From Mumia sp. ZJ1417 (lineage in GTDB: Bacteria; Actinomycetota; Actinomycetes; Propionibacteriales; Nocardioidaceae): DNA of 64,000 nt. Location of the stretch: contig NZ_CP059901.1 in NCBI RefSeq assembly GCF_014127285.1, positions 2,108,001 through 2,172,000 on the forward strand. The letters are read 5' to 3'. The notes below the pieces were generated by a model. That model saw only the letters and a program-made list of their open reading frames with translations, was not told the DNA's origin and did not search any database. Of this stretch, positions 1 through 64,000 are shown in pieces; position 1 is the first letter of the stretch, and each line of letters starts with the position of its first letter. A program made the translations under genes and the position numbers.

Positions 1-31
1 ACTGGGAATAGCGCTCCGCCGGTGAGGTCAT
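1..31 (-). CDS. 5' end of a probable DEAD/DEAH-box helicase (partial)
   Basis: Only the first ten codons are in the window (MTSPAERYSQ). The ATG is preceded by GGAGG one base upstream, right after the tatC stop codon, so it would be the next gene of the pafBC-tatAC run. Large HelY/Ski2-like helicases of actinobacteria often start with a similar SPAERY segment and often lie after tatC. The assignment depends on that resemblance and on context. The reading frame is open to the window edge. Confidence 0.45.
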   Translation of the reverse strand, partial: MTSPAERYSQ

Positions 32-40
32 GCCTCCAGC

Positions 41-961
41 CTACGGGGCCGGGCGCGAGCCACCCGTCTCGTCGTCGTCCAGGTCGCTCGGTCTGTCGTC
101 GTCGAGGTTGCGTTCGACGACGATCTCCGACATCGCGTCATCCGAGACTGCCAAGCCCTCGGCTGCGGCGCGCTTGGCACGTCGACGGTCGACGAGATGC
201 GCGATCACCTCGGCGATGAGGAACAGCAGCGTCATCGGCAGCGCCAGCACGACCATCGTCAACGGGTCCGTCGATGGTGTCGCGAGCGCGGCAAAGACGA
301 AGGTCCCGACGATGATCCATGCGCGTGATCGGGCGAGCTGCGCGCCCGACACCGCACCCATCGCACTGAGGAGCACGACGAACAGCGGGATCTCAAACGC
401 CACCGAGAACACCAGCAGGATGCGGAGCACGAAGGCCAGGTAGTCCGGGAGCGCGTTGAAGTTCGAGGCGAAGTCGGGCGTGAAGCCCATCAGGAGCTCG
501 ATGCCCTTGGGGAGCACCAGGTAGCCAGTGATGAACCCGATGATGAACAGCGGGCCGGCGATCGCGCAGAAGAGGATCGTCCAACGGCGCTCGTTGCGGT
601 GCATCGCAGGAACGATGAAGGCCCAGATCTGGTAGAGCCAGATCGGGCTCGACACGACAAGCCCCGCGACCAGGGAGATCTTGAGCGCGAAGGTGAACGG
701 ATCGGCGATGCCGGAGAACGTCAACGCCTCGTTGATGTCCTGGCCGTTCTCCTCCAGCGTCTCGACGGCCTGGAAGTACGGAACGGTCAGAAAGTCGAGC
801 AGCTGGTCGTAGAAGAATGCCGCGAGGATCGTGCCGGCGACGATCGCCAGCACCGCCCTGAGGAGGCGGTCACGAAGCTCCCGCAGGTGCGCGGCCAGCG
901 GCATCGTGCCATCTGGGGAGTCGGCCGGGTTCGGCCGCTTCCCTCGGGAGATGAGCGCCAC
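41..961 (-). CDS. tatC: Sec-independent translocase subunit TatC
   Basis: This is the multispanning receptor component of the twin-arginine translocase, which binds signal peptides of folded exported proteins in the cytoplasmic membrane. The 306-residue protein has the family signature PLAAHLRELRDRLL near residue 20 and six hydrophobic segments between about residues 35 and 260. An acidic tail rich in Asp follows. It uses GTG; an in-frame ATG at 904 would start directly at the conserved segment, but actinobacterial TatC commonly carries such an N-terminal extension. It lies 8 bp after tatA on the same strand, downstream of pafBC, the usual actinobacterial order. Confidence 0.95.
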   Translation of the reverse strand: MALISRGKRPNPADSPDGTMPLAAHLRELRDRLLRAVLAIVAGTILAAFFYDQLLDFLTVPYFQAVETLEENGQDINEALTFSGIADPFTFALKISLVAGLVVSSPIWLYQIWAFIVPAMHRNERRWTILFCAIAGPLFIIGFITGYLVLPKGIELLMGFTPDFASNFNALPDYLAFVLRILLVFSVAFEIPLFVVLLSAMGAVSGAQLARSRAWIIVGTFVFAALATPSTDPLTMVVLALPMTLLFLIAEVIAHLVDRRRAKRAAAEGLAVSDDAMSEIVVERNLDDDRPSDLDDDETGGSRPAP

Positions 962-969
962 GAGTCAGG

Positions 970-1245
970 TCAGGGCGTGTCGGTGTGCTTGTCGTACGCC
1001 GTCGGCCGGGTCGGCTGGACCACGTCGGACGGCAGCGTGGCGGGCTTCTCCTCGACGGCCTTCACCGTCGTGGCAGTCGTCTTGTCGTCCTCGTCGTCGT
1101 CGATGAGCCCCTTGGTCTCCGACTTGAAGATCCGCAGGGCACGGCCCGACCCCCGAGCGAGCTCGGGGAGCTTCTTCGCACCGAACAGCAGGACCAGGAC
1201 AGCCAGGATGAGAACGATCTCCATCGGGCCGATCTGCTTGAACAT
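970..1245 (-). CDS. tatA: Sec-independent translocase subunit TatA
   Basis: TatA forms the pore-like oligomer of the Tat export system. The 91-residue protein has the expected layout: one short N-terminal membrane helix (about residues 7-22), the FGAKKLPELARGSG hinge and amphipathic helix, then a charged, disordered tail with an acidic EDDK stretch. A GAGGT ribosome site precedes the ATG. It follows pafC after 33 bp and precedes tatC, so the two Tat components are probably expressed with pafBC. Confidence 0.95.
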   Translation of the reverse strand: MFKQIGPMEIVLILAVLVLLFGAKKLPELARGSGRALRIFKSETKGLIDDDEDDKTTATTVKAVEEKPATLPSDVVQPTRPTAYDKHTDTP

Positions 1246-1278
1246 AGTGACCTCAGTTTCTCAGTGCGGGCTGAGCCT

Positions 1279-2247
1279 TCATTCGGCATCGTACGCCGCA
1301 AGTGAAGCACGAGTCTCGCTGACTATCTGCTCGGCGAGACGTGTGGGCTCCACCACACGGATATTACCTCCGGCGCGAAGGACGAAGCGCTTGAGCCACG
1401 CCTCGTCACCCGTGACGACCTTGATCCGGACCCAACCATCCTCGTCGGTGCCGAGCTCAGTGTGGTCGACATACTCCCGAACCCACAAGGCGTTGGGGTG
1501 CAACGCGACCACGGCCTCGTACGCGTCGTCGTGCGGCTGGAACAGTCGGGTGGCGTAGTCGCGGGGCTCGACCCCCTCGTGCTCCGCCACGGCGTCGTCA
1601 AGGATCTCGATGCGCTCGACGCGGTCCAGGCGGAAGAGCCGCACGTCGTGCGCGCGGTAGCACCAACCCTCGAGGTAGAGGCGTCCCTCCGCGGTGATCA
1701 GCCGCAACGGGTCGACGTCACGGTCGGTCAGCTCGTCGCGTGACTCGACGCGGTACTGGAGGTGGAGTCGGCGTCCCTGGCGCAGCGCCTCAGCGACCCG
1801 CTCGTGGACCTGCGACTCGGCGTCCTCGACGAGAACCTCGGCCGCGCCCGCGCCGAGGTCGGCGTCGCCGGTCGCCGCGGTCAGCTTGGCGAGCGCGGAC
1901 TCCAGCGCCGCCAGATCGCGTCCGGCGACGGTCTCCTTGAGGGCGCGCAGCGCCGTGATCAGCGACGCGGCCTCGTAGCCGTTGAGGCGCAGCGGCCGCT
2001 TCAGAAAGTCGGCGTTGTCGATGTAGACGACACCGTCGGCGTTGAGCGCGTCCATGTCCACATCGATCATCTCGCCGGACACCGCCTCGGGTAGTCCGCA
2101 GAACCACAGCACGTTGAGGTCCTTGACGATCTGAGCCTTGGGGACCCCGAACAGCTCGGCGACCTCGGTGACGGGAACCCCGTCGTTCGTGCGCAGATAG
2201 GGGACGAGTGCGAGCATCCGCTCGATCTGCTTCGCGGACGGGCTCAC
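1279..2247 (-). CDS. pafC: WYL-domain transcriptional regulator PafC
   Basis: PafC is one half of the PafBC heterodimer that activates the RecA-independent DNA-damage response in mycobacteria. The 322-residue protein has an N-terminal winged-helix region (QIERMLALVPYLRTNDG, VTEVAELFGV) and a C-terminal WYL-type region. The WYL core reads LYLEGWCYRAHDVRLFRLDR, so the usual WYL triad is modified. Its GTG overlaps the pafB stop by 4 bp (GTGA), indicating translational coupling. The pairing and position next to pafA support the name over a generic WYL regulator. Confidence 0.9.
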   Translation of the reverse strand: MSPSAKQIERMLALVPYLRTNDGVPVTEVAELFGVPKAQIVKDLNVLWFCGLPEAVSGEMIDVDMDALNADGVVYIDNADFLKRPLRLNGYEAASLITALRALKETVAGRDLAALESALAKLTAATGDADLGAGAAEVLVEDAESQVHERVAEALRQGRRLHLQYRVESRDELTDRDVDPLRLITAEGRLYLEGWCYRAHDVRLFRLDRVERIEILDDAVAEHEGVEPRDYATRLFQPHDDAYEAVVALHPNALWVREYVDHTELGTDEDGWVRIKVVTGDEAWLKRFVLRAGGNIRVVEPTRLAEQIVSETRASLAAYDAE

Positions 2248-3206
2248 CGGCTCGACACCTCCAGGACGCGGGCGAGGCGGTCACGGACCTCGGTGCGCAG
2301 CTCGGGAGGAGACACGGCGACGGCGTCGGGCCCGTACGAGGCGATGTCGGAGGCCAGCTCGCCGGCCGAGCCGTACGGCACCTCGATCACGTCCCAGCCC
2401 TCGTCGCCGGGCTCCTGGGTCGTGGCGCGGCGCCGCAGCCCGAGGCCACGGCCCTTGCGTACGCGTACGACCGCGTCGGACGTGGGCGGGGCGGGAAACA
2501 GCGAGGCAGCGATCTCGCGGACGTCCGCGTCGTCCGGCACGTCGAATTCCATTGACGCGCCGGCGGCCTCGACGTCTCCGACGACCCTGCTGAGACGGAA
2601 GAGGCGCTGGTCGGCGCGGTCGCGGTCGTAGCCGACGAGATACCAGCGGCCGTGCCACGACACGACGCGCCACGGCTCGACGACCCGCTGGGCGCGTGCG
2701 CCATCGGCGCGTTCGTACAGGAAGGTGACGGGGGTACGGGTGACGACCGCGTCCCAGACCGCCTCGAAGGCGGGCTCGCTCGCGGCGAGGCGGGGCTCGA
2801 CACCGGAGAGCGCGTCGGGATCGACGGGGACGCCTGCGGCGACGAGCTTGCGGAGGGCGACGGCGGTCGCGTCACCGAGGCGCGCGCTCTGCCAGACCCG
2901 TGCGGCGACGCCGATCACGGCAGCCTCCGCGGGCTCGAGGTCGATCGGCGGGAGCTCGAAGTCCTCTCGACGGATCCGGTAGCCCGGCTCGACGCCGTGG
3001 TAGGACTCGGTCTCCCCCACCTCGATGCGGATGCCGATGGTCCGCAGTGCGTCTTTGTCCCGCTCGAACATCCGGTCGAACGCGGCGTCGGACTGGCCGC
3101 GGTAGGGCTCGATGACCTCACGGATGCGGGACTTGGGGAGAGAGGTCGGCGTCACCAGGAGCGCGATGAGGAGGTTCATCAGCCGCTCGGTCGTGCGTGG
3201 TGCCAC
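2244..3206 (-). CDS. pafB: WYL-domain transcriptional regulator PafB
   Basis: PafB is the partner of PafC; together they recruit RNA polymerase to DNA-damage promoters. The N-terminus reads PRTTERLMNLLIALL, the family's winged helix, and the WYL core HGRWYLVGYDRDRADQRLFRLSR lies near the middle. The start chosen is the GTG at 3206, because GAGGAG lies 7 nt upstream and homologues begin just before the TERLMNLL segment. An upstream in-frame start at 3248 would add 14 residues without a ribosome site. The resulting protein has 320 residues. A TANNNT box (TAGTTT, 3247-3252) could drive it from about 35 nt upstream. Confidence 0.9.
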   Translation of the reverse strand: MAPRTTERLMNLLIALLVTPTSLPKSRIREVIEPYRGQSDAAFDRMFERDKDALRTIGIRIEVGETESYHGVEPGYRIRREDFELPPIDLEPAEAAVIGVAARVWQSARLGDATAVALRKLVAAGVPVDPDALSGVEPRLAASEPAFEAVWDAVVTRTPVTFLYERADGARAQRVVEPWRVVSWHGRWYLVGYDRDRADQRLFRLSRVVGDVEAAGASMEFDVPDDADVREIAASLFPAPPTSDAVVRVRKGRGLGLRRRATTQEPGDEGWDVIEVPYGSAGELASDIASYGPDAVAVSPPELRTEVRDRLARVLEVSSR

Positions 3207-3305
3207 CGGATACTCCTCGTCGGGTCGGACCAGCAGGTCAGCCAACAAACTACATCGTCGGAGAACTACCGTGCCGGACCCGACGAGGAGGACGGGCGCG
3301 CGCCG

Positions 3306-4241
3306 TTACGGCGTGGGCGTGGCCGCCGGTGCGGCCTTCTTCACGAGATCGACCACGAACACGAGCGTGTCGCCGCCGTTGATGCCGCCGTCCGGACGAC
3401 CGGCTGCACCGTACGCATCGGTGTAAGGGATCGTGATGAGAACGCGGTCACCGATCTTCTTGCCGACGAGGCCGGTGATGAAGCCCGGGATCATCTGGCC
3501 CTCCTTGAGCTCGAAGTCGACGGTGCCGCCGGACTTGTACGAGCTGTCGAAGGTCTTGCCGTCACGGCCGTTGACGCCCACGTAGCGGACGGAGACCGAG
3601 TCGCCCGCCTTGACGGTCTCAGCCTTCTTGCCCTTGGCGGGCGTGAGGACCTTCGACTCGGTCTTGGCGACGACCAGCGGCGTCTTCTTCAGGGTGATCT
3701 TGGGCTCTGCGTCGCCCTTGCCCGAGACGCTGACGTCGGCGATCGTGCCCGTCACCTTGGGTGCCTCCCACTTGGAGAGGACGTCGGCGACGACCAGGAG
3801 CGTGTCGTCGGCGTTCTCGCCCTCGGTCTGCCCGAGGTCCTTGCCGGTGAGACCGATCAGGACGCGGGTGCCGTAGGGCTTGCCGACGAGCGCGGGGGCA
3901 AGGATGGTGTCCTGGGTGGAGTCGAGCGTGGTGGCGCTGTCGCCTTCGGTCTCGAACGTGCCGCCCATCTCCTTGCCGTCCTTGGCCTGGATGATGACGT
4001 ACTTCATCGTGGCGTTGTCGCCCTCGGCAACCTTCGGGCCGTCGCCCTCGGTGATGACGCGGCTGGTCATCTCGTCGACCTCGACGCCCTTGGCGTCCTT
4101 CACCTCAGGCGCCTCACCGACCTTGCCGGTCACGGTGACGTCATCGAAGGTGCCCGCGTCGGATTCGTCGTCTCCGCCACCACAGGCGGCGGCAGTGAAG
4201 ACGAGGAGCGGGGCGATCATCAGGGCTGCTAGGCGGCGCAC
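3306..4241 (-). CDS. FKBP-type peptidyl-prolyl isomerase lipoprotein
   Basis: This is a predicted extracytoplasmic lipoprotein that would catalyse proline isomerisation in exported proteins. The signal peptide ends in the lipobox FTAAAC, followed by a Gly/Asp-rich tether. Two FKBP-like repeats follow. The first (about residues 45-140) is degenerate. The second (about 190-300) keeps the canonical core, with VRYVGVNGRDGKTFDSSY, GQMIPGFITGLVGKKIGDR and IPYTDAYGAAG. It starts with GTG. It lies between pafA and pafB on the same strand, a common actinobacterial arrangement, but no functional tie to pupylation is shown by the sequence. Confidence 0.88.
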   Translation of the reverse strand: MRRLAALMIAPLLVFTAAACGGGDDESDAGTFDDVTVTGKVGEAPEVKDAKGVEVDEMTSRVITEGDGPKVAEGDNATMKYVIIQAKDGKEMGGTFETEGDSATTLDSTQDTILAPALVGKPYGTRVLIGLTGKDLGQTEGENADDTLLVVADVLSKWEAPKVTGTIADVSVSGKGDAEPKITLKKTPLVVAKTESKVLTPAKGKKAETVKAGDSVSVRYVGVNGRDGKTFDSSYKSGGTVDFELKEGQMIPGFITGLVGKKIGDRVLITIPYTDAYGAAGRPDGGINGGDTLVFVVDLVKKAAPAATPTP

Positions 4242-4330
4242 GCGGCGGTACCAATCACTCGGAGTCAGGGCAACGACTGCAACGGTAGCCGACGAACCTC
4301 AGAAAACCATGAGGAGTCTGAACGGCTCTC

Positions 4331-5692
4331 TCACATGCCGTCGATGAGCTTCTGGACGCGCTCGTCGTGCGACCGGAACGGGTCCTTGCAAAGGACGGTG
4401 CGCTGGGCCTGGTCGTTGAGCTTGAGATGCACCCAGTCGACGGTGAAATCGCGCCGTCGCTCCTGTGCACGCTTGATGAATTCGCCGCGCAGGCGGGCCC
4501 GCGTGGTCTGCGGGGGCTTAGACTTCGCCTCGAAGATCGCCAGGTCGTCGGTCACACGAGCCACCGCCCCTTGACGCTCGAGCAGGTAGTAGAGACCGCG
4601 GTCGCGCAGGATGTCGTGGTATGCGAGGTCCATCTGCGCGATGCGCGGGTGGCTCCACGTGAGGTTGTTCTTCTCGCGGTAGCGGTCGAGCAACCGATAC
4701 TTGATGACCCAGTCGATCTCGCGCTCGACCAGCGACAGGTCCTCGGACTCGACGGCCTTGAGCGTGCGCTCCCACAGCTCCAGCGCCCGTACGGAGACCG
4801 AGTTGTCAGGGTCGAACCGGTCGACGAAGGCGCGCGCCTTGGTGAGGTACTCGGACTGGATCTCCAGCGCGGAGAGCTCGCGTCCATTGGCGAGCGCGAC
4901 CTTGCGGCGCCCCGTCATGTCGTGGGAGATCTCACGGATGGCGCGGATCGGGTTGTCGAGGGTCATGTCGCGCATCGGGATGCCGGCCTCGATCATCTGC
5001 AGGACGAGGTGCGTCGTCGCGACCTTGAGCAGCATCGTCGTCTCGCTCATGTTCGAGTCGCCGACGATGACGTGCAGACGGCGGTAGCGCTCGGCGTCCG
5101 CGTGCGGCTCGTCGCGGGTGTTGATGATCGGGCGCGAGCGCGTCGTCGCTGACGAGACGCCCTCCCAGATGTGCTCGGCGCGCTGCGAGACGGAGAACAT
5201 CGCCCCCCGCGGAGTCTGCTGGACCTTGCCTGCGCCGCAGATGATCTGGCGCGACACCAGGAACGGGATCAGGATGTCGGCGATCCGGCTGAACTCGCCG
5301 TCGCGAGAGACGAGGTAGTTCTCGTGGCACCCGTACGAGTTGCCGGCGGAGTCGGTGTTGTTCTTGAAGAGATAGATGTCGCCGAGGATGCCGTCCTCGC
5401 GCAGCCGCGTCTGGGCGTCAAGCAGAAGCCCTTCGAGGACCCGCTCCCCCGCCTTGTCGTGGGTCACGAGCTCGACGATGTCGTCGCACTCCGGGGTGGC
5501 GTACTCCGGGTGGCTGCCGACGTCCAGATAGAGCCGGGCGCCGTTACGCAGGAAGACGTTGCTGCTGCGCCCCCAGGACACGACCCGGCGGAACAGATAG
5601 CGCGCCACCTCGTCCGGCGACAGGCGTCGCTGTCCCCGGAACGTGCACGTCACGCCGTACTCGTTCTCGATCCCGAAGATCCGTCGGTCCAC
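4331..5692 (-). CDS. pafA: Pup--protein ligase PafA
   Basis: PafA uses ATP to activate the C-terminal glutamate of Pup and joins it to lysine side chains of target proteins. The 453-residue protein matches the family length and opens with [12 protein letters not shown], the glutamine-synthetase-like nucleotide-binding strand with its catalytic Glu. Further family segments are [34 protein letters not shown] and [20 protein letters not shown]. It starts with GTG 6 nt after a TAGGGT box, so the transcript is probably leaderless. It resembles Dop elsewhere in the window but lacks the longer N-terminal loop of Dop. Confidence 0.97.
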
Positions 5693-5698
5693 GTCACC

Positions 5699-5704
5699 AC
5701 CCTA
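5699..5704 (-). promoter_or_regulatory. -10 box of pafA (leaderless)
   Basis: TAGGGT lies 6 nt before the pafA GTG on the minus strand and matches TANNNT. No Shine-Dalgarno sequence is visible, so transcription probably begins at the start codon. Confidence 0.55.
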
Positions 5705-5797
5705 TGCCTGAAGTGCGCGGGCCACTGGGACCTGCGCAGCGCCGCATCGATGAGTTATTCGTTCGAGAAGTGTCGTACCCCTGTGCGAGGGTGTTGG

Positions 5798-5814
5798 TAT
5801 TCCTAACAGGAATA
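5798..5814. promoter_or_regulatory. Palindromic operator upstream of the ABC exporter
   Basis: TATTCCT and AGGAATA are perfect 7-bp inverted arms separated by AAC. The site is AT-rich in a very GC-rich context and lies 31 bp before the exporter start. It looks like a dimeric repressor site, but no regulator gene is adjacent. Confidence 0.5.
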
Positions 5815-5844
5815 GTTCGATGAGGCAACGACCGGGTGAGGGAC

Positions 5845-6837
5845 ATGGACAGCGGGATCGCGATCGAGACGCAAGAGCTCGTCAAGACGTTCGGAGACAA
5901 GCGCGCGGTGGACGGGATCGACCTGCGCGTGCCTGAGGGCGGTGTCTACGGGTTCCTTGGACCCAACGGCGCGGGCAAGACCACGACGATCCAGATCCTG
6001 GCGACGCTGCTCAAACCTGACGGCGGCTCTGCAAAGGTCTTCGGGCACGACGTGGCGCGTGACCCTGACTCCGTACGAAGCCTGGTGAGCCTGACCGGCC
6101 AGTACTCCTCGGTCGACGAGGACCTCACCGGCCGCGAGAACCTCCAGCTCCTCGGACGCGTGCTCGGGTTCTCTCGCGAGCAGGCGCGCGGGCGGTGCGA
6201 CGACCTCCTCGAGGCATTCGGCCTGACCGACGCCGCCACCAAGCAGGTCAAGCGCTACTCCGGTGGCATGCGGCGGCGCCTCGACATCGCGGCGAGCATC
6301 GTCGTCACGCCCCAGCTGCTGTTCCTCGACGAGCCGACGACGGGCCTCGATCCGCGCAGCCGCAACCAGGTCTGGGACATCGTCCGCGCCCTGACCGCGC
6401 GCGGCACGACGGTCCTGCTCACCACCCAGTACCTCGACGAGGCTGACCAGCTCGCGGAGCGGATCGCCGTCATCGACACCGGCCGCATCATCGCCGAGGG
6501 CACGAGCAGCCAGCTCAAGGCGTCGGTCGGGTCCGGTGCCCTCCACGTCCACCTGCACGACCCGGCCGACCGCACCCGTGCGATCGACATCCTCACCCGT
6601 GCGTTCGGCGACGAGGTGTTCCCCGGCAGCGATCCCGCGGACGTCACGGGTCGCGTCGACGACCGGTCCAAGGTGCCGGCGGCGCTCGCGACGCTGGCTG
6701 CTGACGGCGTCGAGCTCGCCGGCTTCAGCTACGGCCAGCCGACCCTCGACGAGGTCTTCCTCGCTCTGACGGGCCACACCGCCGAAGACGCCGAGGTCTC
6801 CGTGGAGGCCTCCGACACAGAAGGAGCGGTGGCATGA
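5845..6837 (+). CDS. DrrA-like ABC transporter ATP-binding protein
   Basis: This is the cytoplasmic ATPase of a two-gene exporter of the daunorubicin-resistance type, which usually exports drugs or lipids. Visible motifs are Walker [11 protein letters not shown], the signature [11 protein letters not shown], Walker [15 protein letters not shown] and the switch region [12 protein letters not shown]. The C-terminal quarter is the variable DrrA tail. The ATG at 5845 is preferred, with GTGAGGG just upstream; a GTG at 5836 is the alternative. It overlaps the permease gene by 4 bp. The pair is inserted on the opposite strand between pafA and prcA, behind a palindromic site. Confidence 0.9.
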
Positions 6838-7670
6838 CCACCACGACCACCGACACCCCGATCGTCGCCGAGAAGCTCGACGCCGTCCTCGCCTCCGGGC
6901 CGCGCCCGCCGCGCGCCAACGCCGTGACGACGACACTGGCGTTCGGCTGGCGCGCCATCCTCCGGATCAAGCACGTCCCCGAGCAGCTCTTCGACGTGAC
7001 GCTGTTCCCGATCATCTCGGTGCTGATGTTCACGTACCTGTTCGGCGGAGCCATCGCAGGTTCGACGAGCGCCTATCTCCAGTTCCTCCTGCCAGGCATC
7101 CTGGTCCAGACCGTCGTCATGATCACGATGTACACGGGCGTCGCGCTCAACACCGACATCGAGAAGGGCGTCTTCGACCGCATCCGTACGCTGCCGATCT
7201 GGCGGCCGTCGGCGCTCGTCGGTGCACTCCTCGGCGACGCCGTCCGCTACACCCTGGCCTCGCTCTTCGTCGTCACGCTCGGTCTGATCCTCGGCTACCG
7301 GCCGGACGGCGGCGTCATCGGCGTCCTGCTGGGCGTCGTGGTGCTGATGGTGTTCTGCTTCGCGTTCAGCTGGCTCTGGACATGGGTCGGGCTGCTTGCG
7401 CGCAGCCCGCAGTCGGTCATGGGCATCAGCATGATGGTGCTGTTCCCGTTGGCGTTCCTGAGCCCTGTCTTCGTCGATCCCAAGACGATGCCCGAGTGGC
7501 TGCAGGCGTTCGTCGAGGTCAACCCCATCTCGCACGCCGTGTACGCCGTTCGTGGTCTCATGTCCGGCGACTCCGTCGGCGACGAGGTCGTGTGGACGTT
7601 CATCGCGGCCGCGGTGATGATCGCGATCTTCGCGCCGCTGACCATGCGGGCGTACGGGCGCCGTCGCTGA
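6834..7670 (+). CDS. DrrB-like ABC-2 type exporter permease
   Basis: This is the membrane half of the exporter encoded with the preceding ATPase. The 278-residue protein has about six hydrophobic segments, with the ABC-2 features [15 protein letters not shown] near the first helices and [16 protein letters not shown] near the C-terminus. It starts with an ATG that overlaps the ATPase stop (ATGA), so the two are translated together. The substrate cannot be read from the sequence. It ends 21 bp before the prcA stop, and transcription of the two converges. Confidence 0.9.
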
Positions 7671-7691
7671 CGTGGTGCGTACGCCTCGAGG

Positions 7692-8390
7692 TCAGCCTGC
7701 GGCGAGCCCGGCTTCGACCTGCGCGTTCGAGATCCGCTTGAACTTGCGGGGCTGGCTGCGGGTACGGTCGAGCACCGCGACCTCGAGCTGGTCAGCGGTG
7801 ATGGTCCGCGGCGCGGTGTCCTCGTGGCCGAGCGCCTTGGCCGCCAGCACGATCGCACCGTCGAGGTCGAGCCCCGCCGTGTAGTGGTCCTTGAGATAGC
7901 CCTCGGCCGACTCCGCCTGCCCACCCATCACGGCGTGGCCCTGGATGTCCGCCACCGAGCCGTCGTACGTCAGCCGGTAGATCTGGTCCAGCTCGGGAGT
8001 CGTCCCGACCTCGGCGACGAACAGCTCCACCTCGTACGGCTTCTCGCCGCCGGAGGAGAAGATCGTGCCGAGCGTCTGGGCGTACGCGTTGGCGAGGCCT
8101 CGGCCGGTGACGTCGCTGCGGTCGTACGAGTAGCCACGCAGGTCGGCGAGGCGGACGCCGGCGATCCGCAGGTTCTCGAACTCGTTGTAGCGTCCGACGG
8201 CGGCGAACCCGATCCGGTCGTAGATCTCGCTGATCTTGTGCAACGCGTTGGACTGGTTCTCGGCGACGAAGAGCACGCCGTCGGCGTACTGGACGACCAC
8301 GACGCTGCGGCCGCGGGCGATGCCCTTGCGCGCGAAGTCCGCGCGGTCCTTCATCAGCTGCTCGGGCGAGACGTAGAACCCTGCGCTCAC
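7692..8390 (-). CDS. prcA: Proteasome subunit alpha PrcA
   Basis: PrcA forms the outer rings of the 20S core particle and gates substrate entry. The 232-residue protein starts with the gating tail [20 protein letters not shown], then [26 protein letters not shown], typical of actinobacterial alpha subunits. It lacks a processed N-terminal Thr, as expected. The GTG has GAGAGGAA upstream. It follows prcB after 48 bp in the order pup-prcB-prcA. Confidence 0.97.
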
Positions 8391-8438
8391 GGGATTCCTC
8401 TCTGGTTCAGGGACGACGACGGGTGCGGATCAGGAGGG

Positions 8439-9257
8439 CTACTCGACCGGGGCCGAGGGGCCGTCGGGCCGTGTCATGCGCCCACCGATGACCCGGTCGG
8501 CGATCGCGGCCGTCGTGTCGTCCTCATACGCGTGGTAGCCGTCGGCGGTGATGACGGCGACCATCGGGAAGATCCGACGGGTGAGGTCGGGCCCACCGGT
8601 CGCGGAATCGTCGTCGGCGGCGTCGTACAACGCCTGGATGCAGGCCGTCACCGCCTCGGTCTCGCTGAGATCGGGACGGTAGAGCTTCTTGAGGGCTCCG
8701 CGCGCGAACATCGAACCGGACCCGACCGAGTGGAACGAACGTTCCTCGTTGCGGTTGCCGGTCACGTCGAACACGAAGATGCGGCCGACCTCGGCGTCGA
8801 GGTCGTACGCGGCGAACAGCGGCACCACGGCCAGGCCCTGCATCGCCATCGCGAGGTTGTTACGGATGAGCGTCGCCAGGCGGTTGGCCTTGCCATCGGT
8901 CGAGAGCGGGATGCCCTCGATCTTCTCGTAATGCTCGAGCTCGAGCTGGAACAGGCGCGTCATCTCGACGGCGATGCCCGCGGTGCCGGCGATGCCGACC
9001 GCGGAGAACTCGTCTGCAGGGAAGACCTTCTGGATGTCACGCTGCGCGATGACGTTGCCCATCGTCGCGCGCCGGTCCCCCGCCATCACGACGCCGCCCG
9101 GGAAGGTCGCGGCAACGATCGTCGTCGCGTGGGTGATCTGCTGGGTCACCGTCGCTTCTCCGAGCCGCGCGGACGGCAGCAGCTCGGGCTGGTGCCGCGC
9201 GAGAAACTCGGTGAACGAGGAGGAACCGGAGGTCAGGAAGGCCTCAGGCAGCATCAC
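8439..9257 (-). CDS. prcB: Proteasome subunit beta PrcB
   Basis: PrcB is the catalytic subunit of the 20S proteasome. Autocleavage after Ala44 would expose Thr45 as nucleophile ([20 protein letters not shown]), leaving a 44-residue propeptide. Lys and Asp residues of the N-terminal hydrolase site are present in the AGDRRAT segment and beyond. The 272-residue length is usual. Its GTG overlaps the pup stop by 4 bp, and an ATG follows immediately, so translation is coupled to pup. Confidence 0.97.
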
Positions 9258-9463
9258 TGTCCGCCCTTCTGCACGAAGCTGCGCACGAACTCCTCGGCGT
9301 TCTCCTCGAGCACGTCGTCGATCTCGTCGAGGATGGAGTCGATGTCGTCGTCGAGCTTCTCCTTGCGCTCGGCGACGTCCTCCGCGGGCGCGACCTCGAC
9401 GTCCTCTTCGGACTCGGTGCTCTTGCGTGTGGTCTTGTGTTGCTGTCCGCCGTCGCGTGCCAT
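9254..9463 (-). CDS. pup: Prokaryotic ubiquitin-like protein Pup
   Basis: Pup is the intrinsically disordered modifier attached to proteins destined for the proteasome. The 69-residue protein is acidic, with the helix-forming [17 protein letters not shown] segment that docks onto the Mpa coiled coil. It ends in GGQ, so Dop must deamidate it to GGE before ligation. GGAGG lies 5 nt before the ATG at 9463; the GTG codon immediately before it is an alternative start. The operon order pup-prcB-prcA is coupled by overlaps. Confidence 0.97.
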
Positions 9464-9501
9464 CACAACCTCCTCGAGTCGGCTGTCGTGCCGTGGTCTC
9501 G

Positions 9502-9507
9502 ACCCTA
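9502..9507 (-). promoter_or_regulatory. Probable -10 box for pup-prcBA
   Basis: TAGGGT on the minus strand lies about 38 nt before the pup start, inside TATAGGGT. The gene has a strong ribosome site, so a short leader is expected here, unlike the neighbouring dop and pafA starts. Confidence 0.4.
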
Positions 9508-9554
9508 TACCGCAGGGGTGACGAGGGGGGTGCGACTTCGCGGGAGACGAACGT

Positions 9555-11072
9555 CTAGCGCCGGGTGAGCGCGTTGAACAGGTCCTGAGCGGTCTCGCAC
9601 TCCTCCAGCAGGCGCCCGACGTGCTCGCGCGTGCCTCGAAGCGGCTCCATGGTCGGGATCCGCTGCAGCGTGTCGCGTCCGGGGAGGTCGAAGATCACCG
9701 AATCCCACGACGCTGCGGCGACGGCGTCGGGGTAGCGCGACAGGCAGCTGCCGCGGAAGTAGGCGCGGGTGTCCTCGGGCGGCTCGGTGACAGCGCGCTC
9801 GATCTCCGCGTCGGACAGCAGGCGCTTCATGCGCCCCGACCGTACGAGGCGGTGGTAGAGGCCCTTCTCCGGGCGCAGGTCGGCGTACTGGAGATCCACG
9901 AGGTGCAGCTTGGCGTGGTCCCAGTCGAGGCCGTCGCGCTCGCGGTAGGACTCCAGTAGCGCCAGCTTGGCGACCCAGTCGAGCTCCTCACGCAGCCCCA
10001 TCGGGTCACTGCCGAGGCGCGTCAGCACCGACTCCCAGCGGTCGAGCACGTCCTTGGTCTGGCCGGCACCGAGGTCGACGGCGTCGTCGGCCTGTTCGAC
10101 GAACGCGACCGCCTTCTCGAGGTACGCCCACTGCAGGTCGAGCGCGGTGACCGTACGACCGTCGGCGAGGTTGACCGTGGTGCGCAGCGAGGGGTCGTGG
10201 GAGATGGCGTAGAGGGCGTTGATCGGCTGGGCGAGCTCGAGACCGCTGCCGAGGAACCCCGCCTCGATCATCGCGAGGACGAGCGAGGTCGTGCCGAGCT
10301 TGAGGTAGGCGGAGATCTCGGAGAGGTTGGCATCGCCGATGATGACGTGCAGGCGGCGATACTTCGACGGGTCGGCGTGCGGCTCGTCGCGGGTGTTGAT
10401 GATGGGCCGCTTGAGCGTCGTCTCCAGGCCGACGCCGACCTCGAAGTAGTCGGCACGCTGGCTGATCTGGAAGCCGCTCTCGGACCCGTCCTGCTGCCGT
10501 CCGACCCGACCGGCGCCGCACACCACCTGGCGGGAGACGAAGAACGGCGTCAGATGCTCGACGATCGCGCCGAACGGCACGTCGCGACGCATCAGGTAGT
10601 TCTCGTGGGCCCCGTACGAGGCACCCTTGTTGTCGACGTTGTTCTTGTAGAGCAGCAGCCCGGGTGATCCTGGCATCCGCGACGCGAGCTCGGCGCCGCG
10701 CTGCATGACGAGCTCGCCGGCCTTCTCCCAGAGGACGACGTCGCGCGGCGTCGTGCACTCGGGCGTCGAATACTCAGGGTGTGCGTGGTCGACGTACAGG
10801 CGCGCGCCGTTGGTGAGGATGACGTTGGCGAGCCCGAGGTCCTCGTCGGTGAGCTGGGTCGGGTCGGCGCGGTCGCGGCTGAGGTCGAACCCGCGCGCGT
10901 CGCGGAGCGGGTTCTCCTCCTCGAAGTCCCAGCGGGCGCGACGGGTCAGCCCGTGAGCGCTGGCGTACGCGTTCACGACCTGCGTCGACGCCACCATCTG
11001 GTTGGCCGTGGGCTGCCCCTTCACCGAGATGCCGTACTCGACCTCGGATCCCATCACCCGTCGCACCGTCAT
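9555..11072 (-). CDS. dop: Pup deamidase/depupylase Dop
   Basis: Dop converts the C-terminal Gln of Pup to Glu and also removes Pup from substrates. The 505-residue protein opens with [14 protein letters not shown], the nucleotide-binding strand shared with PafA, and is longer than PafA, as the family is. Further shared segments are [32 protein letters not shown] and [20 protein letters not shown]. The ATG lies 6 nt after a TAGGCT box, so it is probably leaderless. It is followed by pup after about 90 bp containing a separate promoter. Confidence 0.97.
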
Positions 11073-11078
11073 GTCGCC

Positions 11079-11084
11079 AGCCTA
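11079..11084 (-). promoter_or_regulatory. -10 box of dop (leaderless)
   Basis: TAGGCT lies 6 nt before the dop ATG on the minus strand. There is no Shine-Dalgarno sequence between the box and the start. Confidence 0.55.
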
Positions 11085-11133
11085 GCCACCGGGGGCCCCT
11101 GGCCTGGGATCACGCGCTGTCATGATGGCCGCC

Positions 11134-11661
11134 ATGGACGAGATCGTGGCCTTGTACGACACCGACGGCCTGCCCTGCGGGAGTGCTCCGCGCGCGCTCG
11201 TGCGGCGGGACAATCTGCACCACGCGGCGACGGCGGTGGTCGTGCTCGACCCCGACGGGCGGGTGTACGTGCACCGGCGTACGACGACGAAGGACGTCTA
11301 TCCGGGGATGTACGACGTGTGCGCCGGTGGCGTCCTGCTGGCCGACGAGGGCCCGTACGAGGGGGCCGTACGCGAGGTCGCCGAGGAGCTCGGCGTGTCC
11401 GGCGTGCCGCTGGTGCCGATCTTCACCGGCGCGTACGAGGACGCACACACGTCGTACGAGGCGTTCGGCTATCTCGTGGAGGGCTGGAGCGGCGAGGTGC
11501 GCTGGCAGCCCGAGGAGGTCGCATGGGGCGGCTGGATGGCGCTGGAGGAAGTCGTCGCGCGGTTGGACGACCCCGACTGGCCGCTCGTCCCCGACTCGCG
11601 CGCCCTCGTGGGCCCGTGGCTGCGCGCGAGGGCACAGTCCCCGGGACGTCATACATTCTGA
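11134..11661 (+). CDS. Nudix family hydrolase
   Basis: This enzyme would hydrolyse a nucleoside-diphosphate-linked substrate; the family of isopentenyl-diphosphate-isomerase-like Nudix proteins with TTTKDVYPGMYDVCAGG is meant. The Nudix box runs from GGVLLADEGPYEGAVREVAEELGV, with the metal-binding EEL residues intact. The ATG at 11134 is chosen because homologues start at (M)xEIV; ATGs at 11122 and 11125 are in frame. It converges on metH, and its stop codon lies inside a long inverted repeat. Its substrate is unknown. Confidence 0.85.
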   Translation: MDEIVALYDTDGLPCGSAPRALVRRDNLHHAATAVVVLDPDGRVYVHRRTTTKDVYPGMYDVCAGGVLLADEGPYEGAVREVAEELGVSGVPLVPIFTGAYEDAHTSYEAFGYLVEGWSGEVRWQPEEVAWGGWMALEEVVARLDDPDWPLVPDSRALVGPWLRARAQSPGRHTF

Positions 11662-11695
11662 GGGTGCGGAGCCCCGGAACGTATGACGTCCCGGG
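11640..11695. terminator. Long inverted repeat between convergent nudix and metH
   Basis: Perfect 15-bp arms CCCGGGACGTCATAC (11640-11654) and GTATGACGTCCCGGG (11681-11695) flank a 26-nt spacer. The left arm lies in the last codons of the Nudix gene, and the right arm ends 6 bp before the metH stop. No T-run follows on either strand, so a bidirectional hairpin terminator is likely but not certain. Confidence 0.6.
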
Positions 11696-11701
11696 CGTGC
11701 G

Positions 11702-15567
<3,866 letters not shown>

Positions 15568-15571
<4 letters not shown>

Positions 15572-16059
15572 GAGCCGCCGAGGGCCTTGCCGAGGAAGAG
15601 CGACTGAGGATCGTCCGCGTAGTAGCCGAACGGCGCGACCTCGGAGTAGCCGGCCGACCGGTAGAGCGCGATCGCCTCCGGCTGCGGCTGGCCGGTCTCC
15701 AGCACCATCGTCGTCGCCCCGGCGGCCCGCGCGGTCTCCTCGAGCCAGGCGAGGACGCGCCGCGCGTATCCCTGACCACGTACGGCCTCACGGACGTACA
15801 TCCGACGCACCTCGGCACGCCAGTCCCCGAGCATCCGCCAGCCGCCCGTGGCGACGGGCTGGCCGGAGCCGTCGTACGCCACGGCGAACAACCCGCCGGG
15901 AGCGTGGAACTCCGCAGGGTCGCTCGGGCTGACGTCATGGATGCCGTAGCGCTCGGCGTAGAGCGCCTGCACCTCGTCGATGAGGAACGTCGCATCCGCG
16001 TGGTCGTAGGGCACGACGCGGATGTCGAGTGCAGGAGTGGTGGGCGTCGTCACGGACAC
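15568..16059 (-). CDS. GNAT family N-acetyltransferase
   Basis: This is a predicted acetyl-CoA-dependent acetyltransferase of 163 residues. The acetyl-CoA-binding motif A reads [23 protein letters not shown], with the R/Q-x-x-G-x-G/A core, and is followed by [22 protein letters not shown]. Its stop overlaps the metH start (ATGA), and it begins 28 bp after the mpa stop, so mpa, this gene and metH may be cotranscribed. The acceptor substrate is not evident. It starts with GTG. Confidence 0.88.
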
Positions 16060-16087
16060 ATTGTGCGACGTCGCCCACCCCCTGCGC

Positions 16088-17848
16088 TCAGAGATATTGA
16101 CCCGTGTTGGCGACCGTGTCGATCGAGCGGCCCGGCTCGCTGCCCTGCTTGCCGGAGATGAGGGTACGGATGAAGACGATCCGCTCGCCCTTCTTGCCGG
16201 AGATCCGCGCCCAGTCGTCCGGGTTGGTCGTGTTCGGGAGATCCTCGTTCTCCTTGAACTCGTCGAGGCATGCCTGCAGGAAGTGCTGGACGCGCAGCCC
16301 CCGCTGGCGCAGCTCGAGGAAGTCCTTGATGGCCATCTTCTTGGCGCGGTCGACGATGTTCTGGATCATCGCGCCCGAGTTGAAGTCCTTGAAGTAGAGG
16401 ATCTCCTTGTCACCGTTGGCGTAGGTCACCTCGAGGAAGCGGTTCTCCTCGGACTCGGCGTACATCCGCTCGACGGTGCGCTGGATCATGCCGTTGACGC
16501 ATGCCGTCCGGTCGCCGCTGAACTCCTTGAGGTCGTCCTCGTGGAGCGGGAGGTTGGCCGTGAGGTACTTGGAGAAGATGTCGCGTGCCGACTCCGCGTC
16601 GGGACGCTCGATCTTGATCTTCACGTCGAGCCGACCGGGTCGCAGGATCGCCGGGTCGATCATGTCCTCACGGTTGGAGGCGCCGATCACCAGGACGTTC
16701 TCGAGGCCCTCGACGCCGTCGATCTCGCTCAGCAGCTGCGGGACGATCGTGTTCTCGACGTCGGACGACACCCCCGACCCGCGGGTGCGGAACAACGAGT
16801 CCATCTCGTCGAAGAAGACGATCACCGGCGTGCCCTCAGACGCCTTCTCGCGCGCACGCTGGAAGACCAGTCGGATGTGGCGCTCGGTCTCGCCGACGTA
16901 CTTGTTGAGCAGCTCGGGGCCCTTGATGTTGAGGAAGTAGGAGCGGCCCTCCTCCCCCGTCTTCGCCGAGACCTTCTTGGCGAGCGAGCTCGCGACCGCC
17001 TTGGCGATCAGGGTCTTACCGCAGCCCGGCGGACCGTACAGGAGCACGCCCTTGGGCGGCTTCAGCTCGTGCTCGATGAAGAGCTCGGGATAGAGGTACG
17101 GGAGCTCGACGGCGTCGCGGATCGACTCGATCTGACCTTGGAGGCCGCCGATGCTCGAGTAGTCGATGTCGGGCACCTCCTCCAGGACCAGCTCCTCGAC
17201 CTCGGACTTCGGCACGCGCTCGTAGACGTAGCCGGCGCGCGAGTCGAGCAGCAGCGAGTCGCCGGCGCGGAGCTTCTCGTCGCTCAGGGAGTCGGCGATG
17301 CGGGCGATCCGCTCCTCGTCGGCGTTGCCGATCACGAGGACGCGGTCGCCGTCGGCGAGCAGCTCCTTGAGCATCACGACCTCGCCGACCTGCTCGTACG
17401 CGAGAGCGGCGACGACGTTGAGCGCCTCGTTGAGGATGACCTCCTGGCCCTTCTGGAGGTCCTCGACCTCGACCGACGGGCTCACGTTGACCCGCAACTT
17501 GCGGCCTCCGGTGAACACGTCGACGGTGTCGTCGTCGTTGTGCTGGATGAACGTGCCGAAGCCCGTCGGAGGCTGCGCGAGTCGGTCGACCTCCTCCTTG
17601 AGGGAGAGGATCTGATCGCGAGCCTCGCGCAGGGTGTCGCCGAGGCGGGCGTTCTGAGCCGTCACCGCAGCGAGCCGAGCCTCGGTCTCAGCAAGCCTCG
17701 AGTCCATCGACGAGTCCAGGCGGCCGGTCGCGAGGCGCCGACGGAGATGCTCGACCTCCGCGCGGAGGTAGTCGATCTCCGCCTGCTGCTGGAGCACGGT
17801 CTGCTCGGTCTCAGGCGGACGCCGGTCGCTGTGGTCGAACTCGCTCAT
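16088..17848 (-). CDS. arc: Proteasome-associated AAA ATPase Mpa/ARC
   Basis: This hexameric ring captures pupylated proteins, unfolds them and feeds them into the 20S core. Of its 586 residues, about 15-95 form the Pup-binding coiled coil, followed by OB folds to about 225 and one AAA domain. Walker A is GPPGCGKT (272-279) and Walker [10 protein letters not shown] (342-350). The C-terminus ends in GQYL, the docking motif for the alpha ring. In this genome metH and the GNAT gene separate it from dop. It has its own upstream region of about 170 bp. Confidence 0.96.
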
Positions 17849-18018
17849 GTCGTACCTCCCGCGAAGGCCACGACACCGTCAGCCCCGGACACCGCCCGGG
17901 GTCGACCCATGGCGCGGCGTGCTGGCTCCTCGTGAGTCGACACTACCCGCACGGAGTGGCGATCCGCTCGCGTCGGCGCGCGGTTGATCAGAAAGAGATC
18001 CGAACGATGTGATTCAGG

Positions 18019-18921
18019 TCACTCGGGCAGGTCGACGGGGCGAGGTCCGGCGTAGTCGGGCCCGTACGCGCCCGGGGCGGGCCGCCGCTTCTTGGCGAGC
18101 GCACGCTGGCCGTGCGCCATCCGACGGGCGGTGACCAGGAACGCGGTGTGCCCGTTCATCGAGTGCTCCGGACGCACCGCCAGACCCTCCAGGTGCCAGC
18201 CGCGCTGCATGGTCTCCCAGGCAGAAGGCTCGGCGAACTCGCCGTGCGCGCGGATCGTCTCGACGACGCGCGACATCTGTGTCGTCGTCGCGACGTAGCA
18301 GCACAGGATGCCGCCGGGAGCGAGCAGCCGGCCCGCGAGCGCGACGTACTCCCAGGGGTCGACCATGTCGAGGATCATGCGGTCGACCTCGAGGTCGGTC
18401 TCGGCGAGGCTCTCGCCGAGCTCGCCGACCGTGAGGCGCCACGCCGGGTGGGGGCCACCGAAGAACTGCTCGACGTTGCGGGTCGCGATCTCGGCGAAGT
18501 CCTCGCGCTGCTCGAAGGACAGGACGAGACCGTCCTCACCCACCGCGCGCAGCAGGAACGTCGTGAGCGCACCCGAGCCGGCGCCGGCCTCGAGCACCCG
18601 CGCACCGGGGAAGATGTCCGCGAACGTGACGATCTGCGTCGCGTCCTTCGGGTAGATCACCGCCGCGCCGCGGGGCATCGAGGTGGTGTACTCGTGCATC
18701 AGCGGCCGGAACACGAGGTACTGGCCGCCGAGCGACGACGTGACGACAATCCCCTCCGGCTGCCCGATCAGGTCGTCGTGGGCGATCTCCCCGAACTTCG
18801 TGAAGAACTTCTTGCCCACCTCGAGTTGGATGTTGTGGCGACGACCCTTGGCATCGGTGAGGCGAACCCACTCACCGGCCGCCATCGGACCGCGGTGCAC
18901 CCCCGAGAGGCGCTCATCCAT
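18019..18921 (-). CDS. trmI: tRNA (adenine-N1)-methyltransferase TrmI
   Basis: TrmI methylates adenine 58 in the T-loop of tRNA with S-adenosylmethionine. The 300-residue protein has an N-terminal beta domain and a Rossmann methyltransferase domain with the SAM motif VLEAGAGSGALT (109-120). Other family segments are PKDATQIVTFADIFPG and DLEVDRMILDMVDPWEY. An AGGAAGG ribosome site precedes the ATG, which overlaps the site-2 protease stop by 8 bp. In many actinobacteria this gene lies beside the proteasomal ATPase, as here. Confidence 0.93.
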   Translation of the reverse strand: MDERLSGVHRGPMAAGEWVRLTDAKGRRHNIQLEVGKKFFTKFGEIAHDDLIGQPEGIVVTSSLGGQYLVFRPLMHEYTTSMPRGAAVIYPKDATQIVTFADIFPGARVLEAGAGSGALTTFLLRAVGEDGLVLSFEQREDFAEIATRNVEQFFGGPHPAWRLTVGELGESLAETDLEVDRMILDMVDPWEYVALAGRLLAPGGILCCYVATTTQMSRVVETIRAHGEFAEPSAWETMQRGWHLEGLAVRPEHSMNGHTAFLVTARRMAHGQRALAKKRRPAPGAYGPDYAGPRPVDLPE

Positions 18922-20101
18922 GGGTGTGCCTTCCTGCGTCTCGTTGCTTGCCCCCGTCGCGGACCCGCGCCGCGAAGGCGTGGTCGACGTCGCCGGTGAC
19001 GAGGACCCCGTACAGGCTCTCGCCGTCGACGACCAGGTACTCGCTCGACGGCGTCTGCTGCAGCGCGCGGATCAACGGCTCACCGGCCAGGTCCACGGGC
19101 AGCGTGAGGCCCGGGGAGAGCGTACGCGCTAGTGCTCCGACGTCGACCCACGGGCGTCGCGCCTCGGGTGTGGCGAGGACGGCGCGCTCGTCGACGACGC
19201 CGTCGATCGTGCCTGTCGGGCCGTGCACCACGATCGCGCCCGCCCCGGCCTGACGCGCCTGCTCGATGGCTTGAGCGACCGGCGTGCTGCGGGGGACGTC
19301 GACCGCCCGACGGGCGAGCCCGCGCGCGGTGAGTGACGGGAGTCCACGCTTGAGCCGAGCGGCGAGCATGGCCTGGGTCGCGCCCGTCCAGAGGAACATC
19401 GCGATCACGAAGGCGATGACGTAGTCGAGGATCGTCATGTCCCAGCCGAGCACCTCGCGTGCGAGGAACGGGAAGGCGAGCGCGAGGATCGCGATCGCGC
19501 GACCGCCGTAGCCGGCCGCGACCGTGCCCGCGTACGGGTTGCCCGTCGCCTTCCAGACGATCGCGCGGAACACCCGTCCGCCGTCGAGCGGCAGCCCCGG
19601 CAGAAGGTTGAGGACGCCGACCACGAGGTTGGCCAGTGCCAGCGCACGGAACGCGAACAGCAGCAGGCCGGAGTCGGGCAGCAGCAACGAGGCGCCCCAG
19701 GCGGCGGCGCCGACGGCGAGCGAGGTGAGTGGGCCGACGACGGCGATCCAGAACTCGCGACCAGGGGTGTCGGGCTCCCCCTCGATCTCGGTCACCCCGC
19801 CGAGGAAGTTGAGGGTCACCGAGCGCACGTCGTAGCCGAACCGTTTGGCCACCAGCGCGTGGGAGATCTCGTGCAGGAGGACAGAGAGGTAGAGGAGCAC
19901 CGCGAAGGCCAGGCCGGCGACGTACGTGAGAGCACCGAGGCCCGGGGCGATCGCCTCGATCGTGGGGGCGAGCACGAAGGCGATAAGAACCGCGACGAGC
20001 AGCCAGGAGGAGCGCACGAGAACGTCGATCCCCCCGATCTCGCCGATGCGGAAGGTCCCGGGCGGACGGTTCGGCGTGGGGGGTGTGGACGACGCGGTCA
20101 C
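18914..20101 (-). CDS. Site-2 protease family protein (M50) with CBS domains
   Basis: This is a predicted intramembrane zinc protease related to mycobacterial Rip3-type proteins. The metal site comprises HEISH (77-81) and the LDGGRVF segment with Asp173, set in about six membrane segments. Two CBS-like repeats occupy about residues 260-375 and could sense a nucleotide ligand. The start is taken at GTG 20101; a GTG at 20110 is equally possible, and a longer frame to 20251 would run into the divergent nuclease gene. It is coupled to trmI. Its substrate is unknown. Confidence 0.85.
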   Translation of the reverse strand: MTASSTPPTPNRPPGTFRIGEIGGIDVLVRSSWLLVAVLIAFVLAPTIEAIAPGLGALTYVAGLAFAVLLYLSVLLHEISHALVAKRFGYDVRSVTLNFLGGVTEIEGEPDTPGREFWIAVVGPLTSLAVGAAAWGASLLLPDSGLLLFAFRALALANLVVGVLNLLPGLPLDGGRVFRAIVWKATGNPYAGTVAAGYGGRAIAILALAFPFLAREVLGWDMTILDYVIAFVIAMFLWTGATQAMLAARLKRGLPSLTARGLARRAVDVPRSTPVAQAIEQARQAGAGAIVVHGPTGTIDGVVDERAVLATPEARRPWVDVGALARTLSPGLTLPVDLAGEPLIRALQQTPSSEYLVVDGESLYGVLVTGDVDHAFAARVRDGGKQRDAGRHTHG

Positions 20102-20135
20102 GTGTTCCACCGTATCGGGTCGTGGCACAGCCGGA

Positions 20136-20158
20136 CTGTCGGTCGGCTCGCCTAGGCT
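20136..20158 (+). promoter_or_regulatory. Candidate PafBC-type (RecA-NDp) promoter of the RecB-like nuclease
   Basis: CTGTCGGTC (20136-20144), an 8-nt gap and TAGGCT (20153-20158) match the RecA-independent damage promoter TTGTCRGTG-N8-TANNNT at 7 of 9 upstream positions, with exact spacing and a perfect -10. The ATG of the nuclease follows 7 nt later, so the transcript would be leaderless. Confidence 0.6.
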
Positions 20159-20165
20159 GACGGGC

Positions 20166-21056
20166 ATGAGGGCACAGACGGCCGAGCGCACGGTGGTGGA
20201 CGGGGTCGACGTGGTCGGGTCGCTGTCCCCGAGCCGGGCATCCGACTTCATGACGTGCCCGCTCCTCTACCGGTTCCGGGTCGTCGACCGTCTCCCGCAG
20301 GAGCCGACGGTCGAGGCGGTGCGCGGGACCCTCGTCCACGCCGTCCTCGAGGACCTGTTCGACGCGCCGGCCGCCGAGCGGACGCTGGAGCGTGCGCGGT
20401 CGCTCGTGGGCCCCGCATGGGACCGTCTGCGCGAGGTCGAGCCCGAGGTGGCCGGTCTCTTCGACGACGGGACGGCACTCGCCGCATGGCTGGAGAGCGC
20501 GGGCGAGCTGCTCAGCTCCTACTTCACCCTCGAGGACCCGCGGCGTCTCGAGCCGGCCGAGCGTGAGAAGTACGTCGAGACGGTCATCGACGGCGGGCTG
20601 CTGCTGAGAGGGTACGTCGACCGGGTGGACGTGGCCCCGACCGGCGAGGTGCGCGTCGTCGACTACAAGACCGGCCGTGCACCTCGTGAGGTGTTCGAGG
20701 CCAAGGCGATGTTCCAGATGAAGTTCTATGCGCTGGTCATGTGGCGGACGACAGGGACGATCCCGGCGCTGCTCCAGCTGATGTATCTCGGCAACGAGGA
20801 GATCCTCCGCTACTCCCCCGACGAGCACGACCTGCTTGCGACCGAGCGCAAGCTCCGCGCGCTGTGGGCGGCGATCGAGCGTGCGGCGACGACCGGCGAG
20901 TGGCGCCCCCGCAAGAGCGTGCTGTGCGGCTGGTGCGACCACAAGGCGCTGTGTCCGGAGTGGGGCGGCACCCCGCCCCCGCTGCCGGAGCGCGAGACGC
21001 TGCCGCTCGAGCCCGCGGTGCACTCTCCCGCAGAGAGCGTCGCCGACGCCGACTGA
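20166..21056 (+). CDS. RecB-family (Cas4/AddB-like) PD-(D/E)XK nuclease
   Basis: This is a stand-alone nuclease domain related to the exonuclease of RecB/AddB and Cas4. The 296-residue protein has the active site His58 (GTLVH), Asp152 (GYVDRVD), and Asp166 with Lys168 (VVDYKTG), plus the QMKFYAL motif. Four cysteines, Cys31 and Cys254/257/263 (CGWCDHKALC), are placed as in iron-sulfur nucleases. The ATG at 20166 has no ribosome site but lies 7 nt after a TAGGCT box; longer upstream frames lie over the divergent protease gene. The promoter resembles PafBC targets, which suggests a DNA-repair role. Confidence 0.9.
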   Translation: MRAQTAERTVVDGVDVVGSLSPSRASDFMTCPLLYRFRVVDRLPQEPTVEAVRGTLVHAVLEDLFDAPAAERTLERARSLVGPAWDRLREVEPEVAGLFDDGTALAAWLESAGELLSSYFTLEDPRRLEPAEREKYVETVIDGGLLLRGYVDRVDVAPTGEVRVVDYKTGRAPREVFEAKAMFQMKFYALVMWRTTGTIPALLQLMYLGNEEILRYSPDEHDLLATERKLRALWAAIERAATTGEWRPRKSVLCGWCDHKALCPEWGGTPPPLPERETLPLEPAVHSPAESVADAD

Positions 21057-21090
21057 CGGCGAGCCGCTCTCCCGGCACTCGCGAGCGCAT

Positions 21091-21122
21091 TGCAAAGAGA
21101 CCTTTGCAAAGAAACCTTTGCA
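21091..21122 (+). promoter_or_regulatory. Double overlapping operator for the ArsR-like regulator
   Basis: Two 18-bp palindromes, TGCAAAGAGACCTTTGCA (21091-21108) and TGCAAAGAAACCTTTGCA (21105-21122), share TGCA and repeat at a 14-bp period. The second covers most of the -35 box TTGCAA (21104-21109) and the spacer to the -10 box, so binding there would block RNA polymerase. Confidence 0.75.
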
Positions 21123-21132
21123 GTCGTACGGT
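21104..21132 (+). promoter_or_regulatory. Promoter of the ArsR-like regulator-MFS operon
   Basis: TTGCAA (21104-21109), a 17-nt spacer and TACGGT (21127-21132) form a recognisable promoter 7 nt before the ATG at 21140, so the message is probably leaderless. Confidence 0.6.
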
Positions 21133-21139
21133 GATCTCC

Positions 21140-21733
21140 ATGGCCACCGAACCGCACCAGGTCGTCCTCGACACTGCGGCCCTCAAGGCGCTGGCGCACC
21201 CGCTCCGTGTCCAGCTCCTCGGCGCCCTGCGCCGTCACGGCCCGTCGACGGCGACGCTCCTCGGCCAGCGACTGGGCGTCACGTCGGGCGCCGCGAGCTA
21301 TCACCTCCGCCAGCTCGCCGGCGCGGGCCTGGTCGCGGAAGACACGGCGCGAGGCAACGCGCGCGATCGGTGGTGGCGCGCGGAGCACCGCATGAGTGTC
21401 CTGGACGAGGAGGACATGGACGACGTCTCTCCCGACGACGTCGACACCTATCTCCACTCGATCGCCGCGAGCTACTCGATGCTGCTCCAGCAGACGGTCA
21501 ACGAACGTGCGACCATGCCCGAGCCGTGGCGCAAGGCGATGGACCTGAGCGACTACCTGCTCCGTCTGACTCCTGACGAAGCACGGACGCTGGATGCGCG
21601 GGTGCACGCGCTCGTGAGGGAGTACCGGTACGACGTCCCCGGTGGCAGGCATCCCGAAGGCGCCGAGCGGGTCGCCGTCGTGGTGCAAGTGCTCCCTCAG
21701 CTCGAGCGCGGCCCCGAGGACGACACGCCATGA
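21140..21733 (+). CDS. ArsR/HTH_20-like winged-helix regulator
   Basis: This is a predicted autorepressor of the MFS exporter gene that follows. The 197-residue protein begins with LDTAALKALAHPLRVQLLGALRRHG, the typical ArsR-type first helices, then TATLLGQRLGVTSGAASYHLRQLAGAGLV as the recognition region. The longer C-terminal part is of the kind seen in exporter-linked HTH_20 proteins. The start at 21140 lies just after a promoter with two palindromes. It overlaps the exporter start by 4 bp. No metal-binding cysteine motif is present, so the inducer is probably an organic compound. Confidence 0.88.
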   Translation: MATEPHQVVLDTAALKALAHPLRVQLLGALRRHGPSTATLLGQRLGVTSGAASYHLRQLAGAGLVAEDTARGNARDRWWRAEHRMSVLDEEDMDDVSPDDVDTYLHSIAASYSMLLQQTVNERATMPEPWRKAMDLSDYLLRLTPDEARTLDARVHALVREYRYDVPGGRHPEGAERVAVVVQVLPQLERGPEDDTP

Positions 21734-23013
21734 GCCGTACGAGGCCGCTCGCCGGTCTGCTCGTCGCGATGGCGGTCGCCCACACCGGTACGCGCGTCTC
21801 CGCGATCGCGTTCCCGTGGTTCGTCCTGGCCACCACCGGGAGCGCGACCGCGACCGGGCTCGTCGCGTTCTTCGAGCTCGCCCCGTACGTCCTGGTCAAG
21901 GCACTGGCCGGGCCGTGGATCGACCGCGTTGGTGGGCGCGTGGTCTCCTGGTCGACCGATCTCGTCAGCGCAGCCGCAGCAGCCACGATCCCCGTCCTGT
22001 ACGCCCTCGACGCCCTGCCTCTCGAGGCGTTCCTCGCCCTGGTCGCCGTCGTCGGTGCGGCTCGCGGCCCGGGCGACCTCGCCAAGGAGGTCATGGTTCC
22101 CGAGGCCGCCGAGCGTGCGGACATCCCGCTCGTACGGGCCACCGGACTGTCCGGGACCATCGAACGCCTGGCCTCGACGCTCGGCCCTGCGGCTGGGGCG
22201 GGCCTCATCGCTCTCGCAGGTCCGATCGCGGGCGTCGCGGTCAACGCGGTCTGCTTCGTTCTCGGCTCCCTCGTCGTGGGCTTCGCGCTCCCTCGTGGCA
22301 TGGGCGGCCCCGCGCCGTCGACGGCCCGAACGACCGAGGATGGCGAGAACGAGGCGGCGCCGTACCTGCGACGCCTCGCCGAGGGAGCCGCCTTCCTCCG
22401 TCGCGACCCCCTCCTCCTGGCGGTGGTCGTCATGGTCGCGATCACCAACCTGCTCGACATCGCGTTCACGGCCGTCCTCCTCCCGGTCTGGGCGCACGAC
22501 TCGGGCCACGGTGCTCCGGCGATGGGCCTCATCCTGACTGTCATGAGCGCGGGCGCGGTCGTCGGCAGCCTGCTCGCCTCCGCGCTCGCCCACCGGATGA
22601 GGCGCCGCCCGGTCTTCTTCCTCGGTTTCCTCGTCGCGGGGGCACCGCGCTTCCTGGTGCTCCTGCTCGACGTGCCGATGCCCGCGATCCTCGTCGTCTT
22701 CGTCGTCGCAGGCCTGGGCTCGGGCTTCCTCAACCCGATCCTCAGCGCGGTCTTCTTCGAGCGCGTTCCTCCGCACCTTTACGGGCGGGTCGGTTCGCTG
22801 ACCGACGCGGCGGCCTGGGCGGGGATGCCCCTCGGTGGCGTGCTCGCCGGGGTGGCGGTGACGGCCGTCGGGCTCGCTCCCGTCCTTCTCGTGAGCGGGA
22901 TCGCCTACGCGCTGACGACGAGCCTCACCGGCTTGCGCCCGGAGTGGCGTGCCATGGACGAGCGCCCGGTCGGCGCGACGGAGGGTCAGCCGGAGCGGAG
23001 CGCGGCAGCGTAG
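21730..23013 (+). CDS. MFS efflux transporter
   Basis: This is a 427-residue major-facilitator exporter with about twelve membrane segments, of the enterobactin-exporter-like group that often follows ArsR-like regulators. Visible features are AFPWFVLATTGSATATGLVAF in the first helices and KALAGPWIDRVGGR, the loop between helices 2 and 3. Its ATG overlaps the regulator stop, so the two are translated together. The 3' end overlaps the convergent DUF1772 gene by 28 bp. The substrate is unknown. Confidence 0.9.
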   Translation: MSRTRPLAGLLVAMAVAHTGTRVSAIAFPWFVLATTGSATATGLVAFFELAPYVLVKALAGPWIDRVGGRVVSWSTDLVSAAAAATIPVLYALDALPLEAFLALVAVVGAARGPGDLAKEVMVPEAAERADIPLVRATGLSGTIERLASTLGPAAGAGLIALAGPIAGVAVNAVCFVLGSLVVGFALPRGMGGPAPSTARTTEDGENEAAPYLRRLAEGAAFLRRDPLLLAVVVMVAITNLLDIAFTAVLLPVWAHDSGHGAPAMGLILTVMSAGAVVGSLLASALAHRMRRRPVFFLGFLVAGAPRFLVLLLDVPMPAILVVFVVAGLGSGFLNPILSAVFFERVPPHLYGRVGSLTDAAAWAGMPLGGVLAGVAVTAVGLAPVLLVSGIAYALTTSLTGLRPEWRAMDERPVGATEGQPERSAAA

Positions 23014-23465
23014 GCCGTGGCCGAGGCGATGCACATCAGCGCCCGCACGTGGTTGCCACGCGTCCACGGCGGCGAGAACGACGCCCATGCTGTGGCCGCG
23101 GCCGGCGGCGTGGAGGCGTCCACCGCATCGAGCGCGTTGTTGCGCGGGATGTGGAACGCCGCGGTGAGGGCGATCGAGGCGAGGTAGGCGGCGGACCCAC
23201 CGAGCGCCCACCACCGGCCGTCACCGTCGCCGAGGAACGCCACCAGCGCGACCACGAGCGCGACCACCGCCGTACCGGAGAACGCGAGCTGGAAAGCCGG
23301 GCGTACGGCGAAGCGGTTGGTCTCCTGCATGAAGCCGACGGACTCGGTCGGAGGTCGTCGCTCGAGCGAGGGCATCACCATCACGGAGAAGGCGACGTAG
23401 ACGCCGGACATGATGCCCGCACCGATCAGCGCGACGTACGTGCACACCACCGTGAGAGTTGTCAC
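22986..23465 (-). CDS. DUF1772 (anthrone-oxygenase-like) membrane protein
   Basis: The 159-residue protein has four predicted membrane helices and the DUF1772 features GIMSGVYVAFSVMVMPSL near the N-terminus, FHIPRNNALDAVD in the third loop and WTRGNHVRALMC before the last helix. Some members of this family are called anthrone oxygenases, but the role in bacteria is not known. It starts with GTG 6 nt after TAGCGT (23472-23477), which indicates a leaderless transcript. Its 3' end runs 28 bp into the convergent MFS gene. Confidence 0.83.
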   Translation of the reverse strand: MTTLTVVCTYVALIGAGIMSGVYVAFSVMVMPSLERRPPTESVGFMQETNRFAVRPAFQLAFSGTAVVALVVALVAFLGDGDGRWWALGGSAAYLASIALTAAFHIPRNNALDAVDASTPPAAATAWASFSPPWTRGNHVRALMCIASATAYAAALRSG

Positions 23466-23474
23466 GCCCCGACG

Positions 23475-24176
23475 CTATCGTCCTCGCGGGTCCGAGCCGG
23501 TCAGGAGCAGTCCGAGGTCGTACGGCGTGAGGCCGTCGAGGGTCGCGACGTGCGTGCGTCGCTCCCCCGCATCGACCGGGACGAGGTTGGGGACCACGAG
23601 CACATGACAGCCCGCGGCCGACGCCGAGCGGGTGCCTGTGTTGGAGTCCTCGATCGCCACGCATCGCGACGGGTCGACCCCCAGTGCCGCCGCGGCGGCG
23701 AGGTAAGGCTCGGGGTGCGGCTTGCCGCGCGAGACCGTGTCCCCGGTGACCACGGCACTGAATGTGCTGCCGGTGAACCGCGCGACCAGCGGCTCTGCGA
23801 CGGCGGTGTACGACATCGTGACCAGCGCCTGCGGGACTCCCGCCTCGGTGAGCGCGGCGATCATCTCCCGAGCACCTGGACGCCAGGCGATGTCGCCGTC
23901 GCGCATGTACGAGGCGACCTCGCTCACGAGTGCGTCGACGATCTCCTCGGGGCGCAGCACGAGGTCCATCCGACGCCGGATCTCGCGCGCGGCCTCGAGC
24001 AGGTCGCTGCCGACGAGGGCGAGTCCGTCCTCTTCGGACCACGACGCGCCGTGGCGGGCAGCGAGTGCGAACTCCGCCTCGAGCCACACGGGCTCGGTGT
24101 CGACGATCGTCCCGTCGAGGTCCCACAGGACGGCGTCGGGCAGGGTCGTACGGCGGGTGTCGACGTTGGTCGTCAT
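23475..24176 (-). CDS. HAD family hydrolase (phosphoglycolate-phosphatase-like)
   Basis: This is a predicted phosphatase or phosphoglucomutase-like HAD enzyme of 233 residues. Motif I is LWDLDGTIVDTEP, with the nucleophilic Asp, and the four-helix cap follows. Motif II lies in ALVTMSYT, and motif III/IV in GKPHPEPYLAAAAALGVDPSRCVAIEDSNTG. GAAGAGAG precedes the ATG. It lies 42 bp after the PAC2 stop on the same strand, so cotranscription is possible. The substrate is not evident. Confidence 0.88.
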   Translation of the reverse strand: MTTNVDTRRTTLPDAVLWDLDGTIVDTEPVWLEAEFALAARHGASWSEEDGLALVGSDLLEAAREIRRRMDLVLRPEEIVDALVSEVASYMRDGDIAWRPGAREMIAALTEAGVPQALVTMSYTAVAEPLVARFTGSTFSAVVTGDTVSRGKPHPEPYLAAAAALGVDPSRCVAIEDSNTGTRSASAAGCHVLVVPNLVPVDAGERRTHVATLDGLTPYDLGLLLTGSDPRGR

Positions 24177-24218
24177 CGGCTCTCTTCGGCTCGAAGGGTG
24201 GGTGAAAAGACTGCAGGG

Positions 24219-25073
24219 CTAGGAGTCGGTGTCGCGCGAGCGCCGCTTGAGGTAGCGCTCGAACTCGCGCGCGATCGCGTCGCCCGAGGCCTCGGGCAGC
24301 TCGGAGGTGTCGCGCGCCTCCTCGAGCGACTCCACGTACGCGGCGATGTCGGCGTCGGAGCTCGCGAGGTCTTCGACACCGCGCTCCCACGCCCGCGCCA
24401 TCTCGCGTAGGTCACCGATCGGCAGGCTGATCTCGAGCACGTCCTCGAGATAGCCCAGCAGCGCCAGCGTCGCCTTGGGACTCGGGGGCTGCGCCACGTA
24501 GTGCGGGACGGCGGCCCACAGCGAGACCGTCGGAAGCTCCGCCGCGACGCAGGCCAGCGTAAAGACGCCGTTGATGCCGGTGGGCCCCTCGTACGAGGAG
24601 TCGTCGAGGCTCAGGCGGGCGTCGAGCTCGGGGTCGTTGGTGGTCCCCGTCACCGGCACCGGCCGCGTGTGCGGTGTGTCGGCGAGCAGCGCGCCGAGCG
24701 TGACGACCGCATGGCTCGCCAGCCGGTCGGCGATGGCGACGAGCTCGTCGCAGAACGAGATCCAGCGCATGTTCGGCTCGACGCCACGCACGAGCACCAC
24801 GTCGCGGTCGGAGCCCACCGGCCGCGCCACGTACACGCGGGTCGTGGGCCAGGTGATCGTCCGGTGCCCGTCGTCGTCAGTCCCGATCTGCGGGCGGTTG
24901 ACCTGGAAGTCGTAGTAGTCGTCCGGGTCGATCTCCGCGATGAGGTCGGCGTCCCACCACTCCACCAGGTGGTCGATCACGGAGCTGGCGGCGTCCGCAG
25001 CATCGTTCCAACCCTCGAACGCGACGACGAACCACGGGTCGACAACGGTGGGGAACTCGGTCTGCTCGCTCAC
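24219..25073 (-). CDS. PAC2 family protein
   Basis: PAC2 proteins resemble eukaryotic proteasome assembly chaperone 2, but their role in actinobacteria is not settled. The 284-residue protein shows the family core VAFEGWNDAADAASSVIDHL near the N-terminus, then the region around GVEPNMRWISFCDELVAIA and GPTGINGVFTLACVAAELPTVSLWAAVPHYV. It starts with GTG 6 nt after TAGAGT (25080-25085), so it is probably leaderless. The proteasome genes lie 7 kb away; a functional link is only suggestive. mshC ends 46 bp upstream. Confidence 0.88.
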   Translation of the reverse strand: MSEQTEFPTVVDPWFVVAFEGWNDAADAASSVIDHLVEWWDADLIAEIDPDDYYDFQVNRPQIGTDDDGHRTITWPTTRVYVARPVGSDRDVVLVRGVEPNMRWISFCDELVAIADRLASHAVVTLGALLADTPHTRPVPVTGTTNDPELDARLSLDDSSYEGPTGINGVFTLACVAAELPTVSLWAAVPHYVAQPPSPKATLALLGYLEDVLEISLPIGDLREMARAWERGVEDLASSDADIAAYVESLEEARDTSELPEASGDAIAREFERYLKRRSRDTDS

Positions 25074-25079
25074 CCCTTC

Positions 25080-25085
25080 ACTCTA
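25080..25085 (-). promoter_or_regulatory. -10 box of the PAC2 gene (leaderless)
   Basis: TAGAGT lies 6 nt before the GTG start on the minus strand; no ribosome site is present. Confidence 0.5.
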
Positions 25086-25118
25086 TGCCGAGGAGCGGAC
25101 GCGTTGCGGAGGTGTAGG

Positions 25119-26351
25119 TCAGACGACGCCGAGCAGCGCATCGACGGCCGCGCCGACCGTACGGCCTGCCCCCGGGACGCCGTCGCCAGCCACCGCGAGC
25201 GCAGCATCGACCCACGCGTCGACGGCCGCGATCGCCCGCGGCGCATCGAGATCGTGGGCCAGGGCGTCACGGATCGCGCTGACGACCGGAGCAGCCTCGG
25301 ACCCGCCCGTAGCGAAGGCCTCGCGCCACCGACCGAGACGCTTGGCGGCGTCCACGATCTCGCTGTCCGCCCACTCCCAGCCCGTGCGGTAGTGGTGCCC
25401 GAGCACCGCGAGCCGGATCGCCATCGGGTCATGGCCGTCGGCGCGCAGGCGCGACACGAGCACGAGGTTGCCGAGCGACTTGGACATCTTCTCGCCGGCG
25501 TACGCCACCATCGCCTGGTGGACGTACGCCCGCGCGAACCGCTGCTCGGTGGCGACCTGCGCCTCAGAAGCCGACATCTCGTGGTGCGGGAAGATCAGGT
25601 CGGTCCCGCCGCCCTGGACGTCGAAATCGTGCCCCAGCGTCTCGAGCGCGATCGACGAGCACTCCACGTGCCATCCGGGACGTCCGCGCCCGAACGGGCT
25701 CTCCCATGAGGGCTCGCCCGGACGCTCCGCCTGCCACAGGAGGCAGTCGAGCGGATCGCGCTTGCCGGGCCGGTCCGGGTCTCCCCCACGCTCGCTGAAC
25801 AGCCGCAACATGGTCTCGCTGTCATAGCCGGAGACCTCGCCGAAGCTGGCATCGGCGTGCACGGAGAAGTAGACGTCGCCCTCGACCTCGTATGTCACAC
25901 CGCGGTCGCGCAGGCGCTCGATCAGCGCGATCGCCAGGTCGATCGACTCGACGGCTCCGATGTAGTGGTCCGGGGCGAGGATCCGCAGCGCGGACATGTC
26001 CTCGCGGAAGAGCTCGATCTCGCGCTCGGCGAGGTCGGTCCACTCGATGCCGGTCGCCGTCGCGCGCTCCAGCAGCGGGTCGTCGACGTCGGTGATGTTC
26101 TGGGTGTAGACGACCTCGAGACCGCGGTCGCGCCAGGCGCGCTGCAGGAGGTCGAACGTCAGGTAGGTCGCGGCGTGGCCGAGATGAGTGGCGTCGTACG
26201 GGGTGATGCCGCACACGTACATGCGGGCACGGCCCTGCGGGTCGACGAGCACCGGGGAGCCGCTCGCGGTGTCGTGGACCTGGACAGCCGATCCGGGGCC
26301 GAGGCCGAGCTCGGAGAGGTCGGGGACTTCGGGGGACGTCCAGGCGCGCAT
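25119..26351 (-). CDS. mshC: L-cysteine:1D-myo-inositol 2-amino-2-deoxy-alpha-D-glucopyranoside ligase
   Basis: MshC joins cysteine to GlcN-Ins, the third step of mycothiol synthesis. The 410-residue protein resembles cysteinyl-tRNA synthetase without its C-terminal domain. It has the HIGH-like HLGH (57-60) in [14 protein letters not shown] and KMSKS at 288-292. The zinc ligands are probably Cys47, Cys231 and His256. The ATG at 26351 is chosen because homologues begin with M(R/Q)xW; an in-frame start at 26390 adds 13 residues that do not look conserved. [16 protein letters not shown] and [15 protein letters not shown] confirm the mycothiol subgroup. Confidence 0.95.
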
Positions 26352-26374
26352 GCCACGAGGGTATAAGGCGGTCC

Positions 26375-27193
26375 CTACACCGGCGGCCACGGGATCGTCG
26401 GCCAGCGGTCGCCCGGCGTGGGCATGCGGCCGGTCGTGAGCAGGAGGTCCAGCCGCTCGGAGAGGGCAGCGATCTCATCGGCGCTGATCAGGTCGGAGAG
26501 GGCGGCGCGCAGCGGTCCCGACGTGACCTTCTCGGACAGCGACTCGAGCCGCTGGCGATCGTCGTCGTCCAACGCCTCACCCGCCCAGCCCCACAGCACC
26601 GTACGGAGCTTGTCCTCGACGTGGAAGGTCAGCCCGTGGTCGCAGCCCAGCACCGTCTCGTCGACCGGCAGCAGGTGTCCGCCCTTGCGGTCCGCGTTGT
26701 TGACGACCGCGTCGAACAGCGCGATCGTCCGCAGCGGTGGGGTGTCGCGGTGCAGCAGCGTCACCTCGCGGTCGCGAGCGTCGACCGCGTCCACCACGGA
26801 GAACCAGCCCTCCGGATCGTCTCCGGCGGGCACGACGGCGATCTGGGCGAGCGCTGGGTCGATGTCGACCCACAACTGCACCATGCCCGGTCCGAACGGA
26901 CCGTCGGCGATCACCGTCGGTGGGACGACATGCCAGCCGGCGGCTTCGGAGACGAGGTAGGCGGCGCGCTCACGACCGGCGAGTGTGCCGTCGGGGAAGT
27001 CCCACAGCGGCCGCTCCCCCCGTACGGGCTTGTAGACGCACGCGAGCGAGCGCGAGCCGTCGGACACCTGCCCGTAGAAGGTGCCGTTGGAGGCCTCGAC
27101 GAGCCGGCCCGTGACCTCGAGCGTGCCTCGGCCGAGCAGTTCCGAGACACCGTGGCCTGCCGCGTAGCGTCGCGACGCTGCGAACTCAGTCAC
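26375..27193 (-). CDS. PI3/4-kinase-like protein of the SCO1664 family
   Basis: This is an uncharacterised kinase-like protein, widespread in actinobacteria, with distant similarity to phosphatidylinositol kinases. Of its 272 residues, Lys55 (CVYKPVRGE) would bind nucleotide. NNADRKGGH (165-173) matches a catalytic loop, and CDHGLTFH (184-191) a metal-binding DxG-like motif. The GTG at 27193 overlaps the DUF3090 stop by 8 bp and fits the conserved N-terminus; a longer frame exists upstream. It belongs to a conserved three-gene set with DUF3090 and a histidine-phosphatase-type phosphomutase; its substrate is unknown. Confidence 0.85.
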
Positions 27194-27704
27194 GGGCGAC
27201 CCGGCGGAAGCCGTTGGCGCGCGGGCAGAGATGGCCGTCGGCCTCGACCACTCCCCCGCAGAACGGGCACGTGGGCCGTCCGGCCGCGACCACGCTGCGG
27301 GCACGCTCGGCGAACTCGAGCGCGACCGCTGGCGGCATCGTCACGACGAGCACGTCACTGGCCTCGCTCTCGTCGTCGTCGGTCATCGCGAACGCCTCGA
27401 CGACGACCTCGCCGGTGTCGGGCTCCCACGCCAAGGTCATCGCGCCCACGCGGAACTCCTCCTCGATCGGCTGCTCGAGGGGGTCCAGGTCGACCGCTCG
27501 CCCAAGCCCTCCGCCGGCTGCCGCCTCCACCTCCACCAGGAGCGCCTCCAGGCGTTCGGCGAGCACCTCGACCTGCTGCTTCTCCAGGCCGACCGACGTG
27601 ACGCGGCCGCCGTCGCTAGCCTGCAGGAAGAACGTCCGGTCGCCAGGAACCCCGACCGTGCCGGCGACGAATCGACGCGGGCGTTCGTACCTGTGGATCA
27701 GCAT
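27186..27704 (-). CDS. DUF3090 family protein with C-terminal zinc ribbon
   Basis: This is a 172-residue conserved actinobacterial protein of unknown function. The N-terminal domain (RFVAGTVGVPGDRTFFLQA) is an acidic mixed fold. The C-terminus carries CPFC-x8-HLC (Cys146, Cys149, His158, Cys160), which probably binds zinc. The ATG at 27704 lies 7 nt after TAGGCT (27712-27717), so the transcript is probably leaderless. It overlaps the kinase-like gene by 8 bp, and the phosphomutase gene ends 50 bp upstream on the same strand. Confidence 0.85.
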   Translation of the reverse strand: MLIHRYERPRRFVAGTVGVPGDRTFFLQASDGGRVTSVGLEKQQVEVLAERLEALLVEVEAAAGGGLGRAVDLDPLEQPIEEEFRVGAMTLAWEPDTGEVVVEAFAMTDDDESEASDVLVVTMPPAVALEFAERARSVVAAGRPTCPFCGGVVEADGHLCPRANGFRRVARD

Positions 27705-27711
27705 GACACCG

Positions 27712-27717
27712 AGCCTA
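27712..27717 (-). promoter_or_regulatory. -10 box of the DUF3090-kinase operon (leaderless)
   Basis: TAGGCT on the minus strand lies 7 nt before the DUF3090 ATG. Confidence 0.5.
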
Positions 27718-27753
27718 GACAGGGCCTCGGAGCGCGGCGACTCCTGTCCCCGC

Positions 27754-28446
27754 TCACGCGCCACCACCGACCGGAGCGTCGCCGGTGGCCGCCTTCGAGT
27801 CGCCCGCCGGGGGTACGAGGCCGCTGAGATCCGAGCCGAGGTCGTTGACGTGGTGGACGGTCGGTCGCTGCGTCCCGTACGTGATCGCGCTGACCGACCC
27901 GGGGCTCACGGCGATCCGTTGGAAGAGGTCGAGGTGGGTGCCGAGGGCGTCGGCAACGATGGCCTTGATCACGTCGCCGTGGCTGACTGCGACCCACACC
28001 GCCCGGCCGCCGTGGCGCCGCGCCACCCGCCGGTCGATGCGCCGGGCCGTCTCGACCGCGCGTGCCGCCATCGTCGTCATCGCCTCGCCACCTGGAAAGA
28101 CCACGGCGCTCGGTTGCTGCTGGACGCTCGCCCACAACGGCTGCTTTGCGAGGTCGGTGATCGCCCGCCCGGTCCACCTGCCGTAGTCGCACTCCACGAG
28201 CCCCGCGTCGCGGCGTACGGGGACCGTGTCGGGCTGTGCCTCGGCGATCGTGCGCGCCGTCTGCATCGTGCGCATCAGCGGGCTGCTCACGATGAGCGAG
28301 AGGGGCACCGCCGCGAGGCGCTCGGCGACGCGTGCGGCCTGAGTGCGGCCGGTCGGGTCCAGGCCGATGCCGCGCGTCCGGCCCGCGAGAATGCCCTGGG
28401 CGTTGGCATCGGTCCGCCCGTGACGGACGAGGATCAAGGTCGGCAC
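27754..28446 (-). CDS. Histidine-phosphatase-type phosphomutase, MSMEG_4193 family
   Basis: This is a 230-residue member of the phosphoglycerate-mutase superfamily, predicted to act as phosphomutase or phosphatase. The phosphohistidine motif is LVRHGRTDAN (His9), with SSPLMRTMQTA, ECDYGRWTG and VAVSHGDVIK supplying the other active-site residues. The GTG at 28446 lies 6 nt after TACGCT (28453-28458), so it is probably leaderless; the long upstream frame is not credible. It forms a conserved trio with DUF3090 and the PI-kinase-like protein, which suggests a shared phosphorylated metabolite. Confidence 0.88.
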   Translation of the reverse strand: MPTLILVRHGRTDANAQGILAGRTRGIGLDPTGRTQAARVAERLAAVPLSLIVSSPLMRTMQTARTIAEAQPDTVPVRRDAGLVECDYGRWTGRAITDLAKQPLWASVQQQPSAVVFPGGEAMTTMAARAVETARRIDRRVARRHGGRAVWVAVSHGDVIKAIVADALGTHLDLFQRIAVSPGSVSAITYGTQRPTVHHVNDLGSDLSGLVPPAGDSKAATGDAPVGGGA

Positions 28447-28452
28447 GCCCCG

Positions 28453-28458
28453 AGCGTA
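28453..28458 (-). promoter_or_regulatory. -10 box of the phosphomutase gene (leaderless)
   Basis: TACGCT on the minus strand lies 6 nt before the GTG start. Confidence 0.45.
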
Positions 28459-28496
28459 GTCCGGCCGCGAGCCGTGCGAGGGGCAACAATGAAGGC

Positions 28497-29483
28497 GTGA
28501 TCTTGGACTGCGCCGCCTACCACGACGGCACCTCGCTCCCCGCCGGCCTCCAGATCGACGACCTCGCCGACGCGATGGCGGCATGCACAGGTCCCGCTGA
28601 CTTCGTGTGGCTGTTCATGCAGGATCCGACGTACGAGGAGTTCGGCCAGCTCCAGAAGGTCTTCGGGCTGCACCCGCTCGCGGTCGAGGACGCCGTCACA
28701 GCGCACCAGCGCCCCAAGGTCGACGTGTACCCCGAATCGGCGTTCCTCGTCCTGCGCGCGCTGCGCTACGTCCAGGCGAGCAAGCGTGTCGAGGCGAGCG
28801 AGATCTCGCTCTTCCTCGGGGACCGGTACGTCATCGTCGTCCGCCACGGCGACTGGCCCAAGCTCGAGGGCGTCCGTGCGCGCGCGGAGAAGGAGCAGGC
28901 GCTCGCCCAGTACGGGGCGATCGCTGCGGCGTACCACGTCATCGACGCCGTCGTGGATGAGTACGAGGTGATCGCGGAGTCGCTGTCCGCCGATGTCGAG
29001 GACGTGGAGGCCGCGGTGTTCTCCGACGACGTGTCGGGCGCGGACACCACCCAGATCTATCTCCTCAAGCGCGAGCTGCTCGAGTTCCGCCGTTCGGTCG
29101 TGCCGATCCACGCGCCGCTGCAGGAAGTCCTGAGGCGGCGGGCGACGATCTCGGTGCCGAAGGGGATGCTCCCGTACTTCCGCGACGTCGCCGACCACCT
29201 CGCTCATGCACGCGGAACGATGGAGTCGCTCGACGGACTGCTCGACAACGTGATGCAAGCGCGCGCGACGCAGATCTCCGTCCAGCAGAACGACGACATG
29301 CGCAAGCTCGCTGCGTACGCCGCGATGATCGCGGCACCGACCCTCATCGCGGGGGTCTACGGGATGAACTTCCGCGACATGCCCGAGCTGGACTGGCGGT
29401 TCGGCTACCCGCTCACGCTGCTCGCGATGGTCGCGATGGTGGCCTTGCTGTGGCGCGCCTTCAAACGCTCCGGATGGCTGTAG
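28497..29483 (+). CDS. CorA-like magnesium/cobalt channel
   Basis: This is a divalent-cation channel of 328 residues. A long cytoplasmic N-terminal domain and a helical stalk precede two C-terminal membrane helices. The signature YGMNF, with the pore Gly-Met-Asn, stands at the end of the first helix (about 285-289), and the protein ends in a basic segment (FKRSGWL). GTG 28497 is chosen from homology to the conserved start of the domain. A four-codon open frame ATG-AAG-GCG-TGA (28489-28500) overlaps this start and could affect initiation. The phosphomutase gene is divergent. Confidence 0.9.
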   Translation: MILDCAAYHDGTSLPAGLQIDDLADAMAACTGPADFVWLFMQDPTYEEFGQLQKVFGLHPLAVEDAVTAHQRPKVDVYPESAFLVLRALRYVQASKRVEASEISLFLGDRYVIVVRHGDWPKLEGVRARAEKEQALAQYGAIAAAYHVIDAVVDEYEVIAESLSADVEDVEAAVFSDDVSGADTTQIYLLKRELLEFRRSVVPIHAPLQEVLRRRATISVPKGMLPYFRDVADHLAHARGTMESLDGLLDNVMQARATQISVQQNDDMRKLAAYAAMIAAPTLIAGVYGMNFRDMPELDWRFGYPLTLLAMVAMVALLWRAFKRSGWL

Positions 29484-29492
29484 CGTCGTCGG

Positions 29493-29992
29493 ATGGCACG
29501 AATCGATCCTGATGCTTCCGTCGCGTCCAGCGCGGTCGTCACCGGTGACGTCACTGTCGGCCCCGGATCGCGGGTCCTCCACGGCGCCGTGCTCAATGGC
29601 GACCTGGGCCCGATCGTGATCGGGGCAGACGTGGTGGTGATGGAGAACGCGCTCGTCCGCGGTCGCGCCGATCATCCGGCGACCATCGGCGACGCCGTCC
29701 TCGTGGGCCCGCACACACACCTGAACGGGACAACGGTCGAGGATGAGGTGTTCCTCGCGACCGGCGCCTCGCTGCTTCCGGGGTCGTGAACTCCGACCTG
29801 GCGCCCGGCACCGTCGTACCGATCGGGTGGATCGCCGCCGGGCGTCCGGCGGAGCTGTTCTCACCCGATCGGCACGACGAGCTCTGGGCGGTTCAGGAGA
29901 CGCTCGACTTCCCCGGGACGGTCTACGGCGTGCCTCGTGGGACGAGGATGCGCGAGATCATGCGCCGGCAGTCGGAGGCCTACCGGCGGTGA
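29493..29992 (+). pseudogene. Gamma-carbonic-anhydrase-like hexapeptide-repeat gene, disrupted
   Basis: The first frame (29493-29789, 98 residues) is a left-handed beta-helix with hexapeptide repeats such as VLHGAVLNGDLGPIVIGADV. It stops at TGA just after ATGASLLPGS. The second frame (29786-29992) continues with LAPGTVVPIGWIAAGRPAEL and a tail (HDELWAVQETLDFPGTV), which is the usual end of this family. About one repeat turn (roughly 15 residues) is missing between them, so a deletion with frame change is likely. A TAGCGT box (29481-29486) overlapping the corA stop gives a leaderless start. Two separate small proteins coupled by GTGA are the alternative. Confidence 0.6.
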
Positions 29993-29996
29993 CCCC

Positions 29997-30728
29997 TCAC
30001 CATGGGACGAAGCCGTCGCGGCCGAAGAACGCCCCTGTCGGGCCCTGCGGGTCGACCGTTGCCGCCCGTACGCTCGCGGCCGCGCCTTCCTCGACGGTCT
30101 GGGTGCCCCTGTGGCCATTGAGGTCGGTCGCGGTGTAGCCGGGGTCGACGGCGTTGACACGGAACTCCGGGAGCGCCTTGGCGTACATGGTCGTGATCAG
30201 GTTGAGGGCGGCCTTGGACGACGGGTAGACGAGCCCGACGAGCGTGGACTCAAGCCGGCTCGGGTCCGACGTGACGGCGAAGGAGCCCACACCGCTCGAC
30301 ACGTTCACGACGCGGGGGTGCTCGGAGGCTCGCAGCATCGGAAGGAAGGCGTGCGTGACCCGGACGGGGCCGAGGACGTTCACGCCGAAGACGGGGATGA
30401 AGTCTGCGGGCACCGTGTCCGCCGGACCGGCCCACGAACCGCCGATCCCGGCGTTATTGACGAGCACGTCGAGGCCGGTTCCCGCGTCCTCGACGGTCGC
30501 GACGGCCGTGGCCACCGAGGCGTCGTCGGTCACGTCGATCACGACCGGGCGGACGTCGAGGCCCTCGCTCTGGAGCGGCTCCGCGGCCTTCCTCCCGAGC
30601 TCCGCGTCACGCGAGCCGAGCCAGACCGTCCATCCGAGTCCAGCGAGACGGCGCACGGTCTCGAGCCCGATCCCCTTGTTCGCCCCGGTGACCAGGGCGG
30701 TGGTGGTGGTTGTCGCTGTCGTTGTCAT
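29997..30728 (-). CDS. Short-chain dehydrogenase/reductase
   Basis: This is an NAD(P)-dependent oxidoreductase of 243 residues. The cofactor motif is TGANKGIG near residue 13, followed by NNAG. The catalytic residues are Ser in VNVSSG and Tyr-x-x-x-Lys in YPSSKAA, and the C-terminus contains VDPGYTATDLNGH. The Ser-Tyr-Lys triad looks intact. The ATG at 30728 is preferred, since the upstream frame to 31022 lies over the divergent regulator gene. An operator with three similar half-sites lies between the two genes. The substrate is unknown, although the related plant-type group reduces carbonyls. Confidence 0.9.
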   Translation of the reverse strand: MTTTATTTTTALVTGANKGIGLETVRRLAGLGWTVWLGSRDAELGRKAAEPLQSEGLDVRPVVIDVTDDASVATAVATVEDAGTGLDVLVNNAGIGGSWAGPADTVPADFIPVFGVNVLGPVRVTHAFLPMLRASEHPRVVNVSSGVGSFAVTSDPSRLESTLVGLVYPSSKAALNLITTMYAKALPEFRVNAVDPGYTATDLNGHRGTQTVEEGAAASVRAATVDPQGPTGAFFGRDGFVPW

Positions 30729-30756
30729 GCCACGAGCCTGGTCGCCGCCGCGGCCT

Positions 30757-30796
30757 CGTACCAGGATCACTTCGTCCTGGTACGGGTCGTACCAGG
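30757..30796. promoter_or_regulatory. Operator with three half-sites between SDR and XRE regulator
   Basis: CGTACCAGGA (30757-30766) and TCCTGGTACG (30775-30784) are perfect 10-bp inverted arms with an 8-nt spacer. A third half-site, CGTACCAGG, follows at 30788-30796 in the same direction as the first. The cluster lies in the 111-bp divergent gap and probably binds the adjacent XRE-type regulator. Confidence 0.65.
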
Positions 30797-30839
30797 CTGT
30801 GCCGTGGTGACGCTCCCCGCTGCGTGCCATGGTGAGGAC

Positions 30840-31688
30840 GTGGATCGTCATGAGCTCGGCCGCCTGCTTGTCCGCGCACGCCGCAGGGTCTCCCCCGCCG
30901 ATGTCGGCATGCCCGCGGGGCCACGTCGCCGGGTGGCGGGCCTGCGCCGCGAGGAGGTCGCGATCCTGGCGGGTGTCAGCGTCGACTACGTGACGCGGAT
31001 CGAGCAGGGGCGCGGCGCGCACCCGTCACCATCGGTCCTCGCCTCCCTCGCACGGGCATTGCGGATGAGCGACGACGAGCGCCGGGAGATGTTCGACCTG
31101 GCCGGCGCTCCTTCGCCGCGCGACGGACACGTACCGATGCTGGTCCGTGCGAGCATCCTCCGGCTGCTCGAGCGCCTCGAGGACCAGCCCGCTGTCGTGC
31201 TGAGCGCCAAGGGAGACGTGCTCGCCTGGAACCCGCTCGCGGCGGCCCTGCTCGGCGACTTCTCCGTGCAGCCGCTGACGCAGCGCAACATCGTGCGCCA
31301 GCGGTTCTCCGGGGAACCGAGCCGTGTCTCGGTCCCAGAGGAGGAGGCGCAACGGACCGCGGCCCAGTCGGTGACCAGCCTGCGCGCGGCCTCGGCGAAG
31401 TATCCCGACGATCCCGACCTGCGCCGGCTCGTGGCCGAGCTCCGCGCGCACAGCACCGAGTTCGCCCGGCTGTGGGATGACGCTCCGTCACAGGTGTGGC
31501 GCAGCCACCGCAAGACCATCACGCACCCGACCGTCGGCGCGGTCACGCTCGATTGCGACGCGTTGGAGCTCCCCGAGACGGACCAGACGGTGATCGTCTA
31601 CTCCGCTGCGCCAGGCTCACGCGACGCCGATCTGCTGCAGCTGGTCAAGGTCGTCGGCACCCAGAGCCTGGGTGCCGACGCACGATGA
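30840..31688 (+). CDS. XRE-type helix-turn-helix regulator with MmyB-like ligand domain
   Basis: This is a 282-residue regulator divergent from the SDR gene, which it probably controls. The HTH is LRREEVAILAGVSVDYVTRIEQGRG (about residues 40-64). The C-terminal MmyB-like domain has VVLSAKGDVLAWNPLAAALLGD and QVWRSHRKTITHPTVGAVTLDCDALELP, which are typical of this common actinobacterial family and may bind a fatty-acid-like ligand. GTG 30840 has GTGAGGA 5 nt upstream. Its stop directly abuts the convergent uppP stop. Confidence 0.9.
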   Translation: MDRHELGRLLVRARRRVSPADVGMPAGPRRRVAGLRREEVAILAGVSVDYVTRIEQGRGAHPSPSVLASLARALRMSDDERREMFDLAGAPSPRDGHVPMLVRASILRLLERLEDQPAVVLSAKGDVLAWNPLAAALLGDFSVQPLTQRNIVRQRFSGEPSRVSVPEEEAQRTAAQSVTSLRAASAKYPDDPDLRRLVAELRAHSTEFARLWDDAPSQVWRSHRKTITHPTVGAVTLDCDALELPETDQTVIVYSAAPGSRDADLLQLVKVVGTQSLGADAR

Positions 31689-32528
31689 CTATCCGACCGA
31701 CGTCCCGGCCGTGATCACGCCCGTCGCGAGCAGCGCCAGCACGAGGCCACCGAGCCCGATCCGGTAGATCACGAACGGCGTGTAGGAGTGCTTGCTGACG
31801 TACTGCAGGAGCCAGTGGATCACCGAGATGCCGACCACGAACGAGACGACCGTCGCGAGGATCGTCGGGCCCACGCCGTACGCGTTGTCGCCGCCGGGGA
31901 TCTCCGGCAGCTGGAACAGGCCCGCTCCGACGACCGCCGGGATCGCGAGCAGGAACGCGTAGCGCGTCGCGGCGGCACGGTCGTAGCCGAGGGCGCGGCC
32001 CATGCTGATCGTCGCGCCGGACCTCGAGACGCCCGGGATCAACGCCATCGCCTGAGCGAATCCGAAGAGCACCGCGTGCTTGCCGGTCAGCTGCTCGATC
32101 GTGCGGTCCTGGCGACCCAGCTTGTCGCAGATGCCGAGCACGACGCCCATGACGATGAGCATCGTCGCGATCACCCAGAGGTTGCGGAAGTCGTTCTCGA
32201 TGACGTCTTTGAGCGTGATGCCGAGGATGACGATCGGCAGGGAGCCGACGATCACGAACCAGCCCATCCGCCACTCGAGCGTGTCGCGGGCGTCGCTGTT
32301 GAACAGACCTCGCAGCCAGCCTCCGGCGATGTTCCAGATGTCGCGCCAGAAGTAGAGGACGACCGCGATCTCCGTTCCGATCTGGACGACCGCGGTGAAG
32401 GCCGCGCCAGGATCCTCCCAGCCGAAGAACTTGGGGAAGATCGCGAGGTGGCCCGATGACGAGATCGGGAGGAACTCGGTGAGGCCCTGGAGAAGGCCGA
32501 GGACGAGCGCTTGGAGCAGGTCGTTCAC
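31689..32528 (-). CDS. uppP: Undecaprenyl-diphosphatase
   Basis: UppP dephosphorylates undecaprenyl diphosphate to recycle the lipid carrier for cell-wall synthesis, and high levels give bacitracin resistance. The 279-residue integral membrane protein has the two signature regions GLLQGLTEFLPISSSGHL near the N-terminus and IPGVSRSGATISMG near residue 170, which form the active site. Its ATG overlaps the LLM oxidoreductase stop by 4 bp, so the two are coupled. There is no gap to the convergent regulator gene. Confidence 0.94.
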   Translation of the reverse strand: MNDLLQALVLGLLQGLTEFLPISSSGHLAIFPKFFGWEDPGAAFTAVVQIGTEIAVVLYFWRDIWNIAGGWLRGLFNSDARDTLEWRMGWFVIVGSLPIVILGITLKDVIENDFRNLWVIATMLIVMGVVLGICDKLGRQDRTIEQLTGKHAVLFGFAQAMALIPGVSRSGATISMGRALGYDRAAATRYAFLLAIPAVVGAGLFQLPEIPGGDNAYGVGPTILATVVSFVVGISVIHWLLQYVSKHSYTPFVIYRIGLGGLVLALLATGVITAGTSVG

Positions 32529-33577
32529 TCGCCGAGGCCCGAGGTCTCGAGAGCGTCAGCGACCGTACGGAGCACGTGGGCGCGCTCGTCGTGCGTGGAG
32601 CCGAAGGTAGAGATCGCCAGCGTCGTGACACCGGCATCGGCGTACGAGTGGAGGCGCTCGGCGATGCGCTCCTTGGGTCCGATGAGGGCCGTCTGGTCGA
32701 CGAGCTCGAACGGCACCGCCGCAGCGGCCTCGCCCTGCTTCCTGTCGAGGTAGAGGTCCTGGATCTTCTGGGCGGCGTCCTCGAAGCCCATCCGGCGGGC
32801 GAGCGCGTTGTAGAAGTTCTGCTTGCGGCTGCCCATGCCGCCGACGTACAGCGCCGTGTAGGCGCGCACCATCTGGGCGCACTCCTCCAGGTCGTCGCCG
32901 ATCACGACCGGCACGGTCGGGACGACGTCGAAGCCCTCCATCGTCTTGCCGACCTTCTCGCGCCCGATGCGGAGGTGGTCGGTCGACACGGAGGCCTGCT
33001 CGGGGTTGAAGAAGATGGCGAGCCAGCCGTCGGCGATCTCACCGGCGAGCTCGAGGTTCTTGGGGCCGACCGCGGCGAGGTAGATCGGGATGTCGGTGCG
33101 GTACGGGTGGAGCATGATCTTGAGCGGCTTGCCCGGGCCGTCGGGCAGCGGCAGCGTGAAGTGCTCGCCGGCGTAGTTCAGCGGCTCCTCGCGGGCGAGG
33201 ATCGTGCGCACGATCTCGACGTACTCACGCGTGCGCGCCAGCGGCTTGTCGAACTTCACGCCGTGCCAGCCCTCAGACACCTGGGGCCCAGAGACGCCCA
33301 GCCCGAGGCGCACGCGTCCCTCGGAGAGACGGTCGAGCGTGGCGGCCGTCATCGCCGTCATCGCGGGCGTACGAGCGGGGATCTGCAGGATCGCGGTGCC
33401 GAGCTCGAGGGTCGTCGTCTTGGCGCCGATCCACGACAGAAGGGTCGGCACGTCGGACCCGTACGCCTCCGCCGCCCACGCCGACGAGTAGCCCAGCGTC
33501 TCGGCATACACCGCCGTCTCCACCCGTTCGGCGACGTCCGGACCGGCGACGTACCCGACGTTGACTCCCAGCTTCAT
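32525..33577 (-). CDS. LLM class F420-dependent oxidoreductase
   Basis: This is a luciferase-like monooxygenase-fold enzyme of 350 residues, likely using coenzyme F420. The N-terminal strand MKLGVNVGYVAGPD and ETLGYSSAWAAEAYGSDVPTLLSWI match the F420 group, as do GLGVSGPQVSEGWHG and IYLAAVGPKNLELAGEIADGWLAIFF. The ATG at 33577 has AGGAG 8 nt upstream, and a TAGGCT box lies at 33618-33623. A much longer upstream frame covers the divergent reductase gene and is not credible. It is coupled to uppP. Confidence 0.92.
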   Translation of the reverse strand: MKLGVNVGYVAGPDVAERVETAVYAETLGYSSAWAAEAYGSDVPTLLSWIGAKTTTLELGTAILQIPARTPAMTAMTAATLDRLSEGRVRLGLGVSGPQVSEGWHGVKFDKPLARTREYVEIVRTILAREEPLNYAGEHFTLPLPDGPGKPLKIMLHPYRTDIPIYLAAVGPKNLELAGEIADGWLAIFFNPEQASVSTDHLRIGREKVGKTMEGFDVVPTVPVVIGDDLEECAQMVRAYTALYVGGMGSRKQNFYNALARRMGFEDAAQKIQDLYLDRKQGEAAAAVPFELVDQTALIGPKERIAERLHSYADAGVTTLAISTFGSTHDERAHVLRTVADALETSGLGE

Positions 33578-33692
33578 GACCTGCTCCTGATCGATCGGGA
33601 CCGCGATGCGCAGGGCGAGCCTAGCGTGGCCGGTGCGCCCGTCTCGACTAGCCTTCCGACAAGGCTGACAGGGGCCTTGACCGAGGAGTGAC

Positions 33693-34637
33693 ATGCAGGA
33701 ACGGTTCGTCGGACGCAGCGGCCTGTCCGTCTCCCGCGTAGGGCTCGGCACGGCCTCCTGGGGGCGCGACACCGACGAGCACGAGGCCGCCGACATCTTG
33801 CGGACGTACCTCGACGCCGGTGGCACGCTGATCGACACGGCGGCCTCGTACGGGGCGGGTGCCAGCGAGGAGCTCATCGGCGCACTGGTCGCCGAGCTGC
33901 GGCGCGACGACGTGGTCGTGGTGTCCAAGGCCGGCTCGGGTGTCCCGCACGGACGGCCCGGCACGTCACGCGGCGCGATGCTCGCCACGCTGGACGACTC
34001 GCTCGCGCGCCTGCGCACGGACCACCTTGACCTGTGGCTGGTGCAGGGGTGGGATCCGCGGGTGCCCGTCGACGAGACGCTCGCCGCGCTGGAGCACGCG
34101 GTCACCACCGGCCGTACCCGCTATGTCGGCGTCTCCAACTACACCGGCTGGCAGACGGCGTACGCGCACACGCGGCAGGCGATGCGCGACCTCGGTGCGC
34201 CGATGATCGCGACGGAGGTCGAGTACTCCCTTCTCGCACGCCAGCCCGAGCGCGACGTCGTTCCCGCGGCGGAGGAGCTGGGGTTCGGCGTGCTTGCGTG
34301 GTCGGCACTGGGGCGTGGCGTCCTGACCGGCAAGTACCGCTACGGGATCCCCGCGGACTCGCGGGCGGCCTCCGACCATCTGTCCGGGTTCGTCGAGCCG
34401 TACCTCGACCCGGACTCGCGGCAGGTGGTCGAGGCGGTGTGCCGCGCCGCCGAGGGACTCCAGCTGAGCCCGATCGAGGTCGCGCTCGCGTGGGTCCGAG
34501 ATCGCCCAGGTGTGGCGAGTGCCCTCATCGGGCCCCGGACAGCGGCACAATTGAAGGCAGCGCTCTCGGTCGAGGAGGTCGTGCTCCCCACCGAGATCGC
34601 CGAAGCACTCGACGACGTGTCGGCGGAGGCGGGATAA
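33693..34637 (+). CDS. Aldo/keto reductase family protein
   Basis: This is a TIM-barrel oxidoreductase of 314 residues with probable NADPH dependence. Asp48 and Tyr53 (IDTAASYG) and Lys79 (VVSKAG) match three of the four catalytic residues. At the usual His position the sequence reads LWLVQGWDP, so Gln118 replaces it. GVASALIGPRTAAQLKAAL near the C-terminus is the cofactor-binding motif. GAGGAG precedes the ATG, and TAGCCT at 33649-33654 is the likely -10 box, with a short leader. It is divergent from the LLM gene. Confidence 0.88.
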   Translation: MQERFVGRSGLSVSRVGLGTASWGRDTDEHEAADILRTYLDAGGTLIDTAASYGAGASEELIGALVAELRRDDVVVVSKAGSGVPHGRPGTSRGAMLATLDDSLARLRTDHLDLWLVQGWDPRVPVDETLAALEHAVTTGRTRYVGVSNYTGWQTAYAHTRQAMRDLGAPMIATEVEYSLLARQPERDVVPAAEELGFGVLAWSALGRGVLTGKYRYGIPADSRAASDHLSGFVEPYLDPDSRQVVEAVCRAAEGLQLSPIEVALAWVRDRPGVASALIGPRTAAQLKAALSVEEVVLPTEIAEALDDVSAEAG

Positions 34638-34648
34638 CGGAGGCTGTG

Positions 34649-34834
34649 TTGTCCGAGTACGAGTTCCAGCGGTTCTGGTTGCCGCGTACGGAGTCGCGCC
34701 AGGCGGTGCGGCGGCTGCTCACGGACGCGGCCGAGCATCACGGCTGGGAGATCGACCGGCTGCGGTTGTTCCCCGACGGACGGCGCCGGGTGATCCTGCG
34801 CAGGCGCATCATCCGCGTCCGCAGCACGCTGTAG
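34649..34834 (+). CDS. DUF5703 family small basic protein
   Basis: This is a 61-residue conserved actinobacterial protein of unknown function. The sequence SEYEFQRFWLPRTESRQAVRRLL and the tail RRRVILRRRIIRVRSTL are typical. GGAGG at 34639-34643 lies 5 nt before the TTG and 2 nt before an alternative GTG at 34646; TTG is preferred from spacing and the usual N-terminus. It lies 11 bp after the aldo/keto reductase and is probably cotranscribed with it. Confidence 0.72.
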   Translation: MSEYEFQRFWLPRTESRQAVRRLLTDAAEHHGWEIDRLRLFPDGRRRVILRRRIIRVRSTL

Positions 34835-34866
34835 CCCGCGCGAGCCGCGAGGCGTATCGCGACCCG

Positions 34867-36189
34867 CTACGCCAGGTCGAGCAGCCGGTGGAACACCCGC
34901 GCGCCGAACTCGAGCGCATCAGTCGGGACCCGCTCGTCGACACCGTGGAACAGCGCCGTGAAGTCCAGATCTGCAGGGAGCCGCAGAGGCGTGAACCCGT
35001 ACGAGCGGATGCCGAGGCGGTCCCAGGCCTTGGCGTCGGTCCCGCCGGACATCAGGTACGGGGCGATGTGGGCCTCGGGATCCTCGGCGTGCAGCGAGAC
35101 CGTCATGGCATCGACGAGGTCGCCGCTGAACGGGTACTCCAGGGCTGGCTGCAGCGTCAGCGGGTCCACCGTCACCGCGTCGCCGGCCAACCCGCGCACC
35201 TCGGCGAGGAACGCGTCCTGCTGGCCTGGCAGGAAGCGCCCATCGACGTGCGCGTGCGCCTCGCCAGGGATCACATTCACCTTGTAGCCGGCGTCGAGCA
35301 TGGTCGGGTTGGAGATGTTGCGCATCCCTGCGCGGATCATCCGTGCGGTGAGCCCGAACTCGGCGAGCAGTTCCTCGGTCGACGCGCCCGCGGCGCCGGT
35401 GAGCTCACGGACCTTGTCGAGGAGGATCTGCATCGACGGCCCGGGCTCGTACGGCCACTCGTGGTCGCCGATCGCAACGACCGCACGCGCGATGGCCGTG
35501 ACGGCGTTGTTGTCGCGCACCATCGAGCCGTGACCTGCGGTTGCCTGGGCCGACAGGCGCATCCAGGCCAGCCCCTTCTCGCCCGACTCGAGCAGATAGA
35601 GCCGCTTGCCGCCGATGTCGGTCGAGAACCCGCCGACCTCGCCGATCGCCTCCGTGCAGTCGGCGACGAGATCCCGGTGGTGGTCGACGATCTTGTGGGC
35701 GCCGTGGATCGACCCGGCCTCCTCGTCGGCGGTGAACGCGAGCACGAGCGTCCGACGCGGGGCGAGCCCGGCGCGTCGACGGGCCCGGACGACCGACAGG
35801 ACCATCGCGTCGAAGTCCTTCATGTCGACCGCGCCACGCCCGTACAGATAGCCGTCGACGATCTCTCCCCCGAACGGGTCGTACGACCAGTCGCCCGCCT
35901 GTGCCGGCACGACGTCGAGGTGGCCGTGGACGAGCAGTGGCGGCAACGAGAGATCGGTGCCCTCCCAACGGGCGATCACGTTCGTACGGCCGGGCGTCAC
36001 CTCGACGATGGTGGACTCGAGCCCGACCTCGGCGAGCAGCTCCGCGACGTACTCGGCGGCCTTGCGCTCCCCCGGGCCCCGGTCGTCGCCCGTGTTGGTG
36101 GTGTCGATCCGGATGAGGTTCCGGCAGATCTCGACGACCTCCGCGGCAGGGTCGATGGGGGCGGTCTGAGAGGGCACGTCGGCGGTCAT
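34867..36189 (-). CDS. M20 family metallopeptidase (dipeptidase-like)
   Basis: This is a zinc-dependent exopeptidase of 440 residues. The metal ligands lie in LLVHGHLDVVPA (His, Asp), RGAVDMKD (bridging Asp) and TADEEAGS (Glu pair), with the later His in the C-terminal catalytic part. A dimerisation lid domain sits between about residues 185 and 310. The ATG at 36189 has GGGGGA just upstream; an in-frame start at 36282 adds 31 residues without support. It is divergent from tRNA-Leu. The natural substrate is unknown. Confidence 0.9.
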   Translation of the reverse strand: MTADVPSQTAPIDPAAEVVEICRNLIRIDTTNTGDDRGPGERKAAEYVAELLAEVGLESTIVEVTPGRTNVIARWEGTDLSLPPLLVHGHLDVVPAQAGDWSYDPFGGEIVDGYLYGRGAVDMKDFDAMVLSVVRARRRAGLAPRRTLVLAFTADEEAGSIHGAHKIVDHHRDLVADCTEAIGEVGGFSTDIGGKRLYLLESGEKGLAWMRLSAQATAGHGSMVRDNNAVTAIARAVVAIGDHEWPYEPGPSMQILLDKVRELTGAAGASTEELLAEFGLTARMIRAGMRNISNPTMLDAGYKVNVIPGEAHAHVDGRFLPGQQDAFLAEVRGLAGDAVTVDPLTLQPALEYPFSGDLVDAMTVSLHAEDPEAHIAPYLMSGGTDAKAWDRLGIRSYGFTPLRLPADLDFTALFHGVDERVPTDALEFGARVFHRLLDLA

Positions 36190-36266
36190 TCCCCCATCCT
36201 GCCTGGCCAGGACAGGGAACGGTGAAAGTGAGGACCCCGGTTTGGGGATCGCCGCGGGTGGTTTGC

Positions 36267-36272
36267 TAGAGT
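36267..36272 (+). promoter_or_regulatory. Probable -10 box of tRNA-Leu
   Basis: TAGAGT lies about 44 nt before the mature tRNA 5' end; a weak TTGGGG lies 19 nt upstream. The fit is moderate. Confidence 0.35.
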
Positions 36273-36315
36273 TCTGACGCACGGTGAACGACGCACAGCG
36301 CCGGTCACCAACCCA

Positions 36316-36401
36316 GTCCGGGTGGCGGAATAGGTAGACGCGCTAGCTTGAGGTGCTAGTGCCCGTATTAGGGCATGGGGGTTCAAGTCCCCCCTCGGAC
36401 A
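36316..36401 (+). tRNA. tRNA-Leu (anticodon GAG)
   Basis: A type II tRNA of 86 nt with a long variable arm. The acceptor strands GTCCGGG and CTCGGAC pair over 7 bp with one G-T. The anticodon stem CTAGC/GCTAG carries the loop TTGAGGT, giving anticodon GAG at 36350-36352. The T arm has GGTTCAAGTCC. CCA is not encoded. A strong intrinsic terminator follows. Confidence 0.96.
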
Positions 36402-36412
36402 CAACAACGACC

Positions 36413-36455
36413 AAGGCCCTTCGACACTCTCGCCAGTGTCGGAGGGCCTTTTTTC
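36413..36455 (+). terminator. Intrinsic terminator of tRNA-Leu
   Basis: A long stem starting AAGGCCCTTCGACACT and closing with AGTGTCGGAGGGCCTT around a 6-nt loop is followed by a run of T. This is the only classical hairpin plus T-run found in the window. Confidence 0.93.
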
Positions 36456-36490
36456 TGCTCCCGTTACCGGCCGCTCTTCGGGATCGATCC

Positions 36491-36526
36491 CCCCTGCTGC
36501 CGGCGCCGCGGCGCCGGCAGCAGGGG
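36491..36526. repeat. 36-bp perfect palindrome
   Basis: The sequence begins CCCCTGCTGCCGGCGCCG and is its own reverse complement over 36 bp with no spacer. It sits between the tRNA-Leu terminator and the 3' end of the convergent nuclease gene, 4 bp beyond its stop. It may end transcription of the minus-strand gene or mark an integration or cruciform site. Confidence 0.7.
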
Positions 36527-36530
36527 ATGG

Positions 36531-37340
36531 TCACGGCGTCGACTCTCCGGCATGTCGGACATGCGAGAACGCGAAGCTCGCCAAGATCACCAGCAGGACC
36601 GCGCAGGCCGCCGTTGCCGCGAACGACGGCTCGAGCTGGAAACCTTTCGCGATCCCGGCTGCGGCGCACGGCAACCCGATCCAGCCGGCTGCCGTCCACA
36701 TCCGGGGGGTACGCGATGCTTGAACAGCAACGCTCAGCGAGCCGATCCCGACCGGGATGAGGAACAACCCCACGAGCGGAAGCAGGAAGGTGCCCTCGCG
36801 TTCAGCCACGGCCGCGTAGACACCGGCCAGACCGGCAGACGAGCCGACCCACAGGCAGACGACTCCCGCCAGCCACGAGCCGAACCTCAGGCCGGAAGCG
36901 GCCGCGGTGCCGGCATCTTCGTCGACGTACACGTCCTCCCCGTCGTCGGCGTCTGGCACGCTGACGCGTTCCATGGCCTCGACCGCCCACCCGTTCACCG
37001 GCTGCACCGCTCCGGTGATGTCGTAGGTGAACAGGGCGACATGGTTCGCATCGGCGTAACTGATTGCCTGAGCCGTGAACGATGACCCGCAGAAGAAGAA
37101 CAGATCAACGGTCGAAGCGCGACCGACCGCGCCGACAAGCCGCTGAATTTCCGGCCTGCCGGCTTGCGACGCCTGAAACTTGACCTGCGCGGCCGCGTGG
37201 GTGGCGACCACATCAATCCCGCCGTCCGCCCCGCCCGGCGACGCAAGCGCATCGTGATACCCCCAGTGGCGGAGCCACCGGGCGGCGTTCTCCTCGGCAT
37301 CCTCCCACCGCGCAACGTGAAACAGGTCCAGCTCCGACAC
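36531..37340 (-). CDS. Mrr-like restriction endonuclease domain protein with four membrane helices
   Basis: Residues about 10-110 form an Mrr-type nuclease fold. Glu16/17, Asp39 and Asp43 in GGADGGIDVVA, and Gln52-Val-Lys54 in QVKFQ make up the E-D-(Q)xK active site. An acidic linker (about 128-145) leads to four hydrophobic helices at about 152-178, 185-206, 216-233 and 240-259. The nuclease would therefore be tethered to the membrane. GTG has GGGAGGGA upstream. It lies next to tRNA-Leu among accessory-looking genes. A defence role is inferred; nothing else of a restriction system is adjacent. Confidence 0.78.
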   Translation of the reverse strand: MSELDLFHVARWEDAEENAARWLRHWGYHDALASPGGADGGIDVVATHAAAQVKFQASQAGRPEIQRLVGAVGRASTVDLFFFCGSSFTAQAISYADANHVALFTYDITGAVQPVNGWAVEAMERVSVPDADDGEDVYVDEDAGTAAASGLRFGSWLAGVVCLWVGSSAGLAGVYAAVAEREGTFLLPLVGLFLIPVGIGSLSVAVQASRTPRMWTAAGWIGLPCAAAGIAKGFQLEPSFAATAACAVLLVILASFAFSHVRHAGESTP

Positions 37341-37809
37341 GTCTTCCCTCCCAAAGGTCGCATCAGGTTAGCGGTCGCTGTGACGACCTCTCCTCGCGGA
37401 GGGTCCACTTGGAGCAGTGCTGTCGCTCGCCTCTTCCGCGCCGGCTGTCGGACCAGGCAGAACACGACGGCGGCCACCCTGTAGGCCCTCGATGCGACGC
37501 CCTGAGCATGTATGGCGCGAGGCATGGTGCTGGCCTCCTCTCGTGGAGCGCACCACCGGCGAAAGGTCGCGCTGGGCCTGTTATTTCTGTCGTTCTAGGA
37601 CCCACACGTCTTGCCGCTCGGGCCTCAGCCACGCCCGAGTTGAGGTGGGGCCTGACGGTCCCCGCTCCCCGTGTAGGTTCGGCCTCGCTCCCCTCGCCCT
37701 GCCCCGCTGCCTCGACGGCGTGCGAGGACTCCCCCAGGCGACGACCTGCCGGGGCGGGAGCGCCAGAGTGTCTGATGACAACGACAAACCCCTAGAAGGC
37801 GGGTGGCCA
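37341..37809. other. Intergenic stretch without a recognisable gene
   Basis: This 469-bp stretch lies between the nuclease start and the frameshifted GNAT gene. Several overlapping frames exist, but none has a recognisable domain, a ribosome site or a convincing start. It has stop codons in all likely coding frames near 37600. It may be remnant DNA of an accessory region. Confidence 0.5.
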
Positions 37810-38537
37810 GTGACCGACGTCGTGATCCGTGCGCTCGATCGTGACGACAGCCGACGCCTAGCCGAGATGTATTGGGTGACCGGGACTTCCTGAAGCACTG
37901 GGACCCGCAGCGTCCCGATGCCTTCTACACGGACAGCGGTCAGGCTGACGCAGTCGAGACCACTCTGCGCGAATGTACGAGCGGTCGTATGTGGTCGGGA
38001 GTAGTCCTCGAGGACGGGGGTCTGGTGGGGCGAGTGAGTCTGCACAACATCCTCCAAGGGCCCTTTCGGAGCTGCTCCCTGGGCTATTGGATCGCACGAC
38101 CGTACAGCGGCCGGGGCATAGCGACCGAGGCGGCCAGCCAAGCGATGCAGGTCGCCTTCGACTCCCTCGGCTTGCACCGAGTGGATGCGTTTGCGCGTGA
38201 GGAGAATGCCGCGTCGTGTCGAGTGCTGGAGAAGAATGGGTTCAGGAAGGTGGGCTTGTCGCGAGGACACATCCACATCAACGGGCGATGGCGCGATGAC
38301 ATCATGTTTCAGAGACTTGCCCCCTGGGAGACGGCATTCGTCTCGACCCGCCTGCCTCTTGAGGCTGTTGCTCCAGGCACGGGCGGCCGCAGCGTCACCT
38401 GGCGGAGTCACTCTCGATCGGCGTCGCCCACGACGGCCGCCGAACGAGGCAGAACGGGTGGCCCGCCGGGTCCGCGTACACGTCACCCCCCAGCGCTCGG
38501 GCGCCGAGACGGAGCACCTCCTCCCCCGCGGAGGTGA
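37810..38537 (+). pseudogene. RimJ/RimL-like GNAT acetyltransferase, frameshifted
   Basis: The first 27 codons from GTG 37810 encode TDVVIRALDRDDSRRLAEM, the usual start of this family, and end at TGA 37891-37893. The next frame continues as DRDFLKHWDPQRPDAFYTD and contains the acetyl-CoA motif IARPYSGRGIATEAASQAM and EENAASCRVLEKNGFRKVG. One extra T after TAT at about 37872 would restore the frame (MYLGDRDFL). The normal end would be near FQRLA (about 38320), but the frame runs on to 38537 over the convergent VOC gene. Translation from TTG 37872 is an alternative. A sequencing error is possible. Confidence 0.6.
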
Positions 38538-38778
38538 CGTCCTCGACCATGACGTCGACGTGCATCTGCTGCGGCACCCCCGGGCCGGGCCAGGTCGACG
38601 GTGGCAGTCCGGGCGCCCGCTGGAACGCCATCCCCGAGGTCTGGTCGTCCACCGAGACGACCACGAAGTCGCCGTCGTCGTAGGTGACCGGCTCGCCGAG
38701 CACCGCCGACCAGAATGCGGCGCTCCCCTGCGGGTCAGGTGCGTCGACGACGAGGTGGTGGCGTCGTCCGATCATCAC
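38395..38778 (-). CDS. VOC family (glyoxalase-like) protein
   Basis: This is a 127-residue single-unit member of the vicinal-oxygen-chelate superfamily, of the Glyoxalase_6 type. It begins HHLVVDAPDPQGSAAFWSAVLG and ends with DVYADPAGHPFCLVRRP, the two typical beta-alpha-beta halves. MHVDVMVEDV and HPFCL hold candidate metal or substrate contacts. GGAGG precedes the ATG. Its 3' end is antisense to the run-on end of the broken GNAT gene. The activity is unknown; many relatives bind small hydrophobic molecules. Confidence 0.82.
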   Translation of the reverse strand: MMIGRRHHLVVDAPDPQGSAAFWSAVLGEPVTYDDGDFVVVSVDDQTSGMAFQRAPGLPPSTWPGPGVPQQMHVDVMVEDVTSAGEEVLRLGARALGGDVYADPAGHPFCLVRRPSWATPIESDSAR

Positions 38779-38816
38779 GCCTCCCCTCCTGGCCTAGGGC
38801 CTCCCCCGCGAGCATT

Positions 38817-39005
38817 TCACGTAGCGTCGACAACGTCTCCGGCTCGCACGGCCTGGACGACCGACGCAACGGTCAGTCCACCCGAGATGGTCCACAGCCA
38901 CCACGGCATCGGACGGATGGTCGAAAGGGCCGCGAGAATCCCCAACGTGACAATGCTGCCCCGCACACTGGGGTGGGTCAGAGTTCGCCAGAACATGGCC
39001 GACAT
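38817..39005 (-). CDS. Small hypothetical membrane protein
   Basis: This is a 62-residue open frame with two hydrophobic segments, about residues 17-30 and 35-52, separated by PMPWWLW. A GCGAGG lies close upstream of the ATG at 39005, and a second ATG at 38996 has better spacing. No family is recognised. Its 38-bp distance from the VOC gene on the same strand would allow cotranscription. Coding status is uncertain because of its small size. Confidence 0.4.
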   Translation of the reverse strand: MSAMFWRTLTHPSVRGSIVTLGILAALSTIRPMPWWLWTISGGLTVASVVQAVRAGDVVDAT

Positions 39006-39255
39006 CCTCGCAGCTCAGCCGAAAGCCGCCCCGGTTTAGTGCAACCTTTATGTGTGGGAGCGCCACGCAGGTCCTTCTGATGACGGACGGCCTTCTTGGA
39101 TGCGCGCCTACCTCGACCCGTTGGTCACCCTGCGCCTCGCGTCGGCACTGGGCCTGTTATTCAGGCTCGCCGACCGAGTTGCTCGAACCAGCCGCGCATC
39201 ATGTCGGTGCCGCAGGTCGTCAGCGATCGAACGCAGGGCCCTCCCCGCCACCCCG

Positions 39256-40860
39256 TCACGGTTCGCTCACCTGGGTGGTCCGCGCACCCGCAGGCACGGT
39301 CGGCAGCAACCGGGTGAAGTACAGCGCCGCCATGATGAAGAACGCGAGGACGAGCAGACTCGCGCGCAGGCCCGCGATCCGCGCGTCGGTGTTCTCCTCG
39401 ACGATCGCGTTCGCCTCTGCCGTCGGGATCCCTGCCTCCGCCAGGCCGTCCTCGAGCTGGCTGTCGGAGACGAACGGAACGCCGCTCGCGAGGCTCACCT
39501 CCGCCCGGTCCGAGAGATCGTCGGGGACGGCGTCGTTGGCCTGGATCCCGCCCATGAACGAAGCCGTCAGCGCGCCGATGAGGACCGAGCCTGCGAGCGC
39601 CGTGCCCAGCGATGCCCCCAGGTTCGTGGCGGTGTTCTGGAGACCACCCACCTCGCCGCTCAGGGTGTCGGGCAGAGCCGAGACGGTCACCGCGCCGAGC
39701 TGCGACGAGAGGGCGCCGACGCCCAGTCCGGCGAGGAGGAGCGGCACCGTCACGATCTCCGCACCGGCTCCCGCCTCGAGGGAGAGCACGAGCGAGGTCA
39801 CCCCGGCGAGGAGAGCGATCAGCCCCCACGAGACCACCCGCCGCGGAGAAGCCCCGGGCCACAGGCGCGGGACGCCGACCGCCGCCAGCAGGAGGGTGAG
39901 CGAGAGCGGGAGGATGCGGACGCCCGTCTCCACCGCGCTCAAACCCAGCGCGACGGACAGGAAGAGCGGGATCGTGAAGAACAGCCCCGCTTGGACGAGG
40001 AACTGGAAGAAGAACATCGTCAGGCCGCCGGTGAGCTGGCGGTTGCGCAGCATCGAGACGTCGACCAGGGGCTCGCGCCCTGCGGCCGCAGTACGAGCCT
40101 CCCACCAGAAGAACACCCGCAGGACGACGAGGCCGCCGAGCACGAGCCAGACGGTCGGAGACATCCCGAGGAGCGACGGTCCGTCGGGCGAGGGGCGAAC
40201 CCATCCCCACTCCCCCGACCGCAGGACGCCGTACACACCGAGGGCGAGGCCCGTCGCGGAGAGGAGCGACCCGATCGCGTCGAGGCTGCCGGAGGACTCG
40301 CGACGACTGTCGTGGATCCGCCGGGTCAGCGCGAGGATCACCACGACCAGCACGACCTCTCCGGCGAACACCAGGCGCCACGTGAGGTAGGTGGTCACCG
40401 CGCCGCCGATGAGCGGGCCCGCAGCGACGGCGACGGCGCCGGCAGACGCCACCAGGCCGTACGCGCGCGGGCGCTCCTCGGACGGGAAGTTCGCTGCCAC
40501 GAGGGCGACGATCGCCGGCATGATCAACGCAGCCCCGACGCCCTCGAGAAGGGACCAGCCGATCAGCAGGACGGCGAGGTTCGGCGCGAGCGAGGTCGTC
40601 AGCGACCCGATGCCGTAGATGACGCACCCGATCGCGAACGCCCGGCGCCGTCCGATCATCGTGCCGACCTTGCCGCCGGTGATCATCAACGCCGCCATGA
40701 CGAGCGTGTAGAGCGTGATCGCGGTCTGGATGCCGGTCACCGTCGTGTCGAGGTCGGCGGCGACCTGCGCGATCGAGACGTTCATGACCGAGCTGTCCAG
40801 GGTCATGAGGAACTGGCCGGACGCCAGCGTCAACAACACGACCCCTCGCCCGGCCACCAT
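39256..40860 (-). CDS. DHA2-family MFS multidrug efflux transporter
   Basis: This is a 14-helix exporter of about 534 residues of the EmrB/QacA type, which expels toxic compounds by proton antiport. LTLASGQFLMTLDSSVMNVSI is the family motif D1, and GGKVGTMIGRRRAF is motif A. SALPDTLSGEVGGLQNTATNLGASLGTAL is the C-motif-like region near the later helices. The ATG at 40860 is preferred. An upstream GTG at 40908 lies in a hairpin that probably ends the preceding gene. No regulator is adjacent. The 250 bp downstream (39006-39255) hold no gene that I can identify. Confidence 0.9.
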   Translation of the reverse strand: MVAGRGVVLLTLASGQFLMTLDSSVMNVSIAQVAADLDTTVTGIQTAITLYTLVMAALMITGGKVGTMIGRRRAFAIGCVIYGIGSLTTSLAPNLAVLLIGWSLLEGVGAALIMPAIVALVAANFPSEERPRAYGLVASAGAVAVAAGPLIGGAVTTYLTWRLVFAGEVVLVVVILALTRRIHDSRRESSGSLDAIGSLLSATGLALGVYGVLRSGEWGWVRPSPDGPSLLGMSPTVWLVLGGLVVLRVFFWWEARTAAAGREPLVDVSMLRNRQLTGGLTMFFFQFLVQAGLFFTIPLFLSVALGLSAVETGVRILPLSLTLLLAAVGVPRLWPGASPRRVVSWGLIALLAGVTSLVLSLEAGAGAEIVTVPLLLAGLGVGALSSQLGAVTVSALPDTLSGEVGGLQNTATNLGASLGTALAGSVLIGALTASFMGGIQANDAVPDDLSDRAEVSLASGVPFVSDSQLEDGLAEAGIPTAEANAIVEENTDARIAGLRASLLVLAFFIMAALYFTRLLPTVPAGARTTQVSEP

Positions 40861-40907
40861 CGGACCAGTCTCTGGCCGCGAGCGGCGGCATGGTGGGGAA
40901 TTGCACA

Positions 40908-40936
40908 CGCGCCGCAGCCTTCTCGGCTGCGGCGCG
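40908..40936 (-). terminator. Hairpin after the Pro-rich membrane protein gene
   Basis: CGCGCCGCAGCC and GGCTGCGGCGCG form a perfect 12-bp stem with a 5-nt loop. It lies 26 bp after the stop at 40963 on the minus strand and before the MFS gene. No T-run follows, so its efficiency as a terminator is unclear. Confidence 0.6.
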
Positions 40937-40962
40937 CGTCAGGTCGTGCGGTCCGATCGAGA

Positions 40963-41760
40963 TCAGGGGGTCGGCGGCTCGACCTCGTTGAGATCGGGGA
41001 GATCGTCGGTGTCGGGCAGGTCGTCGACGTCAGGCGTGTCGGCCGTGCCGAACTCGTCGACCTTCCAGGAGCCGCCCTCCTTGACGAGCTCGACCTCCTG
41101 ATCGACGGAAGTCCCCATCACCGACAGGGAGACCTTCGAGGTGGCCTCGTCGCCGTCGACCTTGGTGTCCTTCACGGTGAACTTCGCGTCGCGCAGGGCC
41201 TTGAGCATGCCCTCGCTGCCTTCCTCTTCCTTCAGGGACTCCTTGCACTTGTCGGCGCCTTCACCGTTGCGGAAGTCGTCGGTCGTGATCGCGACGAGCG
41301 CCTCGCAATCGCCGTCCTGGATCGCGGCGATGAACTCCTTGGTGGCGTCCTCGGGGTTCGACGCGCCGCCGCCCCCATCACCGAACAGGAGCACGGCGCC
41401 CAGCACGACGGCGATCAGCAGGACGGCAGCGCCACCGATGAGGCCGATGAGGAGGCCCTTGTTCTTGCCCTTCGGCTCCGAGCCCGTGGGCGGCTGGCCC
41501 TGACCGTAGTAGGCCTGCTGCGGCTGCTGACCGTACGGCTGCTGCGGCTGCTGACCGTACGGCTGCTGGGGCTGCTGACCGTACGGCTGCTGGGGCTGGC
41601 CGTAGGGGCCAGGAGGCTGTTGCCCGTACCCGGGTGGCGGTCCCTGCGGGGGCGGACCCTGGGGCGGCTGACCCCCCTGGGGAGGCTGGCCCTGGGGCGG
41701 CTGCTGTCCGTACGGGGGCTGAGGGCCGTTCGAGGGTTGGCCTGACCACTGATCGCTCAC
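40963..41760 (-). CDS. Proline/glutamine-rich membrane-anchored protein, DUF4878-like
   Basis: The 265-residue protein has a cytoplasmic Pro/Gly/Gln-rich arm (about residues 1-95), one membrane helix (LIGLIGGAAVLLIAVVLGAVLLF) and an extracytoplasmic domain. That domain, from ATKEFIAAIQDGDCEALVAITTDDF, resembles DUF4878/lumazine-binding-like folds, and two cysteines may form a disulfide. The tail is acidic. Start GTG 41760 is preferred because TACCGT (41767-41772) lies 6 nt upstream; an ATG lies at 41766. The arm is encoded by 24-bp tandem repeats. The function is unknown. Confidence 0.75.
   Translation of the reverse strand: MSDQWSGQPSNGPQPPYGQQPPQGQPPQGGQPPQGPPPQGPPPGYGQQPPGPYGQPQQPYGQQPQQPYGQQPQQPYGQQPQQAYYGQGQPPTGSEPKGKNKGLLIGLIGGAAVLLIAVVLGAVLLFGDGGGGASNPEDATKEFIAAIQDGDCEALVAITTDDFRNGEGADKCKESLKEEEGSEGMLKALRDAKFTVKDTKVDGDEATSKVSLSVMGTSVDQEVELVKEGGSWKVDEFGTADTPDVDDLPDTDDLPDLNEVEPPTP
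41515..41606. repeat. 24-bp tandem repeats coding PYGQQPQQ
   Basis: Three near-identical 24-bp units (41515-41538, 41539-41562, 41563-41586) and a degenerate fourth encode repeated PYGQQPQQ on the minus strand. Units one and two are identical, and the third has one base change. Copy number probably varies between strains. Confidence 0.85.
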
Positions 41761-41830
41761 GCGCATACGGTACGCGACCAAAGAGTCGCTCCGCGGCCGC
41801 GCCCGGCGGGCGACCTGGTTCTATGGTGCC

Positions 41831-42433
41831 GTGACGACAGGGTGGACGCTGCGCCGAAGCCGAGCCGAGGACGCTGAGTGGATGGCCGAGCTGCGGGCTG
41901 TGGTGATGCGCGACGATCTGGAGCGGCTCGGGCGGTACGACCCCGTGCGTGTGCGCTGCCGGTTCTTGGACGCTTTCGACGCCGCGCACACCGGAGTCAT
42001 CGTCGTCGACGGCGTCGATGCGGGTCTCATCGCGCTGCGGCCGACGGAGGGCGCGCAGTGGATCGAGCACTTCTACGTCCGCGCGGACTACCAGGGCCTC
42101 GGGATCGGGTCAGCGGTGCTCGGACGTACCCTCGCCGAGCACGGCGACGAGCGACCCTTCAGGCTGAACGTCCTCCAAGGCAGCCGAGCCCGTGCCCTGT
42201 ACGAGGCGCACGGGTTCGTCGTCGACGGCGAGGACGCGATCGACGTCTTCATGGTCCGCTCACACGCGCAGGAACGCCCCCAGCTCGAGCACACCGTCGG
42301 GCGTGCGAGGCATGTAGGAGGTCAGTGCGTCGGAGCGGAGGATTTCGGCCCGCCACTGCGCGCGCGAGATCGCGACGTTGACGCGGTGGCGGTCGAGGAG
42401 GAACCCCATCCCTCGCGGCACGTCATCGGGTGA
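41831..42433 (+). CDS. GNAT family N-acetyltransferase with unusual antisense tail
   Basis: The acetyltransferase fold occupies about residues 1-143. It contains EHFYVRADYQGLGIGSAVLGRTLAEHG, the acetyl-CoA motif, and LNVLQGSRARALYEAHGFVVDGEDAIDVFM, the normal end of the domain. A further 57 residues, rich in Arg, Val and His, are antisense to the C-terminal coding region of the convergent helicase gene and do not look conserved. A stop near 42260 may have been lost. GTG 41831 follows a possible TATGGT box at close spacing. The acceptor is unknown. Confidence 0.75.
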   Translation: MTTGWTLRRSRAEDAEWMAELRAVVMRDDLERLGRYDPVRVRCRFLDAFDAAHTGVIVVDGVDAGLIALRPTEGAQWIEHFYVRADYQGLGIGSAVLGRTLAEHGDERPFRLNVLQGSRARALYEAHGFVVDGEDAIDVFMVRSHAQERPQLEHTVGRARHVGGQCVGAEDFGPPLRARDRDVDAVAVEEEPHPSRHVIG

Positions 42434-45400
42434 GGACGCCGCCATGGAGACGAGGACGACGGGCGCCTCCTGCCCCTGGAACTTGTCGACGGTCCCGACG
42501 CGTACGCCGTCGATGCCAGTGTCGTCGAGCACACGACGCACCAGGTGGACCTGGGCGTTGAAGGGAGCCACGACGAGGATGTCGGCCTCGCCCAGCGGGC
42601 GCGGCGCCTCGTCGCCGCCGGGGCTCCACGAGGTACCGAGCAGCGCCCGCACACGCACCGCCACCTCTGCGGCCTCCTCGACGGAGGCGGTGCGGTTGCC
42701 GTGGTGGTCGACGAGCTGGGTCGCCACGCCTGGCGCGATGCCTGCGAGGTCGCGCTCAGAGGTGCACGGGTGCGCGGTGAGCGCTCCCTCGTACGCGAGG
42801 TGAGAGACGGCCTCGCAGAGCCGCGGGTGCATGCGGTAGGTGGTGCCGAGGAAGTAGCCGAGGTCGGCCGGCATCGCGGCGCGCCCCTCCATCACCCAAC
42901 CCAGTGCGGACGTGTCGACCGGCTCGCCGTGGGTGCCCTGGCTCACCTGCGGGAGCTGCTGGGGATCGCCCAGCAGGAGCAGGCGCTGGGCCGCCACCGA
43001 GACCCCGATCGTCGGCGCGAGCGCGAACTGCCCGGCCTCGTCGACGACGAGCAGGTCGAGCGAGCCGCGCGGGACGCGGTCGGCGTTGGTGAAGTCCCAC
43101 GCGGTGCCGCCGAGCACACAGCCCGTGCCCTCCGACTCCTCAAGGAAGGCGGCCACGCCGTTGTCGGGCAGTCGTGTCCACGCCGGGACTGCCGTCTTGG
43201 CCTTGGGCTTGCCGACCCGCGCCGCCTCGAGACCGGCCTCGACGGTCTTGTCGAGCACGTGCTCGACCACCGCATGGGACTGGGCGACGACGCCAATCCG
43301 CCAGCCGTGCTCCTCGACGAGGCGCCGGATCACCCGCGCCGCCGTGTGGGTCTTGCCCGTGCCGGGTGGCCCCTGGACGGGGACGTAGGAGGAGTCGAGG
43401 TCACGCAGCGTCGCTACGAGATCGTCGACCGCGTCCCCTGTCTGCGGGAGGCGGTCGAGTGTCCGTAGCCGTGGGGTGCGACGTGCCAGCACGTCGTACG
43501 CCGGTCCGGCGGGCAGCGTCGCTCCCCCGAGGGACGCAGCCGCGCACTCGCCGATCGCGGCCGTGATCGACTCTGCGGGGGGCGGTGGCCCCGGGGTGAT
43601 CGCGGTCGGCAGCCACGGGTGCGGGCCGATCGCGCGGGTCGCCTTCTCGCGGACGAGCACGGCGTCGGAGGCGTCGGTGTCGTTGCCGTCGTGCGGGGCG
43701 GGCGTGATGCCGTCGACCGTCGGTGTGTAAGCGCGGATGCCGTCGACCGACGTCTTGCCACCCTCAGGACCGGGCAGGTCGTACAGGAGGAAGGCCCCGT
43801 CACCGTTGCCGATCGTCGTGCCGGGACCCCACTCGCCGGCAAGGCGCAGGGTGCGGCGGGCGAGCTTGCGGCCCTCGGCCTGCCAGTCTTCGACGACCTC
43901 GGCCGACTCGACCACGAACACGTCACGAGATGCCGCCCACTCGTCGACCGGCGCGCGGAGCCGGTCGAAATGCGCCCACCAGAAGGGCAGCGACTCGCGG
44001 CGGTAGTAGCCGAGCGCAGCGGCGAGCATTGCGTACGCCTGCTGCTCGGCCGAGCGCTCCCCACGGTCAACGGGACCGGCGCGGTCGAGCAGGCCCTTGA
44101 CCAGCACCGCGTCGTCTCCGGGCTCCTCGTCCTCGGCGTCGAACGCCGGCAGCGGCACCGGGGCGGGCCGTGGCTCGACTCCCGCCTCGTCGCCGACCCG
44201 CAGGAGCCAGTCACGCAGCCGCAGCGTCGACAGGCAGTCGTACTCGTTGTAGTCGGCGAGCTCGGCGAGCCTCTTGGCGGCCTCGTCGAGCCGTTCGTCC
44301 TCGATCATCGCGCGATAGGCGTGGTATTCGACGATCGACGCGTCGCCGGCCTGGACCTCGCCGGCGCGCAGCTCGTCGGAGCCCATATAGAGGGGCTCGA
44401 GCTTCTTGATGCTGTACGAAGGCTGCGAGACGCGCACGGACCCTCGCACCACCGCGTACAGGTCGACGAAGACTCCCGCGCGCAGCAGCGCGTCGAGCTC
44501 GCGCTCGTGGGTGGCGTAGCGGGCGACGAGCCGCTTGAGGGCGCTCGTCTCGTACGGGGCGTAGTGGTAGACGTGCAGGTCAGGGAAGCGCGCGCGCCGC
44601 TCGGTGAGGTAGTCGAGGAACGAGACCAGCGCCGCCCGCTCCCCCACGCGGTCATGGGCCCACCACGGCAGGAACGGGCCGCGGCTCTCCCCTGGCGCAG
44701 GAGCCTCCATCACGCCCCAGAGGTATTCGAGGCCCCACTCGGTCAGGTCGCTCTCGTGGTAAAGCGGGTCACCCTCGAAGTCGAAGAAGACGTCGCCCGG
44801 CGACGGTGGCGGCAACGCCGAGAGGTGGGTCGGGGCGACGACCTCGTACGTGACCTGCGGCCGGCCGTCGGCGCCGGGCCCCGCGTCACGCTGGGCCTGC
44901 TGGAGGCGGGCCTGCGCGTGAAGCCGGGAGAAGACCGCCTGCGGCATGCCAGGAGGTGGCTCGGCGGACGCGACGAGCGCGTCGAGGGTGGAGATGCCGG
45001 CTGCACGCAGCCGTTTGCGATGGTCAACACGCAGCCCTGCGACCACGAGGACGTCACCGGTGGCAGCGATTGCCTCGGCGCACGCCTCACAGCGACCGCA
45101 CGCGACATAGCGCTCGTCGCCCCACACCACGGGTCCGTCCTCGGCGTGGTGCTCGGCGACAAGCCGACGAAGCCGCTCTCGGCGGGCCTGGAAGACCGGG
45201 AGCACCTCGGCGAGCGGGAACGACTCCTTGCGGCCGTCGCCGAGGAGCAGGACGACCGTGGCGGCGACCGGCTGGCCCGCGCGCTCGAGCTGGTCGGCGT
45301 AGGCGGCGAGCTGAAGCAGGGCCTTGGCCCGGGCCTCTCGGGCGAGCTTGGCGTCGCACACCACCCAGCCGTCGTCACCGCGCTCGAGGAAGTCGGCGTA

Positions 45401-45754
45401 GCCGTGGAACTCGCCGTCGAAGAAGCCGGCCTGAGAGACCACCTGGACGTCGGACGAGAGGGCGGCAAGCGTCGTCTCCTGCAACGCACGCAGCCGCTCG
45501 ACGGTCGGCGGACCGACACGGTCGATCTCGGCGATCGCGTCCGCCCCCAGGGCACGCCGGAGCCGGTCGAGCTCACGTGCCTCGTGAGCGTCGCCCAACC
45601 GGGCGATGTGGCTCAGCATCGCGTCGTCGCCGGCCGCCACCGGCGCAGCCCGCCGGAGACGGGCGTCGAGGCTGCGCAGGAACGCGAACTCGCACTCCGA
45701 GGCGAGCGTCAGGTCGGACGCACTCCAGACCACGTGACCCTCGAGCACGAACAC
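42260..45754 (-). CDS. RecB-like nuclease fused to superfamily 1 helicase (TM0106 type)
   Basis: This is a 1164-residue protein combining an N-terminal PD-(D/E)XK-like nuclease (GWVVCDAKLAREARAK, about residues 125-145), a Cys-rich site (CGRCEAC), an RNase-H-like segment (DVFFDFEGDPLYHES) and a Dna2/Upf1-type helicase. The helicase motifs are GPPGTGKTHTAARVI (Walker A), VDEAGQFALAPTI (motif II), LLGDPQQLPQV and GTVDKFQGQEAPVVLVSM (motif V). GTG 45754 has AGGAG 8 nt upstream, and the conserved domain starts there. DNA processing or repair is likely. The tail overlaps the convergent GNAT tail by 174 bp. Confidence 0.87.
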   Translation of the reverse strand: MFVLEGHVVWSASDLTLASECEFAFLRSLDARLRRAAPVAAGDDAMLSHIARLGDAHEARELDRLRRALGADAIAEIDRVGPPTVERLRALQETTLAALSSDVQVVSQAGFFDGEFHGYADFLERGDDGWVVCDAKLAREARAKALLQLAAYADQLERAGQPVAATVVLLLGDGRKESFPLAEVLPVFQARRERLRRLVAEHHAEDGPVVWGDERYVACGRCEACAEAIAATGDVLVVAGLRVDHRKRLRAAGISTLDALVASAEPPPGMPQAVFSRLHAQARLQQAQRDAGPGADGRPQVTYEVVAPTHLSALPPPSPGDVFFDFEGDPLYHESDLTEWGLEYLWGVMEAPAPGESRGPFLPWWAHDRVGERAALVSFLDYLTERRARFPDLHVYHYAPYETSALKRLVARYATHERELDALLRAGVFVDLYAVVRGSVRVSQPSYSIKKLEPLYMGSDELRAGEVQAGDASIVEYHAYRAMIEDERLDEAAKRLAELADYNEYDCLSTLRLRDWLLRVGDEAGVEPRPAPVPLPAFDAEDEEPGDDAVLVKGLLDRAGPVDRGERSAEQQAYAMLAAALGYYRRESLPFWWAHFDRLRAPVDEWAASRDVFVVESAEVVEDWQAEGRKLARRTLRLAGEWGPGTTIGNGDGAFLLYDLPGPEGGKTSVDGIRAYTPTVDGITPAPHDGNDTDASDAVLVREKATRAIGPHPWLPTAITPGPPPPAESITAAIGECAAASLGGATLPAGPAYDVLARRTPRLRTLDRLPQTGDAVDDLVATLRDLDSSYVPVQGPPGTGKTHTAARVIRRLVEEHGWRIGVVAQSHAVVEHVLDKTVEAGLEAARVGKPKAKTAVPAWTRLPDNGVAAFLEESEGTGCVLGGTAWDFTNADRVPRGSLDLLVVDEAGQFALAPTIGVSVAAQRLLLLGDPQQLPQVSQGTHGEPVDTSALGWVMEGRAAMPADLGYFLGTTYRMHPRLCEAVSHLAYEGALTAHPCTSERDLAGIAPGVATQLVDHHGNRTASVEEAAEVAVRVRALLGTSWSPGGDEAPRPLGEADILVVAPFNAQVHLVRRVLDDTGIDGVRVGTVDKFQGQEAPVVLVSMAASSPDDVPRGMGFLLDRHRVNVAISRAQWRAEILRSDALTSYMPRTPDGVLELGAFLRV

Positions 45755-45835
45755 GTGACCGCTCCTCTCCGCCGACGTGCCAGTGAGCGTACGGGAAGGG
45801 TCCGACAAGCCTCGGCGGCCGCGCCTGCGGCGCTC

Positions 45836-47314
45836 TCAGCGGCGTCGCAGCGTGGACGGAAGCCCACCGACGGCAGCCACGCCGAGCGCCGAGCGCGGCT
45901 CGTACGCGACACGCCAAAGGCCCCCGTGCGCCGCGCCGTCGGCGAAGAGCTCCTCGGGGTGCTCGCGCACCGGGACGGGCCGGTTCAGGTCGCGGACGAG
46001 CAGCGCCGCCATCAGCGTGCGGGTCGTGTCCGGTGCGAAGATCTCGACGCCGAACCGGTGCGCCCCTGCGTAGGCGGCTGCGAGCAGGCGGTTCTTGGTC
46101 ACCGAGCGCGTCCAGGTCGCGGGAGCGACGTTGAACGAGACGCGCTGCCCGGCGTCCTCGGCGACCACGCCACGCCAGCGCTGGATCCGCTTCGCCATCG
46201 CGTAGTTCGGGCCCTGCTGAGGGACGAGGATGTCGGCGACACCGGTGCCGTCCGGCAGCACGGTCGCATAGTTCGGGAGGAACAGCCGTCCACGGCTCGC
46301 CACGCGCAACGGTGCCTGGAGCCAGCGGACGGCGCCGCGCTCACGGAACGCCTGCGTGCTTGCGGCCACGACGTCGGCCGGCACGACGAACGCGTCGGTG
46401 GGTGTCGCGAGGTAGGCCAGTGCGGTGCCCGGGTCCTCGTCGGTGAGTCGGGAGAGCATCGCGTCGACGGCGGCCGTGACGCGGACGTGGGCGCCGCCGT
46501 CGGCGTACGCGTGCATCCCGACGACCATGCTCCCCTCACCGCGTGCGTCATGCGCCTCCCGGAGCCAGGCGAGGACGTCGCCGGTCCGCGAGACCAGGTC
46601 TGCCCCCGCGGTGCCGTCCTCGACGGGATACGAGACAGTGCCGGCACCGCCCTCCGCGGTCTCGCGCACCCGGTCCCAGACACGCGCGGCCGGGACATCG
46701 ACGGCGAGGACGTCGGCGCCCCACGTGCACAGCGGGCCGAGCGGGCTCATCTCCGCGCCCGCGCCGAGCAGGGCGACCGTACGGCCGCCGAGCGCGAGCC
46801 ACTCGGGGTGGTCCACGACCTCTCCGACCGCCTCGGCGAAGGACGGCTCGACGATCCCGTCGGCCTGCCACCGGGCGAGCTGGTCGCGCAGGGCTCCGCC
46901 ACTGAGGGAGCGTCCGCGGTACGGCACGCGCAGCTCCGGCACACGAGGAGCCGTGCCCCGTATGGTCTCGGTCGCGAACGGCTCGCCGTCACCACTCCAG
47001 TCCCGTAGCGGAACCTCGCTTCCCGCCCCGGAGACGACCATCCGCTCGTGGACGGACCTCAGGCCCGCCTGCGCCATCGCGAGCGCGGCCTTGGGCGTCT
47101 GCGCGGACGCCGCCGTCGCGCGTCCGACCAGGCCGACGTAGTCGGCGCGCCACGACGACGCCGCGGCGACGTCGTCCGCAAGGTCCGGGTCGACGTCGCG
47201 GGTCGCATCGGCGAGGACGCCCCGGACGGCGGGCGTCGAGGGTCGCCGTCCGTCGACGGAGGGGAAGGTGATCTCACGTGGCTGCACCCCCCCAGTATCT
47301 GAGGTTCCCCTCAT
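45836..47314 (-). CDS. Hypothetical protein with Rossmann-like nucleotide-binding motif
   Basis: I do not recognise the family of this 492-residue protein. A Gly-rich strand-loop, TVALLGAGAEMSPLG (179-193), followed by ADVLAVDVP, resembles a Rossmann NAD(P)- or SAM-binding site. The long C-terminal part contains GPNYAMAKRIQRWRG and KNRLLAAAYAGAHRFGVEIF, which look well ordered. There is no signal peptide or membrane segment. Its ATG overlaps the MocR stop by 4 bp (ATGA), so the two genes are translated together. It may belong to the metabolism that the MocR regulator controls. Confidence 0.65.
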   Translation of the reverse strand: MRGTSDTGGVQPREITFPSVDGRRPSTPAVRGVLADATRDVDPDLADDVAAASSWRADYVGLVGRATAASAQTPKAALAMAQAGLRSVHERMVVSGAGSEVPLRDWSGDGEPFATETIRGTAPRVPELRVPYRGRSLSGGALRDQLARWQADGIVEPSFAEAVGEVVDHPEWLALGGRTVALLGAGAEMSPLGPLCTWGADVLAVDVPAARVWDRVRETAEGGAGTVSYPVEDGTAGADLVSRTGDVLAWLREAHDARGEGSMVVGMHAYADGGAHVRVTAAVDAMLSRLTDEDPGTALAYLATPTDAFVVPADVVAASTQAFRERGAVRWLQAPLRVASRGRLFLPNYATVLPDGTGVADILVPQQGPNYAMAKRIQRWRGVVAEDAGQRVSFNVAPATWTRSVTKNRLLAAAYAGAHRFGVEIFAPDTTRTLMAALLVRDLNRPVPVREHPEELFADGAAHGGLWRVAYEPRSALGVAAVGGLPSTLRRR

Positions 47315-48810
47315 GTTTTGTCCAGTACCCCCCGTACGGCCTCGGCGACGACGGCGATCCCGTCGTCGACCGCGCCCGCCCCGTTGGCCGCGTAGCCGAG
47401 CACGAGCCCAGGCCTGCCGGGCCGTTGGCGGTGCAACGACAGCGGGTGCGTCTTGACTCCCCCGGCGAGCGCCTCCTCCGCGACCGCCCGGTCGTCGATC
47501 CCCTCGGGCAAGGTCACGACGAGGTGCAGGCCCGCCGCCGCGCCCTGCACACGCGCCTCGGGGAGCCGTTCGGCCAGCGCGGCCACCATCGCGTCGCGGC
47601 GCCGGCGGTGGCGGGACCGCAAGATCCGCAGGTGCCGCTCCATCGCCCCCGACTCCATCAGCGCGGCGAGGACGAGCTGGCCGAGGACGGGGTTGCCGAG
47701 ATCGACGTCGCGCTTCAGGGCGAGCACGCGCGCGTGCAGCCGCGGCGGGACGAGCAGCCATCCGGTACGGAGCGCCGGCGCGAGAAGCTTCGAGACGCTG
47801 CCAGCGTAGGCGACGGCCTCACCCAGCGTGCCGCGCAGCGCGGGCACGGGCGCTCGGTCGTAGCGGTGCTCGGCGTCGTAGTCGTCCTCCACCACGAGCC
47901 CGCCGTCGGCGACCCATCCGGCCAGGTCGCGGCGGCGCGGCCCACTCAGCACGACGCCGGTCGGGAACTGGTGCGCCGGTGTCAGCATCACGGCTCCGAC
48001 CCCGCTCGACCGCAGGGCATCCACCCGTACGCCGTCGTCGTCCACCGGCACCGAGACCACGTCGGCCCCCTGGCGACGCAGCTGCTGCCGCGCGCCGAAC
48101 GAGCCCGGGTCCTCGACGCCGATCCTGACGACCCCCTCGTCGCGGAGCACGTGCGCCAGGAGGAAGAACGCCTGTGCGACGCCCGCCACCACGAGCACCT
48201 CGTCGGGGTCGACGCGGATGCCCCGGCTGCGGGCGAGCCAGCGCGCGACCGCGGTGCGCAGAGCAGCGGTCCCACGCGGGTCGCCGTACCCGAGGTCGGC
48301 GGCGCTCCGGCCGGTCAGGACCTCCCGCTCGGCGCGCAGCCAGGCGGCTCTCGGGAAGGCCGTCAGGTCGGGTACACCGGGCGAGAGGTCGATCCGGGCG
48401 GGAGCGGCACGGAGCCGGTCGACGAAGTCGGCGCCGTCGAGATCGGAGAATACCGCCGTCTCGGCGCCGGCGATCGGTGAAGCCGCCCGTCCACCGGCCG
48501 CAGGCGTTGGCTGTACGGGGCTCGAGACGACGACCGTCCCGCCCCGCCCGCGCCCCTCGACATGCCCTTCGTCGGCGAGTCGCCGATATGCCTCGGTGAC
48601 CACCCCGCGAGACACGCCGAGGTCCTGGCCGAGGGTCCGGGACGCCGGGAGTCGAGCGCCGATCGGCAGCGAACCATCGAGGACCGCTTCGCGGATCTGC
48701 GCCGCGAGGTACGTCGCGAGCGACCCCGACGCCACGCCCGTCAGGTCGAGCCCGAGGAAGTCCGCGCCCGGTTTGGTCTCCTCGTACGGAAAGTCTTTGG
48801 ACCTGGCCAC
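47311..48810 (-). CDS. MocR/PdxR-type PLP-dependent transcriptional regulator
   Basis: This is a 499-residue fusion of a GntR-type winged helix (LATYLAAQIREAVLDGSLPIGARLPASRTLG, with LGVSRGVVTEAYRRL) and an aminotransferase-fold domain. The PLP lysine lies in AGSVSKLLAPALRTGW. VVEDDYDAEHRYDRAP and VRIGVEDPGSFGARQQL are typical. GTG 48810 is chosen. It is divergent from the EamA gene over 29 bp and coupled to the unknown gene downstream. Such regulators usually sense PLP or an amino acid and control a neighbouring transporter. Confidence 0.9.
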   Translation of the reverse strand: MARSKDFPYEETKPGADFLGLDLTGVASGSLATYLAAQIREAVLDGSLPIGARLPASRTLGQDLGVSRGVVTEAYRRLADEGHVEGRGRGGTVVVSSPVQPTPAAGGRAASPIAGAETAVFSDLDGADFVDRLRAAPARIDLSPGVPDLTAFPRAAWLRAEREVLTGRSAADLGYGDPRGTAALRTAVARWLARSRGIRVDPDEVLVVAGVAQAFFLLAHVLRDEGVVRIGVEDPGSFGARQQLRRQGADVVSVPVDDDGVRVDALRSSGVGAVMLTPAHQFPTGVVLSGPRRRDLAGWVADGGLVVEDDYDAEHRYDRAPVPALRGTLGEAVAYAGSVSKLLAPALRTGWLLVPPRLHARVLALKRDVDLGNPVLGQLVLAALMESGAMERHLRILRSRHRRRRDAMVAALAERLPEARVQGAAAGLHLVVTLPEGIDDRAVAEEALAGGVKTHPLSLHRQRPGRPGLVLGYAANGAGAVDDGIAVVAEAVRGVLDKT

Positions 48811-48839
48811 CGGTCCATTGTGGCCTCGACGCTGGAGGC

Positions 48840-49745
48840 ATGCACCTCGCGAGCACATCCCACGCCTCCGCATACCTGCCTGGCGCCCTCGGCATGGCGC
48901 TCGTCGGCGGCAGCGTCGCCGTCTCGCACGTCCTGACCGACGCACCGCTCATGACCCCGCAAGCTCTCCGGTACGCCGCCGCGGCTGCGGTCCTCGTCGG
49001 GATCGCCCGGATCCTGGGCCGTCCCGTCCCGCTGCCGCGAGGGCGCGAGTGGGCCCTCCTCGGTCTGCTCGCGGCCACCGGGCTCGTCCTCTTCAACGTC
49101 GCGCTCGTCCGAGGCGCGGAGCACGCCGAGCCCGCGGCCATCGCCGTCGCGGTCGCCTCAGTCCCGGTCGTGCTCGGCGTCGTCGGCCCGCTCCTCGAGG
49201 GACGCTCACCGACGGCCCGGATCCTCGTCGCGGCGGTGGTCGTCACCGCGGGGAGCGTCCTCGTCCAAGGGGGAGGCCGCACCGACGGCGCAGGTGTCGC
49301 GTGGGCCGTGCTCGCGCTGGCATGCGAGGCGGCCTTCACCCTTCTCGCCGTCCCCCTGCTCCCTCGGCTCGGGCCATGGGGTGTCTCGGTGCACTCGGTG
49401 GTGATCGGGACGCTGATGTTCACCGCGCTGGCACTCGTCACGGAAGGCCCCACCGCCGCCGGACGCCTCGACGCGGTGGACTGGGCCGCAATCGCGTACC
49501 TGTCCGTCCTGGTGACCGCGGTCGCCTTCGTGCTCTGGTACGCGACCGTGGCGCGCGTCGGGAGCGCGGCCGCAGGTCTGCTCACCGGACTCGCCCCCGT
49601 CGCCGCGGCGGCCGTCGGTGTCGTCGTCACGGGAGACGTTCCGAGCGCGCTCGTATGGGTCGGCGTCGCAGTCGTCGTCGCCGGGCTCGCGATCGGCCTG
49701 CGCGCTCCGCGACGCCTGCGGCGACCGGTCGTCGTCGCGCAGTGA
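48840..49745 (+). CDS. EamA-family (DMT) transporter
   Basis: This is a drug/metabolite transporter of 301 residues with ten predicted membrane helices in two EamA repeats. The first repeat ends near AVASVPVVLGVVGPLLEGR and the second near GLLTGLAPVAAAAVGVVVTGD. GGAGG precedes the ATG. The divergent MocR regulator suggests it moves an amino acid or a vitamin-B6-related metabolite, but this is only inferred. The gene is not coupled to the GTPase gene that follows. Confidence 0.88.
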   Translation: MHLASTSHASAYLPGALGMALVGGSVAVSHVLTDAPLMTPQALRYAAAAAVLVGIARILGRPVPLPRGREWALLGLLAATGLVLFNVALVRGAEHAEPAAIAVAVASVPVVLGVVGPLLEGRSPTARILVAAVVVTAGSVLVQGGGRTDGAGVAWAVLALACEAAFTLLAVPLLPRLGPWGVSVHSVVIGTLMFTALALVTEGPTAAGRLDAVDWAAIAYLSVLVTAVAFVLWYATVARVGSAAAGLLTGLAPVAAAAVGVVVTGDVPSALVWVGVAVVVAGLAIGLRAPRRLRRPVVVAQ

Positions 49746-49774
49746 GGTGACCGCGCCTCTGGCAGGCTGGTCAC

Positions 49775-50917
49775 GTGCCCGAGACACCGACCGACCGCTG
49801 GTTCGCCGACGCCTTCCGTGGAGCCTGGGAGAACGAGCAGCGCAAGCTGGGACGCTTCAACCTGGCGATCTTCGGCAAGACGGGCGTCGGCAAGAGCACG
49901 CTCGTCAACGCGATCTTCGGCGACGACATCGCCGCCACGGGCATCGGCGAGCCGGTGACCCGCGAGGAGCACCTCTATCTCCACCGCAGCGGCACCCTCG
50001 GCGTGCTCGACACCCGTGGGCTCGAGGTCGGCGTGGACAACGACGCCATCCTCGCCGAGGTCGCCGACCACGTCTCGCGGATGCGACGACGTCCGCTCGA
50101 GGAGCAGCTCCACGTCGCGTGGTTCTGCGTACGGGCAGGCGACCGGCGTTTCGAGGACACCGAGGCCGAGTTCGTCCGCGCGCTCGCGCGGCTCGGGGTT
50201 CCAGTCATGCTCGTGATGACCCAGGTCCCACAGGTCGGCGGCCGCATCCACCCGGACGCACTGGCGCTCGCCGCGGAGATCGAGGCGCGCGAGCTTCCGG
50301 TCCACCGCAGCAAGGTCTTCCTCACGATGGCCGTCGGTGACCCGTTCTCCGGGCACGACGCGCACGGGCTCCTGGAGCTGCTCGATGCCACCTTTCGCTG
50401 TGCGCCAGAAGGAGTAGCCGAGGCGATCACCGCGGCACAGCGCATCGACCTCGCCCGCAAGCGCAAGCGGGCTGGTGACGCGATCAAGGTCGCGACGAGC
50501 GCAGCCGGGACCGCCGGAGCCAGCCCGATCCCGTTCTCCGACGCGGCTGTCCTCGTCCCGATCCAGATCACGATGATGGCCTCGATCGCGAACACGTACG
50601 GGCTGAGCCTGGAGCGCTCGACGGCGGCGTCGTTGGCCGCCACCGCGGCGGCGACGGTCGCTGGGCGTACGGCCGTCACGAGCCTGGTGAAGCTGATCCC
50701 AGGCGCCGGGACGATCGTGGGTGGCACGATCAGCGCGGCCGTCGCCGGCACGCTCACCTACGCGGTCGGTCACGCGTGGACACGCGTGTGCGAGCGCCTC
50801 ACGCAGGGCGAGCTTCAGGGCGTCGGCGGCGTCCTCGACAGCGCGATGATCCGCAAGGTCTTCATGGAGGAGTTCCGCAAGCAGGCCAAACGGCGTGGCT
50901 CGGCCGTCGAGCGCTGA
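49775..50917 (+). CDS. GTPase with C-terminal DUF697-like membrane domain
   Basis: This is a 380-residue dynamin-like or Era-like small GTPase. G1 is FGKTGVGKSTLVNAIFG (33-49), G3 is DTRG (80-83), and a TQVP in VMLVMTQVPQVG takes the place of NKxD. The hydrophobic C-terminal half (about 245-330) includes VKLIPGAGTIVGGTISAAVAGTLTYAVG, as in DUF697 proteins. The GTG start follows a near-consensus CAGGCT box by 6 nt. It converges on the FUSC gene with a 9-bp gap. Its cellular role is unknown. Confidence 0.83.
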   Translation: MPETPTDRWFADAFRGAWENEQRKLGRFNLAIFGKTGVGKSTLVNAIFGDDIAATGIGEPVTREEHLYLHRSGTLGVLDTRGLEVGVDNDAILAEVADHVSRMRRRPLEEQLHVAWFCVRAGDRRFEDTEAEFVRALARLGVPVMLVMTQVPQVGGRIHPDALALAAEIEARELPVHRSKVFLTMAVGDPFSGHDAHGLLELLDATFRCAPEGVAEAITAAQRIDLARKRKRAGDAIKVATSAAGTAGASPIPFSDAAVLVPIQITMMASIANTYGLSLERSTAASLAATAAATVAGRTAVTSLVKLIPGAGTIVGGTISAAVAGTLTYAVGHAWTRVCERLTQGELQGVGGVLDSAMIRKVFMEEFRKQAKRRGSAVER

Positions 50918-50926
50918 CAAGACGCG

Positions 50927-52060
50927 TCAACGGCCGGGTGAGCGACGGCGCCGCCCGGGTGGCCAGGCGGGTGCCGACAGCGGCCTGATGCCGGGCGGCG
51001 GCTCGGCGCCCTCGGTGACCGGCAGCGCACCGAGGATCCGGCGGAGCGAGACGACCACGGCCGCACCAGGGAAGGCCTCTTCGCCGCGGTCGAGGGACTG
51101 TGCCACGAGAGCCGAGACACGCTCGACCGAGCGCGTCACGGTCGCGGCGTCGGCTGCGGCCACCTGCTGGTCGCGCGCGAGCGTACGAACGACCGCCGCG
51201 AGGTCGTGGAGGGTGTCGGCGACGGTCCGCGCGGCATCCCCGCCCGGGCGCAGCCACGGACCGTCCGACTGCTGCACCTCGCTGATCATGAAGGTGAGGT
51301 TCTCGGCCAGGTCGGCGACCCGCTCGATGACGTCCGCGGTCCTGCGCTGCTGGGCGACGACCGCGCGCCACCTGCCCGCACGCAGGTTGCCGCGCAGCGC
51401 GTCGTCGAGCGCGGCGTAGCTCTCCCGCAGGCGCAGCGCCTCGGGCTGGACCTCGTGCGGGAGGTCGTGCCACGGCGCTCCCTCATCGTCCCGCGTGGTC
51501 ACGAGCGCGTCTGCGAGCGCGTCGAGCTGGTCGGCGACCAGGTCCGCGACGTTCTCGAGCCGCTTCACGGACACCCGTACAGGCACCGGCGGAAGGAGGA
51601 GCATGAGGGTGAAGCCGATGGCGGCGCCGATCGCTACCTGCCCGACGAGCCCCGACACGAAGTCAGAGGTGTCGATGTTGCCCAGGATGTAGGTGAACAG
51701 CGCCGCCGTGATCACCCAGCTGCGCTGGTCTCCCAGGCGGTCCCAGCCGCCGAGCAGCACGGCGACCAGCACCAGGAGCCCGATCGCCGCCCAGCCAGGG
51801 ACCGGGAGGAGATGGAACCCGGCACCCACGCTCGCTCCCATGACGAGGGCAGTGAACAGGTGAGCCGAGTCACGCAGCGAGGCTGCGACGCTCGGGTGCA
51901 CGGCGAGGACGGCGCCGAGCGGCGCGTAGTAGGCGTAGTCGCCGACCGGTGGCGGCACCAAGTTGCCGACCTGCCACGCCACGGCGGCCGCGACGGCGGC
52001 CTTCACGGCGATGTGCACGCGAGACCCGAGCAACGGGTCGGTGCTGCCGGTCGTCTTCAT
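50927..52060 (-). CDS. FUSC-like aromatic acid exporter family protein
   Basis: This 377-residue protein has about five or six membrane helices in its N-terminal half (to about residue 165). A cytoplasmic helical half follows, with RLENVADLVADQLDALADALVT and EVQPEALRLRESYAALDDALRGNLRAGRW. The layout resembles half of an AaeB/FUSC exporter. The ATG lies 6 nt after TAGTGT (52067-52072), so it is probably leaderless. The substrate is unknown. It ends 9 bp from the GTPase stop. Confidence 0.8.
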   Translation of the reverse strand: MKTTGSTDPLLGSRVHIAVKAAVAAAVAWQVGNLVPPPVGDYAYYAPLGAVLAVHPSVAASLRDSAHLFTALVMGASVGAGFHLLPVPGWAAIGLLVLVAVLLGGWDRLGDQRSWVITAALFTYILGNIDTSDFVSGLVGQVAIGAAIGFTLMLLLPPVPVRVSVKRLENVADLVADQLDALADALVTTRDDEGAPWHDLPHEVQPEALRLRESYAALDDALRGNLRAGRWRAVVAQQRRTADVIERVADLAENLTFMISEVQQSDGPWLRPGGDAARTVADTLHDLAAVVRTLARDQQVAAADAATVTRSVERVSALVAQSLDRGEEAFPGAAVVVSLRRILGALPVTEGAEPPPGIRPLSAPAWPPGRRRRSPGR

Positions 52061-52104
52061 CCGGCCACACTAACCACGGCGGTCGGTCGACCGAGCAGGC
52101 GGCG

Positions 52105-52530
52105 TCAGCGCGCGCGGTGCTCCGCAGCCCCGGCGAAGGTCGCGGCCTCACGGTCGACGAGCGCGCGATAGTGCGCACCGCCCATCGCCGAGATCGCCCG
52201 CGACAGCAAGCCTGTCTGCTCGAGGACCAGCTCGAGCCGCGAGCCCCCCGGCTGCGCGACGACCCGGTGCGCGCCGGTGCTCGTCACTCCCGGCACCGAC
52301 ATCCGCCAGGTGAACGCCGTGCCGGGCTCGAGCTCGGTCACCGTCCACTTCATAGGCCGAATGCTCGGCTGCCGGACGAGATAGACCGCACCCAGCTCCA
52401 GACCACCCGCGCCTTGCGGCTCGACCTTGATGAAGCTGTCGCTGATCAGCGGCCAGTGGCTCGGGTCGGCAAGGACCGACCACAGCACCTCGGGTGGCGC
52501 CTTGACGTCGACCTTGACCTCGTACTTCAC
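52105..52530 (-). CDS. SRPBCC family (START-like) protein
   Basis: This is a 141-residue protein with the helix-grip fold used for binding hydrophobic ligands. The start YEVKVDVKAPPEVLWSVLADPSHWP is typical, as is LEPGTAFTWRMSVPG in the middle. The GTG at 52530 overlaps the DoxX-like gene stop by 4 bp (GTGA). It is the last gene of a three-gene operon with DoxX-like and CGNR proteins. A role in a shared redox or stress response is inferred only. Confidence 0.85.
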   Translation of the reverse strand: MKYEVKVDVKAPPEVLWSVLADPSHWPLISDSFIKVEPQGAGGLELGAVYLVRQPSIRPMKWTVTELEPGTAFTWRMSVPGVTSTGAHRVVAQPGGSRLELVLEQTGLLSRAISAMGGAHYRALVDREAATFAGAAEHRAR

Positions 52531-52883
52531 AGGAACGACCACCAGAGCGTGCCGACGCACAGGACGAGCATGCCTGTGGCGTTGACGAACAGGTTGCGGC
52601 CGAGGTCACGTGCGCGCACGTGCATCGAGATCGCGACCAGGAAGTAGGCGATCAAGGCGGCGACCGTCACGATGCCGACGTACGGGATCCAGATGCCGGC
52701 GACGAGGCCGGCGGCCGCGGCGGCCTTGACCGGCGCGAGAAGCCTCCAAAACCGCTGAGGGAACCGGACGTCGGCGAGGCACTCGCGGACGAAGGCCGCC
52801 GGCTTGATGCACAGCACGGCGTCGGCGGCGCTGATCAGCGCCAGCACGACCACCGGCCACACGGGCTCCGGGAGCGCGCTCAT
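52527..52883 (-). CDS. DoxX-like four-helix membrane protein
   Basis: The 118-residue protein has four hydrophobic helices and a LISAADAVLCIKPAAFVREC start, with LLAPVKAAAAAGLVAGIWIP in the second helix, as in DoxX-like proteins. The ATG at 52883 overlaps the CGNR stop by 4 bp, and the stop overlaps the SRPBCC start. The function of such proteins is not defined, though the family is linked to thiol and oxidative stress. Confidence 0.72.
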   Translation of the reverse strand: MSALPEPVWPVVVLALISAADAVLCIKPAAFVRECLADVRFPQRFWRLLAPVKAAAAAGLVAGIWIPYVGIVTVAALIAYFLVAISMHVRARDLGRNLFVNATGMLVLCVGTLWWSFL

Positions 52884-53395
52884 CGTGCGTCCTCTCGCGA
52901 TCGACGGCGGTGGGCAGCAACGCGAGCCCTCCCCGCGCACTGCGTCGAACAATAGCGTCGCGGTCGACCACGAGGACTGTCGATCCAGGCGTCGACGCAC
53001 TCCTGACCGCCGCACACCCCTATCGTCTGCGCCCCGCGGAGCACCACCACGTCGGCGAGCGTGCGCAGGGCGGCGACCAGCAACGCGTCGGCCGATCGCG
53101 CGGGCACCCACTCCTCGTGGGCATGCCCGGCGTCGTCGCTTCGTAGGTGGACGGTCACGCCGGTCTCGGCGATGAGCCGGTCGAGCTGCCGGACGCGATC
53201 GCGCGGTGTCGGCGCGGCGAAGACGGGGTGGAGGCGGTCGGCGGTGCGGACGAGGACGTCGGTGTCCTCGCTGGCGGCGAGGCCGGCCGTACGAGGGTCC
53301 GGAAACGCCTCATCGCCCTCGCCCGCCTCCTCGCGGGGTCGGGTGCCCCACTCGTTCACCAGGGTGACGAGGTCGTCCGACTCGAGAGTGTGCAT
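52880..53395 (-). CDS. CGNR zinc-finger (ABATE-type) putative regulator
   Basis: This is a 171-residue protein with an N-terminal ABATE-like region (LVTLVNEWGTRP) and a C-terminal Cys-rich finger, CGGQEC-x15-YCSTQC, ending in CAGRARVAAHRRR. The usual CGNR is CAGR here. These proteins are thought to be stress-linked transcription regulators. The ATG at 53395 lies 6 nt after TACACT (53402-53407), so it is probably leaderless. A 9-bp inverted repeat covers both its -10 box and that of the divergent LysE gene. Confidence 0.85.
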   Translation of the reverse strand: MHTLESDDLVTLVNEWGTRPREEAGEGDEAFPDPRTAGLAASEDTDVLVRTADRLHPVFAAPTPRDRVRQLDRLIAETGVTVHLRSDDAGHAHEEWVPARSADALLVAALRTLADVVVLRGAQTIGVCGGQECVDAWIDSPRGRPRRYCSTQCAGRARVAAHRRRSREDAR

Positions 53396-53401
53396 ACGGA
53401 G

Positions 53402-53436
53402 AGTGTAACGCTCATCATGCCGAAAAGCGTTACAAT
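53402..53436. promoter_or_regulatory. Divergent operator-promoter of the CGNR and LysE genes
   Basis: TGTAACGCT (53404-53412) and AGCGTTACA (53426-53434) are perfect 9-bp arms 13 nt apart. The left arm overlaps TACACT (minus strand, 53402-53407), the -10 box of the CGNR gene. The right arm overlaps TACAAT (53431-53436), the -10 box of lysE. Each box lies 6 nt from its start codon. Confidence 0.75.
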
Positions 53437-53442
53437 AGAACG

Positions 53443-54078
53443 GTGGTCGATCCGTCCGTCCTCCCCGCCTTCGTCCTGGCCGTCGTCGCCGTGACGATCG
53501 CGCCGGGGCCGGACAACACCTACATCGCGGCCGTCGCACTGCGGCACGGGCCGCGGGCCGGCGTCGTCTCGGCGCTCGGCATGGCGTGCGGGATGGTCGT
53601 CCACGTGACGGCGGCGGCGCTCGGCCTGGCCGCGCTGCTGCGCCTCAACCCCGAGATCATCGTCGTGATCCAGCTCGTCGGCGCGGCCTACCTCGGCTGG
53701 CTCGCCGTCGACACCCTCCGAGGCCTCTCCCACACCTCGGAAGCAGGCAAGGTCCCCGCGACCCGCGACGTGCTCGTCCGGGCGACGCTCACGAATCTGA
53801 CGAACCCGAAGGTCATCTTGTTCTTCGCCGCGTTCCTCCCGGGATTCGTCGTCGCAGGCCACGGCAGCACCGTCGTCCAGATGCTCACCCTCGGCACGCT
53901 CTTCCTCGTGGTCGGCCTGGTCTGCGACGTGACGATCGGCATCGTCGCTGGGCGCCTCGGACGGGCCCTCGACTCGCGCGGCCGCGCCGGGACCGGTCTG
54001 ACGGTGGTCGCCGCGTGCGTGTACGCGACGCTTGCGCTGATCCTCCTCGTCGAAGCCGTCCGTACGATCGGCTCGTGA
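53443..54078 (+). CDS. LysE family amino-acid exporter
   Basis: This is a 211-residue exporter of the LysE/RhtB type with about six membrane helices. TIAPGPDNTYIAAVALRHGPRAGVVSALGMACG is the family's N-terminal signature, and LTNPKVILFFAAFLPGFV follows the third helix. It starts with GTG 6 nt after TACAAT, so it is probably leaderless. The stop overlaps the GrpB-like gene start by 4 bp. The divergent CGNR gene probably controls it through the shared operator. The exported amino acid is not known. Confidence 0.9.
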   Translation: MVDPSVLPAFVLAVVAVTIAPGPDNTYIAAVALRHGPRAGVVSALGMACGMVVHVTAAALGLAALLRLNPEIIVVIQLVGAAYLGWLAVDTLRGLSHTSEAGKVPATRDVLVRATLTNLTNPKVILFFAAFLPGFVVAGHGSTVVQMLTLGTLFLVVGLVCDVTIGIVAGRLGRALDSRGRAGTGLTVVAACVYATLALILLVEAVRTIGS

Positions 54079-54704
54079 GCACCCACCCCCTCTGGCGCCC
54101 GTACGAGGTCCCCGACCAGGAGACGACCGACGAGGCGTTCGTCGCCGGAGCAGAGCCGAAGGTCGAGGGGGGCGTCACTGTCGTCCCGTACGACCCTGCG
54201 TGGCCGCTCACGTACGTGCAGGTCGCGCAGGCGGTCCGCGACACCGTCGGCGACGGGGTGGTCGCGCTCGCGCACGTCGGGTCAACCGCGGTCCCCGGAC
54301 TCGCCGCCAAACCGGTCATCGACATCGATCTGGTCGTGGCCGATCCGGCGGACGAGACGTCGTACGTACCGGCGCTCGAGCGGGCGGGCTTCGTGCTGCG
54401 GATTCGCGAGCCGGAGTGGGAACAGCACCGGATGCTGCGCCTCGACGTGCCCATGGTCAACCTCCACGTGTTCGGGCCCGACTCGCGTGAGACACACAGG
54501 CACCTGCTCTTCCGTGACCGGCTGCGCGGCGACGTGGCCGACCGCGAGGCGTACGGGGCTCTCAAGTCGGCGCTCGCACACCAGGACTTCGCGACGGTGA
54601 CGGCGTACAACGCGGCGAAGGCGGCGCTGATCTACGCGATCTATGAGCGGGCGTTCGCGGCGGACTCGGAGCACCCGCACGACCCGCGGCCGATCGGCGC
54701 CTGA
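54075..54704 (+). CDS. GrpB/UPF0157 family nucleotidyltransferase-fold protein
   Basis: This is a 209-residue protein of the GrpB family, which has a nucleotidyltransferase fold. VVPYDPAWPLTYVQVAQAVRD, ALAHVGSTAVPGLAAKPVIDIDLVVAD and FRDRLRGDVADREAYGALK are typical; GSTAVPGLAAKPVIDID carries the metal-binding Asp pair. A short N-terminal extension precedes them. GTG 54075 overlaps the lysE stop (GTGA). Its activity and the reason for coupling to an exporter are unknown. Confidence 0.85.
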   Translation: MSTHPLWRPYEVPDQETTDEAFVAGAEPKVEGGVTVVPYDPAWPLTYVQVAQAVRDTVGDGVVALAHVGSTAVPGLAAKPVIDIDLVVADPADETSYVPALERAGFVLRIREPEWEQHRMLRLDVPMVNLHVFGPDSRETHRHLLFRDRLRGDVADREAYGALKSALAHQDFATVTAYNAAKAALIYAIYERAFAADSEHPHDPRPIGA

Positions 54705-54705
54705 C

Positions 54706-56154
54706 TCAGACCGGCAGCAGCCGCGAGACCACGCCCGAGAGCTGGTCGACCGTGCGGCACTCGTGCATGTCGACGATCTGCGCGTACGCCGGCGCCACCG
54801 AGTCGCCGAGCCCCCAGCGGCTCTCGTGCTCGGGGTTGAGCCAGAAGGTCCGCCGCGCGCGGGCGGTGATCTCGCGCAGCGCGTCGAGGTCGGGGTCGAG
54901 GTGGTTGCTGCGCCCGTCGCCGAGGATCAGCACGCTCGTACGGGGTCCGAGCGCGGCGCCGTACCGGCTGACGAACGAGCGCAGCGACCGGCCGTAGTCG
55001 CTCGACGGGTGCCACGGTGCGACGTTGGCGTTCGCCATCACGCGCTCGGCGAGCGCGGCCGGGTCTGCCTCGCCGGAGGTGACCAGCTCGGTGACCTCGT
55101 CGGTGTGGTTGACGAACGCGAAGACGCGCACCTTGCTGAACTGGTCGCGCAACGCCTGCACCAGCAGCATGGTGAACCCGGCGAACCCGGCGACCGATCC
55201 CGACACGTCACAGAGCAGGACGAGCTCGGGGCGCGCCTTGCGCCGGTGCTCGTACGCCGGCTTGAGCGGCACTCCCCCGTACGACATCGAGCGGCGCAGC
55301 GTCCGTCGGATGTCGACCTGGCCACGGTTGCGGCGACGGCGGCGCGCCGACAGGCGGGTGGCGAGGCGCCGGGCGAGCGGCTGGACCGTACGGCGCAGCT
55401 CGAGGACCTGCTGGCGGTTGGCGGAGAGGAACTCGACCTGCTCCGCGTCCGGCCGTACGGCGTACTTCGCGACGCGCTCGCGGCCGCGGACCTCCGCCGT
55501 GCGTCGGGTCGCCTCGGTCTGGACGAGCGTGCGGAACCGGTCGACGTCGCGGCGGATCTCGTCCCGGTCGAGGCGCTCGACGAACCCTTCGCTGCTGCCA
55601 CGGGCGGCCAGGGCGCGGACGATCGTGGTCTGTGGTCGGAGCTGCTCGAGGGTCTGGCGCGCGGACCAGCCGGACCCGGCCATCCCCGGGCCGTCGCCGC
55701 CCTGGACCTGCGCGAGCGCCTCGACTGCCGAGGCGGCGACCTGATCGAGGGCGTCGCTGCTGCCCCGCGCCAAGGCGTCGACGAGGGAGTCTCGCAAGGT
55801 CTCGACCGTGTCGGGCCGCGCGCGCTCGCCCTCGCTCTCGCGCGCACCGACGCCCACGGGGAAGTAGACGTCGAAGACCGCGTCGAACACCCGACGCTGC
55901 CCCGTACGACGGATCAGCGAGGCCGCCAGGCCTTCGCGCAGCAGGTCGCGGTCGGCGAGCGAGAGGACCTGCATCGCGCGGGCGGCGTCGACGGTCTCGC
56001 TGGTGCCGACCACGAGGCCGTGGCCGCGCAGCGACTCGACCATCGCGACCAGCCGCGCGGGAAGGCTGTCACCCGCCGCCGGTCGAGCCTGTCCCGCCGG
56101 TCGAGCCTGTCGAGCCTCCCCCGTCGGTCGAGCCTGTCGAGACCCCCCGCTCAT
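54706..56154 (-). CDS. VWA-domain (CoxE-like) protein
   Basis: This is a 482-residue partner of MoxR ATPases, thought to help insert metals or assemble complexes. The von Willebrand A domain has the MIDAS motif CDVSGSV, followed by FTMLLVQALRDQFSKVRVFAFVNHTDEVTEL. The N-terminal half, after a low-complexity Arg/Pro segment, is the CoxE-type region. The ATG overlaps the MoxR stop by 4 bp. The first 30 codons lie on three repeats of a GGTCGAGCCTGTCGAG element, so the effective start may be the ATG at 56043. Confidence 0.87.
   Translation of the reverse strand: MSGGSRQARPTGEARQARPAGQARPAAGDSLPARLVAMVESLRGHGLVVGTSETVDAARAMQVLSLADRDLLREGLAASLIRRTGQRRVFDAVFDVYFPVGVGARESEGERARPDTVETLRDSLVDALARGSSDALDQVAASAVEALAQVQGGDGPGMAGSGWSARQTLEQLRPQTTIVRALAARGSSEGFVERLDRDEIRRDVDRFRTLVQTEATRRTAEVRGRERVAKYAVRPDAEQVEFLSANRQQVLELRRTVQPLARRLATRLSARRRRRNRGQVDIRRTLRRSMSYGGVPLKPAYEHRRKARPELVLLCDVSGSVAGFAGFTMLLVQALRDQFSKVRVFAFVNHTDEVTELVTSGEADPAALAERVMANANVAPWHPSSDYGRSLRSFVSRYGAALGPRTSVLILGDGRSNHLDPDLDALREITARARRTFWLNPEHESRWGLGDSVAPAYAQIVDMHECRTVDQLSGVVSRLLPV
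56081..56144. repeat. REP-like cluster of GGTCGAGCCTGTCGAG units
   Basis: Three units lie at 56081-56093 (shortened), 56099-56116 and 56126-56144. The last one, GGTCGAGCCTGTCGAGACC, is an imperfect palindrome. They cover the 5' coding end of the VWA gene, giving its repeated QARP segment. Related units are common intergenic elements of actinobacteria. Confidence 0.65.
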
Positions 56155-57029
56155 CGTCGCGCGTCCGCCTCGTCGAGCTGCAGGTGCTTGCGGGCGCGGG
56201 CGATGTCGTCGGTGTGCTTGAGCAGGACGCCGAGGGTATCGCCCACGATCGCCTCGTCGAGGGTGTCGGCGCCGAGCGCGAGGAGCGTACGGGCCCAGTC
56301 GATGCTCTCCGAGACCGACGGCGCCTTGCGCAGGTCGATGCGGCGCAGGGCGTTGACGACGCGGACGAGCGAGGCCGACAAGACGTCATCGACCCCGGGC
56401 ACGCGGCTGCGGACGATGCGCTCCTCGAGCTCGGGCTCCGGGAAGTCGATGTGCAGGAACAGGCAGCGTCGCCGCAGCGCCTCGCTGAGCTCGCGGGTCG
56501 CGTTGGAGGTCAGCACCGTGAACGGCGCATGGTGCGCGGTGAGCGTCCCGAGCTCGGGGACGGTGATCGCGTAATCGCTCAGAACCTCCAGCAGGAGGCC
56601 CTCGATCTCGAGGTCGGCCTTGTCGACCTCGTCGATGAGCAGCGTGCTCGGGAGCGCGGAGCGGATCGCCTGGAGCAGCGGCCGCGCGAGCAGGAACTCG
56701 TCCGTGAAGATGTCGTCGCGCGTCTCGTCCCACGTCTCGCCGCGGCCGGCGGTGATCCGCAGGAGCTGCTTGGCGTGGTTCCACTCGTACAGGGCCCGCG
56801 CCTCGTCCACGCCCTCGTAGCACTGCAGGCGTACGAGGTCGGCTCCGGTGGCTTGCGCGACGGCACGTGCGAGCTCGGTCTTGCCGACTCCCGCTGGCCC
56901 TTCGACGAGCAGTGGCTTGTCGAGCCGGTCGGCCAGGAACACGGTGGTCGCGACGGACGGCGACGCGAGGTAGCCCGACTCTGCCAAGCGCTCGGTCACG
57001 TCCTCGACGGAGGCGAATCTCTCACTCAC
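56151..57029 (-). CDS. MoxR family AAA ATPase
   Basis: This is a 292-residue AAA ATPase of the MoxR group, which acts with VWA proteins as an assembly chaperone. Walker A is EGPAGVGKTELARAVAQ, Walker B is TLLIDEVDKADLEIEG, and sensor 1 is VLTSNATRELSEALRRRCLFLHIDFP. The GTG lies 6 nt after TAGGCT (57036-57041), so it is probably leaderless. It is coupled to the VWA gene. The client complex cannot be named, since no CO-dehydrogenase genes are nearby. Confidence 0.93.
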   Translation of the reverse strand: MSERFASVEDVTERLAESGYLASPSVATTVFLADRLDKPLLVEGPAGVGKTELARAVAQATGADLVRLQCYEGVDEARALYEWNHAKQLLRITAGRGETWDETRDDIFTDEFLLARPLLQAIRSALPSTLLIDEVDKADLEIEGLLLEVLSDYAITVPELGTLTAHHAPFTVLTSNATRELSEALRRRCLFLHIDFPEPELEERIVRSRVPGVDDVLSASLVRVVNALRRIDLRKAPSVSESIDWARTLLALGADTLDEAIVGDTLGVLLKHTDDIARARKHLQLDEADARR

Positions 57030-57048
57030 GCGCCCAGCCTACGGGGCC

Positions 57049-57125
57049 TCTCGTCCCCGATTCGGGCAGTTCACCACCGAGAGGGCCTTCGATCGCGTGC
57101 GGAAGTGCCCGAATCGGGGACGGGA
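57049..57125. repeat. Long inverted repeat between DUF445 and moxR
   Basis: The arms GTCCCCGATTCGGGCA (57053-57068) and TGCCCGAATCGGGGAC (57106-57121) are perfect. They extend to 20 bp at 57049-57068 and 57106-57125 with one G-T pair. The 37-nt spacer is not palindromic. It lies between the DUF445 stop and the moxR promoter on the same strand, so it may end transcription or be a small mobile repeat. Confidence 0.7.
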
Positions 57126-57128
57126 CGG

Positions 57129-58403
57129 TCAGAGGAGGTGCGAGAGGGCGTGGATGGCGACGCCGGCCAGTGCGCCGACGACGGTGCCGTTGATCCGGAT
57201 GAACTGCAGGTCGCGACCGACGTGCAGCTCGATCTTGCGCGACGCCTCGCGCCCGTCCCACCGGTTGACGGTCTCGGAGATCACCGTGGCGATCTCGTCG
57301 CCGTAGTTCGTGACGACGAACGCCGCCGTGTCGCTGAGCATCCGGTCGAGGCGCGTCTGGAGCTCGGTGTCGGTGGCGATCCGCTCCCCCGCCTCACGCA
57401 GGATCGTCTCCATCCGGCTGCGCAGCATGCCTGCGGAGTCGTCGAGCGAGTCGAGCAGCGCGTGGCGCAGGCCGCTCCACAGGGCAACCGCGACGTCGAC
57501 GACGCGAGGCTGCGAGAGCACACGCTCCTTCAGGGCCTCGGCACGCGCGATCGTTGCCGGGTCGTGCTGCAGGTCCTCGGAGAGCGTCACGAGGAACGCG
57601 TCGAGGGACTGGCGTACGCGGTGCTCGGGATCGGAGCGGACGTCGTCGACCCACGACAGCGCCTCGCGATAGAGACGCGTCGAGATCTTGTCGTCGACCC
57701 ACTGGGGCGTCCACCACGGAGCACGGTCGGCGACCATCCCCTCGACGGTCTCCTGGTTTTCGAGGAGCCAGCGGTGCATCTCCTCGACGCCGATGTCGAC
57801 CAGCCCATGGTGAGCACCATCGCGGACGATCTCGCCGAGCGCCTGGCCCGCGGCGGGGCTGAGCTCCTCGGCCTTGAGGCGCGGGACGACGACCTCGCGG
57901 ACGATCGCTGCCACGTCGTCGTCGCTGATGCGCGCGAGCCCGTCCCGAAGCACCCGCGAACCGATGTCGACGAGGCGGCGGGCGTGCTCGCGGCGCGAGA
58001 CCCACTGCCCGATCCGCAAGCTGATCCGCGCGGCCTCGACCCGCTCGCGTACGACGGACTCGTTGAGGAAGTTGTCCGACACGAACTCCTGCAGGCTCGC
58101 ACCAAGGGCGTCCTTGCGCTTCGGGATCAGCGCCGTGTGCGGGATCGGGAGGCCGAGCGGGTGCTTGAAGATCGCGGTCACGGCGAACCAGTCCGCGAGC
58201 GCACCGACCATCGCGGCCTCGGCGCCCGCGTTGACGTAGCCGAGCGCACCCTCCTCCCCGTACGTCAGGGCATAGACGATCGCGGCAAGCACCAGGAGGC
58301 TCGTCGCCAGCGTGCGCATGCGACGCAGCCCGCGGCGGCGTAGCTCGTCCGAACCTCCGAGAGATGCCGGCACGGTGAAGCCGAGAGCGCGCGTGTCAGT
58401 CAC
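57129..58403 (-). CDS. DUF445 family membrane protein
   Basis: This is a 424-residue protein with a hydrophobic N-terminus (two helices around MRTLATSLLVLAAIVYALTY) and a long helical body. The family core is GAEAAMVGALADWFAVTAIFKHPLGLPIPHTALIP, followed by VSDNFLNESVVRERVEAARI. A C-terminal hydrophobic end (RINGTVVGALAGVAIHALSHLL) is typical. GTG lies 6 nt after TAGCCT (58410-58415), so it is probably leaderless. The function is unknown. Confidence 0.87.
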   Translation of the reverse strand: MTDTRALGFTVPASLGGSDELRRRGLRRMRTLATSLLVLAAIVYALTYGEEGALGYVNAGAEAAMVGALADWFAVTAIFKHPLGLPIPHTALIPKRKDALGASLQEFVSDNFLNESVVRERVEAARISLRIGQWVSRREHARRLVDIGSRVLRDGLARISDDDVAAIVREVVVPRLKAEELSPAAGQALGEIVRDGAHHGLVDIGVEEMHRWLLENQETVEGMVADRAPWWTPQWVDDKISTRLYREALSWVDDVRSDPEHRVRQSLDAFLVTLSEDLQHDPATIARAEALKERVLSQPRVVDVAVALWSGLRHALLDSLDDSAGMLRSRMETILREAGERIATDTELQTRLDRMLSDTAAFVVTNYGDEIATVISETVNRWDGREASRKIELHVGRDLQFIRINGTVVGALAGVAIHALSHLL

Positions 58404-58432
58404 GGGTGCAGGCTATCGGGGATGCCCTCGCG

Positions 58433-59029
58433 TCAGCGCTGCTCCGAGAGCACGACGGCTGTGGTGCCCACCTCGAGCGCCTCGAAGACGTGCGGCGCGT
58501 CACCGGGGTACATCACGTAGTCGCCTGGTCCGAGCTCGACCGGCTCCGTCGACGGGCCGACGAGCGCGCGCCCACTGCTGAGGACGACGTGCTCGACGGT
58601 TCCTCGCGGGTGCGGGTCCGAGCGGCGGGGCGCACCAGGCTCTGCGGTGACGAGGTAGAGGTCCCGCCGGGCGTGAGGCGGGGACGCCGACAGCAAGGTC
58701 GCCGCGTACGCCGCCTCTCCCGCTGCGACGCGGGGCCCGTCGCCCGCCCGGACGACCTCGACGTGGGCCGCCTCCGTGTCGACCAGGTGGGAGAACGGGA
58801 TGCCGAGCGCCGTGCTCAGGGCCCAGATCGTCTCCACGCTCGGGGTGGTGCTTCCCGACTCGAGCTGCGAGAGGGTCGACTTCGCCACGCCCGCCTGCTG
58901 GGCCAGCTTCGACAGACTGACACCGGCGGCGGCCCGCTCACGGCGGAGCGCCTGCGCCACGACCGCACGGAGATCCTGTTGCCGTTCGTTCGACGGGACT
59001 GCCTGTTCGCCTTGACGATCGATCCGCAT
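58433..59029 (-). CDS. XRE-cupin transcriptional regulator
   Basis: This is a 198-residue regulator with an XRE-type HTH (GVSLSKLAQQAGVAKSTLSQLESGSTTPSVETIWAL, about residues 36-70) and a C-terminal cupin (about 110-195). The cupin segment, including PHPRGTVEHVVLSSG and LGPGDYVMYPGDAPHVFEA, holds the typical metal-binding His positions. It is divergent from azlCD and probably controls it. The ATG lies 7 nt after TAGTCT (59037-59042). The inducer is probably a branched-chain amino acid or related acid. Confidence 0.9.
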   Translation of the reverse strand: MRIDRQGEQAVPSNERQQDLRAVVAQALRRERAAAGVSLSKLAQQAGVAKSTLSQLESGSTTPSVETIWALSTALGIPFSHLVDTEAAHVEVVRAGDGPRVAAGEAAYAATLLSASPPHARRDLYLVTAEPGAPRRSDPHPRGTVEHVVLSSGRALVGPSTEPVELGPGDYVMYPGDAPHVFEALEVGTTAVVLSEQR

Positions 59030-59047
59030 GGAGTCAAGACTAGCGTC

Positions 59048-59719
59048 ATGCGTTCGTTCTGGCGAACATTCGATCGCTCAACCGTGCAAGCCGTCCTCCC
59101 GATCTGCGTGACGGTCATGCTCGTCGGCGTCTCGTACGGGGTCACCGCAGCGGCCGCGGGCTTTCCGCTCTGGCAGGTGATCGCCCTCGCGGTCCTCGTG
59201 CTCGGCGCGTCTTCGGAGCTGCTGTTCGTCGCGCTCGTCGCGCTCGGCGCCGCCCCGGCGATCGCCGCGGGGGCTGCACTCCTCGTCAACCTCCGCACCG
59301 CCGCGTACGGCATGGCGGCGGGCCCGCTCCTTCGACCGGGAAGGGGACGACTCCTCGGCGCGCACCTCGTCAACGACGAGACAGTGGCTCTCGCCACCGC
59401 TCAGGACACGCCACGCGAGGGGCGCCGGGCGTTCTGGGCCTGCGGGATCGGCATCGCCCTCGCGTGGCCGCTCGGTGCCGGGATCGGCGTCGGTGTCGGG
59501 CAGGTGGTCCCCGACCCGAGCGACTGGGGGCTCGACGCTGTCTTCCCTGCGGTGATCGCGGCGCTGGTGCTGCCCGCGCTGCGCGAGCGTGCCACCCTCG
59601 CAGCGACCGCGGTCGGAGGGACCCTCGCTCTCGTCGGGCTCCCCCACCTCCCTCCCGGGCTCGCCCCCGTGCTGGCGCTGCTGGGTCTTGCGGTGGTTCC
59701 CCTGGCGAGGATGCGATGA
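59048..59719 (+). CDS. azlC: AzlC family branched-chain amino-acid permease
   Basis: AzlC is the large subunit of a branched-chain amino-acid exporter. The 223-residue protein has about five to seven membrane helices and the family motif PICVTVMLVGVSYGVTAAAAGFPLW near the N-terminus, followed by ASSELLFVALVALG and LLVNLRTAAYGMAAGP. ATG 59048 is chosen in place of a much longer upstream frame that covers the divergent regulator. It overlaps azlD by 4 bp. It faces an XRE-cupin regulator over 18 bp. Confidence 0.9.
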   Translation: MRSFWRTFDRSTVQAVLPICVTVMLVGVSYGVTAAAAGFPLWQVIALAVLVLGASSELLFVALVALGAAPAIAAGAALLVNLRTAAYGMAAGPLLRPGRGRLLGAHLVNDETVALATAQDTPREGRRAFWACGIGIALAWPLGAGIGVGVGQVVPDPSDWGLDAVFPAVIAALVLPALRERATLAATAVGGTLALVGLPHLPPGLAPVLALLGLAVVPLARMR

Positions 59720-60027
59720 GCGCCGGCTCGTTCGCGCTCGCGGTCGCGGTCCTCGGTCTCGGGACGTACGCGCTGCGGTTCGGTGGCATGGCAGCCGGGA
59801 CGCGCGCGCCGATGACCGACGAGATGGAGCAGGTCGTCGACCGCGCGGTGGCGGTGCTGCTCGTGGCGGTGGCGGTGACGTCCACGTTCTACGACGGCGC
59901 GGCACCCGCAGACCTCGCGCGACCGGTCGGCGTGGCGGCCGGCGTGGTCGCCGCCGTCGCCCGCGCGTCGCTCGTGGTGGTCGTCCTCGTCGCGGCGCTG
60001 ACGACGGCGCTCGTGCGTGCATGGTGA
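59716..60027 (+). CDS. azlD: AzlD family branched-chain amino-acid transport protein
   Basis: AzlD is the small subunit paired with AzlC. The 103-residue protein has three to four membrane helices and starts with FALAVAVLGLGTYALRFGGMAAG, typical of the family, which often reads TYLxR. The ATG overlaps the azlC stop (ATGA). The two proteins probably form one exporter controlled by the divergent regulator. Confidence 0.88.
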   Translation: MSAGSFALAVAVLGLGTYALRFGGMAAGTRAPMTDEMEQVVDRAVAVLLVAVAVTSTFYDGAAPADLARPVGVAAGVVAAVARASLVVVVLVAALTTALVRAW

Positions 60028-60075
60028 CGCGGAGCCGATGCCGGGCGGCTCGACGGCGACGGGACGCGATCGCCC

Positions 60076-60081
60076 TAGAAT
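60076..60081 (+). promoter_or_regulatory. -10 box of the zinc metallopeptidase (leaderless)
   Basis: TAGAAT lies 6 nt before the ATG at 60088; no ribosome site is present. Confidence 0.55.
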
Positions 60082-60087
60082 CCGACC

Positions 60088-60990
60088 ATGACGTTCAACG
60101 AAGGCGCCAACCTCGACACCAGCCAGGTCCGCAGCGGCGGCTCCAGCCGGGGCGGCGTGCTCCTCGGCGGCGGTGCCGGGTCGATCATCCTCGTCATCAT
60201 CGGCCTCCTGCTCGGCGTCAACCCGTTCGAGCAGGGCGGCGGCGGCACGAGCGCCTTCGACACCTCGCAGGTCCAGCAGGCGGGTGCGAGCGACGTCGAC
60301 TTCTCGCAGTGCCAGACCGGCGCCGACGCGAACCGCGACGTCACCTGCCGCGTGATCGGCACGGTCAACAGTGTCCAGGACTACTGGCGCGACGCGCTCC
60401 CCGCCGATGCCAACCGTCAGTACCGCGACTCCTACACCGTCCTCTACTCCGGCCAGACCCAGTCACCGTGCGGGACGGCCAGCAATGCGGTCGGCCCGTT
60501 CTACTGCCCGACGGACGAGCAGATCTACATCGACGCCGCGTTCTTCGACGACCTGACGACCCGGTTCGGCGCCGACGGCGGAGCCCTCGCGCAGATGTAC
60601 GTGGTCGCGCACGAGTACGGCCACCACGTCCAGAACATTCTGGGCGTCCTCCAACACGCCCAGCAGGACCGTCAGGGTCCGACCTCGGGCGCCGTACGGG
60701 TCGAGCTGATGGCCGACTGCCTCGCCGGCGTCTGGGCGCACCACGCCGCGAACACCCAGGACGAGGACGGCACCACGCTGATCCAGCCGCTCACCGAGGC
60801 CGACATCGCATCCGCGCTCTCGGCCGCGGCCGCGGTCGGCGACGACCGTATCCAGGAGTCGGCGACCGGCCAGGTCAACCCCGAGAGCTGGACGCACGGC
60901 TCCGCCGAGCAGCGGCAGCGCTGGTTCACGACCGGTTACGAGGCGGGCAACCTCAACGCCTGCGACACCCTCTCCGCCCGTACGCTCTGA
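60088..60990 (+). CDS. Neutral zinc metallopeptidase (YpfJ-like)
   Basis: This is a predicted membrane-anchored protease of 300 residues with one N-terminal helix (LLGGGAGSIILVIIGLLLG). The zinc site is HEYGHH (175-180), with the third ligand probably the Glu of VELMADCLAGVWAH. Several cysteines (Cys75, Cys87, Cys128, Cys140) may form disulfides outside the membrane. The family motif GPFYCPTDEQIYIDAAFFDDL is present. It is probably leaderless. Its substrates are not known. It lies 5 bp before the CPBP protease gene. Confidence 0.92.
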   Translation: MTFNEGANLDTSQVRSGGSSRGGVLLGGGAGSIILVIIGLLLGVNPFEQGGGGTSAFDTSQVQQAGASDVDFSQCQTGADANRDVTCRVIGTVNSVQDYWRDALPADANRQYRDSYTVLYSGQTQSPCGTASNAVGPFYCPTDEQIYIDAAFFDDLTTRFGADGGALAQMYVVAHEYGHHVQNILGVLQHAQQDRQGPTSGAVRVELMADCLAGVWAHHAANTQDEDGTTLIQPLTEADIASALSAAAAVGDDRIQESATGQVNPESWTHGSAEQRQRWFTTGYEAGNLNACDTLSARTL

Positions 60991-60995
60991 GCGCC

Positions 60996-61790
60996 GTGGC
61001 CCCCGACTTCCCCGGCCCCCTCGTCCCGGCACCCGAACCCGTCGCCGCGCCGCAGCGGCGACTGCTGAGCGCCGAGGTCTGGATCGTCCTGCTGCTCTCG
61101 CTGCTCCAGTCGGGCGTGTACGCGCTGGTGTCGCTGGTCGCCAAGCTGACCCGGGGCCCGCTGGCGGACCAGACGGCGACGCTCAACGCCTCGCGGAGCG
61201 ACCGCCCGTGGCTCGACCTCACCTACCAGGTGCTCGGGATCGGGTTCGCGCTGATGCCGGTCGCGCTCGTGCTCTACCTGCTCGTACGGTCGGGCGACCG
61301 CCCGCGCCGCGTGCTCGGCATCGGCCGCGGCTCGAAGGGCGGCGACGTGGGCTGGGGCGTCGGCCTCGCGGCCCTCATCGGCATCCCCGGTCTCGCCCTC
61401 TACTTCGTGGGTCACGCGCTCGGCATCACCGCGACGATCGTCCCCAGCGCGCTCGACGACCACTGGTGGCGCGTGCCCGTCCTCATCGCGTCGGCCCTGA
61501 TGAACTCCGTCCTCGAGGAGGTCATCGTCGTCGCCTACCTGATGTGGCGACTGACCCAGCTCGGCTGGAACCGCTGGGCCGTCCTCGCGACCAGCGCGGC
61601 GGTCCGCGCCTCGTACCACCTCTATCAGGGGATCGGCCCGGCGATCGGCAACGCGGCGATGGGTATCGTGTTCGGGTACTGGTACCAGCGGACAGGGCGC
61701 GTCGTCCCGCTGGTCGTGGCGCATGCGGTCCTCGACATCGTCGCGTTCGTCGGGTACGCCCTGTTCAAGGACGCGCTCAACCTTCCCTAA
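60996..61790 (+). CDS. CPBP family intramembrane metalloprotease
   Basis: This is a 264-residue membrane protease of the CAAX/Rce1-like group with about seven helices. Motif 1 is LEEVIVVAYL, where the Arg of the usual EExxxR is absent. Motif 2 is RASYHLYQG, with the catalytic His, and motif 3 is VAHAVLDIVAFVG. Such EEVxVVxYL forms occur in actinobacterial members. GTG 60996 follows the metallopeptidase stop by 5 bp, so the two may be cotranscribed. Substrates are unknown. Confidence 0.87.
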   Translation: MAPDFPGPLVPAPEPVAAPQRRLLSAEVWIVLLLSLLQSGVYALVSLVAKLTRGPLADQTATLNASRSDRPWLDLTYQVLGIGFALMPVALVLYLLVRSGDRPRRVLGIGRGSKGGDVGWGVGLAALIGIPGLALYFVGHALGITATIVPSALDDHWWRVPVLIASALMNSVLEEVIVVAYLMWRLTQLGWNRWAVLATSAAVRASYHLYQGIGPAIGNAAMGIVFGYWYQRTGRVVPLVVAHAVLDIVAFVGYALFKDALNLP

Positions 61791-61802
61791 GGGGTTCTCG
61801 GA

Positions 61803-64000
61803 ATGACCGTCGGCGAGCTGCGCACGCGGCTGCGCGAGGTGACGCTGCGCGACGAGCGGCGGCTGAGGCGACGCCTCGACCGTGCGGCGTCCCAGCGCGA
61901 CGCCGGCCGCCGCGCCCACGAGCTCGCCGTGCTCGAGAAGGAGATCGACGCCGCCGAGCGCCGCGTCGCCTCCCGTGCGGCGTCGGTGCCGGTCCTGGAG
62001 TATCCCGCCGAGCTGCCCGTCACCGAGCGCCGCGACGACATCGCCGACGCGATCGCGGCGCACCAGGTCGTCGTGGTCGCCGGCGAGACCGGGTCGGGCA
62101 AGACGACGCAGCTGCCCAAGATCCTGCTCTCCCTCGGGCGGGGCATCCGCGGCACGATCGCCCACACGCAGCCGCGTCGCATCGCCGCCCGCAGCGTCGC
62201 CGCCCGCATCGCGGAGGAGACGAAGTCGACCCTCGGCGAGCAGGTCGGCTACGCGGTGCGCTTCGACGACCGCTCCAGCCGCGACACGCTCGTCCGGGTG
62301 ATGACCGACGGCGTCCTGCTGGCCGAGATCCACGACGACCCGCTGCTCCTGCGCTACGACACGGTGATCGTCGACGAGGCGCACGAGCGGTCGCTCACGA
62401 TCGACTTCCTCCTCGGCTACCTCCAGCGTCTCCTCCCCCGCCGCCCGGACCTCAAGGTCGTCATCACCTCGGCGACCATCGACCCGGAACGCTTCGCCGC
62501 GCACTTCGCGGATGCCGACGGCAACCCCGCCCCGATCATCGAGGTCAGCGGGCGGACCTACCCGGTCGAGGTCCGCTACCGCCCGCTCGCCGAGCGAGAG
62601 GACGGCGACGTCCTCGGCGCGATCGGCGACGCTGTCGACGAGCTCGGCCGTGAGTCCGACGGCGACGTGCTGGTCTTCCTCTCCGGCGAGCGCGAGATCC
62701 GCGACGCCGCCGACATGCTGCGCGACCGCAAGCTGAGACGCACCGAAGTCCTCCCCCTGTACGGCCGGTTGTCGGCGGCCGAGCAGCACAAGGTCTTCGA
62801 GCCGCACACCGGTCGCCGGATCGTCCTCGCCACCAACGTCGCCGAGACCTCGCTGACCGTGCCGGGGATCCGGTACGTCGTCGACCCCGGCACCGCTCGC
62901 ATCTCCCGCTACAGCCAGCGGCTCAAGGTGCAGCGGCTCCCGATCGAGCCCGTCTCGCAGGCCAGCGCCAACCAGCGCGCCGGCCGCTGCGGCCGTACGT
63001 CGGACGGGATCTGCATCCGTCTCTACTCCGAGGAGGACTACGAGGGGCGTCCCGAGTTCACCGACCCGGAGATCCTCCGGACGAACCTCGCCGCCGTGCT
63101 CCTCCAGATGGCCTCGCTCGACCTCGGCCCCGTCGAGGAGTTTCCGTTCCTCGACCCGCCGGACCAGCGCTCGGTGCGCGACGGCGTGGGCCTCCTCGAG
63201 GAGCTCGGCGCGCTCACCGAGGGTGCAAGGGGCATGCGCTCGTCGCTCACCGAGACTGGCCGCCGGATCGCCGCGTTCCCGCTCGACCCCCGCCTCGCCC
63301 GGATGCTCGTCGCCGCGTCGTCGTACGGGGCGCTGCGCGAGATGCTCATCATCGTCTCGGCGCTGTCGATCCAGGACCCGCGCGAGCGCCCGCTCGAGGC
63401 GCAGCAGCAGGCCGACGCGAAGCACGCCCGCTTCACCGACCCGACATCGGACTTCCTCGCCTACCTCAACCTCTGGAACTACCTCCGCGAGCAGCGTCGC
63501 GAGCTCTCGGGCAACGCGTTCCGGCGGATGGTGCGCGACGAGTACCTGCACTTCCTGCGCATCCGCGAGTGGCAGGACGTCCACGCGATGCTGCGCGACC
63601 AGTGCCGTGACATGGGCCTGGACCTCAACAGCACGCCCGCCGACCCCGACCGTGTGCACCAGGCCGCACTGGCCGGGCTGCTCTCCCACATCGGCCTGCG
63701 CGAGGGTGACACCCGCGACTTCCTCGGCGCGCGCAACGCCCGCTTCGCGATCTTCCCCGGCTCCGGACTCGCCAAGAAACCACCGCAGTGGGTCGTCGCC
63801 GCCGAGCTCGTCGAGACCTCGCGCCTGTTCGCCCGTACGGTCGCGAAGGTCGAGCCGGCCTGGATCGAGCAGGAGGGTGCCCACCTCCTCAAGCGGTCGT
63901 ACTCCGAGCCGCACTGGTCCCGACGCCGCGGCGCCGTCATGGCGCACGAGCGCGTCACCCTGTACGGGGTGCCCGTGGTCGCGGACCGCCTCGTCTCGTA
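61803..64000 (+). CDS. hrpA: ATP-dependent RNA helicase HrpA (partial)
   Basis: HrpA is a DEAH-box helicase that unwinds RNA and resolves stalled ribosomes in bacteria. The visible 732 codons contain Walker A GETGSGKTT (94-102), HTQPRRIAARSVA (motif Ia), DEAH (191-194), SAT (motif III), TNVAETSLTVPGI (motif V) and QRAGRCGR (motif VI), followed by the ratchet and OB-fold regions with LFARTVAKVEPAWIEQ. The ATG is 12 bp after the CPBP stop. The reading frame is open to the window edge, and the usual protein is about 1300 residues, so the rest lies beyond. Confidence 0.96.
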   Translation, partial: MTVGELRTRLREVTLRDERRLRRRLDRAASQRDAGRRAHELAVLEKEIDAAERRVASRAASVPVLEYPAELPVTERRDDIADAIAAHQVVVVAGETGSGKTTQLPKILLSLGRGIRGTIAHTQPRRIAARSVAARIAEETKSTLGEQVGYAVRFDDRSSRDTLVRVMTDGVLLAEIHDDPLLLRYDTVIVDEAHERSLTIDFLLGYLQRLLPRRPDLKVVITSATIDPERFAAHFADADGNPAPIIEVSGRTYPVEVRYRPLAEREDGDVLGAIGDAVDELGRESDGDVLVFLSGEREIRDAADMLRDRKLRRTEVLPLYGRLSAAEQHKVFEPHTGRRIVLATNVAETSLTVPGIRYVVDPGTARISRYSQRLKVQRLPIEPVSQASANQRAGRCGRTSDGICIRLYSEEDYEGRPEFTDPEILRTNLAAVLLQMASLDLGPVEEFPFLDPPDQRSVRDGVGLLEELGALTEGARGMRSSLTETGRRIAAFPLDPRLARMLVAASSYGALREMLIIVSALSIQDPRERPLEAQQQADAKHARFTDPTSDFLAYLNLWNYLREQRRELSGNAFRRMVRDEYLHFLRIREWQDVHAMLRDQCRDMGLDLNSTPADPDRVHQAALAGLLSHIGLREGDTRDFLGARNARFAIFPGSGLAKKPPQWVVAAELVETSRLFARTVAKVEPAWIEQEGAHLLKRSYSEPHWSRRRGAVMAHERVTLYGVPVVADRLVS

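Follow-up and report, generated by a model that had tools for sequence, protein, structure and literature searches.

Four adjacent genes occupy positions 25119-28446 of the window (the whole stretch of 64,000 nucleotides that was analysed): a trio in the order phosphatase-DUF3090-kinase, followed by mshC (Table 1). The phosphatase gene starts with GTG and encodes 230 amino acids with an RHG motif, while the DUF3090 gene starts with ATG and encodes 172 amino acids with CPFC...HLC close to the C-terminus. The GTG of the kinase-like gene (272 amino acids, with Lys55, NNADRKGGH and CDHG) lies inside the 3' end of the DUF3090 gene, and the two share eight bases (27186-27193). The mshC gene begins 23 bp downstream of the kinase gene, and its product scores 613.8 bits against TIGR03447. 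Re-reading of the open reading frames upheld the trio coordinates, the gene order and the 8-bp overlap given in the initial annotation, and the motifs it named in the kinase-like protein are present.

Table 1. Genes of the trio and its neighbours in the window.
Feature	Position	Strand	Remark
Histidine phosphatase, MSMEG_4193 family (TIGR03848, PF00300)	27754..28446	-	first of trio
DUF3090 protein (PF11290, TIGR03847)	27186..27704	-	PUR/Whirly-like fold (predicted by model) and C-terminal CxxC..HxC
SCO1664-family kinase (TIGR03843)	26375..27193	-	PI4K type II / Fam20-like fold (predicted by model)
mshC, mycothiol cysteine ligase (TIGR03447)	25119..26351	-	neighbour, judged outside module
PAC2-family protein (PF09754)	24219..25073	-	downstream of mshC; neighbour, judged outside module

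All three window proteins exceed the curated cut-offs of the NCBIfam models TIGR03843, TIGR03847 and TIGR03848 (SCO1664, DUF3090 and MSMEG_4193 families; 348.7 vs 172.4, 200.9 vs 117.25 and 285.9 vs 203.85 bits), although these models carry no function in their names. The trio is therefore catalogued, and to call it an undescribed system, as was done initially, was too strong: besides the three named families, the mshC neighbourhood of SCO1664 has been published (in the accessible part of PMC4255298) and a homologue of the phosphatase has been assayed (PMC3866925). A search of the open-access literature found no functional study of the SCO1664-family kinase or of DUF3090, and no report of kinase activity in the SCO1664 family. 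What is new over the NCBIfam set is the breadth of the trio in Chloroflexota, its occurrence without mshC and the existence of two-gene variants. A defence system was considered and rejected; there was one weak PADLOC match for the kinase (E 0.014, 12.6 bits) and none for DUF3090 or the phosphatase.

The kinase model (pLDDT 92.7) is most similar to PI4KII beta, with a Z of 18.1 across 228 residues; PI4KII alpha and beta would be the nearest fold to the SCO1664-family kinase (Z 16.8-18.1 over 224-230 residues, 16-18% identity). A search of the PDB with the kinase profile retrieved PI4K2B as the best sequence (E 4.4e-4), and PF00454 matched 53 of 58 family members at E <= 0.1, with a best value of 7.5e-14; together with the model, these matches support the PI-kinase-like fold first proposed. 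The window kinase taken singly matched no Pfam family at E <= 1 and nothing credible in the PDB. Residues K55, D168, R169, K170, H173 and D185 are invariant in 58 kinases (alignment A1), and N.DRK..H is found in 130 of the 139 kinases of a wider set, in which some sequences are incomplete. By assignment from the PI3/PI4-kinase families, we take K55 to be the conserved Lys, D168 the catalytic Asp and D185 the metal Asp; His173 presumably replaces the metal-binding Asn of the PI4KII catalytic loop. The modelled fold and the invariance of K55, D168 and D185 would place the protein in the PI3/PI4-kinase superfamily. The second-nearest fold group in the model comparison is that of the Fam20 kinases (Z 13.4-15.0), which, unlike the SCO1664-family kinase, are eukaryotic, and which are located in the secretory pathway.

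The initial annotation had also recognised an intact histidine phosphatase, and this stands: the window protein matches PF00300 with 165.6 bits, R8, H9, R59, E85 and H156 are invariant in 37 phosphatases, and the RHG/RHA motif, second Arg, Glu and C-terminal His of branch 1 of the superfamily are all present. The related acid phosphatase Rv2135c of M. tuberculosis has been described (PMC3866925) and has RHA where the window phosphatase has RHG. The designation phosphomutase, as the NCBIfam name has it, was rejected, since a purified mycobacterial homologue of the trio phosphatase was active as a phosphatase but not as a mutase (PMC3866925).

At E <= 0.001, the kinase and DUF3090 were detected in the identical 64 of 149 genomes of Actinomycetota, with the phosphatase alongside in the phosphatase-DUF3090-kinase order seen in the window, and the trio was present in 13/13 sampled genomes of the window's class, in agreement with the conserved actinobacterial three-gene set described at first. 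Together with the NCBIfam scores and the invariant kinase residues, this pattern exceeds what chance would give. We assume that the trio is also present in mycobacteria and streptomycetes, and we take Rv2133c-Rv2135c to be the same trio in M. tuberculosis. The kinase was detected in 108 of 201 sampled Chloroflexota. Twenty kinase-bearing genomes of this phylum were examined, and all had DUF3090 (E <= 1e-5); the phosphatase was matched at E <= 1e-40 in 14 of them, adjoining the set in 10 and elsewhere in the genome in 4, and gave no match at this threshold in the other 6. Widespread as the trio is, no function for it was found in the literature. The kinase references omitted L087, and those for DUF3090 and the phosphatase omitted L087 and L088; alignments A3 and A4 comprised 36 of 57 listed phosphatase references and 31 of 57 kinase references, and the wider kinase/DUF3090 set took only second-set matches above 90 bits.

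Micrococcaceae and their relatives have the kinase and phosphatase without DUF3090, which had no match in 5/5 such pair genomes or in C. glutamicum (control). Since the pairs exist and their kinases group as one clade of six (SH-aLRT 98 in a quick tree of 138 of the 139 kinases), the kinase and phosphatase appear to travel as a unit. Single absences may be gaps, because many of the genomes are draft MAGs. The initial annotation had held that genomes keeping only some members would speak against a joint set; such genomes were found, namely the kinase-phosphatase pairs and the Chloroflexota lacking a phosphatase match, so this objection applies in part. In L167, the phosphatase and DUF3090 lie in one open frame; this fusion was set aside as evidence, since only one MAG shows it and its linker may contain the code for a ribosome-binding site.

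A kinase and a phosphatase that stay together may serve a metabolic route in which a phosphate is placed transiently on one sugar-like compound and then removed. By analogy, FAM20B and the 2-phosphoxylose phosphatase XYLP act in opposition on one sugar, the xylose of proteoglycans (according to the accessible text of PMC12110425), and FAM20B thereby has a dedicated phosphatase as its counterpart, as the trio kinase may have. Such a route is also suggested by the sugar-bound hydra Fam20, tenth among the structural matches of the kinase model (Z 15.0), and by the weak activity of the mycobacterial phosphatase on fructose-6-phosphate, but the same enzyme had none on glucose-6-phosphate (PMC3866925). 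The neighbourhood argues against it: among the 40 neighbours sampled, there was no conserved glycosyltransferase or polymer-synthesis gene, UppS in one lineage excepted. As the phosphatase was also unmatched in six Chloroflexota, we consider this route unlikely.

The DUF3090 model suggests a PUR-like fold of tandem beta-sheet-plus-helix units (Z 10.0, VIA) that would align with PUR repeats I-II, and the zinc motif, first noted as a C-terminal CxxC-HxC ribbon, was confirmed in the sequence. The five best structural matches are all PUR-alpha (Z 9.3-10.0 over 110-115 residues, 8-11% identity), with Whirly and MRP1/2 at Z 5-6, behind two proteins of unknown function (Z 6.5-6.6). Foldseek also placed PUR-alpha at the top (E 2e-3), with no match at E <= 0.001, and searches of the PDB with the single sequence and the profile returned nothing credible. 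The two halves of DUF3090 align in register (P 0.0027), with a probability of just 11%. DUF3090 could accordingly be pictured as binding RNA or single-stranded DNA via the PUR/Whirly-like fold and zinc motif, with its phosphorylation set by the kinase and phosphatase, and its presence in the same 64 genomes as the kinase is consistent with this. However, a common fold proves no function, and DUF3090 differs from PUR-alpha in its extra zinc motif, in sequence (8% identity) and in its acidity (median pI 4.6 and median net charge -12 in 130 sequences), which argues against nucleic acid binding. The DUF3090 alignment contains no invariant Ser or Thr, and kinase and phosphatase occur as pairs without DUF3090. 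We find such a switch rather unlikely.

The initial annotation had connected the trio with mycothiol and inositol: the kinase would phosphorylate inositol, GlcN-Ins or an inositol lipid and its reaction would be undone by the phosphatase, with mshC as the functional neighbour. A link has been suggested in print (in the accessible part of PMC4255298), and the nearest fold in the model comparison is that of an inositol-lipid kinase. The proposed check of co-occurrence with mshC showed that the trio does not occur only or mainly with this gene: MshC was above the cut-off in 13 of the 64 trio genomes (in 12 of these, mshC and the kinase gene are no more than about 2 kb apart), an MshC-like gene (390 bits or more but below the cut-off; 391-446 bits) was present in 15 more, and neither in 36. 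Thus, 51/64 trio genomes lack MshC above the cut-off, as do 20/20 kinase-bearing Chloroflexota, five of which have matches of 354-386 bits; in five kinase-phosphatase pair genomes, mshC and the pair are on different contigs. Beyond the class to which the window belongs, the genes on either side of the trio vary by lineage, with no recurrent partner among 40 representative neighbours (one per cluster, from a sample of clusters).

Inositol-phosphate synthase was found in 61 of the 64 trio genomes vs 44 of the 85 others in Actinomycetota (Fisher p 1.5e-9), a contrast that sets different lineages against each other and is confounded. In Chloroflexota, the enzyme was equally common with and without the kinase (102/108 vs 87/93, Fisher p = 1.0) and was not found in six kinase-bearing genomes; since there is no association there, we take the enrichment in Actinomycetota to reflect lineage. 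A side-pathway of mycothiol or inositol is therefore unlikely, and mycothiol as the core function was rejected on MshC presence and neighbourhood; the place of the trio beside mshC looks like a local feature and not a clue to function. The trio is nevertheless present in every one of the 28 genomes that carry MshC or an MshC-like gene (at least 390 bits), so some association with MshC does exist, an observation that counts against reading the trio as a self-contained module.

A role in undecaprenyl-phosphate metabolism, proposed in PMC3866925 from the uppP neighbour in mycobacteria, is very improbable: uppP does lie in the window (32528-31689) and, outside the class, an undecaprenyl diphosphate synthase gene is found downstream of the kinase after RecO at six loci of family f14, but CorA and two more long open reading frames separate uppP from the phosphatase in the window, and no uppP was seen among the trio neighbours scanned outside the class (a sample of clusters).

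We propose, with a probability of roughly 0.4, that the trio is an autonomous module for phosphorylation and dephosphorylation, with DUF3090 as the partner of the kinase, and not a mycothiol gene set. This proposal is based on the modelled folds, the conserved catalytic residues, the gene order, the co-occurrence and the occurrence without mshC. The kinase, a bacterial protein putatively related to the type II PI4-kinases and to Fam20, would move a phosphate from ATP onto a hydroxyl of one target, probably other than a mycothiol intermediate, and the adjacent phosphatase would take the same phosphate off, so that the pair would set the lifetime of the mark. DUF3090 may be a non-catalytic partner of the kinase, an activator or a target adaptor; its absence from C. 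glutamicum and the pair genomes indicates that it is not always needed. The Chloroflexota in which the phosphatase is unmatched or located elsewhere weaken the case that the two enzymes form an obligate write/erase pair, unless a different phosphatase substitutes. The two enzymes could also perform successive steps on different substrates, which would count against the module.

A more elaborate form of the module is improbable: a hitherto unrecognised signalling system across Actinomycetota and Chloroflexota, where a zinc-containing DUF3090 of PUR/Whirly fold would be under the control of a PI4KII/Fam20-type kinase together with a dedicated histidine phosphatase, the stripped-down kinase-phosphatase version having spread horizontally among actinomycetes and replaced the full set in some. 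Since the trio mostly occurs without mycothiol genes, a phenotype could escape tests that look at mycothiol and inositol phosphates alone, and the kinase-phosphatase pairs and kinase-DUF3090 sets are natural variants by which the role of each protein may be assigned.

The initial annotation had placed a histidine phosphatase, a DUF3090 protein and a kinase-like protein beside mshC, and its description of the locus proved accurate, including the 8-base overlap, in which the kinase start lies inside the DUF3090 3′ end; a gap of 23 bp separates the kinase gene from mshC. Since all three proteins exceed the cut-offs of their NCBIfam models, the families are already catalogued, without a function; what had been proposed as a candidate for an undescribed system is catalogued, if uncharacterised. 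The notes to these models presumably list a three-gene set that occurs in Chloroflexi too. We regard the window trio as a further member of this known, uncharacterised set; the best inference for its mechanism is a self-contained phosphorylation module in which the phosphatase would remove the phosphate placed by the kinase, with DUF3090 as a putative partner of the kinase. The PAC2-family gene runs in the same direction as mshC in the window; its cluster is reversed in relatives (e.g., loci L032 and L033).

Genes of the trio locus and its downstream neighbours (window positions)
Gene	Position	Strand	Model match or remark
Histidine phosphatase	28446-27754	minus	TIGR03848, 285.9 bits
DUF3090 protein	27704-27186	minus	TIGR03847, 200.9 bits
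Kinase-like protein	27193-26375	minus	TIGR03843, 348.7 bits
mshC	26351-25119	minus	TIGR03447, 613.8 bits
PAC2-family gene	25073-24219	minus	downstream of mshC

Among 149 sampled genomes of the phylum Actinomycetota (150 requested; one with 7% contamination), the kinase was matched in 64 (62 above the cut-off) and DUF3090 in the identical 64 (58 above the cut-off). The phosphatase, whose score alone gives no clean separation (weakest trio member 143 bits, in G077; best match in a non-trio genome 157, in G076), adjoins DUF3090 in every one of these 64 trio genomes. In 62 of the 64 the genes share a strand and a contig in the order phosphatase-DUF3090-kinase; among the 63 further trio genomes the order was read from sequence regions in 58 and from match coordinates in the remaining five. 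The trio is interrupted by contig ends in G070 and G081, DUF3090 and the kinase are about 1 kb apart in G140, and the kinase match is partial in G010. Co-inheritance of the trio is strong.

The trio had been tentatively linked to inositol-based mycothiol synthesis through mshC, a neighbourhood and possible functional link already described in the literature (PMC4255298). MshC scored above the cut-off in 13 of the 149 genomes, which are all 13 of the window's class and all carry the trio; in 12 of them mshC and the kinase are no more than about 2 kb apart, and in G008 mshC is on another contig. A further 15 genomes (e.g., G129, G016, G124 and G099), again all with the trio, have a gene scoring 391-446 bits, and the encoded proteins, below the MshC cut-off and well above cysteinyl-tRNA synthetase scores, are possibly diverged MshC or another ligase. 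The association holds one way: the trio is present in 28/28 genomes with MshC or a close MshC-like gene, but 36/64 trio genomes have neither, their scores being at most 345 bits and reaching down to the cysteinyl-tRNA synthetase level (in one of them, G119, the match is a fragment ended by the contig end). Among 20 kinase-bearing Chloroflexota genomes, MshC scored above the cut-off in none, and five gave matches of 354-386 bits. Apart from the one-way association, the mycothiol interpretation fails the test of co-occurrence with mshC that the initial annotation had suggested.

Outside the window's class the neighbours vary by lineage. Representatives among 40 scanned proteins (one per cluster, from a subset of clusters) included acetyl-CoA synthetase-like, histidine kinase, fumarase, prolyl-tRNA synthetase, uracil-DNA glycosylase, MGMT, threonine-dehydratase-like, HflX and homoserine dehydrogenase proteins, RecO with undecaprenyl diphosphate synthase, and ribosomal protein L19 with peptidase C26 and a racemase. 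Since the trio occurs mostly without MshC and its neighbours depend on lineage, it is autonomous, and the mshC neighbourhood is confined to one class. In L068-L074 (f14, a lineage outside that class), the kinase has the genes for RecO and undecaprenyl diphosphate synthase downstream of it. In L147 (8422-9708), L066 (10382-11596) and related loci, the kinase is followed by a co-directional gene that matches DUF6183 modestly (41-43 bits) and whose cluster is present in 18 of 80 loci.

Inositol-1-phosphate synthase (PF01658) was found in 61/64 trio genomes vs. 44/85 others of the phylum sample. Because this contrast compares different lineages, the test was repeated in Chloroflexota, where the kinase is present in 108 of 201 genomes; no association was observed (synthase in 102/108 genomes with the kinase and 87/93 without, p = 1.0). 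Among the 25 genomes from which the titled loci come, 16 of the 20 Chloroflexota have the synthase, as do three of the five that carry kinase and phosphatase without DUF3090. These counts neither support the inositol idea nor speak against it.

The putative kinase looks active, on what may be a lipid, a sugar or a protein. Residues S35, N36, K55, E75, D161, N166, D168, R169, K170, H173 and D185 are invariant in 58 sequences; the position of H173 is, we assume, Asn in families of the PI4KII, Fam20, CtkA and HipA type. The DHG motif reads DHG in 89 of 139 kinases and DNG in 28. The window kinase alone had no Pfam match at E <= 1; PF00454 (PI3_PI4_kinase) was matched by 53 of the 58 relatives at E <= 0.1 (best 7.5e-14), and weak matches to HipA_2 and Fam20C were seen in 10 and 4, respectively. 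Searched against the PDB, the kinase profile matched PI4K2B at E 4.4e-4 and FAM20A at 1.4e-3. Nearest in fold to the AlphaFold model (pLDDT 92.7) is PI4KII beta (Z 18.1, 228 residues, 4.1 A, 16% identity), followed by PI4KII alpha and, further off, Fam20 (Z 13-15), CtkA (13) and HipA (10-11).

In the phosphatase, R8, H9, R59, E85 and H156 are invariant (37 sequences). Rv2135c, its homologue in mycobacteria, is an acid phosphatase that lacks mutase activity (PMC3866925). It acts weakly on pNPP, PEP, glycerol-1-phosphate and fructose-6-phosphate and shows no activity on glucose-6-phosphate, 3-PGA and ADP; inositol phosphates and phosphoproteins are not among the compounds of the substrate table there.

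For the DUF3090 model (pLDDT 90.8, pTM 0.79), the top five VIA matches were all PUR-alpha (Z 9.3-10.0, 110-115 residues, 8-11% identity), followed by two proteins of unknown function (Z 6.5-6.6) and by Whirly and MRP1/2 (5-6); since Z 7-8 is common even for models that have no clear match, a Z of 10 is a moderate signal. The best Foldseek match was also PUR-alpha (E 2e-3), with nothing at 0.001, and the protein's two halves can be aligned with each other in register (P 0.0027, probability 11%). Nucleic acid is the ligand of PUR domains (PMC3764826), but the acidity of DUF3090 (median pI 4.6, net charge -12; 130 sequences) argues against such a role. The CxxC..HxC motif, a metal motif noted previously (PMC9425974), is present in 117 of the 130; of the other 13, four stop before it, eight have CxC for HxC and L162 lacks the His. 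DUF3090 is also named, with no function given, among Streptomyces clusters (PMC13118837). An M. bovis BCG Rv2134c insertion mutant showed altered sub-MIC rifampicin sensitivity (value -1.42, p < 0.001; PMC11329110, excerpt). This phenotype is a hint, and an unspecific one. Rv2134c is, we assume, DUF3090.

Some genomes have an incomplete set, which goes part of the way towards an observation that the initial annotation had named as refuting its reading. A survey of the best 80 of 586 relatives, ranked on similarity to a single divergent sequence and hence no census, revealed phosphatase and kinase without DUF3090 in Kocuria (two), Citricoccus (two) and Propioniciclava (L121, L135, L138, L144 and L145). 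DUF3090 was not found in any of these five genomes; each has one phosphatase at E <= 1e-40, and mshC is on another contig. C. glutamicum, a control genome, likewise has kinase and phosphatase above the cut-off and no DUF3090 match. DUF3090 is present in all 20 Chloroflexota genomes, in two of them at another place in the genome and in one at a distance of about 5.6 kb. Of these 20, 10 have the phosphatase next to the set and 4 have it at another site, while a search at E <= 1e-40 gave no phosphatase in 6. Either partner can thus be missing, the kinase being constant by choice of query.

A second kinase copy in G008 (L036, 7823-9263) also lies with a phosphatase and without DUF3090. Together with the five pair kinases it forms a single clade of 6 (SH-aLRT 98) among Acidimicrobiia-type kinases, apart from those of the window's class, in a quick, midpoint-rooted tree in which several forks are weak. 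This is most simply read as horizontal transfer of the two-gene version, which would have been added in G008, a genome with the full set too, and would substitute for that set in the five. Near the pair, on the opposite strand, are a VWA-cluster gene (5/5 titled genomes) and a MoxR-like AAA-cluster gene (4/5), one representative of each having been scanned. In L167 (6630-7895), an Anaerolineae MAG, a single open frame spans phosphatase and DUF3090, either a fusion or a lost stop; the linker could encode a ribosome-binding site. Kinases on MAG contigs titled Bifidobacterium breve (L103, L160), Rokuibacteriota (L106, L112, L113) and Acidobacteria (L143) group with Acidimicrobiia-type or other actinobacterial kinases, which may reflect wrong titles or bins, or transfer.
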